In this document: positions 1-40,709 of the stretch, in pieces
How the letters are laid out: each line of letters opens with the position of its first letter
How positions within the stretch are numbered: the first letter of the stretch is position 1
Virus record (IMG/VR): IMGVR_UViG_3300032895_000009
Span: 1-40,709 of that record
Reading direction: 5' to 3' (one strand)
Length of the DNA stretch: 40,709 nt
Source: a virus
Position numbers and translations under genes: made by a program
Notes under the pieces: model-generated
Database searches by the model: none
What the model was told of the DNA's origin: nothing
What the model saw: only the letters and a program-made list of their open reading frames with translations

Positions 1-127
1 AAGGTGTTATGCCGCCGCACATAGTTGTAATAGGCGAAGTGAAGGCCGACCGCTGCCTCGAAATTCTCCCGTTTCTTGCTGAAAGCATGAGTCAATCGGG
101 TCAGACGCCTCATGTGAAGCCGCGTTG
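1..127. repeat. Terminal direct repeat, left copy (circular overlap)
   Basis: These 127 bases are identical to 40583-40709. They lie inside the transposase gene, whose reading frame continues without a break when the two ends are joined. A repeat of exactly 127 bases cutting through a gene is what a k=127 de Bruijn assembler leaves on a circular contig. I read it as proof of circularity or circular permutation, not as a biological terminal repeat. Confidence 0.93.
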
Positions 128-743
128 CCGCATTCAGCCGCTCCACATAGCTTGTAGAGATCAGCGCCACATTGGGCCGACCGGAAACGATGGTCTTTTC
201 CACCGATGTGACTTCCGGCGGCCTGTAGCGGTGATTCGACAATTCCTCAGCCGCGTAGACCTTCACAACTTGCCCATAGTCTGCATTCCCGGCAAACGTT
301 TTTTCCATCGCGCTCACATAGGCGTGGAAGCCATCGGTGGAGATTTGGACCCGGTTGCGCATCCGCTTGTTCAGGTCAGAGAGAAAGGCCAGGGCGGTCT
401 TAGAATCCCGTTTGCCTACCTTGAAGGCAGGCACCAATTTCGTCTCGGCGTCAATGGCTGTCCACGTCCAAACATCGCCAAACGTAGGGTCATCACTCGG
501 CATCACGCGGACTTCTTTCTTGCCGATGTATCCCCAAATCTCATCCAGTTCTAGCCGCTCGCAGGGAAGGTTGCGCATTTCGCGGTCCATCATCGCCATG
601 CATCCCTGCCCGATGCGAACCCCAAGGCGCATGATCGTGTCGCGGTGAATGCCTGTCATGCGCTCAATAGAGCGGATGCTCGAACCCTCGGCAAGTGCAG
701 CGATTACCGCGATTTGCTTGTCTATATTCAGGACGTTTGCCAT
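1..743 (-). CDS. IS1-family transposase, N-terminal 247 codons
   Basis: DDE transposase that cuts and joins the ends of the surrounding element. Translation starts at ATG 743 and runs open to base 1; on the circle it continues at 40582 and stops at 40504, giving 273 residues. The N-terminus (IAVIAALAEGSSIRSIERMTG) is a helix-turn-helix of the IS1 InsA type. Next come the first catalytic Asp in ELDEIWGYIGKK, the second in STDGFHAYV and the Glu in SYVERLNAATR. Unlike classic IS1, which needs a frameshift between insA and insB, this is one continuous frame. A TTGACA-17-TACAGT promoter lies just upstream. A plus-strand reading frame over 9-554 is only its antisense shadow. Confidence 0.93.
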   Translation of the reverse strand, partial: MANVLNIDKQIAVIAALAEGSSIRSIERMTGIHRDTIMRLGVRIGQGCMAMMDREMRNLPCERLELDEIWGYIGKKEVRVMPSDDPTFGDVWTWTAIDAETKLVPAFKVGKRDSKTALAFLSDLNKRMRNRVQISTDGFHAYVSAMEKTFAGNADYGQVVKVYAAEELSNHRYRPPEVTSVEKTIVSGRPNVALISTSYVERLNAATRLHMRRLTRLTHAFSKKRENFEAAVGLHFAYYNYVRRHNT

Positions 744-762
744 GCCAAGCCTCGATTTAATA

Positions 763-791
763 ACTGTACTCCAATAATTATGGCCTGTCAA
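763..791 (-). promoter_or_regulatory. Promoter of the transposase operon
   Basis: On the minus strand TTGACA (791-786) is followed by a 17-bp spacer and TACAGT (768-763), close to the sigma-70 consensus. It ends 19 bp before the transposase ATG at 743. It lies inside the 9-bp inverted repeat at 766-806, so a repressor bound there would block it. Confidence 0.65.
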
Positions 792-806
792 GAGTTTTTG
801 GAGTAC
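766..806. repeat. Operator-like inverted repeat over the transposase promoter
   Basis: GTACTCCAA (766-774) and TTGGAGTAC (798-806) are perfect inverted copies separated by 23 bp, placed over the transposase promoter and the start of the divergent passenger gene. The element's own ribbon-helix-helix protein or the transposase N-terminal HTH could bind here; this is inference. Confidence 0.5.
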
Positions 807-1616
807 AATTTTAGAATTATACTGAAAAGATTGGCTTCTAAATACTGGCCTTTGGTATTGCTCCTTATCGCCATCGGAGCAATTCTCTACGTGTCCCGCT
901 ATGCAGAAGACCGTAAGGCAGAACAGCAAAAAGATGCTCAGTCGCGTAGTCCACAGGCCACGGTCACCCCAAATAATGCAGGCAAGAGCACTCAGGAGGC
1001 ACCAAAAGCCGAGCATCACCCAGATTGGATCGACACGTTCGTATGGCCCGAGGGAGCAACTGTATGGGCGCTCTTTTTGACCTTGTTGGTCATCGCTTGG
1101 CAATCGACTGAGGCGCGCGCTGCCACTCAGGCTACAGAGCAAACTGTTAAGGCAAGTCACGATGGCGCGCGTGCGTGGATCGGCGTGCGTGTCTACCAAG
1201 ACAATACTGGCCAAGGGCCTTTTGATGACCTCATCGAGGCTCCAAGAATTTATTGGGAGATTAAGAATTCCGGGCAGACGCCTGCTTTTATCACGGAAGT
1301 TTCCACGCACATCGCTGTACTCAATTCCTTGGATGGCGAACCAGAATTTGAATGGAAGCCTCTTGCGGTCTACACATTCATTGGTGCGCGTATTGCCACT
1401 CAGCATCGCGTGCACATGAGCCACCATGCATTCGACCTGTGCGAAAGAAGGCAAATGTTTCTCAAGATTTATGGAAGGATAAAATACCGCGATGTTTTCG
1501 GGGTGGATCATGAAACCGGATTCAGTTTTCGCTACCGCCCCACCCCCGACGCATCTGATCCGGTGGAACAAGGGTTCTATCAGGAGACTGGAAGCAAATA
1601 CAACTACAATACTTAA
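780..1616 (+). CDS. Passenger membrane protein of the transposon
   Basis: 278 residues if translation begins at ATG 780. There are two transmembrane segments (about 23-38, WPLVLLLIAIGAILYV, and 92-108, ATVWALFLTLLVIAW) joined by a polar linker. A soluble C-terminal domain follows, with the motifs ARAWIGV, IYWEIKNSGQTPAFI and FSFRYRPTPD. Bacterial membrane proteins of unknown function share this layout: a TM pair, an ATQAT heptad stretch, RAW(I/V)xV, then a beta domain with a KNxGxTPA motif. The start is uncertain because no good ribosome site precedes 780 and the transposase promoter overlaps it. A TATACT box at 818-823 could drive a shorter form from TTG 831. The stop lies 10 bp from the inverted repeat. 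The minus strand is also open opposite this gene, probably by chance. Confidence 0.7.
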   Translation: MACQEFLEYNFRIILKRLASKYWPLVLLLIAIGAILYVSRYAEDRKAEQQKDAQSRSPQATVTPNNAGKSTQEAPKAEHHPDWIDTFVWPEGATVWALFLTLLVIAWQSTEARAATQATEQTVKASHDGARAWIGVRVYQDNTGQGPFDDLIEAPRIYWEIKNSGQTPAFITEVSTHIAVLNSLDGEPEFEWKPLAVYTFIGARIATQHRVHMSHHAFDLCERRQMFLKIYGRIKYRDVFGVDHETGFSFRYRPTPDASDPVEQGFYQETGSKYNYNT

Positions 1617-1626
1617 TGCAAGTGTC

Positions 1627-1643
1627 CAAATTAGGACACTACC
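1627..1643. repeat. Terminal inverted repeat, right end of transposon
   Basis: CAAATTAGGACACTACC is the perfect reverse complement of 39714-39730. It lies 10 bp past the stop of the passenger membrane gene and abuts the repeat-containing phage gene at codon 56. The innermost 15 bp are certain element sequence; the outer CC could by chance be target sequence. Confidence 0.85.
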
Positions 1644-1811
1644 CTTCGCGCTGCCGTAGAACCGCAGGTCGCCGCCCACGCTGGTCAGGGCATCGAGCTT
1701 CGCGCTGCCGTCGAGCAGCAGCTCGCCGCTAAAATCGCCGGAAACCTCGGCTGCATCGATGAGGCGCCACTGCCGGTCCGGATTGTCGCGCGTGTAAATT
1801 CCGCTTTTCAT
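1644..1811 (-). pseudogene. 5' part of a repeat-containing phage gene, cut by the transposon
   Basis: ATG 1811 follows a good AGGAGAG ribosome site just after rusA. The 56 remaining codons contain an 18-residue repeat (LDGSAKLDALTSVGGDL, then LRFYGSAK), visible at DNA level as CTTCGCGCTGCCGT at 1644-1657 and again at 1698-1711. Leucine-rich beta-solenoid-like repeats of this GSAKLDALTSVGG type are known from phage proteins of unknown function. The transposon begins exactly after a SAK codon triplet. Reading into the element stays open, so a fused product is possible. The likely 3' remainder is at 39563-39713. Confidence 0.7.
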
Positions 1812-1830
1812 GTTCGATCTCTCCTGTGGA

Positions 1831-2226
1831 TTATTTTTCAAAAAACTGCTCCTGTGGGCTCTTCACGATGATCACCGTCCTGGGGTTCAGGGCGTCATAG
1901 CGCCGGTGCCCGTGGAAATCGTCGATCAGCGAATCGTCTTCAATTGCGCCGCACTTCGTGAGGGCGTCAAAGATGCACTTGGCAAAGTTGTCCGTATCTC
2001 TGCGCCGCCGATCCGGGAGGAAAACGACGTACTGGACTTCCAGGGCCAGCCCGCGGATCAGCCTGCCGGCATTCACCGCAGCCACGGCGCTCCACCAAGC
2101 CTTCGCTTCCTCGGTCGGATATACCTGCACGAACGGCTTTCCGCGCCTGGGCGTAACCACCCGGTAGCGGTTGTAGTGGCCGCAACTCGGCGGGATCAGA
2201 GGCACGACCAACCGGAGTTCGTTCAT
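1831..2226 (-). CDS. rusA: RusA-like Holliday junction resolvase
   Basis: 131 residues, normal for RusA, a metal-dependent endonuclease that resolves four-way DNA junctions in the cytoplasm. The diagnostic segment is RRRDTDNFAKCIFDAL (about 74-89), with the two metal-binding aspartates D77 and D79 and the basic residue K83. It is followed by the acidic EDDSLIDD (96-103) that supplies the third acidic ligand. The N-terminus (VPLIPPSCGHYNRY) matches the family's beta-strand with conserved proline. The gene is the last intact one before the transposon-split gene. It belongs with the exonuclease and ERF genes to a recombination module that would process replicated concatemers. Confidence 0.93.
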   Translation of the reverse strand: MNELRLVVPLIPPSCGHYNRYRVVTPRRGKPFVQVYPTEEAKAWWSAVAAVNAGRLIRGLALEVQYVVFLPDRRRRDTDNFAKCIFDALTKCGAIEDDSLIDDFHGHRRYDALNPRTVIIVKSPQEQFFEK

Positions 2227-2513
2227 GCGACGGTTACTCCTGTCTTGAAAGGATTAAATACATACCGTAGTAACCGTAGGGCCTGTGGAAAATTAGGAAA
2301 ACGAGGGCACAATACTCATTCTCCGCGACTTAACGATGGGCAAACCTGTGGAAATTTCTGTGGATCGTTTGTGGAAAATTTTAAGAACTAGGGTGTAACT
2401 CCAAGTTCCAGTAGAGCTTTTCCACATATTCACAAACACCTTCCTCCACCCCTTGTGGAAATTTCGGAAATCGCGTGCCGGATTCGGCATATCTCATTGA
2501 AATCATTACCTGC
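2227..2513. other. Box-rich intergenic region, candidate replication origin
   Basis: This is the largest gap inside the recombination operon and is richer in A+T than its flanks. It holds at least six copies of TGTGGAAA/T or its complement: 2284-2292, 2347-2355, 2370-2378, 2418-2426 (TTTTCCACA), 2454-2462 and, just inside the next gene, 2531-2539; TGTGGATCG at 2359 is related. TTTTCCACA fits the loose DnaA box TTWTNCACA. A perfect DnaA box TGTGGATAA lies at 3022-3030 in the exonuclease gene. A reading frame at 2293-2490 has no recognisable features and was not called. Confidence 0.45.
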
Positions 2514-2837
2514 CTATTTCTTGCCGGCATTGTGGAAATCGTTGTAGAGAATTCTTCGGCTGCCTTTGGCTAGATTGCACCTCAGATGTGCCGCGCCGTT
2601 CTGCCACCGACCCCCGGGGAGAACGATCCGGTCATCCCGTTTCGACCCGCCCATACCTCTTCCGTTCTCATGCTCAAAGGTCGCCTCGGCATCGGAAAGC
2701 GGCAGCCGGCAGAGGCAGCATTTGCCCTTCTGGCGCTTCAGCATGGCCAGCAGGCGCAGCTTGTACTCGAGCTTGCCGGCGGCGCTCCGAAGGCAAATCT
2801 CTCGCCCGTCGCGTGTGACTCTGATCGCGTCCCTCAC
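2514..2837 (-). CDS. HNH endonuclease-like protein
   Basis: 107 residues. The core has a CCLC pair (about 40-43), then TFEHENGRGMGG with the first HNH His, and NGAAHLRCNLAKGSR near the C-terminus. In the HNH family that last stretch supplies the Asn and second His of the beta-beta-alpha metal nuclease fold. The start overlaps the end of the exonuclease gene by an ATGA junction, so the two are probably co-translated. Placed between exonuclease and RusA, it may act in DNA processing or recombination; a free-standing homing-type nuclease is the alternative. Its C-terminal codons contain one of the TGTGGAAAT boxes. Confidence 0.8.
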   Translation of the reverse strand: MRDAIRVTRDGREICLRSAAGKLEYKLRLLAMLKRQKGKCCLCRLPLSDAEATFEHENGRGMGGSKRDDRIVLPGGRWQNGAAHLRCNLAKGSRRILYNDFHNAGKK

Positions 2838-3607
2838 GGCACGTCCGTCTTTACATCGTCAAGGTAGGAAAAATCTTCGCTGGCTGGATCGAAGTGGCCT
2901 GATTCCGGCGCTGGCGCGGCCTTTACTGCGCGCGGCTCGCCGCGCATGTAGCGTTCGGCTAAAAGGCTTACCAGCGCTGTCGCCTCGGCCATCACGGAGG
3001 TCGCGGCTTCCTCCATCTCCCTGTGGATAACGGGATCGGCCACCAGCCGCTTGCGAAAGAGCCGGAATTCTTCAGGCAGCTCGGGATAAAGATCACCAGG
3101 CGCGTAGCTCACGAAATCCCACCACTGGCGCTCACAGCACAGCATCCCGCACTGCATCTGGGGAACGTATTCCTCCGGGATCCGATCTTCGACGAGATAC
3201 CGCTGGTGCGTCGCCAGCAGTGGAACCTTGATTTCGAGACCGCCGTCCAATCTGATGAGCCCATCAGGCGAAGCACCAAGAAAATCGAGTGTTGGGTGGA
3301 GCACAAAGCCGGTCTGCTCAACGTCGGTTCCCGTGCTCTGCCAGTATTCGATCCGAGCCTCATTTTCGTACTGCGTGCCGAGCTCCATCGCTTTTGAGAC
3401 GTAGTGCTCCGCCGGCACGCGGGTGATGAGCTCCCAGGCGATTTCGCGGACGTAGTTATCGTGGTCCGCTGCCCAGTCACCGGCCTTTTTGTCGCCAGAG
3501 GCTCGTTTCAGCTTCGCCATGGCACGGCCGATCTCGGACGCGGTGACCCTGCCGACGCGGGCCTGGAACCACTCGTGGCAGTTCTGCTCGGGGCAAGCGA
3601 TCCTCAT
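2834..3607 (-). CDS. YqaJ/lambda-type recombination exonuclease
   Basis: 257 residues, usual for the family. It digests one strand of duplex DNA ends to expose single strands for the annealing protein encoded directly upstream. Motifs in order: GRVTASEIG (about 19-27), GTQYENEAR (77-85), GASPDGL (111-117) with the catalytic Asp, LEIKVP (124-129) with the E-x-K pair of the PD-(D/E)xK fold, and EEYVPQMQCGM (145-155) with the conserved Gln. The C-terminal tail (after about 215) is acidic and variable. It overlaps the ERF gene by four bases and the HNH gene by four, a typical coupled recombination pair. Confidence 0.93.
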   Translation of the reverse strand: MRIACPEQNCHEWFQARVGRVTASEIGRAMAKLKRASGDKKAGDWAADHDNYVREIAWELITRVPAEHYVSKAMELGTQYENEARIEYWQSTGTDVEQTGFVLHPTLDFLGASPDGLIRLDGGLEIKVPLLATHQRYLVEDRIPEEYVPQMQCGMLCCERQWWDFVSYAPGDLYPELPEEFRLFRKRLVADPVIHREMEEAATSVMAEATALVSLLAERYMRGEPRAVKAAPAPESGHFDPASEDFSYLDDVKTDVP

Positions 3608-4491
3608 CGGGCACCCTCCGCGAACTCTTTCTTCAGGGCTTCGTAGACGGCCGTCAGGCGTTGCTTTGCCTGATTGTCGCGGAGGGCCTTGGCCTTGGAG
3701 TACGCCTCTCCAAAGGCTTGCTTGAGGCCATCGAAGGTAGGAGCGTTATTGAGCGCATCGATGTGCTCCTGCAGGGTCTCAGGGGACATCCCAGCGTCGG
3801 TCTCGGCCGGCGTCTTCCCGTCAGTGTCCGGCATAGCTGCAACCAAACCCGTCGCTGCGCAGAACGTGTACTTTTCGAGATAGCTCAAGGTTGAGCCGAT
3901 GGACTGAAGATCGTTCTTTGCGCCCGAAGTGTCGAGCGGCGAAGAGAGCGGTTGGCCTGGGCGCTCGTAAAGACCGTACCGAAGCAGGCAGCGCATTTTG
4001 ATCCGGCCGTTTTCCTCCGTGTGCTCGTAAGACCAGGTGATTCCCCGCTGGGCCATCAACGGCATTGCCTCTTCGCAGTAAGCGGCCAAATCCGCGTAGC
4101 TGTAGTCGAAGGCGTATTCCCGTCCCGACCCCTTGGCGATGCCCTGCATCTTCCCCGTGCGGTTTTTGACGATCCGGGGCGGATTCTTTTTGAAATCAGC
4201 CATCGCCTCGGCAAAAGCTCGCTCATCCTGCATTTCCTGCATGTCGCGCTGGCCCTTAACGTAGATTTCCATCAGAGCCTTGGCCGCTTCCGGGCTGAGA
4301 TTAGGATTCGAGGCGAACCGCTCCATTAGGCCAAGGATCGGGTCGGCCGGAACGTCCTCGGGCTTCGCCAGGGCGGCGCTGCGCTTTTCCACAGTGACGA
4401 TCTCAGTTTCCGGCATGGCTGCCTCGAATCTCCGCATCGCGCCGGCAGTAAGCTGCCCAGCCGGGATCGCAGGGAAAGATTGCTCGCTCAC
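3604..4491 (-). CDS. erf: ERF-family single-strand annealing protein
   Basis: 295 residues from GTG 4491. It anneals complementary single strands during phage recombination and genome circularisation, working with the exonuclease downstream. The signature SIGSTLSYLEKYTFCAATGL at 197-216 matches the ERF motif of the form Q-x-x-G-S-x-x-x-Y-x-x-R/K-Y-x-x-C-x-x-x-G. Before it come ADFKKNPPRIVKNR and a Tyr-rich FDYSYADLAAYC stretch typical of the domain. The C-terminal 70 residues are helical and charged. The first 89 bases overlap the preceding small gene in another frame; no strong ribosome site is visible at 4491, so coupling or a later start is possible. Confidence 0.9.
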   Translation of the reverse strand: MSEQSFPAIPAGQLTAGAMRRFEAAMPETEIVTVEKRSAALAKPEDVPADPILGLMERFASNPNLSPEAAKALMEIYVKGQRDMQEMQDERAFAEAMADFKKNPPRIVKNRTGKMQGIAKGSGREYAFDYSYADLAAYCEEAMPLMAQRGITWSYEHTEENGRIKMRCLLRYGLYERPGQPLSSPLDTSGAKNDLQSIGSTLSYLEKYTFCAATGLVAAMPDTDGKTPAETDAGMSPETLQEHIDALNNAPTFDGLKQAFGEAYSKAKALRDNQAKQRLTAVYEALKKEFAEGAR

Positions 4492-4636
4492 CGATGCCGC
4501 GGCAGCCTAGCCGCGCGATGCGCTGAAAGATTTCCATGGCCTGCACGCGGCGCGGATTACGCCAGAATTCATTCACTGTGCCGCGTGTCATCAGCTCGAA
4601 ACTACGACGGCGCAAGGATTCAAGATCGTATTTCAT
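4403..4636 (-). CDS. Small protein of unknown function
   Basis: 77 residues, basic and Arg-rich, beginning MKYDLESLRRRSFELM. The start at 4636 follows a GAAAGGA ribosome site and lies 9 bp after the stop of the upstream 34-residue gene. It overlaps the ERF gene by 89 bp in a different frame, an unusually long overlap, so the C-terminal third may be less constrained. No recognised domain. The position at the head of the recombination genes suggests an early accessory role; that is only context. Confidence 0.55.
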   Translation of the reverse strand: MKYDLESLRRRSFELMTRGTVNEFWRNPRRVQAMEIFQRIARLGCRGIGERAIFPCDPGWAAYCRRDAEIRGSHAGN

Positions 4637-4645
4637 AAATTCCTT

Positions 4646-4750
4646 TCACCACGCAAGCAGGACCGCGAGCAGCGCGGCAGCTAACGCCACCAGCGCTCGC
4701 GCGGCGATCTCGGTGTAGTCCGGTTTGGGCTTATCGGTCCAGGGGTACAT
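4646..4750 (-). CDS. 34-residue single-pass membrane protein
   Basis: ATG 4750 follows GAAGGGCACC, a usable ribosome site. The product starts MYPWTDKPKPDYTEIAARA and ends in one hydrophobic helix (LVALAAALLAVLLAW), so it would be N-in or N-out with a short tail. It lies 8 bp after the next upstream gene and 9 bp before the following one. Its small size and position in a run of short membrane proteins resemble phage early peptides that modify the host membrane or block superinfection; function unknown. Confidence 0.55.
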   Translation of the reverse strand: MYPWTDKPKPDYTEIAARALVALAAALLAVLLAW

Positions 4751-4758
4751 GGTGCCCT

Positions 4759-4932
4759 TCAGTTTGCGCGAAGCGCCGCCTTGATGCTGACGAGCGTCCG
4801 GAACACGAAGTCCCAGGCACGGTAGGAAATCCAGGCTGCGCCCAAAAACGAGGCGAGCAGCGAAACGGCGGGCAGCATGCTCATCTGCCGGCCTTGATTT
4901 TGCGCTTGCTCAAAAGTGCGGAATCGGTACAT
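4759..4932 (-). CDS. 57-residue membrane protein of unknown function
   Basis: ATG 4932 follows GAGAGGAG, a strong ribosome site, and this decides the start over the longer frame reaching 5142. The sequence begins MYRFRTFEQAQNQGRQMSML and contains one hydrophobic segment (LPAVSLLASFLGAAWISY, about 19-36), then a short basic tail. It overlaps the upstream small gene by 52 bp in another frame. Not a known family to me. Confidence 0.55.
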   Translation of the reverse strand: MYRFRTFEQAQNQGRQMSMLPAVSLLASFLGAAWISYRAWDFVFRTLVSIKAALRAN

Positions 4933-5078
4933 GGGGATTCTCCTCTCGGAGAAACAACGCAGGTGGGGGAGGGGAAAAGCAAGCCTACAATGCAATTGAG
5001 GAGGGCCACACCTACGGCCGTCCCGATCCCGAGCCCCTGGGTCCGTCCGGCGAGGTATCCGTCTATGAGGTTGCCCAT
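4881..5078 (-). CDS. 65-residue membrane protein, first gene of the minus operon
   Basis: ATG 5078 with AGGAGCAGCC just upstream. The N-terminus MGNLIDGYLAGRTQG is glycine-rich and leads into a single transmembrane helix (LGIGTAVGVALLNCIVGLLF, about 16-35), then a polar, basic tail. As the first gene after the divergent promoter region it should be the earliest product of the leftward operon. Glycine-zipper-like spacing in the helix could allow oligomerisation; that is inference. A longer in-frame start at 5168 is less likely because it would pass the promoter. Confidence 0.55.
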   Translation of the reverse strand: MGNLIDGYLAGRTQGLGIGTAVGVALLNCIVGLLFPSPTCVVSPRGESPCTDSALLSKRKIKAGR

Positions 5079-5100
5079 GGCTGCTCCTGATCGTGAGTCC

Positions 5101-5129
5101 AAGGTAGCGCCGCGCGAGAGCAAAGTCAA
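5101..5129 (-). promoter_or_regulatory. Leftward promoter of the recombination operon
   Basis: On the minus strand TTGACT (5129-5124), a 17-bp spacer and TACCTT (5106-5101) form a reasonable sigma-70 promoter. It ends 22 bp before ATG 5078. It lies in the only region between divergent gene blocks, so it is the natural early control point. Confidence 0.5.
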
Positions 5130-5161
5130 CACCTTTTTGCATAATTTGCGAAACTTTCGTA

Positions 5162-5187
5162 TTGACACGTTTGTGCTATAGTGCTAC
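5162..5187 (+). promoter_or_regulatory. Possible rightward promoter or operator
   Basis: TTGACA at 5162-5167 faces the rightward genes, followed by GTGCTATAGTGCTA (5174-5187), a near-tandem repeat of GTGCTA. No -10 box at ideal spacing is visible, so this may need an activator, or the tandem GTGCTA may be a binding site, for example for the ribbon-helix-helix protein encoded 10 bp further on. Confidence 0.3.
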
Positions 5188-5196
5188 GGTTCGGGC

Positions 5197-5343
5197 ATGG
5201 CAGATTTGCGCATACCGGACGTGGACGGCGACCTGCAGGCTCGGCTCAAAGCCGGAGCGGCCATGGCGAAAATGACGCTCAAGGCTTTTATCGTGGAATT
5301 GCTTACCAAGGCATTGAAGGAACGGGAAACGGCAGCGCCGTGA
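5197..5343 (+). CDS. Ribbon-helix-helix DNA-binding protein
   Basis: 48 residues, beginning MADLRIPDVDGDLQARLKAG. A short N-terminal strand (LRIPDVD) precedes two helices, with TLKAFIVELLTKALKERE as the second. This is the layout of Arc/FitA-type ribbon-helix-helix repressors, which dimerise and read DNA through the beta-strand. It is the first gene of the rightward cluster, 10 bp after a tandem GTGCTA repeat, so autorepression or control of the divergent promoters is the simplest role. Its TGA shares bases with the GTG of the next gene (GTGA). No partner toxin is evident, arguing against a plain antitoxin. Confidence 0.65.
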   Translation: MADLRIPDVDGDLQARLKAGAAMAKMTLKAFIVELLTKALKERETAAP

Positions 5344-5750
5344 GCAGCCGCGCCTTATCGACCGTCACCCAGCGCGTCTGCGCCTGTGGCTGCAATGGTG
5401 TTTTCCGCCCCACCTTTCCTGGCTCCCAGTTCAAGCGCGGACATAAACCGAAAAAAGCGGCTCCCGCTGGGGCTCCAATTCCGCCGGCCGAGGCCGAACG
5501 CGCATGCCTGAACTACCGGCTGGCGCTTCAGGATGCCGAGAAAGAGCTGCGAAGCGTGGTCGATACGATTGATTCGATAGATGATGAGATCGAGAAGCAC
5601 CGGGACGAGATATGGCGCCTGCAAGAGCTCAAAGACGGCGCGACCGCCCGGCACGCGCAGATGGTTGCGATCAGCGACGGCCTCAAAGCAGTTCTCGCCG
5701 CTGGGCCCAAAGTCCAAGTGCTGCGCGAGCATCCGCTGCGGCAGGCGTGA
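5340..5750 (+). CDS. Cys-rich, coiled-coil protein of unknown function
   Basis: 136 residues from GTG 5340, chosen because it overlaps the stop of the preceding gene by four bases; the frame is open back to 5181 but that would cross the promoter region. The N-terminal stretch QRVCACGCNGVF with FKRGHKP resembles the C-x-C-G-C ... F-x-x-GH zinc knuckle found at the start of many small phage proteins. The middle (about 58-105) is a long charged helix (EKELRSVVDTIDSIDDEIEK), likely a coiled coil. Probably a DNA- or protein-binding factor; no known family name. Confidence 0.6.
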   Translation: MSSRALSTVTQRVCACGCNGVFRPTFPGSQFKRGHKPKKAAPAGAPIPPAEAERACLNYRLALQDAEKELRSVVDTIDSIDDEIEKHRDEIWRLQELKDGATARHAQMVAISDGLKAVLAAGPKVQVLREHPLRQA

Positions 5751-5787
5751 AGTCGAAAAGCCGACGAGCGCGGCGCAGGAGGGAAGC

Positions 5788-6615
5788 GTGACTGAGAGGG
5801 TGAAAGCGAAATTTGAGGAGCAGAAATGGTGCTGTTCTTCTTGTGCGCAGAAGCGTAGATGTTCCGTGTGCGATGAGCCCACAACGACGGCTTGCTTAGA
5901 CTGTGCGATTGACCTGCGCGTTACCGTCTATGTTTGCGGCACGCGCGCTTGCCGCGACCATCATGAGACAAAATGCGGAGCAGAGTTACGCAAACTAAAG
6001 ACCCGCGCCGAATCCGCGCTGACCGAGCGCGAGCGGGAAGTGGCCGCGCTGACGAACATCTGCAACTACGGCGTGGCCGATGGTGCGCCGGACAGAATGC
6101 TCCGCGATCACAGGCGATATGAGAGTCTTTGCCTTCGCAGGTCGCGCACTGAAGACGTTAACGAGCAAGCAAAATGGATTGCACTTGCGTGTGAGGCGAG
6201 GGCGTTCATCAAAACCTATGGTGACCTGGACGCAGACGAAAATCTGATAGATCGCTGCAAGAAAGCCGAAGCCGAAGTGGAGCGGTTGAAGGCGGAAGTG
6301 GAACTGTACCGGCAGAGCGATGAGGCGCTACATGCAAAGTTCGACGAATGTCCGCACAAACACGATGGTCCTTGCGGCTGTTCCTATGATCGACCCGGGG
6401 ATGTGTGCCTCGTGCACTCTCCAAAGTTGCGTGAAGCCGAGGCCGAACTCGCCGCCCTTCGCGCGCGGTGCGAGCGGCTGGAAGCGCCGGTGAGCAAAGA
6501 GGAATCACAGTTCTTCTGGTGGCGCGGCGGTCCTGATGATCTTGTAACTTCCAAGGAAGGCGTAAACAGACTAATCGCTGCTCGTGCAGCCGCGCGCGTC
6601 GAAACAAAGGAGTAG
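5788..6615 (+). CDS. Zinc-binding coiled-coil protein
   Basis: 275 residues from GTG 5788, preceded by GGAGGGAAGC; the frame extends upstream but overlaps the previous gene without a ribosome site. An N-terminal cysteine/histidine cluster (CCSSC, CSVCDEPTTTACLDC, YVCGTRACRDHHETKC) has the spacing of a B-box-like treble-clef zinc module. Two coiled-coil stretches follow (about 67-92 and 150-180), with a second cluster between them and the C-terminus (CPHKHDGPCGCSYDRPGDVC). Such layouts occur in phage proteins annotated only as hypothetical. A scaffold or adaptor between nucleic acid and proteins is plausible but unproven. Confidence 0.65.
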   Translation: MTERVKAKFEEQKWCCSSCAQKRRCSVCDEPTTTACLDCAIDLRVTVYVCGTRACRDHHETKCGAELRKLKTRAESALTEREREVAALTNICNYGVADGAPDRMLRDHRRYESLCLRRSRTEDVNEQAKWIALACEARAFIKTYGDLDADENLIDRCKKAEAEVERLKAEVELYRQSDEALHAKFDECPHKHDGPCGCSYDRPGDVCLVHSPKLREAEAELAALRARCERLEAPVSKEESQFFWWRGGPDDLVTSKEGVNRLIAARAAARVETKE

Positions 6616-6618
6616 TGT

Positions 6619-6921
6619 ATGCCGCATGATATTCACGACAATGAGCTAAGGGTGGGGGATTGTGTCATGGTTCCCTGCAAGATCAAAGCGATCCATCTAA
6701 CCGAGGAGTTCTGCAATCTCGATTTGGAAACGAGTTTGGGAATGTGGCCGAGCGATGCCCCACTTTCGCTGACTCTAAATTCCAGGCAGACGGTAAAAGT
6801 CGAACAAGGAAAGACGCGGGAATGGTACGAGCAGAACGATCCGCAGGCGCTCGTGGACTCAATAAATGCTGCGAATGCTGGCAATCCAGCCGCGCGCGAG
6901 GGCGCAGAGGAGGGCAAGTGA
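6619..6921 (+). CDS. Conserved small phage protein
   Basis: 100 residues; start ATG 6619 behind AAGGAGTAGTGT, whose TAG is the stop of the upstream gene. The N-terminus (MPHDIHDNELRVGDCVMVPCKIKAIHL) reads as a small beta-barrel: an hD-N-x-x-L-xVGDxV pattern common in short phage proteins of unknown role, perhaps an OB- or SH3-like fold. The C-terminus is acidic and Ala-rich. Its TGA overlaps the GTG of the next gene. Confidence 0.65.
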   Translation: MPHDIHDNELRVGDCVMVPCKIKAIHLTEEFCNLDLETSLGMWPSDAPLSLTLNSRQTVKVEQGKTREWYEQNDPQALVDSINAANAGNPAAREGAEEGK

Positions 6922-7406
6922 AGGCATTGACGCTCTGGCAACCATGGGCAACGCTGGTCGCAATGGAAGTCAAGCGCATCGAGACGCGCTGCTGGAAGAC
7001 AGACTATCGGGGCGAGATCGCTATCCATTCGGCAGCACGGTTGCCTCCAAAGTGGCTTGGGGCCTCTTCCCGCACTGATCCATTCCGCGATGCGCTGGCC
7101 GATGTATTCGGAGTCCGGCGAGACCGAGATGATCGCGGCGGGAAGCATGTTGACGACATTCTGCGCGGGCTGCCTTACGGGAAGGTCCTATGCGTGGTCA
7201 GGATCACGGACATCGAAGAGACCAATCCGATGATGCTCGAAGGCATTGACGACCGCGAGCAGCTTTTCGGCAACTACGAGGAAGGGCGCTATGCGTGGCA
7301 CCTGCGCATGGTGGACGTGTTCGAGCCTCCGATTCCGGCGAAGGGCAACAGGATGCTATGGAACTGGAATCCCGATACGCAGCGCGCAGAGGAGGGGGCG
7401 CGGTGA
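6918..7406 (+). CDS. ASCH-domain protein
   Basis: 162 residues from GTG 6918, which overlaps the preceding stop as GTGA. The opening VKALTLWQPWATLVAMEVKR followed by IETRCWKTDYRGEIAIHSA is the hallmark of ASCH domains, PUA-like beta-barrels that bind RNA; some members hydrolyse modified cytidines. The conserved W-Q-P-W, the K-x-x-E-T-R and the Y-R-G-x-x-x-I-H residues are all present. The GKVLCVVRITDIEET strand and the YAWHLRMVDVFEPPIPAKG end complete the barrel. Common in phage early regions, likely to modulate RNA or nucleotide metabolism. Confidence 0.9.
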   Translation: MKALTLWQPWATLVAMEVKRIETRCWKTDYRGEIAIHSAARLPPKWLGASSRTDPFRDALADVFGVRRDRDDRGGKHVDDILRGLPYGKVLCVVRITDIEETNPMMLEGIDDREQLFGNYEEGRYAWHLRMVDVFEPPIPAKGNRMLWNWNPDTQRAEEGAR

Positions 7407-7798
7407 AGCCGAAGCGACTGACGAGTAAACGAGACCGGTTGTGGGCGCGCGCCGACCGTGATTCGCAATGGCGATTCATGGAGCGCGTAGCGCGCGAAGG
7501 CGTTGTCTGGATGTGCCCGTGGGACAAGTACCATCGGCATGGCGCGGATGGAGTGTACGTTTTCGGCTTGCTGGGCAGTAATGAACTTTTCGCGTGGTTG
7601 GCGGCGCACAAAGATTGGTGGGAAAGGGGACGCTGGAGCGAGAAGAGATGCGCTCGTTCTATCCGCATCACCGAAGCTGGCCGCACTGCTTTGGCGAACC
7701 GCGAACTGTACGACATGGAGCCGATCTACGGCGGGATGGTCGAGCCAGGATTCGTGGTGACTCCGTGGCCCAAAACGCAGCCATCGGTAACCGCATGA
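7403..7798 (+). CDS. Small phage protein with winged-helix-like C-terminus
   Basis: 131 residues from GTG 7403, overlapping the ASCH stop by GTGA. The C-terminal part IRITEAGRTALANRELYDMEPIYGGMVEPGF resembles the wing of a winged helix followed by a short conserved phage motif (E-P-x-x-GG-x-V-E-P-G). The N-terminal half is rich in Trp and Arg. Possible DNA-binding regulator at the border of early and late genes; function not established. It is the last gene before the structured region upstream of the terminase. Confidence 0.6.
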   Translation: MKPKRLTSKRDRLWARADRDSQWRFMERVAREGVVWMCPWDKYHRHGADGVYVFGLLGSNELFAWLAAHKDWWERGRWSEKRCARSIRITEAGRTALANRELYDMEPIYGGMVEPGFVVTPWPKTQPSVTA

Positions 7799-7853
7799 CC
7801 GCCCGCGCGGGCCAAATTTCCACTTTTGTGCCAATTTCCAACTTGACAGCGGT

Positions 7854-7916
7854 GGTACGCTCGTAGCGGAGCGGACGCGAGAGCCGTTGCTCGCGGAAGC
7901 GGCGCTCCGGCGTACC
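7854..7916 (+). promoter_or_regulatory. Two-part hairpin upstream of the terminase genes
   Basis: The outer stem GGTACGC (7854-7860) pairs with GCGTACC (7910-7916). After a 6-nt bulge the middle stem CGGAGCG (7867-7873) pairs with CGCTCCG (7903-7909). An inner stem CGCGAG (7876-7881) pairs with CTCGCG (7890-7895) around an 8-nt loop. All pairs are perfect. It ends 17 nt before ATG 7934. A TTGACA lies at 7843-7848. It could be an RNA leader, a processing site, or a DNA site read by the small terminase (pac/cos); no T-run follows, so it is not a standard terminator. Confidence 0.5.
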
Positions 7917-7933
7917 CACGGTAGAATGAGGGC

Positions 7934-8416
7934 ATGGCAAAGGAATCAGAGACTTGGGACGAGGCCCATCGAGAACAGCCGCTGGATCGACGCGCAAGGC
8001 GCACAAATAAAAAGCGCGCGCGATTCCTGAAGGCGCTCGCTGAGACCTGCAACGTCTCAAGAGCCTGCGAAGCGAGCAATTTATCCCGGCGCGTGGCCTA
8101 TGACTGGCGGGATGCCGATCCGAAGTTCAAGTTGGCCTGGGAAGATGCGTTGGACCGCGGTGCCGAAGTCCTTGAGGATGAAGCGCGCCGCCGCGCCTTT
8201 GATGGAGTGGATGAGCCTGTTTTCCAGGGCGGCAAGAACGTCGGAACGGTTCGCAAGTACAGCGACACGCTGCTGATTTTTCTCCTCAAGGGTGCCAAGC
8301 CGAAAAAATACAGCGACCGGAATGTGATCGCCGGCGATCCGGAAAGCCCGCTGTCAGTGAAGGTGGCGAGGGAAGATGTCATCCGCAAGCTCTCGGCTCG
8401 AACTGCTGCGAAGTGA
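7934..8416 (+). CDS. terS: Terminase small subunit
   Basis: 160 residues. It recognises the packaging site and recruits the large subunit to the portal. An N-terminal helix-turn-helix (FLKALAETCNVSRACEASNLSRRVAYDW, about 35-62) is followed by AWEDALDRGAEVLEDEARRRAFDGVDEPVF, helices that form the oligomerisation core. The end, GTVRKYSDTLLIFLLKGAKPKKYSDR, is a well-conserved signature of this small-terminase family. It overlaps the large subunit gene by 41 bp. The structured region directly upstream may be its binding site, as small terminases often bind in or near their own gene. Confidence 0.92.
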   Translation: MAKESETWDEAHREQPLDRRARRTNKKRARFLKALAETCNVSRACEASNLSRRVAYDWRDADPKFKLAWEDALDRGAEVLEDEARRRAFDGVDEPVFQGGKNVGTVRKYSDTLLIFLLKGAKPKKYSDRNVIAGDPESPLSVKVAREDVIRKLSARTAAK

Positions 8417-9839
8417 CCCGGATTTCAACGCTCGCCTGGCGCAGCTGACTGACCGCGAGCTCGAATTCCTGCTCTATGACTGGGAGACCCACCAGCGGCC
8501 GGCCCAGGCCCAACCGCACGACTTTGCCAGCGGAGCCAAGGCTGCATGGCTGATCCTGGCCGGCCGCGGCTATGGGAAAACACGGGTCGGTGCCGAGACG
8601 GCGCGGGGCTGGGTCAAAGCAGGATTCAACTACGTCAACCTGATCGCGGCGACGGCAGACGATCTCCGCGACGTGCTAGTGGAGGGCGAATCGGGCATTT
8701 TGGCCGTTTGCCCGCCAGATGAACGGCCGGAATACAAATCCAGCAAGCGCCGGCTCTACTGGCCCAATGGGGCAATCTCGCTGCTTTTCACGGCCGAGGA
8801 ACCGGACCGGCTGCGTGGCAAGCAGCACCAGAAGCTCTGGCTGGATGAGCTGGCGGCTTGGAAATACGACCAGGACGCCTACGATCAGGCTTCCTTCGGG
8901 TTGCGGCTCGGCGCCAACCCGCAGATGGTCATCACCACGACGCCCAGGCCGACGAAGCTGATTCGCAAGCTGGTGGATGATCCGACAGTCGCCGTCACGC
9001 GCGGCACAACCTACGAAAACCGGGCCAATCTGGCGCCCGGGTTCTACACCAAGATCATCACGAAATACGAGAAAACGAGGCTTGGGCGGCAGGAACTGCT
9101 TGCAGAAATTCTCGATGACAATCCCGACGCGCTCTTCAAGCTGGCCGATATTGAGAACAATCGCGTTATCAAAGTCCCGCCCTTCACCCGGGTCGTGGTC
9201 GCCCTCGACCCGGCCACCACCAGCCTCGAAACCTCGGACGAGTGGGGCATCGTCGCCGTCGGCCAGGATGGTCGGGATCCGGCGCACTTCTATCCGCTGG
9301 CCGACGAGAGCGATATCTACACGCCCGACGAGGCGGCGAAACAGGCCGTCCGGCTCTACCACCGGCTACAGGCCGACCGCATCGTGGGGGAGGCCAACAA
9401 TGGCGGGGACATGATCGAAACGATCCTGCGTTACCAAGATGCCAACATCGCGTATAAGAAAGTCACGGCCAGCCGCGGGAAGAAAATCCGGGCCGAACCC
9501 GTGAGCGCGCTCTATGAGCAGGGCCGGGTCCACCACCACGGCACCTTCGGGAAGCTCGAGGATGAACTCACCAACTGGAACCCGAAGCTCGACGAGGTCT
9601 CACCGAACCGTCTCGACGCGCTGGTGTGGGCCTTGACCGAGCTCGCTGGCGGGACAGATGGCTGGGCCGGCTACGTCCGCGCTGAGGCCGAAGAGCTCGA
9701 AAAGAAGGGCATCGTGCCGAGGTTACCCGCGCCGCGCGTGAACGTGGACGGCGGTAACCGCGATGTTTGCGAATGTGGTAGCAAGGTATGGCGCGGTGAT
9801 TTATGCTTCAAATGCGGAAAACCGAGGCCGCAAGCATGA
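8376..9839 (+). CDS. terL: Terminase large subunit with extra C-terminal zinc knuckle
   Basis: 487 residues; ATPase motor and nuclease for DNA packaging. Walker A is LAGRGYGKTR (61-70), Walker B LWLDE (154-158), and the coupling motif lies at ITTTPRPTK (186-194). The RNase H-like nuclease shows ALDPA (D278), VGEANNGGD (E339) and RLDALVWAL (D413). Start ATG 8376 follows GAGGGAAG within terS. After the usual end (about residue 430) an added tail holds CECGSKVWRGDLCFKCGK (465-482), a C-x-C/C-x2-C zinc knuckle that is uncommon in large terminases and may bind DNA, the portal or TerS. Confidence 0.95.
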   Translation: MSSASSRLELLRSDPDFNARLAQLTDRELEFLLYDWETHQRPAQAQPHDFASGAKAAWLILAGRGYGKTRVGAETARGWVKAGFNYVNLIAATADDLRDVLVEGESGILAVCPPDERPEYKSSKRRLYWPNGAISLLFTAEEPDRLRGKQHQKLWLDELAAWKYDQDAYDQASFGLRLGANPQMVITTTPRPTKLIRKLVDDPTVAVTRGTTYENRANLAPGFYTKIITKYEKTRLGRQELLAEILDDNPDALFKLADIENNRVIKVPPFTRVVVALDPATTSLETSDEWGIVAVGQDGRDPAHFYPLADESDIYTPDEAAKQAVRLYHRLQADRIVGEANNGGDMIETILRYQDANIAYKKVTASRGKKIRAEPVSALYEQGRVHHHGTFGKLEDELTNWNPKLDEVSPNRLDALVWALTELAGGTDGWAGYVRAEAEELEKKGIVPRLPAPRVNVDGGNRDVCECGSKVWRGDLCFKCGKPRPQA

Positions 9840-10045
9840 AGATAAAGATCGATTTTTTCGGCGACAAATCGATTGCAGACAGCGCCACGATCATCGAGGG
9901 CGATAAGGAAATCAAACTGGGGAATCTGCGCGCACTTCACCATGAACTAGGGACTCGCAATGAGGAGCCATGGCTGCGGCCTGAAGGCGACACCTGGTCT
10001 CTTCATCTGCGGAAAATTCCAGAGCATCAGATTGAATTTCTATAA
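9836..10045 (+). CDS. Small protein of unknown function
   Basis: 69 residues; ATG 9836 overlaps the terL stop as ATGA. It begins MKIKIDFFGDKSIADSATI, then alternating beta strands and a short helix (LGNLRALHHELGT), ending in WSLHLRKIPEHQIEFL. Compact and mixed alpha/beta by eye; not recognised. First in a string of six tiny genes between terminase and portal. Confidence 0.6.
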   Translation: MKIKIDFFGDKSIADSATIIEGDKEIKLGNLRALHHELGTRNEEPWLRPEGDTWSLHLRKIPEHQIEFL

Positions 10046-10059
10046 CAGCGGAGAACCGA

Positions 10060-10245
10060 ATGCGAGAGCTGATGCCCTGTCCCTTCTGTGGAGATGACAA
10101 CCCGCAAGAAGTGATCGAAGGCGAGAACGGTGATTGCCTTATCCAATGCCGTCTCTGCCAGGCACGCGGTCCCATCTGTGCGGAATTAGGCAATGCGCGC
10201 AAGACGTGGAACCGCCGCCAATTCGTTCAGGATCGATCAAGATGA
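10060..10245 (+). CDS. Lar-like restriction alleviation / zinc ribbon protein
   Basis: 61 residues. The pattern LMPCPFCGDDNPQEV, then IQCRLCQARGPI and ending AWNRR-like (KTWNRRQF) is the standard form of the Lar family. E. coli Rac Lar, for which the family is named, eases type I restriction of incoming DNA. Two CxxC pairs form a rubredoxin-like zinc ribbon. Many phages carry such ribbons and most are uncharacterised, so the anti-restriction role is inherited by similarity of motif only. Its TGA overlaps the next ATG. Confidence 0.8.
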   Translation: MRELMPCPFCGDDNPQEVIEGENGDCLIQCRLCQARGPICAELGNARKTWNRRQFVQDRSR

Positions 10246-10475
10246 CAGATCGAATAACCGTCACGGAAGATCTGCCGGCCTGCCCGCAGTGCGGCGCACC
10301 CGCTGTCAAAACCGGCACGAATGACCGGATTTGCAACAGCTGCGGCTTGACATGGACGGTTCGCACAGAGCAGGATGAGCTAGACGAGGCGGCCAGCCGG
10401 GAAGTGCGCTCGCGGGAGTTCAACGAGGAGCGCGGGCGCGCACGGAAGATTGGGCGGCTTCAAACGAGGTGGTGA
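10242..10475 (+). CDS. Zinc ribbon protein
   Basis: 77 residues from ATG 10242 (ATGA overlap with the previous gene). One zinc ribbon: LPACPQCGAPAVKTG, then RICNSCGLTWTVRTE, with CxxC-x14-CxxC spacing like the ribbon of transcription factors and small phage proteins. The C-terminal half is a charged helix. Likely nucleic-acid or protein binding. Confidence 0.65.
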   Translation: MTDRITVTEDLPACPQCGAPAVKTGTNDRICNSCGLTWTVRTEQDELDEAASREVRSREFNEERGRARKIGRLQTRW

Positions 10476-10670
10476 ATGGACTACGCCGTGGTCTACAGCC
10501 CCTATCTCGAAAAAGGCACGGTCTGGATCGACCACGAGGCCGGCCGGATCACCGCCCACGATATGGACGATGCGCGCGAGTTCGTGCGGCTGCTCAACGA
10601 GCGGGCGAACGCTGCCACTGAAGCCGCCGACGCAGCCTTCCTGAAAGCGATGCGGATCCAATGGCCGTGA
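10476..10670 (+). CDS. Small acidic protein of unknown function
   Basis: 64 residues; ATG directly follows the TGA of the previous gene. MDYAVVYSPYLEKGTVWIDH forms strands, followed by a helix with DDAREFVRLLNERANAATEAAD. No known family. The next gene starts 10 bp before its end. Confidence 0.6.
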   Translation: MDYAVVYSPYLEKGTVWIDHEAGRITAHDMDDAREFVRLLNERANAATEAADAAFLKAMRIQWP

Positions 10671-10822
10671 AGCCGGGCGAGCTCCAGAAGCCGCGCATCT
10701 CGACGCTGCGGAAGCCGGCGCCCAAGGTCTGCCCGCGCGGCATCACCGATCCTGTGCATCTTGCCAGCTGCGCCTGCACGCCTCCGCGCGGCGATGACGG
10801 CCCACCGCGAAAGAGAGACTGA
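10661..10822 (+). CDS. 53-residue Pro/Arg-rich protein
   Basis: MAVKPGELQKPRISTLRKPA, then KVCPRGITDPVHLASCACTP and a basic tail ending RKRD. Three cysteines (C-x-x-x... SCAC) might bind metal. The start at ATG 10661 overlaps the previous gene and the stop TGA directly precedes the next ATG, so it fills the gap between two coupled genes, which supports it despite its size. Function unknown. Confidence 0.5.
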   Translation: MAVKPGELQKPRISTLRKPAPKVCPRGITDPVHLASCACTPPRGDDGPPRKRD

Positions 10823-11068
10823 ATGCTCGCTCGGCTGGTGCGCTGGCTGATCCGCGCCTTCCCGATCCTGAGCTACGACTATCGGCGGCGGCGGATCAAA
10901 CGGCGGCAGTTCTGCCCCGCCTGCGCCAACAAAGTGAAGGTCGAGATGCGCTTCAACCCGGCCCAGCGGCAGGTTGTTTGCCAGTGTCCGCGATGTTTGG
11001 CCTGTTGGGGTTATGATACGGCTGTGAAGCCGGACCAATTCGCGGCGCTGCCGAAGGTGGAGGAATAG
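10823..11068 (+). CDS. Basic zinc ribbon protein
   Basis: 81 residues; ATG immediately after the previous stop. The N-terminus is amphipathic and very basic (MLARLVRWLIRAFPILSYDY, RRRRIKRRQ), then a ribbon FCPACANKVKVEMRF ... VVCQCPRCLACWGY. The C-terminus ends right at the portal start. The basic helix plus ribbon suggests DNA or RNA contact, or a packaging/head role given its location. Confidence 0.6.
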   Translation: MLARLVRWLIRAFPILSYDYRRRRIKRRQFCPACANKVKVEMRFNPAQRQVVCQCPRCLACWGYDTAVKPDQFAALPKVEE

Positions 11069-13702
11069 ATGGGCCTGCTCAAGACCGTCCAGGAAGCCTT
11101 CGCGCCGATGTATCGCCCTGCCGGGAATCTGATCGACGGCGTGAATCCGGGCTCATGGGCGAGCGCCCAGAATCCGATCCGGCCAACCTTGCAGCTCGGC
11201 GTCGGGCTACGCCAGTGGGACTTCACGCCGGGCATCAACCTGCAGTTCACGCCGCGCGGCGACCAGGCGATCAGTTTCCAGCAGCTCTGGAACGTGTCGA
11301 ATAGCTTCGACCTCTGCCGGCTGATGATCGAGAAGCGGAAGAATGACATCGCCAATCGCGCATGGCTGATTCGGGTGGTGCCGAAGGCGGGAGAGACCAA
11401 ATCGGCGCGCCTCAAGCGCGAATCTTCGAATCCCGATGTGGCCAAGGTCACACAACTGCTCAGGTATCCCGACGGCGTGCATCGCTTCGCGCAGTGGATC
11501 AGGATGTGGGTCGAGCAGATGCTCGTTTTCGATGCTCCGACCGTCTTTCCGTTGCGGGCGATGGACGGCAGCCTGCTTTCCTTGCGGCTGATCTCCGGGT
11601 CGACGATTACGCCGCTGATCGACGATCATGGTTTTCGGCCCATGCCGCCGTCGCCGGCCTATCAGCAGATCATTTTGGGCATTCCGACCGCCAACGTCGC
11701 CGGGCAGAAACAGCGCCTTGAATTCACCGCCCCGAACCGCAAAGACTGGAAGCCCGGCGACCCAAGCGAGCTCTTCTACCACCCGAAAAATCCTCGCGTT
11801 GATTCGCGGTGGGGCTTTTCTCCGGTCGAGCAGATCATCGTGACGCTTTCAATCGCGGCCAACCGGCAGCAGTTTTTCCGCGATTTCTATACCAGCGGCA
11901 ACGTGCCCGAAGGCCTTTTGCCGATGCCTGAATCCTGGTCGGCCCAGCAGATTAAGGACTTCCAGAAGTGGTTCGACTCAATCCTTGCCGGCAACCTCAA
12001 AATGAAGCGCCGGATCATCATGGTGCCCGACACGAAGCGGGAACCGACCATGACGAAGAACGAGGCGCTGACCGATGCCACAGACGACTATCTCAATCGT
12101 CTGGTCGCCTTCGCTTTCGGCGAAAGCCCGCAGCCGTTGGTCAAACAAGTAGGGCATCAATCGACGGCAAAAGAGGGCAATGACCAGGCACAGGCGTCTG
12201 GGCTGGAACCCGATCTGGCGCACATCGCCGGTTCCATCAACGACATCCTGAATGCCTTCGGCTATGACGAAATCGAGTTCGTCTGGGAAGACCCAACGGA
12301 GATCGATCCGGTCAAGAAGCAGCAGAATGATGTGGCCTACGTGAACGCCGGTATTTACACGCGGAATGAGGTTAGGAACGACAACGGCGACGATCCGCGG
12401 CCCGAACCCGAGGCCGACATCCTGATGATTACGACGCCCTCCGGGCCGGTGCCGTTGAACGCAGATGCCGCCGCCGAGCGTTCGCAGTCGATGACGCCTG
12501 AGCCCGCGCCCGACGACGAGCAGGAGCCCGGCAAGCCCCAGCCGGGAAAGAAGCCGGCCAAAAAGCGCGCCCCGCTGAAATTGGTCGCCGGCGATCTCAC
12601 TCCCCGCAGCCGGCAGGCGATGGACGGAGCGAAGCGGGTGCTGCGCAAGTTCCTTGCGGCCCAGAAGACCAGAATTTCCACAGGGGCGGCTGAGCAGTTT
12701 GTTGCACTTAAGGCAAATGTTCCGCGCGGAACACTGCTAAAGTGGGATTGTGACCGTCTGCAGCAGCTGCAAGAAAAACCCGCTGAGGCCAGGGCAGCGT
12801 TATTGTCAACCCTGTCACGCTGCTTCGATGCGCGCCTTCCGGAAAACGCATCCGCTGAAGCCAGAGCAGCGCAGAAAGATGAACTGCCGTTCCTACGCAA
12901 ATACCTATCTGCATCGCGGGAAGATCAAGAAAGAGCCTTGCAAAATCTGCGGGCAGCCGGCCCAGATGCACCACCCAAACTACGCCGAGCCGCTAAGGGT
13001 GATCTGGCTGTGTCGGGCGCACCATCTCAAACTCCACAAGATCAAACTCTCACGGACGCAGAGAGAGCGGCGCTGATCCTCGCTTCCCTGCAATGGGATT
13101 ATCCGACCCTTTATTCCGGTCTGAAGCCTTACCTTGAGATGGCCGCCGAAGAGGGCGCAGCCCAGGGTGCGCACCAGGCCGCGGTGAATCTCGGCTCCGA
13201 CATGAGCCAGATTCTCAAGCCCGCAACGGACGCTGCCACCGCGGGCGCGGCTGATCGCGCAGCGCAGATGGTCGGCCTCAAAGCCGATGCGGACGGGAAC
13301 CTCACCGAGGCGCCCGGCGCTGATTGGGCGATCTCGACCACGGCGAAGGATGACGTTCTCAACACGATCAAGCAGGCCATCTCCGAGGGCTGGTCGCCGC
13401 AGCAGCTCGAGGCCGTGCTTCAGGCATCTGCCGTATTCACGCCTGACCACGCAGACCTGATCGCAGACAATGAGATCACGCGCCAGCAGGCACTGGGCCA
13501 CCTTTGCGCCTGGATGGAATCGAAGGCGGTTCTCGAATACGTCTGGACGGTCGCCGACCTTGGCTGCTGCGCGCTCTGTGCCAGCTTCTCAGCTCTGGGC
13601 TCTGTGCCGGTGGGCTACCAGTTCGCCCCGATGATAACTGCCCCAGGCGCACATCCTGGGTGCAGGTGTTGGCTCCAGGCCACCAAATTTGCGGAGGATT
13701 GA
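11069..13702 (+). CDS. Portal protein fused to a MuF-like minor head domain
   Basis: 877 residues. Residues about 1-480 look like a portal of the DUF935/HK97-like type (SFDLCRLMIEKRKNDIANRAWLI, PTVFPLRAMDG, FFRDFYTSGNVPEGLLP, HQSTAKEGNDQAQASGLEP): the dodecameric channel for DNA entry. A Pro/Lys linker follows (PGKPQPGKKPAKKRAP). Residues about 670-877 form a MuF/gp7-like domain ending in DLGCCALCASFSALGSVP and APGAHPGCRCW. Between them (residues about 561-669) the frame is an Ala/Arg/Glu-rich stretch whose DNA encodes an HNH-type protein in the +1 frame. That segment is probably an insertion kept in frame. Confidence 0.85.
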   Translation: MGLLKTVQEAFAPMYRPAGNLIDGVNPGSWASAQNPIRPTLQLGVGLRQWDFTPGINLQFTPRGDQAISFQQLWNVSNSFDLCRLMIEKRKNDIANRAWLIRVVPKAGETKSARLKRESSNPDVAKVTQLLRYPDGVHRFAQWIRMWVEQMLVFDAPTVFPLRAMDGSLLSLRLISGSTITPLIDDHGFRPMPPSPAYQQIILGIPTANVAGQKQRLEFTAPNRKDWKPGDPSELFYHPKNPRVDSRWGFSPVEQIIVTLSIAANRQQFFRDFYTSGNVPEGLLPMPESWSAQQIKDFQKWFDSILAGNLKMKRRIIMVPDTKREPTMTKNEALTDATDDYLNRLVAFAFGESPQPLVKQVGHQSTAKEGNDQAQASGLEPDLAHIAGSINDILNAFGYDEIEFVWEDPTEIDPVKKQQNDVAYVNAGIYTRNEVRNDNGDDPRPEPEADILMITTPSGPVPLNADAAAERSQSMTPEPAPDDEQEPGKPQPGKKPAKKRAPLKLVAGDLTPRSRQAMDGAKRVLRKFLAAQKTRISTGAAEQFVALKANVPRGTLLKWDCDRLQQLQEKPAEARAALLSTLSRCFDARLPENASAEARAAQKDELPFLRKYLSASREDQERALQNLRAAGPDAPPKLRRAAKGDLAVSGAPSQTPQDQTLTDAERAALILASLQWDYPTLYSGLKPYLEMAAEEGAAQGAHQAAVNLGSDMSQILKPATDAATAGAADRAAQMVGLKADADGNLTEAPGADWAISTTAKDDVLNTIKQAISEGWSPQQLEAVLQASAVFTPDHADLIADNEITRQQALGHLCAWMESKAVLEYVWTVADLGCCALCASFSALGSVPVGYQFAPMITAPGAHPGCRCWLQATKFAED
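12719..12734. repeat. 16-bp perfect palindrome before the nested HNH gene
   Basis: TGTTCCGCGCGGAACA is fully self-complementary. It lies 15 bp upstream of the nested GTG start and inside the portal frame, where it reads as NVPRGT. Its outline (TGTT-C-CG-CG-G-AACA) recalls parS sites (TGTTTCACGTGAAACA), but the centre differs. No second copy was seen in the window. It may be an operator for the nested gene or a footprint of its insertion. Confidence 0.6.
12750..13076 (+). CDS. HNH-type zinc protein nested inside the portal gene (+1 frame)
   Basis: 108 residues from GTG 12750. It starts MTVCSSCKKNPLRPGQRYCQ with a CxxC-CxxC ribbon, then NCRSYANTYLHRGKIKKEPC, KICGQPAQMHHPNYAEPLRV and IWLCRAHHLKLHK. 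The double CxxC followed by HH-x5-P-L-x-V-x-W-x-C-x-x-H-H is a recurrent phage/bacterial family of small HNH-like proteins, too ordered to be chance. It lies wholly within the portal-MuF gene in another frame. The region therefore codes twice, or the portal frame merely runs through an inserted gene. The stop falls where MuF-like sequence resumes. Nuclease activity is presumed from the family, not shown. Confidence 0.8.
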   Translation: MTVCSSCKKNPLRPGQRYCQPCHAASMRAFRKTHPLKPEQRRKMNCRSYANTYLHRGKIKKEPCKICGQPAQMHHPNYAEPLRVIWLCRAHHLKLHKIKLSRTQRERR

Positions 13703-13706
13703 CCCT

Positions 13707-13883
13707 TTGCCCGCTCGCCGTAAGGAACACATCGTGGTCCGCACGCTGCTCGACGAGGTCGAGATGGCGCTCGACAAGCATCCTGACTACCGGCTGATCG
13801 GCATGAGCGCCTACCAGGTCGGGATCGGCAACGGCTCGTATGTCCAGGTGATTCTGGCCTTCAAGTTGAAGGACGGCAAATAG
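13707..13883 (+). CDS. Small protein of unknown function
   Basis: 58 residues from TTG 13707, chosen because GGAGG lies nine bases upstream, in the end of the portal gene; a TTG at 13689 is in frame but precedes that site. The sequence RKEHIVVRTLLDEVEMALDK then YRLIGMSAYQVGIGNGSYVQVILAFKLKDGK reads as helix plus three strands, like a small head-assembly or dsRBD-sized fold. Not recognised. Confidence 0.55.
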   Translation: MPARRKEHIVVRTLLDEVEMALDKHPDYRLIGMSAYQVGIGNGSYVQVILAFKLKDGK

Positions 13884-14099
13884 ATGGCGCTGGCAAAAAC
13901 GCAGATCATCCGAGTCCTTGGGGCGGTGCAGGGCGGCGCGCGCACGAGTGCTGAAATTGAAAAGATCACCGGCATTCCGCTGCACGTCGTTTCCGCTTAT
14001 CTCTGCCAGCTGCGCCGAGAAGGAAAAGTAACCTCGGTCCGGCTCTGGAAGCGCGGAATCGTTGGGCAAAGAACTTTCATCTGGGAGCCGGTCCAATGA
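13884..14099 (+). CDS. Winged helix-turn-helix protein
   Basis: 71 residues. LAKTQIIRVLGAVQGGARTSAEIEKITGI then VVSAYLCQLRREGKVTSVRLWKRG gives helix 1, a helix-turn-helix and a beta wing, the MarR/IclR-type wHTH. It starts directly after the previous stop and ends in an ATGA overlap with the next gene. A regulator located between portal and capsid genes could set late gene expression, or bind DNA in the head; the target is unknown. Confidence 0.65.
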   Translation: MALAKTQIIRVLGAVQGGARTSAEIEKITGIPLHVVSAYLCQLRREGKVTSVRLWKRGIVGQRTFIWEPVQ

Positions 14100-14398
14100 A
14101 CCTCTCGCAGCTCGTCTTCAATGACGACGGCACCATCGACCCGGCGCAGCTTGAGGGCCTCCCTGAAGAAGTGCGGGCGCGGCTCACGTCGCCTGAGTTC
14201 ATCGCCCGGGCCCGCGTGCAGATCGCCTACGCAAAAAAGCAGGCGGAACTGCGCCGGCAGGCGGCGACAGTGCGCGCACTTGCGGCCCAGGAGCATGAAA
14301 TCCGCCGGCCCTCTGGGCTCTCCGGTCGCCAGCGCAAGCGGCTGCGCAAAGCCGTGCGCCGGGCCATGAAAATCGAGCGTGCTAAACTCCAGAATTGA
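14096..14398 (+). CDS. Basic helical protein of unknown function
   Basis: 100 residues, ATGA overlap with the wHTH gene. An acidic N-terminus (NDDGTIDPAQLEGLPEEVRARL) leads to a long basic helix (AYAKKQAELRRQAATVRALA) and a strongly basic tail (GRQRKRLRKAVRRAMKIER). Likely binds nucleic acid or the capsid interior. No named family. Confidence 0.6.
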   Translation: MNLSQLVFNDDGTIDPAQLEGLPEEVRARLTSPEFIARARVQIAYAKKQAELRRQAATVRALAAQEHEIRRPSGLSGRQRKRLRKAVRRAMKIERAKLQN

Positions 14399-14412
14399 AA
14401 TCGGAGGAGATC

Positions 14413-14829
14413 ATGGCCCCTGAAGTCAATTTCGTGACCACCAACCCTGCGCAACTGAACGACCGCGTGACGGAGCTGCAGATCGCCTTGCAACTTGACG
14501 AGGCGAACAACCTGCAAGGGGCTGAGTACACGTCTGCGGGAGCGATCACGCCGGGCGGCAACGCCGTTCTCAAGACGGGTGCTGCGAGCGCGATGACACT
14601 GGCCCTTCCGCTGCCTGGTTCTCAACTGAACGGCGGCCAGGATTTCGCCACCATGCAGATTGTCGCCCTCGATGCTCACGCCTATACTGTGACTGTCCCC
14701 AGCGCCTTCAATGGTGGCTCCGACACGGTGGCAACTTTTGGCGGCACGGCCGGCGACTCCATGCAACTGCTGGCCTATGACGGCGTTTGGTACGTGACCA
14801 ACCTGACCGGCGTAACCCTCGGCACCTAG
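14413..14829 (+). CDS. Putative head decoration or minor head protein
   Basis: 138 residues from ATG 14413, behind GGAGGAGATC. A short helical lead (NDRVTELQIALQL) is followed by a beta-rich domain (AGAITPGGNAVLKTG, TMQIVALDAHAYTVTVPSAF, ATFGGTAGDSMQLLAYDGVWYV). The latter pattern, a G-x-x-G-D-S-x-x-L-x-A-x-D-G-x-W turn near the end, is common in phage surface and tail-fibre beta-sandwich domains. Position just before the protease suggests a capsid decoration protein; this is inference. Confidence 0.5.
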   Translation: MAPEVNFVTTNPAQLNDRVTELQIALQLDEANNLQGAEYTSAGAITPGGNAVLKTGAASAMTLALPLPGSQLNGGQDFATMQIVALDAHAYTVTVPSAFNGGSDTVATFGGTAGDSMQLLAYDGVWYVTNLTGVTLGT

Positions 14830-14836
14830 GACTGCC

Positions 14837-16318
14837 ATGAAATTCGAGAAGTTCATCCCGCTGGTCAAGATGGAAGAGACCCCGAGCGGCTCTCTGCTCG
14901 TCTTCGGCACAGTTACGGCGGAAGAGCCGGATTTGGAATCAGAAGTTTGTGACTACGCCGGCACGAAGCCCTTCTATCAAGCGAAGGTCAACAGCATGTT
15001 CAAGCTGACCAGCGCCGTCGAGGGGATGGAGCCGTCGCTGATGCCCATGCGGGAGATGCACCAGTTCAAGGCCATCGGCGCCGGCCGGTCGATTGAATTC
15101 GACGACGCGGCCAAGACCATCAAGATGGGCTTCGAGGTGGTCGATCCAGACGCCATCATCAAGTTCAAAAAGGGCGTCCTGATCGGCTTTTCGCAGGGCG
15201 GGGACTACGTCGGCCCGATGGTCGACGACCCGGTGCACAAGGGCTGCAAGCGGTATGTGGCCGATCCGGCCGAAGTTTCAGGTGTCGATTCCCCATGCCT
15301 GCCCTCGGCCCTGGTCGAGACCATGAAGGGCAGAACCGTTACGCTGGCCAAAGCGTCTGGCGCGGTGGAGCAGATTCTTCTCCAGACGCCCAGCCCTGAC
15401 ATCTTAGCCTTCGCCAAGATCGAGCGGGAGCTGGCGGAGCTCCGACGCATGTTCAAACGGGAATTCTCGGACGAGGAACGCAAAAAGTTGGCGGAGGAAG
15501 GCAAGGCGCTGCCGGACGGTTCATTCCCGATTGAAACGGTCGAAGACCTCAAAAACGCGATCCATGCCTACGGCCGCGCCTCGAACAAGGAAGAAGCCAA
15601 AAAGCATATCATTTCCCGGGCGCGGGCGCTCGGCCGGACTGACCTTTTGCCCGACGACTGGACTTCGGATAAAGCGCGCAAGGCCATCAGAATGGCCTGT
15701 GCTAAGATTTCCCTCCAGAAGGGCCTCTACGAAGTGGGATGGCTGGCATCGCTGGTGCAGGATTTGCACTGGCTTTGCCTCAATGCCGAGTTCGAGCTCG
15801 AAATGGAAGGCGACGGCTCGAAGGTTCCCGGCGATCTCCGTGACGCCTGGGATGCGCTCGTAGAAGCCTTCAAGGACATGGCGGAAGAGGAAGCCGACGA
15901 GTTGGCCGCCCAGGGCGGAAAAGGAGCGAAGAGCATGAAAATCACCACGGCGGAACAGGTCGCCAAGGCAGCCAAGACGATCCACGACCATCTCGAAAAG
16001 CACATGGAGATGCACAAAGCTCTCCATGAAAAGCTCGAAGGCACCTTCCACAAGGAGCACGCCATCATGAAGGCCCACACCGCCATGATGGATCACTGCG
16101 AAAAGTGCATGAAGGCCGCCAAGGATGCGGGCATGGGCGACGAGCCCGAGCCCGAGGAGAAGGACGGCGAAAAGGCCGCCCTGAGCGCACTTACGAAGCA
16201 GGTCGCCGACCTCACGGAGATTGTGAAGAAGCTCCCCGCCAATCAGACGATTCCTGCAACGGGTGCGGGCGGCGCTCAGAAATCCGTCGAGTTCGAAGAC
16301 CTTCTGGTTTCGAAGTAA
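14837..16318 (+). CDS. Prohead protease with scaffold-like C-terminus
   Basis: 493 residues. The N-terminal part (about 1-180) has the XkdF-like protease plan: LVFGTVTAEEPDLESEVCDY, VVDPDAIIKFKKGVLIGFSQ and VSGVDSPCLPSALVETM. A DUF6582-like segment follows (FSDEERKKLAEEGKALPDGS, HAYGRASNKEEAKKHIISRA, LLPDDW). The last 130 residues are His/Met/Lys-rich helices (HDHLEKHMEMHKALHEKLEG) and an acidic patch, like an internal scaffold that is digested on maturation. Position directly before the major capsid gene supports a fused protease-scaffold. The catalytic triad cannot be assigned by eye. Confidence 0.7.
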   Translation: MKFEKFIPLVKMEETPSGSLLVFGTVTAEEPDLESEVCDYAGTKPFYQAKVNSMFKLTSAVEGMEPSLMPMREMHQFKAIGAGRSIEFDDAAKTIKMGFEVVDPDAIIKFKKGVLIGFSQGGDYVGPMVDDPVHKGCKRYVADPAEVSGVDSPCLPSALVETMKGRTVTLAKASGAVEQILLQTPSPDILAFAKIERELAELRRMFKREFSDEERKKLAEEGKALPDGSFPIETVEDLKNAIHAYGRASNKEEAKKHIISRARALGRTDLLPDDWTSDKARKAIRMACAKISLQKGLYEVGWLASLVQDLHWLCLNAEFELEMEGDGSKVPGDLRDAWDALVEAFKDMAEEEADELAAQGGKGAKSMKITTAEQVAKAAKTIHDHLEKHMEMHKALHEKLEGTFHKEHAIMKAHTAMMDHCEKCMKAAKDAGMGDEPEPEEKDGEKAALSALTKQVADLTEIVKKLPANQTIPATGAGGAQKSVEFEDLLVSK

Positions 16319-16387
16319 CGCATCTTTCACCGGGTCTCGCGCAAGGCCCCTCGTTCCAATTCCACGCGGCGGCAGAGGAGCAGCACC

Positions 16388-18151
16388 ATGCACCCCAACG
16401 CTGTTACGGATGGATGGAACGGCATCAGCCAGGCGCGGTTCGCCGAGCTCATCTCGAAAACCGACATGCGCGTGATCGAGGATCGCGTCGCCAAGGCCGG
16501 AGCCGACAAGTGGCGCGAGTTCGTGAAGCGCCACTCAAAGAGCCTGGCGAAGACCTCGACCACCACCGGCGTCACGACCGCTCTCGACCTCAATTTCATC
16601 GATCTCCGCGCGCCGGCCTACATGCTCGACCCGATCTTTGCTCACCTGCGCAACACGACTCCGCGGTGGGATAAGGTGAACGCCGGCTACGGCGTCCAGC
16701 CGCAGTGGAAGGCGATCACGGCTATCGATGCGAGCAATCAGTTCCCCGGGGTGTCCGAGGGCAACACGAACTCGAACGGCAGCTTCTCCCTGGACAACTA
16801 TTCGGCGCCTTATGCCACCCTCGGCACCGACGACTTCGTGACCTACGAATCGATCTCGGCCTCTGAGGGTTATGAGGACTCGCTCGGCGACGCAAAGATG
16901 TGGCAGCTGCTCCGGTTCGTCCGCCAGCAGGAGCGCACCATGCTCGGCGGCGCCGGCACGACGGCTTCAAATGGCGCGCTGCAGCTCGGCACCACCAACA
17001 CGCCCACCGCCGCGCTGAGCTCGATCAATAACTCGCAGAACAACTCGACCAATCTCCCGACCGGCTCCTATGCCGCGGCCTATGCAGTCGCGCTCAATTA
17101 CCGCGCGGCCGTCAACCCGAACAACACCGTCTCGGCCGGGCTCACCACGCAGTACCTCCGCACCAATGCGGACGGCTCGACGGATGTGATCAACGGTGGC
17201 ACGGCCATCATCTCAGCCGCCTCGAATGTCGCCGGTCCCACCGTGAGCGGCACTAAGAACGTTCTCTTTTCCTGCACGCCGCAGGCCGGTGCCTGGGGCT
17301 ACGCCTGGTTTGTCGAGGTCAACACGGCTGACACCTTCACGCCGTCGCCGGTTCTCGCGCTGCTCACCGGCATTACGCCGAGCTCTTACTTCGTTTACAG
17401 CGGCCAGGCCCAGGGAACGCAGACGGCCGCCTACAGCGGCTCCGGCGGGTATGCCGGCTTTGCCAGCGACCTCTCCACCAATTCGCTCGATTACGATGGC
17501 CTGCTGACCATCGCCTCGAACTCGAACTACACCACCGGGCTGCCCACGGCGACCTTCAACGTCAACAGCTTTGGCACGGCGCTCGCCGGCGGCTGGGACA
17601 ACCACGGCGCCGGGCTCACCAATGGCGGCACGGTCGGCTCGATCACGGAGATCGATGCGATCCTCTTCGCCATCCAGCAGGCGGCGCTGACCGGGCCCAC
17701 GAAGATCTACCTCTCGACCGACCAGGTGGCGGCCTTCCGGTCTGCCTTCCTGAAGGGCGCGACGGGATCCTCGCAGGCGAACTTCTTCTTCCCGAACGGC
17801 GGCCCGTCGACTGATGGCAGCGGCCTCACCATCAACACGATCATCGCCGAGTATCACAACGTCTTCGGCCTGCCGGGGGGCATGTTTGTGCCGGTGATCC
17901 AGCATCCGTATCTACCGGCAGGCACGATCTTCTTCGACGTCGACAAGCTCCAGGAAACCTACGCGAACTCCCGGCTGGGCGAAACGCGCGGCGTCTTTGT
18001 GCGGCGCGATACCTACGGCATCGAGTTCGCCCAGACCAGCCGCAAATATCCCTTCGGCGTGTTCTCGGAAGAGGTCCTGGCCGTCAAAACGCCGAACCTG
18101 ATCGCGTACATCAAGGGGCTCGGCGCCTTCGGGGCGACGAACGCCTTCTAA
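16388..18151 (+). CDS. Major capsid protein with an inserted Ig/FN3-like domain
   Basis: 587 residues, large for an HK97-type capsid protein. The N-terminal arm has LDLNFIDLRAPAYMLDPIFA and the E-loop/spine region NAGYGVQPQWKAITAIDASN. The C-terminal part shows IDAILFAIQQAALTGPTKIY, FGLPGGMFVPVIQHPYLPAG, TIFFDVDKLQETYANSRLGE and YPFGVFSEEVLAVKTPNLIA, typical of the P and A domains. About 200-350 is a Ser/Thr/Gly-rich beta domain (KNVLFSCTPQAGAWGYAWFV, FVYSGQAQGTQTAAYSG) that looks like an inserted Ig- or FN3-like surface domain. Good AGAGGAGCAGCACC ribosome site. Expected to be the most abundant virion protein. Confidence 0.85.
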   Translation: MHPNAVTDGWNGISQARFAELISKTDMRVIEDRVAKAGADKWREFVKRHSKSLAKTSTTTGVTTALDLNFIDLRAPAYMLDPIFAHLRNTTPRWDKVNAGYGVQPQWKAITAIDASNQFPGVSEGNTNSNGSFSLDNYSAPYATLGTDDFVTYESISASEGYEDSLGDAKMWQLLRFVRQQERTMLGGAGTTASNGALQLGTTNTPTAALSSINNSQNNSTNLPTGSYAAAYAVALNYRAAVNPNNTVSAGLTTQYLRTNADGSTDVINGGTAIISAASNVAGPTVSGTKNVLFSCTPQAGAWGYAWFVEVNTADTFTPSPVLALLTGITPSSYFVYSGQAQGTQTAAYSGSGGYAGFASDLSTNSLDYDGLLTIASNSNYTTGLPTATFNVNSFGTALAGGWDNHGAGLTNGGTVGSITEIDAILFAIQQAALTGPTKIYLSTDQVAAFRSAFLKGATGSSQANFFFPNGGPSTDGSGLTINTIIAEYHNVFGLPGGMFVPVIQHPYLPAGTIFFDVDKLQETYANSRLGETRGVFVRRDTYGIEFAQTSRKYPFGVFSEEVLAVKTPNLIAYIKGLGAFGATNAF

Positions 18152-18189
18152 AGCTGGGGAAGCGCAGCGTCGCCGCGGCGCGGCTCCAA

Positions 18190-18215
18190 GGTGGCTGGAT
18201 GCGCGTCCGGCCACC
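18190..18215 (+). terminator. Strong hairpin after the capsid gene
   Basis: GGTGGCTGGA (18190-18199) pairs with TCCGGCCACC (18206-18215), ten base pairs with one G-T wobble around a 6-nt loop. No T-run follows. Its location in the 159-bp gap after the major capsid gene suggests partial termination or mRNA stabilisation that lifts capsid expression over downstream genes. A complementary GGCTCC/GGAGCC pair nearby could extend the structure. The rest of the gap shows no gene. Confidence 0.45.
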
Positions 18216-18310
18216 ACCAAATCGGAACGGCGAGGCGCCCACGGCGAGCGCGGAGCCGAGCGGCCAGAGGCGTTCACAGCGTCGCTGGCCGCGTTCTTTG
18301 AGGGGTGGAA

Positions 18311-19246
18311 ATGGCCGCCAACATTATCGATTTGACGACCGTCGCCCTGGTAAACGCCATCCTCGAACAGGACGAGGACGTTGACAGCAGCGTCATCCAG
18401 ACCTTCATTACCGCCTACTCGCAGTCGATCCTCACGCGCACCGGCCGCGGCTTCCTCTCCGGCATCCGCAGCTACTCGGAGCGGTACAACGGCTCCGGAT
18501 CTCAGTCGCAGGCGCTCAAAAACTACCCGATTCTGGCCGTTGCCTCGCTCACCATCAACGGGCAACCGATTCCGCAGTCGCCCGATTACGTTCAGGCCGG
18601 CTGGGTCATCGACCAGGAGGGCTCAGGCGCGTTCCTTTCGATGGTCGGCAACGGTGCCGGCTTGGGCAGCTCCTTCCCCGACAACGACCGCTGGTCGCCG
18701 CACGCCGGCTGGGGCGCCTACGGCAACGCCCCGCCGCTCGGCCAAGCCCCATTCAGCTTCCGCCAGGGGATCCAGAACGTGGCCGTCAAGTACACGGCCG
18801 GCTACACCCAACAGATTCCAGCCGAAGAGCAGACCATTCCGGGCAGCCCGGGGCCCTATACGGTCCAGGTGGCCAATGCGGTCACGTTTTGGCAGGATGC
18901 AGGCGTCACGCTTGAGTCGGGGGAAACCCTCACCCCGGTCTCAGGAACGCCAGGAGCAGCCCAATATGTCCCGCCGACCTACGGTGTAGCGCCGCTGGGG
19001 ACCTACACCTTCAACGCAGCCCAGCAGGGATTGGCGGTCAACATCGCCTATTCCTATGGCGCACCTCCATGGGACCTCCAGGAAGCCGCCGGCCGCCTGG
19101 TGGCTCTCCAATACCGCCGGCGCAGCTGGATCGGGCAGACGTCCCAGATGCAGCCCCAGATCGGCACCACCGCCTATCTCAAAGACGAGATGGAGCTGAA
19201 TACCTGTGGCATCATTGACCGCTACAGAATGCGTTTTTTGCCATGA
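18311..19246 (+). CDS. Head-tail adaptor (connector) with inserted domain
   Basis: 311 residues from ATG 18311. The N-terminal helices (IIDLTTVALVNAILEQ, SVIQTFITAYSQSILTRTGRGF) and the C-terminal helix PPWDLQEAAGRLVALQYRRRSWIGQ match the gp6/HK97-type adaptor ring that binds under the portal. In the middle (about 175-250) lies a beta domain (TIPGSPGPYTVQVANAVTFW, APLGTYTFNAAQQGLAVNIA) closely resembling one in the tail tube protein. The usual adaptor is only 100-200 residues, so this extra domain explains the length. It overlaps the next gene by ATGA. Confidence 0.75.
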   Translation: MAANIIDLTTVALVNAILEQDEDVDSSVIQTFITAYSQSILTRTGRGFLSGIRSYSERYNGSGSQSQALKNYPILAVASLTINGQPIPQSPDYVQAGWVIDQEGSGAFLSMVGNGAGLGSSFPDNDRWSPHAGWGAYGNAPPLGQAPFSFRQGIQNVAVKYTAGYTQQIPAEEQTIPGSPGPYTVQVANAVTFWQDAGVTLESGETLTPVSGTPGAAQYVPPTYGVAPLGTYTFNAAQQGLAVNIAYSYGAPPWDLQEAAGRLVALQYRRRSWIGQTSQMQPQIGTTAYLKDEMELNTCGIIDRYRMRFLP

Positions 19247-19773
19247 ACCTTCAGATCACGATCCATTCCGAGGAACTTGCCGCTGAGTTGGTCGCCCGCG
19301 GCGAAATGCTTCAGGCAGCCATCCTCGAAGCCGTCGGCGGCCTGGGAGAACAGCTTTTGGAGCGGGCCCAATCGAAAATCGCGCCTGTGATCCGAACGGA
19401 GATCGGCCAGGGAATCTTCGATTCGCTGACTTTGCAGGCGGCGGCCTACATCGATGGCGTCTGCCAGACCAGCGTCTTCATTCCCCCAAGCGGGGCGCCG
19501 AGCTACATCGTGGCCTATGTGCGCGAGTTCGGCGGGGAGAAGTGGTACGACATCGTGCCGGTCAGAGCCTCGGTCCTCGCCTTCGAGGTTCCGGGCGGCG
19601 TGATGCTCGGCGAGCGCGGGCCGATCGGGCTCGCCGGCGACATGGTCTTCACGAAGCATGTCTGGCACCCGCCGGCAAAGGAACAAAGCTACCTGCGCTC
19701 GTCGCTTGAGGAGATGCAGGGCGAAATCCGGGACGCTCTCTACATGGCCATCGCGGAGGTGCTTGCCGCATGA
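19243..19773 (+). CDS. HK97 gp10-like head-tail joining protein
   Basis: 176 residues. MNLQITIHSEELAAELVARG and a helical ring segment (VGGLGEQLLERAQSKIAP) lead to IVAYVREFGGEKWYDIVPVR, then ARVxxFE-like strand LAFEVPGGV and a conserved VWHPPAKEQSYLRSSLEEMQ helix. This sequence of motifs is the gp10 family signature (helix, Y-x-x-x-x-E-x-G, H/P-x-x-x-K-P-x-x-R-S-x-L), a stopper or completion protein between adaptor and tail terminator. Coupled to both neighbours. Confidence 0.82.
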   Translation: MNLQITIHSEELAAELVARGEMLQAAILEAVGGLGEQLLERAQSKIAPVIRTEIGQGIFDSLTLQAAAYIDGVCQTSVFIPPSGAPSYIVAYVREFGGEKWYDIVPVRASVLAFEVPGGVMLGERGPIGLAGDMVFTKHVWHPPAKEQSYLRSSLEEMQGEIRDALYMAIAEVLAA

Positions 19774-20279
19774 ATCCGCAAGCCACAGAGACCATCTTCC
19801 AGAATTTGTATAGCCTGCTTTCGCAGGCGCAAATGCTCACCGCTGGCGTCCCGAACGGAATGGCGGCCTTCCTCACCACCGGCCGGAAGTGCCCGCAGGT
19901 TTCGGCGGTCGGAGCGGCCTTACAACCGGCGATGTACATGATGGAGGGCGAGGTCCAAATTCAGCCGCGCCAGGGCCTCAACCTTCCGCGCTATCGATTC
20001 GCTGCGGCGGCCATCGTTTTTTTCCGCAACACCGGCGGCGAGTCCGGAATTCCGTCGCAGCAGATGAACGCGCTCTGGGACGCGCTCGATTTTCAGCTCA
20101 CGCAGCAGACCCTGGCCGCCGATGGCGTGACTGTCATTCCGCTTCTCGGCGGCCAGAAACAGACGCTCGGCGGGGTGGTGTACGATGCTTTTGTAGAAGG
20201 CACCGCGATCAGGAACGAAGGACTCCAGAACAATCAGGGGGCCATGGCGTACCCGGTCACGCTGCTTAAGGGCATGTAG
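19770..20279 (+). CDS. Putative tail terminator protein
   Basis: 169 residues, coupled by ATGA to the gp10-like gene. Pattern: N-terminal helix (ETIFQNLYSLLSQAQM), then strands (GRKCPQVSAVGAALQPAMYM, YRFAAAAIVFFRNTGG), a middle helix (QQMNALWDALDFQLTQQ) and C-terminal strands. This mixed alpha/beta plan with length near 150 fits phage tail terminators (lambda gpU-like), and the location between gp10 and the tail tube gene is the usual one. No invariant motif seen, so the call rests on order and size. Confidence 0.65.
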   Translation: MNPQATETIFQNLYSLLSQAQMLTAGVPNGMAAFLTTGRKCPQVSAVGAALQPAMYMMEGEVQIQPRQGLNLPRYRFAAAAIVFFRNTGGESGIPSQQMNALWDALDFQLTQQTLAADGVTVIPLLGGQKQTLGGVVYDAFVEGTAIRNEGLQNNQGAMAYPVTLLKGM

Positions 20280-20327
20280 GGCGGCTTCGCGCAAAGCCGA
20301 AACTGCGGCGGCAACGGAGAGTTGACC

Positions 20328-21116
20328 ATGATTCTTCCCGGCCTCGGTTTTGGCTCAGGCGTTATCCTCACGGGTCCGCAGTCTGGCTCCGGCAACCCCG
20401 CCGCCGACCCCACGCCGCTCGGCATTGGCGTCCTGCAGAACGTCAAGATGACCCTGGGCGCGGAAATCAAGACCCTTTTCGGCCAGGATCAGTGGGCAGT
20501 CGATTCGGCCATCGGTAAGCGCACGATCAAAGGCTCTTTTGAATTTGCCCAGCTCTCGAACCTTCTCATGCAGCAACTCTTCTTCGGCTCCGGGGGATCG
20601 CTGTCGAGCGGCACGGTGCAGACGCCCGCCTATCCCGGTGAGCTTCACACCATTCCGGGCACGCCTTATGAGATCATGGTCACCAATGCCTCGGACACGC
20701 CGCTGCTCGATTACGGCGTTACCTATCAGGCAACCGGCATCGCGCTCAAAGCCGTGCCTTCTTCCCCGGCAACTGGGGAATACTCGGTCGACCTCTCGAC
20801 CGGCGTCTACACCTTTGCCGCCGCCGATACAACGCTGGCCGTTTTCATCAACTACGGCTGGACTGCCAGCGGCGGGACAACGCTTGAAATCATCCAGCAG
20901 CCCATGGGGAACGGTCCCGTGCTTGGGTTGAATCTGGTCTTTCCTTATGAGCAGAATCAGGGCGCAACCATCGGCCTCGGTTTCTATCTGCCCAATGTCC
21001 GGCTGGGCAAGATCGATATCGCCACCAAGCTCGACGACTACACGATGTACACCACGGATTTCGAAGCTTTCGCCGGTGCAGCCGGCGTTCCGTTCTTCAG
21101 CTACCAAGCCTATTAG
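20328..21116 (+). CDS. Major tail tube protein with inserted domain
   Basis: 262 residues from ATG 20328 (GGAGAG upstream). The first 100 residues (LQNVKMTLGAEIKTLFGQDQ, VDSAIGKRTIKGSFEFAQLS, NLLMQQLFFG) and the last 80 form a tube-type beta barrel. Residues about 108-178 (TIPGTPYEIMVTNASDTPLL, STGVYTFAAADTTLAVFINY) match the domain inserted in the adaptor protein encoded at 18311. Position before the frameshifted chaperones and tape measure is diagnostic for the tail tube. A surface-exposed decoration domain on every ring is likely. Confidence 0.8.
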   Translation: MILPGLGFGSGVILTGPQSGSGNPAADPTPLGIGVLQNVKMTLGAEIKTLFGQDQWAVDSAIGKRTIKGSFEFAQLSNLLMQQLFFGSGGSLSSGTVQTPAYPGELHTIPGTPYEIMVTNASDTPLLDYGVTYQATGIALKAVPSSPATGEYSVDLSTGVYTFAAADTTLAVFINYGWTASGGTTLEIIQQPMGNGPVLGLNLVFPYEQNQGATIGLGFYLPNVRLGKIDIATKLDDYTMYTTDFEAFAGAAGVPFFSYQAY

Positions 21117-21127
21117 GAGTACTCGCC

Positions 21128-21424
21128 GTGCAGAAGACCGTCACCATCAATGGCAAGGAGCACACCTTTGCCACCGTCACCGTCGATCAGGCCGAGAAAG
21201 CCCAGTTAGCCTCAAAGACCGGAATCGAGTTCAACAAAGCCCTGGTGCTGGCGTCACTTCAGGCCGGCGGCGATAAGACGACCACCTTGGCCGACATCGG
21301 CGCACTGGGCTACTTCAACGGTTCCGACAATCCGTTCTCGGCTTTCGTGGGCCCGACGCTTGAAGTGAACGGCCTGAAGGCGGCCCCGGCAACGGGGGAA
21401 GCGCCCGTCGAGGCGGCGCAGTAA
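21128..21424 (+). CDS. Tail assembly chaperone (gpG-like)
   Basis: 98 residues from GTG 21128. A short strand start (QKTVTINGKEHTFATVTVDQ) and helices fit the first chaperone of the lambda G/GT pair, which coats the tape measure during tail assembly. It ends at TAA 21422-21424, but a -1 shift before that would fuse it to the frame read at 21394-21792. The gene lies between the tail tube and tape measure genes, the invariant place for this pair. Confidence 0.75.
   Translation: MQKTVTINGKEHTFATVTVDQAEKAQLASKTGIEFNKALVLASLQAGGDKTTTLADIGALGYFNGSDNPFSAFVGPTLEVNGLKAAPATGEAPVEAAQ
21394..21400 (+). promoter_or_regulatory. Candidate -1 frameshift site of the chaperone pair
   Basis: GGGGGAA read as G GGG GAA in the gpG frame. 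After a -1 slip the glycine tRNA re-pairs exactly and the glutamate tRNA would pair with GGA with one mismatch or wobble. The -1 frame is open from here into the gpT-like part. It is not the textbook lambda heptamer GGGAAAG, so the exact site is tentative. Confidence 0.5.
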
Positions 21425-21792
21425 CCGGCCTCGACTTCGGTTACATCTTCGGCTCTTTGGCGCGGTGGTTTGGGATTCCACCGTCTGCGGCGCGGCAGTT
21501 GCTCCTTACCGATGTCTGGCAACTCGACGAATTCCTCGTCTCACATCCGCCCGTAGACATGCTGGTCGCGGCCTATTTCAAATATGAGCCGCCGATCAGA
21601 CGGGACAACGTGGTTCCGATCAGCCAGCGTGCCCGGCGCAACGCTGAATCCATGGCGGCGCTTCCGCCAAGGCTCCAACCGAATCTCGCGCGGCTGCCAA
21701 AACTTGCCCAAATGCCAGCCTTCCTCCGCACTCCCGAACAGTTGGCTATGATTGAGCAGGCGAAAAAGCAATGGACCAAGACCTCCGTGTAA
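21394..21792 (+). CDS. gpT-like extension made by -1 frameshift
   Basis: This frame has no convincing start codon or ribosome site of its own, but it is open through the end of the gpG-like gene. A -1 shift gives a fused chaperone that continues VTGLDFGYIFGSLARWFGIP, then a helical part (ARQLLLTDVWQLDEFLVSHP) and a basic tail. The total would be about 220 residues. In lambda the fused GT protein links the tape measure to tail tube subunits. The end overlaps the tape measure start by 22 bp. A TTG start at 21457 is the alternative but would drop the LDFGYIFGS part. Confidence 0.7.
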   Translation, partial: GGSARRGGAVTGLDFGYIFGSLARWFGIPPSAARQLLLTDVWQLDEFLVSHPPVDMLVAAYFKYEPPIRRDNVVPISQRARRNAESMAALPPRLQPNLARLPKLAQMPAFLRTPEQLAMIEQAKKQWTKTSV

Positions 21793-24044
21793 CGATTACC
21801 GCTGACGCCTCGGGGCTCTCGGCTGGCCTCGCTGAGGCCACCGACCAGGTGCAGACGGCTGCCACGTCGATGGCGAGCGCGCAGGAAAAAGCGACCCTTG
21901 CCGCGAAGAATCTCGCGGATGCCCAGAATCAGCTCGGCGCCGCCGCAGCGGCCGGCAACGCAGCAGCAGCGGCGATCATCCAGGAATACGCGGCAGCGAA
22001 TGCCGCCGCCACGGCGGCCGTCGAAGACTTGACGGGTGCGGTGGCCGCAGAGACGCCCGTCATGGCCGCGAGCGCCACGGCCACGCGCGCCGCCTCTACC
22101 GCAACGCGAACCATCACCACGGATTTCTATGCGGCCCAGGGCGCCTCGGCGCTGCTCAACGACCGGATCCCTTACCGCGCGATGGAGCGTTTCCTGGCCA
22201 GCCTGCCGGGTGTCAGCGCCGGGCTGCGCGCAGCCTTCCCGATCATCGGCGCGATCGCCATGGCCGAAGTCCTCGGCGAGATGGTCAAGCACGCCTACGA
22301 CCTCTATGAAAAGTTCATTTCGATCGATGCCGTCTCGCAAAAGCTGATCGAAGATTTCCAGAAAATGCAGCAGACGGACTTCATCAATGTCCATGATCTT
22401 GAGACGGCGAACGAACGGCTGGCTCAGGCAAATGTGCAGGCGACGAACCTCAATAACATCGCCCAGCAGATGCACGGCGCATCCTTCAAGGACCTGTTTG
22501 GTGATCTCTTCACCGCTAATGCCGGCCAGATCGGCCTCGACGTTGCCGGTCTGGTGGGCGCGCGGAAGCTCGCTGAGCAAGGCGCGCTTGATCAGAAGCA
22601 ATCGATCGAGCTCACCTTAAAGCAAATTGAGCTTGAGCACGAGCTCGCTCTTCAAAAGATCGAGACCGCCCACGCGGGCGACTCTGCCCTTACTGATGAG
22701 CAGCGGATCAACGCCGAGCTCGAAAAGCGCTTGGCCATCGACAAGGAGGACCAACTCTACGAACGGCGCCGCGAGCGTGCCCTCGGCAACCCTGCGCCCG
22801 CGGACGCCGATGCGCAGATGACGAAGCTCAAGGACGAAGCCGCGGAAGCTGAAGCGAGCGCCCAGCGCAGGCAACTCGACTACAAGGAAGGGCCTGGGCT
22901 TTATTTCGCAGAGCTTTTCGACGATCTGCGCAAATCAACCTCGCAGTTAAATGAATCGTCGAAGGCGATCCAGGAAAGCTGGGGTGCGTCCCTCAGCCTG
23001 CAACTCCGCGATCAGAGCGAGGCGTACAAGAATGAAATCGAGAATGATCAGCGGGCCGCCGAGCAATTCAAGCGCAACCGGGAATTTCAGGTCGAAGCCG
23101 CGAGAGAAGCAGCCGCAGCACAGATCGACGAAGCGAATGATGCTTTCGCCGCAGCGGAGCTGCAGATCGGGGAACAGGAACAACTCGGCCGCGTGACAAA
23201 AGAGGTCGCCGACCAGCAGCTGCTCGATGCCGCTAAATTGAAAGAGCAGTCAACGATGGGAGCACTGCAAAAAGAGCAGGGGCTCTTCAATCCGGCCTTG
23301 GGGCAGAAGGAACTGCAGGAATACACGCAACTTCAGGACAGGATCACGTCCGAAGCCCGCAAGGCTGCCTTGGAACGGGAACGCATCGAGCAGCAGGAGC
23401 AGCAACGCTTCATTCAGAAATGGCGCCAGGTCACAAACGAGTTCAATTCCGACTTCCAGCGTGCCTTCAATGAGTGGGCTACCCGCAGCGAGACGGCCGG
23501 CAAGGCTTGGGGCCGGATGCTGGGCTCGATGGAAGAGCAACTGATGGATTACGTCGCCAAGTTCATCCTCGAAAAAGCGGAAATGTGGGCGATGGATGAA
23601 GCTCTGCAGCTGGCCGGCGTCACGAAGCAGCATGCCGTCGCCGCGGCCTCAAACGTGGCCACGGTCACGGGCGATGCAGGAGTCGCCGCAGCGGGCACCA
23701 TGGCCTATTATTCCGCCACTGACGCGCCGGCCGCGCTCGCCATGGCTGAAGCTGCCTTCGCCGAGACAATGACGTTTGCCGCGCCAGGATCGTACGCGGT
23801 CGGCGGCGTGGTGCCGGGCTTCAACAGCGCCCCCGTTCGTGCGACGGTCCATGCGGGAGAACGCGTCCTCACAGCTGCCCAGAACAGCACGTTTGAGAGC
23901 CTGGTCAACAACGGAGGAAATTCCAGCCGCAACAGCCTGCACTACGCCCCGACGTTCAACGGCGGCGGCATGACCCACGAAGAAGCCGCAGCCCAGGCCA
24001 CAAAGATGATTCGCCAAATGGTCAGGCCGGAGGCGCGCCAATGA
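21771..24044 (+). CDS. Tail length tape measure protein
   Basis: 757 residues. MDQDLRVTITADASGLSAGL then Ala-rich coiled coil (about 20-105), a hydrophobic stretch (VSAGLRAAFPIIGAIAMAEV, about 145-165), long charged coiled coils (about 270-545), a second Ala-rich weakly hydrophobic region (about 620-665), and a C-terminal part with YAVGGVVPG and VRATVHAGERVLTAAQNSTF. The last motif (V-H-A-G-E-x-V) is typical of tape measures. With the usual 1.5 angstrom per residue a tail of about 110 nm is expected; that is a rule-of-thumb inference. It overlaps the distal tail gene by ATGA. Confidence 0.92.
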   Translation: MDQDLRVTITADASGLSAGLAEATDQVQTAATSMASAQEKATLAAKNLADAQNQLGAAAAAGNAAAAAIIQEYAAANAAATAAVEDLTGAVAAETPVMAASATATRAASTATRTITTDFYAAQGASALLNDRIPYRAMERFLASLPGVSAGLRAAFPIIGAIAMAEVLGEMVKHAYDLYEKFISIDAVSQKLIEDFQKMQQTDFINVHDLETANERLAQANVQATNLNNIAQQMHGASFKDLFGDLFTANAGQIGLDVAGLVGARKLAEQGALDQKQSIELTLKQIELEHELALQKIETAHAGDSALTDEQRINAELEKRLAIDKEDQLYERRRERALGNPAPADADAQMTKLKDEAAEAEASAQRRQLDYKEGPGLYFAELFDDLRKSTSQLNESSKAIQESWGASLSLQLRDQSEAYKNEIENDQRAAEQFKRNREFQVEAAREAAAAQIDEANDAFAAAELQIGEQEQLGRVTKEVADQQLLDAAKLKEQSTMGALQKEQGLFNPALGQKELQEYTQLQDRITSEARKAALERERIEQQEQQRFIQKWRQVTNEFNSDFQRAFNEWATRSETAGKAWGRMLGSMEEQLMDYVAKFILEKAEMWAMDEALQLAGVTKQHAVAAASNVATVTGDAGVAAAGTMAYYSATDAPAALAMAEAAFAETMTFAAPGSYAVGGVVPGFNSAPVRATVHAGERVLTAAQNSTFESLVNNGGNSSRNSLHYAPTFNGGGMTHEEAAAQATKMIRQMVRPEARQ

Positions 24045-24991
24045 CATTGCCCGTTTTCCCGGCACTTCCAGGGCTGACTTTCACGTCGCTCAAGACGCCC
24101 AGCTTCAAAACGCTGGTCGCTTCCGCCCCCAACGGCTACGAGAACCGCGTCCCGCAGACCCTCAATCCGCTCTGGGAATGGCAGCTGATCTTCGACTTTC
24201 TCCACGACTACTATTGGGGCAGCTTCACGACCGTCTCTGAGCTCCGGACGCTGATGGGCTTCTTCAACTCCGCTTCCGGTCAGGCCACCAGCTTCCTCTA
24301 CATCGATCCCGACGACAACACTGTCGGGCCGGCTCTGGTGAGCGCGGCGCCGAACACGCCGCTGGCTCAGTTGCAGGTGGTAAACGATGGCCTGGGCCAT
24401 TACTTTTCGCCCATCCAAAGGACGCTGGACGGCGTGTTTTACGAGGACATCACTGACCTTAACGGCGCGCCGTCGGTCTATGCCGATGGCTCGCTGGCTT
24501 CCGTGGGGACCGGGCCGGGGGAGTACGAAGTCCAAGGGCCGGGGCTGGTCGGCCCTGGCTATGGCTTCCTCGGCATGTATCTCGCCTGGGGCAACGCTCT
24601 GGCTTGGGCTGCCTCGACTTCCTATGCTCTCGACGCAGAAATCCTTGACCCAGCCGGTCATATCCAGAAAGCCACCACGGCGGGGACTTCGGGCGCCGCA
24701 GAGCCGGCCTTCAACGATTCGGGCGGCACGACTACAGACGGGACGGCCACCTGGACGGATCAGGGCTACAACCCTGGGCCCTCGACGCCGATCACGGCGG
24801 CCTTCAGCTTTTATTTCCGGGTGCGGTTTCAGTCCGACAAGCAGGACTTTGAGAAATTCCTTGGCGCGGCAGCGGCGGCCGGCGCGCCGCCGGCGGGGCA
24901 GGGCGGGGGCTGGTGGACAATCGGCGGCTCAGAGGCTCAGAACGGGACCGGGACACTGATCCTCCGTACAGCGCGTCCCGATCCAGCCTGA
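24041..24991 (+). CDS. DUF2460 (TIGR02217-type) distal tail protein with inserted domain
   Basis: 316 residues. The N-terminus LTFTSLKTPSFKTLVASAPN and GYENRVPQTLNPLWEWQLIF, with LRTLMGFFNSASGQATSFLY, are the DUF2460 hallmark, as in GTA gp12-type distal tail proteins that start the tail tip. About 200-250 is an insert (SYALDAEILDPAGHIQKATT, AGTSGAAEPAF, GTTTDGTATWTDQGY), a small beta module met in many phage tail proteins. The C-terminal strand set resumes with FSFYFRVRFQSDKQDFEKFL. The first gene of a GTA-like order. Confidence 0.85.
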   Translation: MTLPVFPALPGLTFTSLKTPSFKTLVASAPNGYENRVPQTLNPLWEWQLIFDFLHDYYWGSFTTVSELRTLMGFFNSASGQATSFLYIDPDDNTVGPALVSAAPNTPLAQLQVVNDGLGHYFSPIQRTLDGVFYEDITDLNGAPSVYADGSLASVGTGPGEYEVQGPGLVGPGYGFLGMYLAWGNALAWAASTSYALDAEILDPAGHIQKATTAGTSGAAEPAFNDSGGTTTDGTATWTDQGYNPGPSTPITAAFSFYFRVRFQSDKQDFEKFLGAAAAAGAPPAGQGGGWWTIGGSEAQNGTGTLILRTARPDPA

Positions 24992-25043
24992 TTGCAGGAA
25001 GGGCCATTTGCGGCCCGGGAAACGACACTCTAGGAGACACTCA

Positions 25044-25964
25044 GTGCGGACGGTGACAGCAGGCGACGGATCGGATTCGACAGCGGCCGCCCAAGCCTAT
25101 CTCCAAGGCACGGTGAATCCCCTGGTGCGTGACCTGATCCTGATCGGCCGGGCGGAAGACCCCAACGCCATCTGGCTCACAAACCACGAGACGCCGTTGC
25201 TCTATACGCCATACGGGACTTTCCTGCCGGCCGTCGTCTCACGCGATAAGGTCACGGCCAAGGTGGGCCTCGAATCTTCGACCATGAGTATCACCTGGGC
25301 GCCGGGCAACCAAGTCTCGACGGCGAATACGGGCACCACTTCTCCCTTCCAGCGCGCCGCCCAGCACTTCTACGACAACTGGCCCGTTCTGGTTCTCAGG
25401 TGCTTCATGCCCACTCCGGGCGACGCGAATACCCTCGGCTGCACGGTCTGGTGGGGCGGCCGGGTCCACACAGCCAAAGTCAAGCGCAATTCGCTGGTGT
25501 TTTCCTGCAAAGACTATCTCGACGTGCTGAGCCAGAAGGTGCCATCGACCGTGGTCGAGGCCACCAACACCCTTGCGAGCTCGGCGGCCGTCACCCTGCC
25601 GACTAGCCCGGCCGGCCTGCCCGTCTTCAAGTGCTACACGGGCTCGAGCGAGAACCTGATCATTGCCGACTGCATCAGTCCGAGCGCTGGCAATATCTAT
25701 GCCGGCAACGTCTTCGCCGGTGGCTATATGGTTTTCCTGGCCGGATCGGGCGCGACGCTCGCCGGATTCTGGTCGGCGATCGGCAACAATGGGGAGTACA
25801 CAGATGGGGATGGGAACCGCCATTCCATTTTCGCCATCTACCAATCGCTGCCCTGGCCGCCCACCCCGACCGTCGATACCTTCTATGTTTCGATGCAGCC
25901 GCCGGCCGCGACCGGCCCGCAGAGCGGCTTCCCATATTGCCCCACCCCTCAGCAAGCTGTATAA
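25044..25964 (+). CDS. DUF2163 tail hub protein
   Basis: 306 residues from GTG 25044, with TAGGAGACAC upstream; an in-frame TTG at 25008 precedes that site and was not used. The sequence carries IWLTNHETPLLYTPYGTFLP, KVGLESSTMSITWAPGNQ, TLGCTVWWGGRVHTAKVKRN and FSCKDYLDVLSQKVPSTVVE, the order seen in DUF2163/BR0599 proteins (GTA gp13-like). This is the first ring of the hub between the distal tail protein and the large tip protein. The usual C-terminal zinc-binding segment is represented by CYTGSSENLIIADCISP. Confidence 0.82.
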   Translation: MRTVTAGDGSDSTAAAQAYLQGTVNPLVRDLILIGRAEDPNAIWLTNHETPLLYTPYGTFLPAVVSRDKVTAKVGLESSTMSITWAPGNQVSTANTGTTSPFQRAAQHFYDNWPVLVLRCFMPTPGDANTLGCTVWWGGRVHTAKVKRNSLVFSCKDYLDVLSQKVPSTVVEATNTLASSAAVTLPTSPAGLPVFKCYTGSSENLIIADCISPSAGNIYAGNVFAGGYMVFLAGSGATLAGFWSAIGNNGEYTDGDGNRHSIFAIYQSLPWPPTPTVDTFYVSMQPPAATGPQSGFPYCPTPQQAV

Positions 25965-26011
25965 AAGACCGTCAACACAGAAATTCAAGAAGAGGAACCT
26001 CGCTGGTAAAC

Positions 26012-26473
26012 ATGCTCAGCCGTGCACAAGCCGTCGAGGTCGCCCGCTCCTTTCTCGGCACGCCCTACCAGTTGCGCGGGCGCATCAAGGGCGCTGGCCT
26101 CGACTGCGGGACGCTCCTGGCCGAGTACCTGATCGAAATCGGCCGCTTCCGGCTCGAAGAGCTCATCGACCTGGGCTTTTATTCGAATGACTGGTTCCAC
26201 CATACGACCAAGGAGCGCTATCTGGCCCAGCTGATGCGCGCCGGCGCGCTGGTCGCCGAGACCATCTGCCGGGGCGGTCAGCGGCCGGAATCTGGCAATC
26301 TGGCGCTCTTTAAGGCGATCGGCTCGAAACGCTTCAACCACGGCGCCATCATCACCGCGTGGCCGATGGGAATCGCCGCTCTCCAGAAGGGCGTCCTCGA
26401 AGTCGATCTCACCTCGCACTGGCTCACCGCCCAGCGCCCGATGGATATATTCAATCCGTGGGGTGCTAATTGA
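26012..26473 (+). CDS. NlpC/P60-type peptidoglycan hydrolase of the tail tip
   Basis: 153 residues from ATG 26012; upstream GAGGAACC is somewhat far. LSRAQAVEVARSFLGTPYQL, then GAGLDCGTLLAEYL with the catalytic Cys, and KRFNHGAIITAWPMG with the catalytic His, in standard NlpC/P60 order. In GTAs and related phages this gp14-type protein sits in the tail tip and cuts peptide cross-links as DNA is injected. Next gene starts in a TTGA overlap. The GD-V-x-L-F step appears as ESGNLALFKAIG. Confidence 0.88.
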   Translation: MLSRAQAVEVARSFLGTPYQLRGRIKGAGLDCGTLLAEYLIEIGRFRLEELIDLGFYSNDWFHHTTKERYLAQLMRAGALVAETICRGGQRPESGNLALFKAIGSKRFNHGAIITAWPMGIAALQKGVLEVDLTSHWLTAQRPMDIFNPWGAN

Positions 26474-29400
26474 GTCACTACTTCAAAGGTCAGGCGCAAA
26501 AGCAGCCCACGGCCCTCGGCTCTCTTCTTCAGAGCTCGGCTTACGGATCCGCGATCCCGGTCGGCTATGGAATGACGCAGTCGGTGCTGCTCGCCATCTG
26601 GGCGGCGAACCTTCGCCAAGGCGGCTCGATCAAGAAATTCAAACAGTTCAAGAAGGGCATCACCGATTACGTCGAGGATATCGACTTCCTGCTGGGGCAT
26701 AACCCGATCCGCGGCGTGAACCAGCTGATGTATAACGGCGGCCTGATCCCGCTGACCTTCACGTCCCAGAGTTTCAGCTATGACGGCTCCGGCTCAGTCG
26801 AAGTGACCGACGATCATTTCTATGGCGTCATCGCCGTCACCTGCGAAAAGGAGTACAGCTTCGACGTCGACGACTTCGGCAGCACCAGCGGCCCGCAAAC
26901 GCTGACCGGCACCTTCGAGGTCCCGCTCTGGAATGCGCTCGAAAATGGGCCGGATCCGACCGACAATTCGGCCACCCGGAACTTCCCGTTCTGCTATAGC
27001 TGGACGCCGCCCTCTTACGGCGTCGCTGGCGACGGGCCTACAGTTTCGATCGAGGATAATGGGCAGCTCGCCGGGCTCACCGTGAAGGTCTACTACACGC
27101 AGCTCATGGATGCGACGTCTTTTCAGGCACCCATCACGAAGTACCGGATGTTCCTCGAAGCGCAGCTCGGCTCGGGCAATGAGTACTCCGATGCGGACCG
27201 CAGCGACCAGCAGATCATCTATCCGCAGTTCGCCGGCCTGGGATCGACCGAGATCGATCTCGGCGCGAGCGGCGCCCTCCCCCAGATCAATCCCGAGGTC
27301 GCCTTCAAATGGGGCATCTATTCGACCGGCGATGCAGATTTCATGGATATGGTCGAGGACATCTTCAAGAGCGGCCTGGCTCAGGCCGCTCTTGATGCAG
27401 TACCCAACTACACCCAGCAGGAGCGCGGCCTCTCAAGCTACGATCTGCCCGGCTGCGTCCAGAAGAAGGTCGGCAACGGCTCTTACGATCGGCCGGTTAC
27501 CGAGGGGAATTTTCTGGTCGTCGTCGCCACCAATCCTTCGGGATCAATTGCGAGCGACGCGATCTCAGATACTCAGGGAAACAGCTGGACGCCCGTATTT
27601 GAAAGTGATTTGTCCTACCAGGTCTGGTACGCCCAGGCGAACGCTTCAGGCGCGAACGCCGTCACCGTCTCAGGTCTGCCTGCCGGGGCCGGCCCATTCA
27701 CGATCCTTGGTCCTCCCACTGGCGGATGGGGACCGCCCTCCTCGGGTGGCGGCAGTTGCTTTGGCTCAGACTTTGCGGCATGGAGTCTGGTCGTCTCCCA
27801 AGCCGGCGTGAGCGGTGAGAACGGCTGCACTTTCAATTCCGCCCAGACCTGTTCGAGCGGCCCTTGCAGCATGCCGACGCTGCCGGCAAACGCGATCATT
27901 TCCGGCATCTACGCCTATGCCGATCCGACCTACACCGGCAGTAATGGCGAAGCCTACTTCATCATCACCACGCCGAGCGGCGGACATACCTTCGTCGGTG
28001 GCCCTGAGAGCTATCTGATCGGCACTGATCCGTCTGTGATCCCCGAATGCAGTTTTGAGTTCTTTGGGCTCGCGACCCTTCCGGCCGCGCCCGGGGCGGA
28101 TTACACCTATGGCGCCACCTGCACAAGCTACGGCATCAAGGTGGTCTATTATCTTTCCGAGCTCATCCAGTTCGAGGTCGCCGGCGCCGACACGGTCGAC
28201 CAGGTGGTCAAATCGACCGGGTCCTCGGCGACTCTTGCGACCACCAACCAAGCGCCATTCCCGGCTTACACGCTCAATCTCGGCATCTCGATCGGCGGGA
28301 GCGGGACGCCGCTCCCCGTGCCGGCGAATTGGAAGGCCACGCTCCCGCAGTCGAATTACAACGCCGCCCAGTCGGGCGCGGTCCTCTCGCCGCTGGTCAC
28401 TGCGATCGAGCGGACCGTGCGCGTGCCGGCGAGCCTCACGGTCCAGCAGACGTTGACCGATGGGACCGCTTTTTGCGCCGTCGCCTTCAAGGCCACCACA
28501 CCCTCGAGTTTTCCGCTGCCCCTGGGCGATTACATCGATAAGGCGTCGTTCGACCTGGTGCGCCAGCAATGCCGGGCGAACGGCCTCTATGGCTCGCTGG
28601 CGATGACCTCGCAGTCTTCGGGATCTGACTGGCTCAAGTCGCTCTTCGCCGCGGCCGACGCCGCAGCCGTTTACCTCGGCAACAAGCTCTTTGCGCTGCC
28701 CTATTCCGAGGTCTCGACGGCCGGCAATGGTGCTTTCTACACCGCGCCCACAGCCGCGGGGCCGATTGCCAGCCTGGTCGCCGGTGCCGGCCAATCCCCG
28801 AACGCCGACTTTGTTGACCCGCCCGAGCTCGCCCCAGCTGACCGAATCGATCTTCCCAACGTCCTGCAGCTTCAGATCATCTGCCGGGAAAACAACTATA
28901 ACCAGCTGGTGATCACGCAGCCCGAATCGGCGACTCTCTCTCTCTATGGGATGCGCAAGGCGGATCCTGTTGTGATGAACTGCGTGCAGGATCCGCTGGT
29001 CGCCCAGATGCTTCTGGGAATCATGGTCCGGCGCTCGCAATATGGGGGCGATGTCTACAGCTTCACTCTCAGCCCGCGGTGGATGCTGCTCTCGCCGATG
29101 GACCTGGTCGAGATCACCGATGTCCTCGCCGGTATCGTCGGCGTCCCCGTGCGGCTGACAAGCGTGGCGGAACAGGAGGACCTCTCGCTGGCCTGCGAGG
29201 CGGAGCCGTTCATCTACGGGATGTGTGCGCCCACGCCCTACACGGCTGCGATCCCTGCGCCAAATCCGCTGGACACCAATGAAAGCGCGGGCGACGTGAA
29301 CGCGCCCCTGATCTTTGAGCCCGTGCCTCAACTTTGCGCCGAGCAGAATCAGGCGCAGCTCTGGCTAGTGATCTCTTCGAGCTCGGCCGATTACGGCGGC

Positions 29401-30057
29401 TGCCAGGTCTACGTCTCGACAGACGGCGGCTCGAGCTACAACGCGGCCGGACCGCCCTTGAACTCAAATGCGATCATGGGCCTGCTTACGGCCGTTTGGC
29501 CGGCGGCGAACGATCCTGACACCACCAACAATCTCTTTCTCGACATGAGCGAATCAGGAGAGCCGGTGCAATCGATCAGCCTCCAGGAGGAGAACCAGTT
29601 CCTGCTGCCCTGCATCGTCACGGGCGCCGACATCACCATTGAGAACAACGGCACCGCTGTGGCTTCCATTTCGCTGCCCGACTTCGAGAATGATGGGACG
29701 CTGGTCTGTGAGCCATCGCTCGCCTTCAATTACGAACTCATGGCCTACGCCGTCGCCACCCTGACGAGTACGAATGCCTATGAGCTGATGGCCACCGGGA
29801 GCGGCAACGAGCTCCGGCGTTCCGTCTACGACGCCCCGAACACGGGTGGCGTCGGGATCACCCATTCGGTCGGCGAAACCTTCGCAGTGTTGCCGCCCGA
29901 CGGTCAGGGAATTTTCAAGATCAACATGCCGTCCCAATGGGTCGGCGTCGAGGTCTTCTTCAAAATCCTCAGCTTCAACAGTTTCGGCAACGCGCTCCAG
30001 AGCCTGAGCGACGTGCCGGCCTACAGCTACACGCCGACCGGCGTGCCGTATAGTTAG
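26470..30057 (+). CDS. Giant tail tip (hub/host specificity) protein
   Basis: 1,195 residues from TTG 26470 overlapping the hydrolase stop (TTGA). The N-terminal part (SSAYGSAIPVGYGMTQSVLL, LMYNGGLIPL) and the part after about 690 (SFDLVRQQCRANGLYGS..., LPNVLQLQIICRENNYNQLV, WMLLSPMDLVEITDVLAGIV) match GTA gp15/J-type tail tip proteins. About 340-680 is an accessory region. Its first module (EGNFLVVVATNPSGS, SYQVWYAQANASGANAVTVS) resembles one in the tailspike at 30576; a second is Cys-rich (SCFGSDFAAWSLVV, NGCTFNSAQTCSSGPCSMPT). The C-terminus carries further FN3-like strands (ISSSSADYGGCQVYVSTDGG). Confidence 0.85.
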   Translation: MSHYFKGQAQKQPTALGSLLQSSAYGSAIPVGYGMTQSVLLAIWAANLRQGGSIKKFKQFKKGITDYVEDIDFLLGHNPIRGVNQLMYNGGLIPLTFTSQSFSYDGSGSVEVTDDHFYGVIAVTCEKEYSFDVDDFGSTSGPQTLTGTFEVPLWNALENGPDPTDNSATRNFPFCYSWTPPSYGVAGDGPTVSIEDNGQLAGLTVKVYYTQLMDATSFQAPITKYRMFLEAQLGSGNEYSDADRSDQQIIYPQFAGLGSTEIDLGASGALPQINPEVAFKWGIYSTGDADFMDMVEDIFKSGLAQAALDAVPNYTQQERGLSSYDLPGCVQKKVGNGSYDRPVTEGNFLVVVATNPSGSIASDAISDTQGNSWTPVFESDLSYQVWYAQANASGANAVTVSGLPAGAGPFTILGPPTGGWGPPSSGGGSCFGSDFAAWSLVVSQAGVSGENGCTFNSAQTCSSGPCSMPTLPANAIISGIYAYADPTYTGSNGEAYFIITTPSGGHTFVGGPESYLIGTDPSVIPECSFEFFGLATLPAAPGADYTYGATCTSYGIKVVYYLSELIQFEVAGADTVDQVVKSTGSSATLATTNQAPFPAYTLNLGISIGGSGTPLPVPANWKATLPQSNYNAAQSGAVLSPLVTAIERTVRVPASLTVQQTLTDGTAFCAVAFKATTPSSFPLPLGDYIDKASFDLVRQQCRANGLYGSLAMTSQSSGSDWLKSLFAAADAAAVYLGNKLFALPYSEVSTAGNGAFYTAPTAAGPIASLVAGAGQSPNADFVDPPELAPADRIDLPNVLQLQIICRENNYNQLVITQPESATLSLYGMRKADPVVMNCVQDPLVAQMLLGIMVRRSQYGGDVYSFTLSPRWMLLSPMDLVEITDVLAGIVGVPVRLTSVAEQEDLSLACEAEPFIYGMCAPTPYTAAIPAPNPLDTNESAGDVNAPLIFEPVPQLCAEQNQAQLWLVISSSSADYGGCQVYVSTDGGSSYNAAGPPLNSNAIMGLLTAVWPAANDPDTTNNLFLDMSESGEPVQSISLQEENQFLLPCIVTGADITIENNGTAVASISLPDFENDGTLVCEPSLAFNYELMAYAVATLTSTNAYELMATGSGNELRRSVYDAPNTGGVGITHSVGETFAVLPPDGQGIFKINMPSQWVGVEVFFKILSFNSFGNALQSLSDVPAYSYTPTGVPYS

Positions 30058-30066
30058 GGGTGATTC

Positions 30067-30609
30067 ATGACCATCGCGTCGACGCTCAACTTTTCGCCGA
30101 CCACACCGGCCCCGCCGAGCGGGAACGTCAACAACGTCCCCCAGAACGACGGCGGCGCGCCGACCTGTAATCAGTCTTTCTATACGCCGCTGATGACCGG
30201 CGATTCCGGATCCGGAGGCGCGGCCGGCAGCGTCCCGGCACCGCCTTCGGGCTCTGCCGCAGCGGGGAAGTTCCTGAAGGCGGACGGGACCTGGGAGCTG
30301 CCGCCAGGGACTGGCAGCGGGATTCTGGCGATCAATGCGCAGGGCACCGATTACACGGCCGTCTCTGGCGACGCCGGCGCGATCATTCAGGAAAATTCGG
30401 CCTCTGCTGTCACCGTGACCTTGCCGACCAGCTTCGCCACGGGCTTCAGTCTATGGGTCAAAAACATCGGCGCGGGCGTCTGCACCGTCCAAGCCGCGAG
30501 CGGGAATATCGACGACGAGGCATCGATGGCCCTGAGCCAGTGGCAGGCGATGCAATTCTATTGGGATGGTGCGCTATGGCGAGCTCTAAGTCAGTCTTTG
30601 GCGGTCTAA
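30067..30609 (+). CDS. Tail fibre-type adaptor protein
   Basis: 180 residues. After a Pro/Gly-rich N-terminus (TLNFSPTTPAPPSGN) it has PAPPSGSAAAGKFLKADGTW, a repeat-like anchor motif of many fibres, then a beta-rich end (AINAQGTDYTAVSGDAGAII, ASAVTVTLPTSFATGFSLWV, MQFYWDGALWRAL). The pattern matches short fibre or tailspike-attachment proteins that link the hub to receptor-binding proteins. It overlaps the tailspike gene by 34 bp in another frame. Confidence 0.65.
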   Translation: MTIASTLNFSPTTPAPPSGNVNNVPQNDGGAPTCNQSFYTPLMTGDSGSGGAAGSVPAPPSGSAAAGKFLKADGTWELPPGTGSGILAINAQGTDYTAVSGDAGAIIQENSASAVTVTLPTSFATGFSLWVKNIGAGVCTVQAASGNIDDEASMALSQWQAMQFYWDGALWRALSQSLAV

Positions 30610-33131
30610 TTCTTCTCCTGGCCGCGGTGGCATCGGCCCAGGTCACGCCTCCCGCCAATGGCGGCACGGGCACCGGGACGGCCCCCACGGCCGGTCAAAT
30701 CCTGGTCGGGCAATCGAACGGGAAATACCTGCCGAAGACGGCGACGGGCAGCTGCACAATCTCCTCGGCTGGCGCCTTCAGTTGCTCCGGCGGAGGCGGC
30801 GGCACGCCGGCCAACATCATCTACGCAAGCGCGGGCAACGGAACCGTTGCCGGCTGCGCACTCAACACGAATCTGCTCACCGGCGGTGGCACAGATGCAA
30901 CGACTTGCCTGCAGGCGCAGCTCGATTGGCTCGGCTCGAACGGCGGCGGAGAGTTGATTCTCAATGGACCGGCGCTGATCTCGAACGCTACTGTGGGGAC
31001 AACGAATTCGGTGGACGGCAATGTCCAGACCTCTGCTCTCCAGACCCATTCGAATGTGACCATCTTCGCACCTACGGGCGGCGGCGTCTTCCTTGCTGCA
31101 TCTTCCGATTGCCTGATGCTCGGCAATAACATCACCGGCAACCCGTCGGCTATGTTCCAAACGAATATGCGCGTGATCGGCGGGTTTTGGAATGGCAACA
31201 ATGCGAACCAAAGCAAATACGAGCAGGGAAACTCCAGCAACATCGATGTTTTCGGATTCTGGTTTGGCGGTTTCAACGGCCTCGAAATCAGCGGCGTCAC
31301 TCTTTACAACGTCGCGACATTCAACTTCACCATTTCGAACGGCGAGAATTTCATCATGGCGAACGACAGCATGATTGCCACGACAACCGTGCCCGGAGAC
31401 GCGCATAACCAAGACGGCATTCATCTCTGGGGCACGCTATCGAACGGCGTCATCAGCAATTTTTCCGATACTGGCGGGGATGATGATCCCTTCGCCTTCA
31501 ACACGGATGAGGGGGTGGGAAACTACGACGACGGCAGCAGTGCGTGGGAATATCAGCGTCTCCCGAACTCTGGAGGAGCAATCTCGAATATCCAGGTAAC
31601 AGGCTTGACCCTCGATACTCCGAGCGACGCGGGCAGGTTCTACGGCGTGACCGCAACCGGCGGCACGCCGAGCCTGACAAATATTTCTCTCCGGAATGTC
31701 TCTGGCAGCGTGGCGGCAGGGATGCTCAATTCGGGCCTTACGACTTGCTCAAATATTCTCATCGAGAATTGGACGCTCGCTGAGAGCGGGAGCATTACTC
31801 CACCGAATTTGACGGGCTGCTCAAGCACCGCCGGTCAGCAGGGCTACGGAACTCTTCAGGAGGGGCAGGGCTCTTCTGGCGGCCTGTGGAACTTCCTGGA
31901 TCCGAGTCTTGCTAGTGGAGGGGATGTCGGTTTCATGATCGGAGAACAGCCGGGCTCTGGAGGAAATGCCGGCACGTTTACTTACAACGACCCTTCGAGT
32001 GGCGCTGACTATTGGGAGCTCGCCCACCAGGGCAATTCGAATGTCTTGCATTTTTACTCGAACGGTGATCTCAGCCTTTCCGGATCGGACGACGGCACTG
32101 CTTTCAGTCTTCCGGCTGGCGGCGGCATCAAGCAGCACAGCGGTGGTTCAAGCTCGGATTGTTACGCCACGGACGGCAGCACGCCGGCGTGCGGAGGCAG
32201 CAGTTCTGTCAGCGTGAACGGCTCCTCGGTTTCGAACCCCAACTTCAACGGGACGACGCCTTCGGTCTCTGGCGCTACCGGGATCAACAACGTCTACCAG
32301 GTCAGCTCCTCGAACGTGAGCAGCTACACTCCGGTAGCGACGGGAAGCGCGCCCGGTGTGATCAAACCCGACGGGACGAGCTGCACGGTGACGAGCGGCG
32401 TTCTTACCTGTACCGGCAGTGGCGGCTCGACCTCGCCGATGCCAGTTTCAAACTGCAATGGACGCGACCAAAGCGGTTCCAGCTTGAGCTCGATAGAAAC
32501 AGCATCTTCCTGCGCTGTCACGAGCGGGGAACTGATTGTGGCGGCTTGCGGAGCAGGTCCAAGTTCAAGCATCACCTTCACCCCGAGCGACACGCTCTCG
32601 AATACCTGGAATTCGACGACTTCGCAAGGAGTGTTCGGCGGAACAGACATCGAAGCGCAAGTCTTTTGGGCTATAGCGTCCAGCAGCGGAAGCGACCGGA
32701 TTACATGCACTCTCGGGACCGCTTCTCCTTATCCGGCCGTCATTGCGACCGTCTTTTCCGGAGCAGGCAGCACGCTCAACGGCTCCGTGAACTTGAACAA
32801 CGCAAGTTCCTCAACTACCTATCCAAATTTTGGCGTTCTCAGCACAACGCAGAGAACGCTCGACGTGGTTTGTCTCAGGGTTAATTCCGCTGGCTACACC
32901 TACCAGCCGCAATGGATGGGCATTGGCCGAGGCGAGATGGCGTCCGTTGATACGGGCAACTTCGGCGGTAACGGCTCCGGGGCGAACACGCAGACGCTCG
33001 CTTGCGCTTACGGTGTTGAACCGCTTGCTGATGCAAATTTGAGCGGTTATCTCACTTACCAGACGTGGCCAGGAGGAAGCCCTGAAAGTGGGCTGTTCTA
33101 CGTTGGAGCCATGCTGGCGTTCAACTACTAA
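30576..33131 (+). CDS. Beta-helix tailspike with N-terminal signal peptide
   Basis: 851 residues from ATG 30576; the frame is open further upstream but over the previous gene. The N-terminus MASSKSVFGGLILLLAAVAS followed by AQ is a standard Sec signal with an A-S-A cleavage site, unusual for a virion protein. Next comes the fibre motif ANGGTGTGTAPTAGQILVGQ. About 100-430 has Asn-rich repeats ending in DGIHLWGTLSNGVISNF and GGDDDPFAFNTDEG, a pectin-lyase-like right-handed beta helix of polysaccharide depolymerases with acidic active-site candidates. The C-terminal 230 residues form a beta-sandwich module (SGELIVAACGAGPSSSITFT, DIEAQVFWAIASSSGSDRIT). Probable receptor-binding or capsule-degrading protein. 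Confidence 0.75.
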   Translation: MASSKSVFGGLILLLAAVASAQVTPPANGGTGTGTAPTAGQILVGQSNGKYLPKTATGSCTISSAGAFSCSGGGGGTPANIIYASAGNGTVAGCALNTNLLTGGGTDATTCLQAQLDWLGSNGGGELILNGPALISNATVGTTNSVDGNVQTSALQTHSNVTIFAPTGGGVFLAASSDCLMLGNNITGNPSAMFQTNMRVIGGFWNGNNANQSKYEQGNSSNIDVFGFWFGGFNGLEISGVTLYNVATFNFTISNGENFIMANDSMIATTTVPGDAHNQDGIHLWGTLSNGVISNFSDTGGDDDPFAFNTDEGVGNYDDGSSAWEYQRLPNSGGAISNIQVTGLTLDTPSDAGRFYGVTATGGTPSLTNISLRNVSGSVAAGMLNSGLTTCSNILIENWTLAESGSITPPNLTGCSSTAGQQGYGTLQEGQGSSGGLWNFLDPSLASGGDVGFMIGEQPGSGGNAGTFTYNDPSSGADYWELAHQGNSNVLHFYSNGDLSLSGSDDGTAFSLPAGGGIKQHSGGSSSDCYATDGSTPACGGSSSVSVNGSSVSNPNFNGTTPSVSGATGINNVYQVSSSNVSSYTPVATGSAPGVIKPDGTSCTVTSGVLTCTGSGGSTSPMPVSNCNGRDQSGSSLSSIETASSCAVTSGELIVAACGAGPSSSITFTPSDTLSNTWNSTTSQGVFGGTDIEAQVFWAIASSSGSDRITCTLGTASPYPAVIATVFSGAGSTLNGSVNLNNASSSTTYPNFGVLSTTQRTLDVVCLRVNSAGYTYQPQWMGIGRGEMASVDTGNFGGNGSGANTQTLACAYGVEPLADANLSGYLTYQTWPGGSPESGLFYVGAMLAFNY

Positions 33132-33162
33132 GAGAACTCGAAAATCCTTGAGGGAGAGAGCG

Positions 33163-33543
33163 ATGAGACGAATTTCTGCAATCACAGTTTTTCTGGCCAT
33201 AGCCATCACTGCTGGATGCTGCGCGCAAATGCCTCTGCCGGCTGGCACAGCCTACGAGGTCAACGTCACCTGGGATGCACCGTCCAGTTCGCCTGATCCG
33301 GTCGCCGGATACAACGTCTACCGCTCGCCCGCTGGAGTTTCCGCCTACTCCCTCCAGGCGAACGTCGCCAGCACCCAGTTGGCCTATACTGACTCGAACG
33401 GCATCGCCCAGGGCCAAAGTTGGGATTACATCGTCGAGAGCGTAGATGCGGCGGGGAATGAAAGCGTGCCATCAAATGTGGCTTTCGTAGCGATTCCCGG
33501 AGGAACGGCTCCGGCCTTGGGAACCTTGGTTGCAAGCTCATGA
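33163..33543 (+). CDS. Exported FN3-domain protein, probable lipoprotein
   Basis: 126 residues from ATG 33163 behind AGGGAGAGAGCG. MRRISAITVFLAIAITAGCC is a basic-hydrophobic signal ending in a lipobox (ITAGC), so the mature protein may be lipid-anchored. The rest is one fibronectin type III domain: AYEVNVTWDAPSSSPDPVAG, YNVYRSPAGVSAYS, then WDYIVESVDAAGNESVPSNV. It ends PALGTLVASS, a tail nearly repeated in the next gene (LGTLSASS). FN3 domains bind carbohydrates or proteins. Located between tailspike and lysis genes; an exported partner of the tailspike or a cell-surface conversion protein are the options. Confidence 0.75.
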   Translation: MRRISAITVFLAIAITAGCCAQMPLPAGTAYEVNVTWDAPSSSPDPVAGYNVYRSPAGVSAYSLQANVASTQLAYTDSNGIAQGQSWDYIVESVDAAGNESVPSNVAFVAIPGGTAPALGTLVASS

Positions 33544-33554
33544 AGGAGATACCG

Positions 33555-33965
33555 ATGAGGAAATTCTGTTCTGGCTTAACCTTTCTGCTCTTTGCGTTGC
33601 CGATGCTCCACGCCCAGGCCGCGCTGCCTGCGGCGACGCCGACCCAGATTGCCGTTCCGTGGACGGCGGGAACCTGCCCCACGGGAGATACCTGCGCCAC
33701 AAGCGTCTTCGCCTGTACGGGCACGGCCGCAACCTGCACGGACACGAGCGCGACCTGGGCAGCCGTCGTTTCGCAGTCGGCTGCTGCTTCGGGAACCTTC
33801 AACGATACGGCGGTCACGGCAGGTGACAGCTACTGCTTTGCCGCTGTGAATTACTGGACGGCGAGCGGTACAACCTCGAATGGTCCGCCGAGCGCCATCT
33901 CCTGCGCTACAGTCCCTTTAGCGGGGGGAGCGGCAACTCTGGGAACCCTTTCAGCGAGTTCCTGA
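33555..33965 (+). CDS. Exported FN3-like, Cys-rich protein
   Basis: 136 residues from ATG 33555, set by AAGGAGATACC. MRKFCSGLTFLLFALPMLHA followed by QA is a Sec signal peptide. The mature part (AVPWTAGTCPTGDTCATSVF, TFNDTAVTAGDSYCFAAVNY, SNGPPSAISCATVP) has the strand pattern of a fibronectin III domain with four to six cysteines that could form disulfides after export. It ends LGTLSASS like its upstream neighbour, implying gene duplication or a shared docking tail. The TGA is followed one base later by the next gene's GTG. Confidence 0.7.
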   Translation: MRKFCSGLTFLLFALPMLHAQAALPAATPTQIAVPWTAGTCPTGDTCATSVFACTGTAATCTDTSATWAAVVSQSAAASGTFNDTAVTAGDSYCFAAVNYWTASGTTSNGPPSAISCATVPLAGGAATLGTLSASS

Positions 33966-33966
33966 A

Positions 33967-34389
33967 GTGGCTGTTGAAGATTCTCGAATTCTGGAATTGG
34001 TGAACAATGAGGAGACAGCCTTGGCCGAGGAGCCGCTTCAAAATCTGCTGGACGGCCAAGGCGGAATCCGGGAGCAACTTCGCTTCCTGGCCCAGGAGAT
34101 ACGCCGCCTCGGTGACAGAGTGACGGACCACGCCCGGCGCCAGGAAAAGCAGCACGGCGAGAACACGGAAAGGTTGTGCTACTTGGAAGACGTGGTCGTC
34201 AAGGGAGACAAGGAAATCAGCCTGGTGCGTCGGATTGACCGCGTGCAGGCGTCCGTCGATCAGGTCGTCGAAAGCCAAAGGCAACACGCGACCAATCGCC
34301 GCTGGGAAATCGGCGATGTCTGGGTTCCCATCGCAACGGTACTCTTAGCCTCGGCCGCGACCGCAATTGTCGAGCATCTTGTCAGGTAA
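33967..34389 (+). CDS. Coiled-coil protein with C-terminal membrane anchor
   Basis: 140 residues from GTG 33967, but TTG 34021 with GAGGAG nine bases upstream is an equally good start. A long charged helix (EQLRFLAQEIRRLGDRVTDH, HGENTERLCYLEDVVVKGDK, about 33-105) precedes one transmembrane helix at the C-terminus (VWVPIATVLLASAATAIVEH). Cytoplasmic coiled coil plus tail anchor resembles phage proteins of the lysis cassette, for example holin partners; not a named family. A factor-independent terminator follows at 34430. Confidence 0.6.
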   Translation: MAVEDSRILELVNNEETALAEEPLQNLLDGQGGIREQLRFLAQEIRRLGDRVTDHARRQEKQHGENTERLCYLEDVVVKGDKEISLVRRIDRVQASVDQVVESQRQHATNRRWEIGDVWVPIATVLLASAATAIVEHLVR

Positions 34390-34429
34390 AAGGCTCCGTG
34401 GTAGCCTTCTCGCAACCACAATGGCCTCC

Positions 34430-34456
34430 GGGCCGCTCCCGGGCGGCCCTCTTTTT
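34430..34456 (+). terminator. Rho-independent terminator
   Basis: GGGCCGC (34430-34436) pairs with GCGGCCC (34443-34449) around a TCCCGG loop, followed by TCTTTTT. A classic terminator separating the exported-protein genes from the lysis-type genes; the next gene starts only 9 bp later, so read-through or a promoter inside the upstream gene must supply its mRNA. Confidence 0.8.
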
Positions 34457-34464
34457 GGAGACCA

Positions 34465-34839
34465 ATGTTTCCTCCCGAATCGCTTCCGAGCCTGCCGCTG
34501 ACCATTCCGCAAGCCTTCGCGCGAATGGAGGGTTGGTATGCCCGGGGGCAGGTACCCAACCGTCCGCAGCGGAACAACAATCCGGGCGACCTTGAATTCG
34601 GTCCGTTCGCGCAGAAGTTCGGCGCGAGCTCGGGCGATCCGCGCTTCGCCATCTTCCCTACGGCACAGGACGGCTGGACAGCCCACATTTGCCTGTTCGG
34701 AAGCCCGGAGTATGAAGGACTGACCATCGAGGAAGCGGTCAACAAATTCGCGCCCGCCCCCGAAAACAATGTGGAGCAGTATACGGCCTGCGTGTGTTTC
34801 TGGACCGGCAAGCAACCGACTGATCTGGTGAGCTCATGA
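34465..34839 (+). CDS. Putative peptidoglycan hydrolase (lysozyme-like)
   Basis: 124 residues from ATG 34465 behind GGAGACCA. AFARMEGWYARGQVPNRPQR followed by NNNPGDLEFG, FAIFPTAQDGWTAHICLF and YEGLTIEEAVNKFAPAPENN is the pattern of the NNPGN/xxFAxFxxxxxGxxAL family found in phage endolysins and virion-associated lysozyme-like proteins. The Glu in MEG is a candidate catalytic acid. No signal peptide. With neighbouring membrane proteins it could be the endolysin, although a structural function cannot be excluded. Confidence 0.6.
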   Translation: MFPPESLPSLPLTIPQAFARMEGWYARGQVPNRPQRNNNPGDLEFGPFAQKFGASSGDPRFAIFPTAQDGWTAHICLFGSPEYEGLTIEEAVNKFAPAPENNVEQYTACVCFWTGKQPTDLVSS

Positions 34840-35078
34840 ACCAAGCCGACCTCTATGCGCACGGAGCCGCTGCCGACCGCAACGACCTCGAAACCATGTG
34901 GCAACTCGGGGACGTGGCGGCAGAGGCGATGCGCAATCTTGCCGAGCAGATCGTGGGCTTTGGGCTGCCGGGGACCGATGAAGAAGTGAATAGAGTGCTC
35001 AAACAGGCATGGAAAGATGCCTATAATACCGTCAAGGCGCGAGGCGGCGATGTAAGCAAGCTGCCCGTGCCGGAATGA
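34836..35078 (+). CDS. Small helical protein of unknown function
   Basis: 80 residues, ATGA overlap with the hydrolase gene. Sequence MNQADLYAHGAAADRNDLET, then MWQLGDVAAEAMRNLAEQIV is almost entirely helical and mildly acidic. No membrane helix or known motif. Coupling to the hydrolase suggests a lysis-related accessory, for instance a regulator. Confidence 0.55.
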   Translation: MNQADLYAHGAAADRNDLETMWQLGDVAAEAMRNLAEQIVGFGLPGTDEEVNRVLKQAWKDAYNTVKARGGDVSKLPVPE

Positions 35079-35088
35079 GGGCAATCGC

Positions 35089-35292
35089 ATGAATTTCTGG
35101 CAGACACTTCGCGGGAACAAGTACTTCGTCGCAGCGACGACTGCCCTTGCGACCTACTTGGTCACAGCGGGCTACAACTGGGCCAACGCGGGCACCCCGG
35201 CGCTCACGCTTGCGCAGGTGAAGACCACGGCGCTCGCTGCTCTCGGCGCGGTGCTCGTCGCCGAATATCACCTCTACACGCAAGCCAGCTAG
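35089..35292 (+). CDS. Holin-like small membrane protein
   Basis: 67 residues. Two hydrophobic segments (about 13-30, YFVAATTALATYLVTAGY, and 45-62, TTALAALGAVLVAEYHLY) are separated by a short turn (NWANAGTPALTLAQVK), with a charged N-terminus (MNFWQTLRGNK). Size and topology fit small two-helix holins, which make membrane holes that release the endolysin; the neighbouring hydrolase supports this. It is not a clear member of a named holin family. Confidence 0.6.
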   Translation: MNFWQTLRGNKYFVAATTALATYLVTAGYNWANAGTPALTLAQVKTTALAALGAVLVAEYHLYTQAS

Positions 35293-35303
35293 AAAGGAAT
35301 CCC

Positions 35304-35846
35304 ATGAACCGCAGATACTTCATCAAGCTGTGCTCCGGCCTCGGAGCCGCGCTCGCCATCGGTGCGCCGAGCTTCTTCATTGAGGGCTGTGCGATCAATG
35401 TCACGGACGCGATCAACACCGTGCTCAACTCGGCTCTTGCGATCCTCAAGGTTGCCGAACCCGGCGCGGCGTGGACAGGCGACCTGGGTGCAGCGATTGC
35501 CGCTCTCGAACAGGCGGAAACGCAGTGGCAGGCAGGCGGCGCGGCGACCCTCGTTATCGATGCCCTGAACACGGTCGAAGCGGTACTCGCGGTGATCCCG
35601 GCGACGGCGGTTTATTCGCCGCTCGTCGATATTCTTGTCGCGGGCGTCGAAGCGGTGATGGCGGCCTTCGGCGTGACTGCGACCGTAACTCCGGCGGTGC
35701 GTGCGCGAATTGTCAATTCGCCCCACTACGGCAAAGTTGCACTCAAGGGACCATCCTTCCTGCATCCGACATGGCGGGGCAGTTACCGCGCTCAATGGAA
35801 CGCTGAAGCGAAGGCTCTCAATCTTCCCGCTGCGGAACTCAAGTAG
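35304..35846 (+). CDS. Exported lipoprotein with Tat-like signal
   Basis: 180 residues. The N-terminus MNRRYFIKLCSGLGAALAIG has a twin-arginine motif (NRRYFIK), a moderately hydrophobic stretch and a lipobox-like IEGC at 26-29. This layout is that of Tat-exported lipoproteins in bacteria and is unusual in a phage. The mature part is Ala-rich helical (NTVLNSALAILKVAEPGAAW, AALEQAETQWQAGGAATLVI) and ends in a Tyr/Trp-rich tail (SFLHPTWRGSYRAQWNAEAK). Possibilities are a spanin-like outer-membrane lysis protein, superinfection exclusion or envelope modification. A Sec route is also possible. Confidence 0.65.
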   Translation: MNRRYFIKLCSGLGAALAIGAPSFFIEGCAINVTDAINTVLNSALAILKVAEPGAAWTGDLGAAIAALEQAETQWQAGGAATLVIDALNTVEAVLAVIPATAVYSPLVDILVAGVEAVMAAFGVTATVTPAVRARIVNSPHYGKVALKGPSFLHPTWRGSYRAQWNAEAKALNLPAAELK

Positions 35847-35851
35847 GGACC

Positions 35852-36550
35852 ATGGCGAACCAACCCACGTGGGGCCAGAGCAATCTTCAGCTCATCGCGG
35901 CCCCAAAACAGCAGACGGGCACGAACATCGGCGGGGTTGCCCCGAACGCCGCGGGGATGATCGCCAATCTCCCGGTAAGCCCGACTGCGATTCTCTTCTA
36001 CACGCAGGGCTGCTCAGTTGCCGATGGCTACGCGGATGTCGAATGGGGCTACCTTCCGCAGCCGCTTCTGCCCGCGCCAACGGGCAACCTCACGCTTTCC
36101 TTCAAGGTGACGCTGGGCGCGACTGCCGCTCAATACGCGCAGGCGCTCGAAGTCGATACCTTGATCGTCGATGCGGAAGGCAACAAGTACGATCTTTCCT
36201 CCCAGCTCAACTTTGCCGAGGGCGGTCATTTCCAGATCGACAAAGCCGGTGGCGGATGGGTCGATACGGGCATCGATCCGGGGATTCTAGCGCCTGGTAT
36301 CGAGCACGAAATCACTGTGGCCTATCAGGTAGACTTCGCCGCGAAGACCTGCTCCGTGGTCAGCTATTCGCTCGACGGGACGCTGAGCGACATTCCCTTG
36401 GCACTTCAGAATTGCCCCGCCAAGCCGACATCGCCCGCATGGGAAGCGGGGCTGTATCTCCAAGTGCAGATGGACTCGAATCAAGCTGCAGCTCAAGCCA
36501 ATGCGGGCTGGACGGTAATCCTGGACGAAGTCGAGTGGACGGCCTGGTAG
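35852..36550 (+). CDS. Beta-rich protein, possible lectin-like virion or surface protein
   Basis: 232 residues, no signal peptide. Mostly beta strands with a jelly-roll look: SPTAILFYTQGCSVADGYAD, NLTLSFKVTLGATAAQYAQA, GIEHEITVAYQVDFAAKTCS and WEAGLYLQVQMDSNQAAAQA ending WTVILDEVEWTAW. The alternation and the closing D-E-V-E-W strand recall concanavalin-like carbohydrate-binding domains. As the last gene before the terminator it may be a receptor-binding accessory. Not a known family. Confidence 0.6.
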   Translation: MANQPTWGQSNLQLIAAPKQQTGTNIGGVAPNAAGMIANLPVSPTAILFYTQGCSVADGYADVEWGYLPQPLLPAPTGNLTLSFKVTLGATAAQYAQALEVDTLIVDAEGNKYDLSSQLNFAEGGHFQIDKAGGGWVDTGIDPGILAPGIEHEITVAYQVDFAAKTCSVVSYSLDGTLSDIPLALQNCPAKPTSPAWEAGLYLQVQMDSNQAAAQANAGWTVILDEVEWTAW

Positions 36551-36582
36551 GAAGGAGGGCGGAGGAATCGCCAGAGCAACAG

Positions 36583-36612
36583 AAAGGCCACCCGAGATTG
36601 GGTGGCCTTTTT
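36583..36612. terminator. Bidirectional Rho-independent terminator
   Basis: AAAGGCCACCC (36583-36593) pairs with GGGTGGCCTTT (36600-36610) around a GAGATT loop, with a T-run on the right and an A-run on the left. It lies between the end of the late plus-strand genes and the end of the minus-strand operon, so it can stop transcription from both sides. Confidence 0.9.
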
Positions 36613-36626
36613 GCGTTCAAGAAAGC

Positions 36627-37319
36627 TTAGTTTGGCTTGGAGGCACCTCCTTTGGCCGCCTGCCTCTGATGATAGGCGGCAAGCTCTGCTGGGCCGGACT
36701 TTTTGGGTCTTCCGCGCTTCCGGCTCCCATTGGAGCCTGGCTCGCTCGGAGGAATGGCCGCCGTTGCCCCAGAATCGCCCGCCAGCGCGTCCGTCTCGGC
36801 CGGGGTAGGCTGACCATCCAACAGAGACCCCTGCGCGCCTGTAGAGGCATTGTGGCCCTTTGCCGGCAGGTTTGTGGGGAAGGCCATATAGACCTCGCCC
36901 TTGTCGACGCCGACGCGCTCGCCGAGCCACTTCCAGAAGTCCCGGCTGAAGGGCGCATAGATCTTGAAGGTCAACTCGATGCTCGGCTCGCCTTCCTCAC
37001 CGGCGCGGGTGACGGAAAAACCGCGCAGCTCAGCGTTCGGCACCTTGGCCGAGGGGTTTTCGAACAGCTCGGACCCGGGCTTCTGGTTCTGGAAGGCCAC
37101 CATCAGCTCGCCGATCTGCTGGATTTCGGGGCTCGCCTCGGTGAGGTACTGGCTCACCGCACTATAGGCCGTGCTGACCCAATCGGGCATGCCGGCGAAG
37201 GACCCATCGTCGAGCGGCATGCGGATCGGGATCACGATGCGCCTGTTCGAGTTCTGAAGGGTGGGCGAGCCCAGGAAAATGCGGCGCGCCGCATTCGGGA
37301 AAAAGGTCGATTGCTCCAT
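36627..37319 (-). CDS. Protein with AT-hook-like C-terminus
   Basis: 230 residues, last gene of the minus operon. The N-terminal 150 residues are mixed alpha/beta (RIFLGSPTLQNSNRRIVIPI, SPEIQQIGELMVAFQ, IELTFKIYAPFSRDFWKWLG) with no fold I can name. A low-complexity linker leads to GSNGSRKRGRPKKSG, an AT-hook core (RGRP flanked by basic residues) that binds the minor groove of AT-rich DNA. The tail is basic. Probably a DNA-binding accessory of replication or recombination, judged by motif and by its operon. Upstream GGAGATCCT supports the start. Confidence 0.65.
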   Translation of the reverse strand: MEQSTFFPNAARRIFLGSPTLQNSNRRIVIPIRMPLDDGSFAGMPDWVSTAYSAVSQYLTEASPEIQQIGELMVAFQNQKPGSELFENPSAKVPNAELRGFSVTRAGEEGEPSIELTFKIYAPFSRDFWKWLGERVGVDKGEVYMAFPTNLPAKGHNASTGAQGSLLDGQPTPAETDALAGDSGATAAIPPSEPGSNGSRKRGRPKKSGPAELAAYHQRQAAKGGASKPN

Positions 37320-37349
37320 AGGATCTCCAGTGCCAGAGCGCTGGCGCGG

Positions 37350-38303
37350 TTAAATGACGATAGTTGGAAATTGCCGCACGCGAAGCTCGGCGGGAAAGGA
37401 ATCGAAATTCTTGAAGGATGGCCAATTTGCCTGGGAGCCCTGTTTCATGAAAAACGGCACGCCGGCGGCCGCGCACTGATCGCACAAGCTCCGCGCCCAC
37501 TCCGGATGCATCGGCCGCGCCCCCGCTCCGCTCTCGCCGCCACAGATGACCCATTTCAGACCCGGCGCATGCTTGCAATCCTGATAGCCGTCATAGACCC
37601 AGAGGCGCAGATCGATCGGTCCCAGCAGCGGCTCGGCCGAGATGAAGCGCACCGCCGCCGGCGTCTTCAGCAGCAGAGGGATGCGCTCGTCCGCCGTGGC
37701 CTGGTTCTCGACGCTCACGCCAACCCAGACGTTCGGCAGCGGCCATGGCCGCGCGGCCATAGATACATGCAGGCCGTCTCTGTTGATGGCGACGCTAATC
37801 GGTTTGCCCTCGATCCACTGAGCCCAAGTCCGATCGCGTCGGCTGATTTCGGCGTGTGCAAGCGCCTCAGCTTCGTCGTAGATCCTCACCGGTTGGTAGT
37901 GGCTCATTTCTGGTGTACGGTACCGCAGCGCGGCCTGGGGCCGCTTCGTCAGCACCTGGAACATGTGCTGCGGCGAGAGCGCCATCACCGCGAAGATCTT
38001 GTCCCGCATCTCATCCGTCACGTTCTCGTGAAACAGGTCGCTCATCGAATTCACGAAGATACGCCGCGGCGCGCGCCAGCACAGCGGGTCGAGCAGATGC
38101 TTCTCCACGAATTCGATCTTCCCCGTCCAGCTCGCGTGTCCGTTCTTGAGCACCGCCAGGCCCGCGTAGGGCTGCCCCGGGCCGCTGAAGCGCAGTGCCT
38201 GCGTCTCGGCGTAGCAGTGCCGGCAGCCTTCGCTTACGCGGCTGCAGCCGCGGATTGGGTTCCAGGTCGCATCCGTCCATTCAATGCCCGTTTTTGTTCC
38301 CAT
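37350..38303 (-). CDS. DUF5131 (phage Gp37/Gp68) protein
   Basis: 317 residues from ATG 38303, set by AAAAGGAG upstream; the frame also opens further up but inside the neighbouring gene. The opening TGIEWTDATWNPIRGCSRVS, EGCRHCYAE with C-x6-C-x2-C, and IFVNSMSDLFHENV are diagnostic of the Gp37/Gp68 family. The triple Cys recalls radical-SAM metal sites, and relatives are genomic neighbours of three-Cys-motif partner proteins in defence-like loci. Later conserved parts: VLTKRPQAAL, NVWVGVSVENQATADERIPL, RFISAEPLLGPIDL and WVICGGESGAGARPMHPEWA. Role in phages unknown; a modification enzyme is the usual guess. Confidence 0.93.
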   Translation of the reverse strand: MGTKTGIEWTDATWNPIRGCSRVSEGCRHCYAETQALRFSGPGQPYAGLAVLKNGHASWTGKIEFVEKHLLDPLCWRAPRRIFVNSMSDLFHENVTDEMRDKIFAVMALSPQHMFQVLTKRPQAALRYRTPEMSHYQPVRIYDEAEALAHAEISRRDRTWAQWIEGKPISVAINRDGLHVSMAARPWPLPNVWVGVSVENQATADERIPLLLKTPAAVRFISAEPLLGPIDLRLWVYDGYQDCKHAPGLKWVICGGESGAGARPMHPEWARSLCDQCAAAGVPFFMKQGSQANWPSFKNFDSFPAELRVRQFPTIVI

Positions 38304-38673
38304 CGCTTTTCTCCTTTTGCGGTTCAGCCTCTGCCAATGCCGCATCCACTGCATCGAGCGCCGCCTCTAGCGGCTCGATATAACCGCGCTCCTGTTCACT
38401 TAGCTGCGAATAGTCGTAGGTGTCGCCCTCTTTGCATGGCGGACAAAAAGACCAGCACCTGCATTGCAATTCCTCATCGAGAATGGGTTGGGCGAGCCGG
38501 AGCGCTGCGATCAGTTGCTCGCGTGGAATCTGGCCCCGATCGAGGACGCTGGCGAGCGAGAGCGAATGATTCGTGGCCGCGCAGATCGGGCAGGCGTCGC
38601 CGCTCCAGATCACCTGATCCGTCTCGCAGAAAAAGGCTTGCTGAAGCGCAATGCAGCCAGATCGCTCAGCCAT
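38281..38673 (-). CDS. Zinc-binding small phage protein
   Basis: 130 residues. DACPICAATNHSLSLASVLD then RCWSFCPPCKEG are two Cys pairs of a zinc-binding domain. The C-terminus is a charged helix (YIEPLEAALDAVDAALAEAE) and a basic tail that overlaps the DUF5131 gene start by 23 bp. The C-P-x-C-x-x-x-x-x-x-S-L-x-x-V-L pattern is frequent in phage proteins without function. Confidence 0.65.
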   Translation of the reverse strand: MAERSGCIALQQAFFCETDQVIWSGDACPICAATNHSLSLASVLDRGQIPREQLIAALRLAQPILDEELQCRCWSFCPPCKEGDTYDYSQLSEQERGYIEPLEAALDAVDAALAEAEPQKEKSDGNKNGH

Positions 38674-38902
38674 TCTTGGCCTTTTCTTGGGCGATCATCG
38701 CCCTGGCAATCGGATGTGTGTAGCCCCAATCGCCGGGAGCGCCGAACGCCTGCTCAACATCGCGGCCCTCAAGGACTCGCGCGAGAACCCGGAGCAGCTC
38801 CCCATCATCCCGCAGATCTTCTTCGGGAAGTTGTATTCCGTCTGTGTTATCGAGCGCCGCCGCGCGACGCCTAATCTCTTTTGCCAGCTTGATTTTGTCC
38901 AT
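38666..38902 (-). CDS. Small helical protein of unknown function
   Basis: 78 residues from ATG 38902 with AAGGAG upstream. Starts MDKIKLAKEIRRRAAALDNT, continues DDGELLRVLARVLEGRDVEQ and ends GYTHPIARAMIAQEKAKNG. Alpha-helical and charged; overlaps the next gene by 8 bp. The final IARAM(I/L) segment recurs in unrelated phage small proteins, but I cannot name a family. Confidence 0.6.
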   Translation of the reverse strand: MDKIKLAKEIRRRAAALDNTDGIQLPEEDLRDDGELLRVLARVLEGRDVEQAFGAPGDWGYTHPIARAMIAQEKAKNG

Positions 38903-38913
38903 AACAGCTCCTT

Positions 38914-39144
38914 CTAAAAATCGGGATCGATGTGCATCGAGGTCAGGAACTTCTCGTCTTCCTCTGTCATCCCCATCATGAAGAGAAAGGCGCGCTCTTC
39001 GGCCAGGGCGCGCGCCACCTTTTCCGGCGGCGCGCGCCGACGGTCCTCATGGGCCGGCCCGAGCCGGGCGGGCGAACCGCCGCGCTTGAGCCGATAGTTG
39101 GCCACCAGGCGCCGGGCGATATCGCGCAGAGTCTCAGGGCCCAT
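38914..39144 (-). CDS. Small basic protein of unknown function
   Basis: 76 residues. Its ATG shares a base with the stop of the upstream gene (TGATG). MGPETLRDIARRLVANYRLK is followed by a Pro/Arg-rich stretch (RLGPAHEDRRRAPPEKVARA) and an acidic C-terminus (GMTEEDEKFLTSMHIDPDF). No known motif. Confidence 0.6.
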   Translation of the reverse strand: MGPETLRDIARRLVANYRLKRGGSPARLGPAHEDRRRAPPEKVARALAEERAFLFMMGMTEEDEKFLTSMHIDPDF

Positions 39145-39566
39145 CAGGGACCGTCCTTTCCGGCCTGCAGTTCCCTGGCTTTCTTGAAGCCCTTCCGCGG
39201 GCCGGGCTTGCGCTTCGTAATCACCTGAAGCAGTTCGAAAAGACGCAGGCGGTCCCGAGCCAAAATCCAGTCAGCGGCAATCTTGGTCGTGGGCCGCTCG
39301 ATCCGAGAAATTCTCGGCAGCATGACCACGGCCCGCAGTTCGTCTGAGAACGCCTCGACCGCCTTCAGGACGGCAATCCCGGAGGGAATGCTTTTGACGA
39401 CGGCCACGAGCGCGTCGGGGCGCCGGCGCAGCATCGCGGCCAAAAGGTCTTTGTGCCTCAGGTAAGCTGATGCCCGATACTGCACGCGGAGGTCAATCAC
39501 GTACCGCAGATCGGCGGCGGTCTCTTCATCGGCAGAGTAGACGTACACGATCTTTTTCGGCCTCAT
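39144..39566 (-). CDS. Degenerate receiver-like protein
   Basis: 140 residues from ATG 39566, which overlaps the upstream stop (ATGA); the in-frame start at 39599 is inside that gene. RPKKIVYVYSADEETAADLR, then YRASAYLRHKDLLAAMLRRR, PDALVAVVKSIPSGIAVLKA and RAVVMLPRI follow the alpha/beta repeats of a response-regulator receiver domain. The phosphate-accepting Asp at the end of strand 3 is absent (AVV-K instead of LLDL). The C-terminus is basic (TKRKPGPRKGFKKARE). Probably a phosphorylation-independent protein- or DNA-binding switch; the fold assignment is by pattern only. Confidence 0.55.
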   Translation of the reverse strand: MRPKKIVYVYSADEETAADLRYVIDLRVQYRASAYLRHKDLLAAMLRRRPDALVAVVKSIPSGIAVLKAVEAFSDELRAVVMLPRISRIERPTTKIAADWILARDRLRLFELLQVITKRKPGPRKGFKKARELQAGKDGP

Positions 39567-39713
39567 TTTTGCGCCTCGCTTTCGACGAATTCCGTGCACG
39601 AGCAGAGCGGCTGTTCACAGTGGCGCCCGACACACTGGACGACGTTCCGGCCGCTCATCGCCTCGGCCTGCTTATGGGCGCTGTGCGACTGCTGCCCTTT
39701 ACAATGATCGGAC
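39563..39713 (-). pseudogene. 3' fragment of the transposon-split gene, or a short Cys-rich gene
   Basis: On the minus strand the frame is open from the transposon edge to TGA 39563, reading DHCKGQQSHSAHKQAEAM, SGRNVVQCVGRHCEQPLCSC, then TEFVESEAQK. The stop overlaps the next gene's ATG, so translation of this end is probably real. It could be the tail of the gene whose 5' end is at 1644-1811, or an intact 31-residue Cys-rich gene from ATG 39658. With no target duplication, some sequence between the two fragments may have been lost. Confidence 0.55.
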
Positions 39714-39730
39714 GGTAGTGTCCTAATTTG
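39714..39730. repeat. Terminal inverted repeat, left end of transposon
   Basis: GGTAGTGTCCTAATTTG pairs perfectly with 1627-1643. An end starting with GG is compatible with IS1-family elements, though I am not certain which IS1 subgroup has this exact sequence. Confidence 0.85.
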
Positions 39731-39742
39731 CTTTTCACGCCT

Positions 39743-39931
39743 TCATCCCGGTAAAGCGGCAGTCAACGTGCTACGAACCCACTCTGAGACGGTTTGCTTA
39801 CTGGCCTTTGCCGCTGCCTCCACTCGCTTCTGCTCCTCTGGGCTTAGGCGTACCTGCACCTTACTGGCCTTCGCGGACCCCTTGGGCAGCCTGGGACGGC
39901 CAACCTTGCGCGGCTTAGTTTGTGCGGGCAT
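39743..39931 (-). CDS. Transposon-borne ribbon-helix-helix protein
   Basis: 62 residues. A basic N-terminus with GRPRLPKG (AT-hook-like) leads to KVQVRLSPEEQKRVEAAAKA and SKQTVSEWVRSTLTAAL, the strand-helix-helix of the ribbon-helix-helix fold. The start at 39931 overlaps the preceding gene's end, so it is the last gene of the transposase operon; it stops 12 bp from the inverted repeat. A repressor of the transposase promoter, or a protein that binds the element ends, is plausible. No paired toxin is recognised, although the preceding gene could be checked as one. Confidence 0.75.
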   Translation of the reverse strand: MPAQTKPRKVGRPRLPKGSAKASKVQVRLSPEEQKRVEAAAKASKQTVSEWVRSTLTAALPG

Positions 39932-40220
39932 TTTTGTGCTCCTGAATGAGTGCGACCTGGACGGCAGTTTGGGGGGAGATGGCCGGGGGGATGTGCAAGA
40001 CGGTCACATGCCGCCACGGGTGCGCTGGATCGTCGGTTTCATGCGACCACGCATAGACCTTGTCGGTCTTTGGATGGCCCTTCAACTTGAAGACTTCTAC
40101 GACGCCATCCCAGACAACCTGCCCTTGGAACGATTCTGTGACGGGCACACTTTCAATGTGCTTAGCTTTTCCGCCATGCAGTTTGTGAATCACGTCGCGT
40201 AGTTCTTCGATGTGGTTCAC
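39915..40220 (-). CDS. Transposon passenger protein of unknown function
   Basis: 101 residues, ATGA overlap with the preceding gene and 17-bp overlap with the next. MNHIEELRDVIHKLHGGKAK, then VPVTESFQGQVVWDGVVEVF and KVYAWSHETDDPAHPWRHVT. The chain folds by eye as a helix then a small curled beta sheet, and ends in a helix (SPQTAVQVALIQEH). Similar-looking short proteins occur in soil bacterial genomes, but I know no function. Being coupled to a transposase suggests a role in transposition control or host benefit. Confidence 0.65.
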   Translation of the reverse strand: MNHIEELRDVIHKLHGGKAKHIESVPVTESFQGQVVWDGVVEVFKLKGHPKTDKVYAWSHETDDPAHPWRHVTVLHIPPAISPQTAVQVALIQEHKNARTN

Positions 40221-40507
40221 AACTGCTCCTTTCGCGGCGGTTGCGCGATTTCAACCCGCACAACGAAAGGAGCCTGATTCGTCGGATCGTCTATGACCGC
40301 AGCCTTCGGGAGCTTAGAGATCATCCAATTTACAATCTCCATTACCCCTCGGTAATTAGGCCAAGTGCTTCCGCACTCTTGGCAGCCGAGCATAAGGGAT
40401 TGCTGCGTTCCCATTGGCCGCACGACACGGCAGTGGCATTGCTGGCATTCAACCTCCACGGCCTTAAGATCACTCAGTTGAATGGTAGTGCGCGTTTCGC
40501 TTATCAT
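40217..40507 (-). CDS. Transposon passenger zinc-ribbon protein
   Basis: 96 residues from ATG 40507, which overlaps the transposase stop as ATGA; an earlier in-frame start at 40579 lies inside the transposase and is less likely. AVEVECQQCHCRVVRPMGTQ then LMLGCQECGSTWPNYRGVME forms a two-CxxC zinc ribbon, followed by a helix and two strands. The coupling to the transposase makes it a candidate accessory DNA-binding factor of the element. Confidence 0.65.
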   Translation of the reverse strand: MISETRTTIQLSDLKAVEVECQQCHCRVVRPMGTQQSLMLGCQECGSTWPNYRGVMEIVNWMISKLPKAAVIDDPTNQAPFVVRVEIAQPPRKEQL

Positions 40508-40709
40508 GCTGCTGCCTCCACCAAGTCTCCCACGCTCCAGAAGGTCTTTGCCACGCCAGCCGCCATTGCCGGGGTGCATCTCAAGGTGTTATGCCGCCGC
40601 ACATAGTTGTAATAGGCGAAGTGAAGGCCGACCGCTGCCTCGAAATTCTCCCGTTTCTTGCTGAAAGCATGAGTCAATCGGGTCAGACGCCTCATGTGAA
40701 GCCGCGTTG
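40504..40709 (-). CDS. IS1-family transposase, C-terminal part
   Basis: Continuation of the transposase from base 1 across the circular junction; 40583-40709 duplicates codons already counted at 1-127. It contains the IS1 C-terminal signature after the catalytic Glu: MRRLTRLTHAFSKKRENF, then YYNYVRRHNTLRCTPAMAAG. These correspond to the ARLGRKSLSFSKS stretch of classic IS1. The stop codon (40504-40506) overlaps the start of the next gene (ATG at 40507-40505), an ATGA coupling that ties the transposase to the passenger operon. Confidence 0.93.
   Translation of the reverse strand, partial: TRLHMRRLTRLTHAFSKKRENFEAAVGLHFAYYNYVRRHNTLRCTPAMAAGVAKTFWSVGDLVEAAA
40583..40709. repeat. Terminal direct repeat, right copy (circular overlap)
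   Basis: Exact copy of bases 1-127. Removing one copy gives a circle of 40,582 bp and restores the transposase gene that runs from 743 down through base 1 to 40504. Confidence 0.93.

Follow-up and report, generated by a model that had tools for sequence, protein, structure and literature searches.

Organization of the adsorption region

The window analysed here comprises positions 1–40,709 of the IMG/VR record IMGVR_UViG_3300032895_000009 and belongs to a phage whose host group is the Acidobacteriaceae (soil Acidobacteria). The genes of this GC-rich phage were called with a codon model, and those described below all lie on the plus strand. The region of interest contains a J-like tail-tip protein lacking a signal peptide (26470–30057; matches to Phage-tail_3 and a PHROG tail protein), a small protein without an export signal (30067–30609; Phage_depo_C, E = 2.9e-6) and an 851-aa spike or fibre (30576–33131; open reading frame, gene model and PDB search), whose first 34 nt overlap the preceding gene and whose ribosome site is weak. 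The predicted spike signal peptide, MASSKSVFGGLILLLAAVASA (30576–30638; heuristic call), would be cleaved before Q22, leaving a mature protein that starts with QVTPP. It is followed by two small proteins that are also predicted to be exported, namely a single-domain FN3 protein of 126 aa (33163–33543; Pfam fn3, AF2 and Foldseek) with the putative signal peptide MRRISAITVFLAIAITAGCCA (33163–33225; from alignments) and the mature start QMPLP, and a Cys-rich FN3-like protein of 136 aa (33555–33965; AF2 model, weak Foldseek matches and aligned relatives) with the putative signal peptide MRKFCSGLTFLLFALPMLHA (33555–33614; heuristic call) and the mature start QAALP, for which position 33620 (HAQA↓A) is an alternative end. 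These two proteins terminate in the tails LGTLVASS (33517–33540) and LGTLSASS (33939–33962), respectively; the LGTLxASS motif is found at no other protein end in the window. Thus, both the three consecutive reading frames with credible Sec signals and the near-identical tails noted in the preliminary description are found as described, and a Tat-type lipoprotein (NRRYFIK...IEGC; 35304–35846), whose family is retained in L006, L034 and L072, is a fourth predicted exported member of the module beyond that trio.

Signal peptides downstream of the J-like gene

Signal peptides were called by a home-made score of the n-, h- and c-regions combined with comparative evidence, and a basic n-region, a hydrophobic core and an AxA-type cleavage site were all found. 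When one and the same heuristic was applied to every gene, 17 of 43 genes scored as signal-bearing within 4.5 kb downstream of the J-like gene, as compared to 4 of 71 upstream (Fisher p = 1e-5). Such signals are present on fibre genes directly 3' of the J-like gene in 17 viral contigs and in the majority of related Acidobacteriaceae prophages; J relatives were gathered better by a family-wide genome search than by a pattern search, which retrieved only L009 from the viral contigs. In an alignment of five prophage fibres the signal is divergent and the C-termini are variable, with Q21 as the first column that is invariant, and the 17 viral contigs exhibit the same pattern of a divergent signal, a retained A↓Q site and a mature domain conserved from the Gln onwards. 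Nearly all phage fibre and FN3 signals end in x↓Q. Host signal peptides have Gln at +1 in 25 of 42 cases and Ala at –1 in 41 of 42, and hence the phage cleavage sites, as read from their sequences, match the A↓Q preference of the host signal peptidase. No such signal peptides were found in J-family phages of Proteobacteria, and literature searches on signal peptides of tail fibres or Acidobacteria phages returned nothing on point.

The enrichment downstream of the J-like gene, together with the retention of signals in diverse relatives, speaks strongly against a chance origin of the signals in the window, and on this comparative sequence evidence we consider the signal peptides of the adsorption module to be genuine with very high confidence. 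Chance hits or wrongly chosen start codons could be suspected from the heuristic positive rate of about 5.6% upstream of J and from the poorly defined spike start; however, conservation over many loci, the invariant +1 Gln and the identity of the start codons used here with those in the deposited Tunturi 1 annotation refute an artefact for the group as a whole, and its probability is very low. The preliminary description also considered that the N-terminal helix might anchor the protein in the virion. An uncleaved segment serving anchoring or trimerisation inside the particle would be in line with the conserved position of the hydrophobic N-termini, but AxA↓Q and the start of the mature protein are conserved next to a freely diverging segment, the cleavage-site preference is that of the host, lipoboxes occur in five of the Cys-rich partners and a closely related fibre N-domain exists without any hydrophobic segment, which makes this explanation very improbable.

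The spike and the signal-bearing fibres of relatives

The spike is encoded in the tail module, after the tail tip, and its export is regarded as highly probable from its sequence. The evidence for a beta-helix tailspike is a weak GH28-type match, in which residues 232–344 resemble an exopolygalacturonase in a PDB search (E = 0.075). A domain shared with J was likewise matched weakly (E = 0.023). No Pfam or PHROG family was matched, and no homologue was found in the viral contigs or in INPHARED; hence a virion role of this spike is suggested by analogy with the fibres of relatives, whose N-domains are conserved. Among these, L078:8311 has a collagen shaft and many PHROG tail-fibre matches, L034 has tail-fibre matches and L078:6034 matches GDSL. 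The L034 fibre, from a locus that also carries the FN3 and Cys-rich pair, has its signal and N-domain in common with the Tunturi 1 and Tunturi 2 phages, at 40% over some 114 aa. In Tunturi 1, gp12, gp13, gp14 annotated as 'tail spike', gp16 and gp17 annotated as 'virion structural' form one tail block and all bear signals, whereas the portal, head and other tail proteins do not, and no obvious signal-less fibre is left in the part of this genome examined. The phage-type fibre N-domains were not found in other INPHARED phages.

Signal-less fibres also exist. While no signal-less orthologue was found for the two small proteins, fibres of L070, L075, L129 and Tunturi 3–5 have no signal, so that this trait of the fibres is common but not universal and export is not needed to infect Acidobacteriaceae. 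The N-domain of the L129 prophage fibre is 61% identical to a signal-bearing N-domain, which indicates that a conventional fibre acquired or lost a signal. The small protein at 30067 has an N-terminus related to the one found on a fused fibre of 472 aa in prophage L070, itself without a signal, and may act as a virion-side adaptor. Signal-bearing fibres are enriched in Cys (1.81% vs 0.70%); however, host exported proteins are Cys-poor (0.41%), and hence an argument from disulphides is only suggestive.

The FN3 and Cys-rich pair and its C-terminal tails

Adjacent FN3 and Cys-rich genes occur in the window and in eight further distinct viral contigs, with both partners bearing signals, and in the window, L002, L006 and L034 the pair adjoins receptor-binding or fibre genes. 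The FN3 protein matches Pfam fn3 with E = 1.8e-4 (22.1 bits, below the curated cut-off of 25 bits), and its AF2 model has a core pLDDT above 90 with Foldseek matches to FN3. The Cys-rich partner has no Pfam match; its model is a beta-sandwich (pLDDT 76) with FN3-type but weak Foldseek matches (E > 0.07). Judged from these models, both appear to be single FN3-type domains. This makes the earlier suggestion of a duplication plausible, but similarity over the whole sequences is too low to demonstrate it.

The FN3 protein had been described as lipoprotein-like due to an ITAGC lipobox. This motif is atypical and falls outside the pattern [LVI][AST][GA]C, and in alignments of FN3 relatives its Cys is not conserved while the Gln is kept. 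All other FN3 relatives have a signal-peptidase-I-type site before Gln and none has ITAGC, so that a CCA↓Q site is at least as likely, and a conserved lipoprotein was rejected. A good lipobox (SGC, VGC or AGC) is present in the Cys-rich partner of five related phages, and none in that of the window and its cluster. The alignment of the Cys-rich family is highly divergent, too much so for a collection scan. The Cys-rich protein of L034 gave one weak match, with stops, in 300 Acidobacteriaceae genomes, and neither protein had a match in INPHARED.

The FN3 domain of the window is 67–72% identical to the FN3 domains of large Acidobacteriaceae surface lipoproteins (L010–L032). In the host these lie last in complete reading frames of 267 to 1736 aa with repeats, nearly always end in IP or LP and lack the tail, unlike the phage version, which consists of a signal, one domain and the extra tail. 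From its sequence affinities the phage FN3 protein derives from this domain of host surface lipoproteins, which phages have captured on more than one occasion; a single origin in phages was rejected (p-AU 0.015).

The tails of the two partners are alike within each phage and different between phages (6 of 100,000 permutations), with the coupling significant overall and in one cluster (rank 1/24), and not in the other (7/24). In the AF2 model the tail of the Cys-rich protein is a beta strand (residues 128–135). As proposed in the preliminary description, the shared tail thus looks, from its sequence pattern, like a common docking element of the two small proteins.

Relation to known systems

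The accepted view places the assembly of tailed-phage particles, tails and fibres included, in the cytoplasm, which makes export signals on a spike and two small proteins unexpected. The classical fibres of T4, T7, lambda and P22 are not known to have a cleavable Sec signal. Such fibres and tailspikes, with a collagen shaft or a beta-helix depolymerase, share with the proteins described here the position after the tail tip and, in the relatives, a conserved N-domain, a variable C-terminus and PHROG tail-fibre and collagen matches; they differ by the predicted cleavable Sec signal ahead of the N-domain and the high Cys content. Tunturi 1 and 2 (PP887698, PP885685) are podoviruses, unlike the phage analysed here, but have a tail and spike block with the same type of signal and a gp12 N-terminus homologous to the L034 fibre; no relative of the FN3 or Cys-rich protein was found in them, and signal peptides go unmentioned in the paper describing these phages. 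Lambda Lom and Bor are exported lysogenic-conversion proteins encoded at the tail/lysis end of the genome. They resemble the present proteins in that respect, but are unrelated by family search, and here an exported fibre is present as well.

A further parallel is with T5 Llp and T1/phi80 Cor, the superinfection-exclusion lipoproteins of the cor cassette. The llp and cor genes are located downstream of a receptor-binding protein or fibre cluster (PMC9586334; PMC13164509), and here too small, Cys-containing proteins with export signals are encoded directly 3' of receptor-binding or tail-fibre genes, in a cassette with more than one such protein, with lipoproteins in five relatives. The pair differs in its FN3 fold of host-surface origin, in consisting of two partners that end in a common tail and in the lack of a lipobox in the Cys-rich partner of the window and its cluster. 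Llp or Cor homology was not detected for the pair as a sequence link or as a PHROG or PDB/fold match.

A model for export and its alternatives

Position-conserved signals are most naturally read as export, and they suggest either that particles are finished outside the cytoplasm or that virus proteins coat the host surface. In the explanation we favour, to which a probability of about 0.45 is assigned, the genes constitute a Sec-exported adsorption module. Since the signals look cleavable and matched to the host signal peptidase, we infer that the spike and both FN3-type proteins would be made as precursors and exported via Sec, with trimming that leaves Gln at the N-terminus; their Cys content suggests that disulphide bonds may then form. 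The spike would be a host-recognition or depolymerase fibre that folds outside the cytoplasm and attaches to the cytoplasm-assembled virion once lysis opens the envelope, with the small protein 30067 as a possible docking site; such joining at lysis is proposed tentatively. The FN3 and Cys-rich proteins would remain in the envelope or at the cell surface, joined into a single complex through the C-terminal strand they have in common. By imitating the FN3 domain at the end of host surface lipoproteins, they could mask the receptor and keep phage from being trapped by the infected cell or its debris, which is the way the Llp and Cor lipoproteins act. This role, drawn by analogy, is put forward with similar reserve. 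A full two-compartment assembly, with exported fibres trimmed and folded outside and added at lysis while the pair guards the receptor, is a still more tentative proposal.

A serious competitor is that neither the exported fibres nor the pair ever become part of the virion and that they are instead secreted or surface-displayed depolymerases of capsule or EPS, receptor blockers or decoys that alter the surface of the infected or lysogenic cell, with J or another signal-less protein as the receptor binder of the virion. This takes the signals at face value, and it accords with the membrane anchoring implied by the lipoboxes of five Cys-rich partners, with the weak likeness of the spike to a pectin-degrading fold and the annotation of Tunturi 2 gp14 as 'pectin lyase', and with the blocking of infection by externally supplied T5 pb5 (PMC9586334). 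However, the signal-bearing proteins are fibre-like in their conserved N-domain, variable C-terminus and collagen shaft, one N-domain is common to a signal-bearing and a signal-less fibre, and no obvious fibre without a signal is left in the part of Tunturi 1 examined; we regard this rival as a possibility well short of even odds. It is unlikely that host surface-protein genes were recently captured together with their signals and are neutral or serve the lysogen, outside adsorption biology. Repeated capture of an FN3 domain so close to those of the host, and the abundance of exported proteins in host control regions (52 of 240), would fit such hitchhiking, but the same place in the tail module is occupied in many unrelated phages, the order of the pair is kept, its phage-specific tails are coupled, the fibre N-domains are of phage type and plaque-forming Tunturi 1 has signal-bearing fibres.

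Implications

For annotation pipelines, a signal peptide is no reason to exclude a phage fibre. The question is directly testable, as a cultured pair exists, Tunturi 1 and Tunturiibacter psychrotolerans X5P2. Lineage-wide, host-matched cleavable signals on fibres would have one of two consequences: either the virion is built in part outside the cytoplasm and completed at lysis, or the receptor-binding proteins of phages of a dominant soil phylum are secreted to form a layer that modifies the surface.

Signal peptides in the adsorption module

The spike (30576), the FN3 protein (33163) and the Cys-rich protein (33555) are genuine ORFs, each with an N-terminus of the n/h/c signal-peptide type, as the preliminary description had proposed. 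Its view of the FN3 protein as a lipoprotein was not upheld, since the lipobox is atypical and, in alignments of relatives, the Q following the signal is conserved and the Cys is not. Downstream of the gene for the J-like tail-tip protein (26470-30057, Phage-tail_3 domain), the order is 30067, spike, FN3 protein, Cys-rich protein, an endolysin-like gene (34465) and membrane genes. In related Acidobacteriaceae prophages, signal-bearing fibres are likewise located 3' of J in L071 (994 and 671 aa), L073, L074, L076, L077, L078 (745 and 982 aa), L080 and L082; no signal-bearing fibre was found at this position in L070, L075 and L081, and a related N-terminal motif, a short match only, leads one fused signal-less fibre of 472 aa in L070. 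Signal-bearing genes account for 17 of 43 genes downstream of J as compared to 4 of 71 upstream. L009, the closest viral J relative, and L071 share the window layout of a small protein followed by an overlapping (~30 nt) signal-type fibre start, with unrelated fibre bodies; the L009 fibre start is hydrophobic yet under the heuristic signal threshold, and the next L009 gene has a clear signal. As controls, J-family phages from other hosts showed no signals near J, whether by annotated starts (Acinetobacter, Brevundimonas) or by gene model (one Pseudomonas phage).

When five fibres were aligned, the signal was divergent, Q21 was the first invariant column, the following 110 residues were conserved and the remainder was variable; 17 further viral contigs show a like pattern, with a conserved N-domain from Q. 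In a sample of host signal peptides taken from an Occallatibacter genome, most have A|Q as the cleavage site, and hence the phage cleavage sites match the host enzyme. The prophage fibre L129:8389 has an N-domain 61% identical over 98 aa to a signal-bearing one and no in-frame signal upstream, which makes the fibre signal a detachable addition. As to function, the direct evidence extends as far as a predicted export of the adsorption-module proteins.

Genome content and host

The 40.7-kb siphovirus-like record contains terminase, portal, head and connector genes, with no integrase match among the window genes scanned. Homologues of J in 15 of 300 Acidobacteriaceae genomes, together with the nearest relatives of the FN3 protein in this family, make a member of Acidobacteriaceae very probably the host. 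The left end (3-1841, minus strand) encodes a protein of 613 aa that matches DDE transposase domains of the IS1/IS240 type, and there is a DUF5131 family protein (E=1e-83) at 37350-38354 (minus strand). A Tat-type lipoprotein (RR-x-F motif and lipobox) is encoded close to the lysis genes in the window (35304-35846), L006 (12786), L034 (12514) and L072 (reverse complement, 6772); this family is kept in several Acidobacteria phages (L034 versus window, 30% identity, E=2.6e-9).

The FN3 and Cys-rich pair

Scans of viral contigs revealed the pair in eight further distinct contigs (L002, L003, L006, L007, L008, L034, L037 and L040), always as a short FN3 protein and then its Cys-rich partner, with signals on both and a good lipobox on the partner in L006, L007, L008, L034 and L040. 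An IS200/IS605-like element with TnpA- and TnpB-like ORFs (L007, 10386-12216) splits the partner gene, whose remainder lies 3' of the insert. In L008 (9162-10440), an in-frame fusion of the FN3 protein with one Cys-type domain precedes a second full Cys-rich lipoprotein, a local duplication of the partner. Papain-like cysteine peptidase lookalikes (VRDQGxxGSCTGQS), judged by eye, adjoin the exported module at L006 12103, L007 12773 and L008 10735.

The near-identical C-terminal tails are exactly as described earlier and are confined to these two window proteins (FN3/Cys-rich, GTLVASS/GTLSASS); corresponding pairs include SFSGATT/SFSGATS in L002, GTLTGTTT/GTLSGATS in L003, IGTLHAT/LGTLSAT in L037 and RPTVTTSP/RPTVNLNR in L006. 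The real pairing beat nearly all permutations (6/100,000), and within clusters ranked 1/24 in one and 7/24 in the other. AlphaFold2 modelled the FN3 protein with a confident FN3 core that lacks strand A and with a floppy tail, and the Cys-rich tail as a beta strand; docking by strand exchange is hence possible, if speculative.

In Acidobacteriaceae, FN3 domains of this type form the last domain of large surface lipoproteins, nearly all terminating in ...IP or ...LP, and the phage copies carry an extra short tail. One phage origin of the domain was ruled out, since the tree rejected a single phage clade (p-AU 0.015), and several exchanges are therefore indicated. In L017, L019, L016 and L023, giant host lipoproteins that contain repeat domains and end in an FN3 domain occur as tandem paralogues; they are candidate variable surface proteins or candidate phage receptors of the family. 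An Acidobacteriaceae-like FN3 lipoprotein (L026) was also observed in a 3.3-kb Formivibrio (Betaproteobacteria) MAG contig, which is probably misbinned.

Virion fibres or secreted proteins

Tunturi 1, a cultured Tunturiibacter phage, is a plaque-forming podovirus (PMC11924767). Its tail block encodes five signal-bearing proteins, gp12, gp13, gp14 ('tail spike'), gp16 and gp17 ('virion structural'); the 50 genes tested included one more with a signal. The pair carrier L034 shares the signal and N-domain of gp12. No signals were found on fibres of Tunturi 3, 4 and 5 among the genes examined. The Tunturi paper (PMC11924767) leaves signal peptides unmentioned, and a partial literature search found no description of them as a tail-fibre feature, priority being thus unproven.

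That spike, fibres and pair are all secreted and none is a virion part remains a strong rival explanation. Virion fibres that would dock late are favoured for the exported fibres because of their architecture, because one N-domain occurs both with and without a signal, and because Tunturi 1 has no obvious fibre that lacks a signal. L078:8311 contains a collagen shaft and matches many tail-fibre PHROGs, such PHROGs were also matched in L034, and L078:6034 is a GDSL esterase. For the FN3 and Cys-rich pair, an envelope role is favoured because of the lipoboxes, the mimicry of a host domain and a gene location similar to that of llp/cor, the superinfection-exclusion lipoprotein genes of T5, T1 and phi80 (PMC9586334; PMC13164509).
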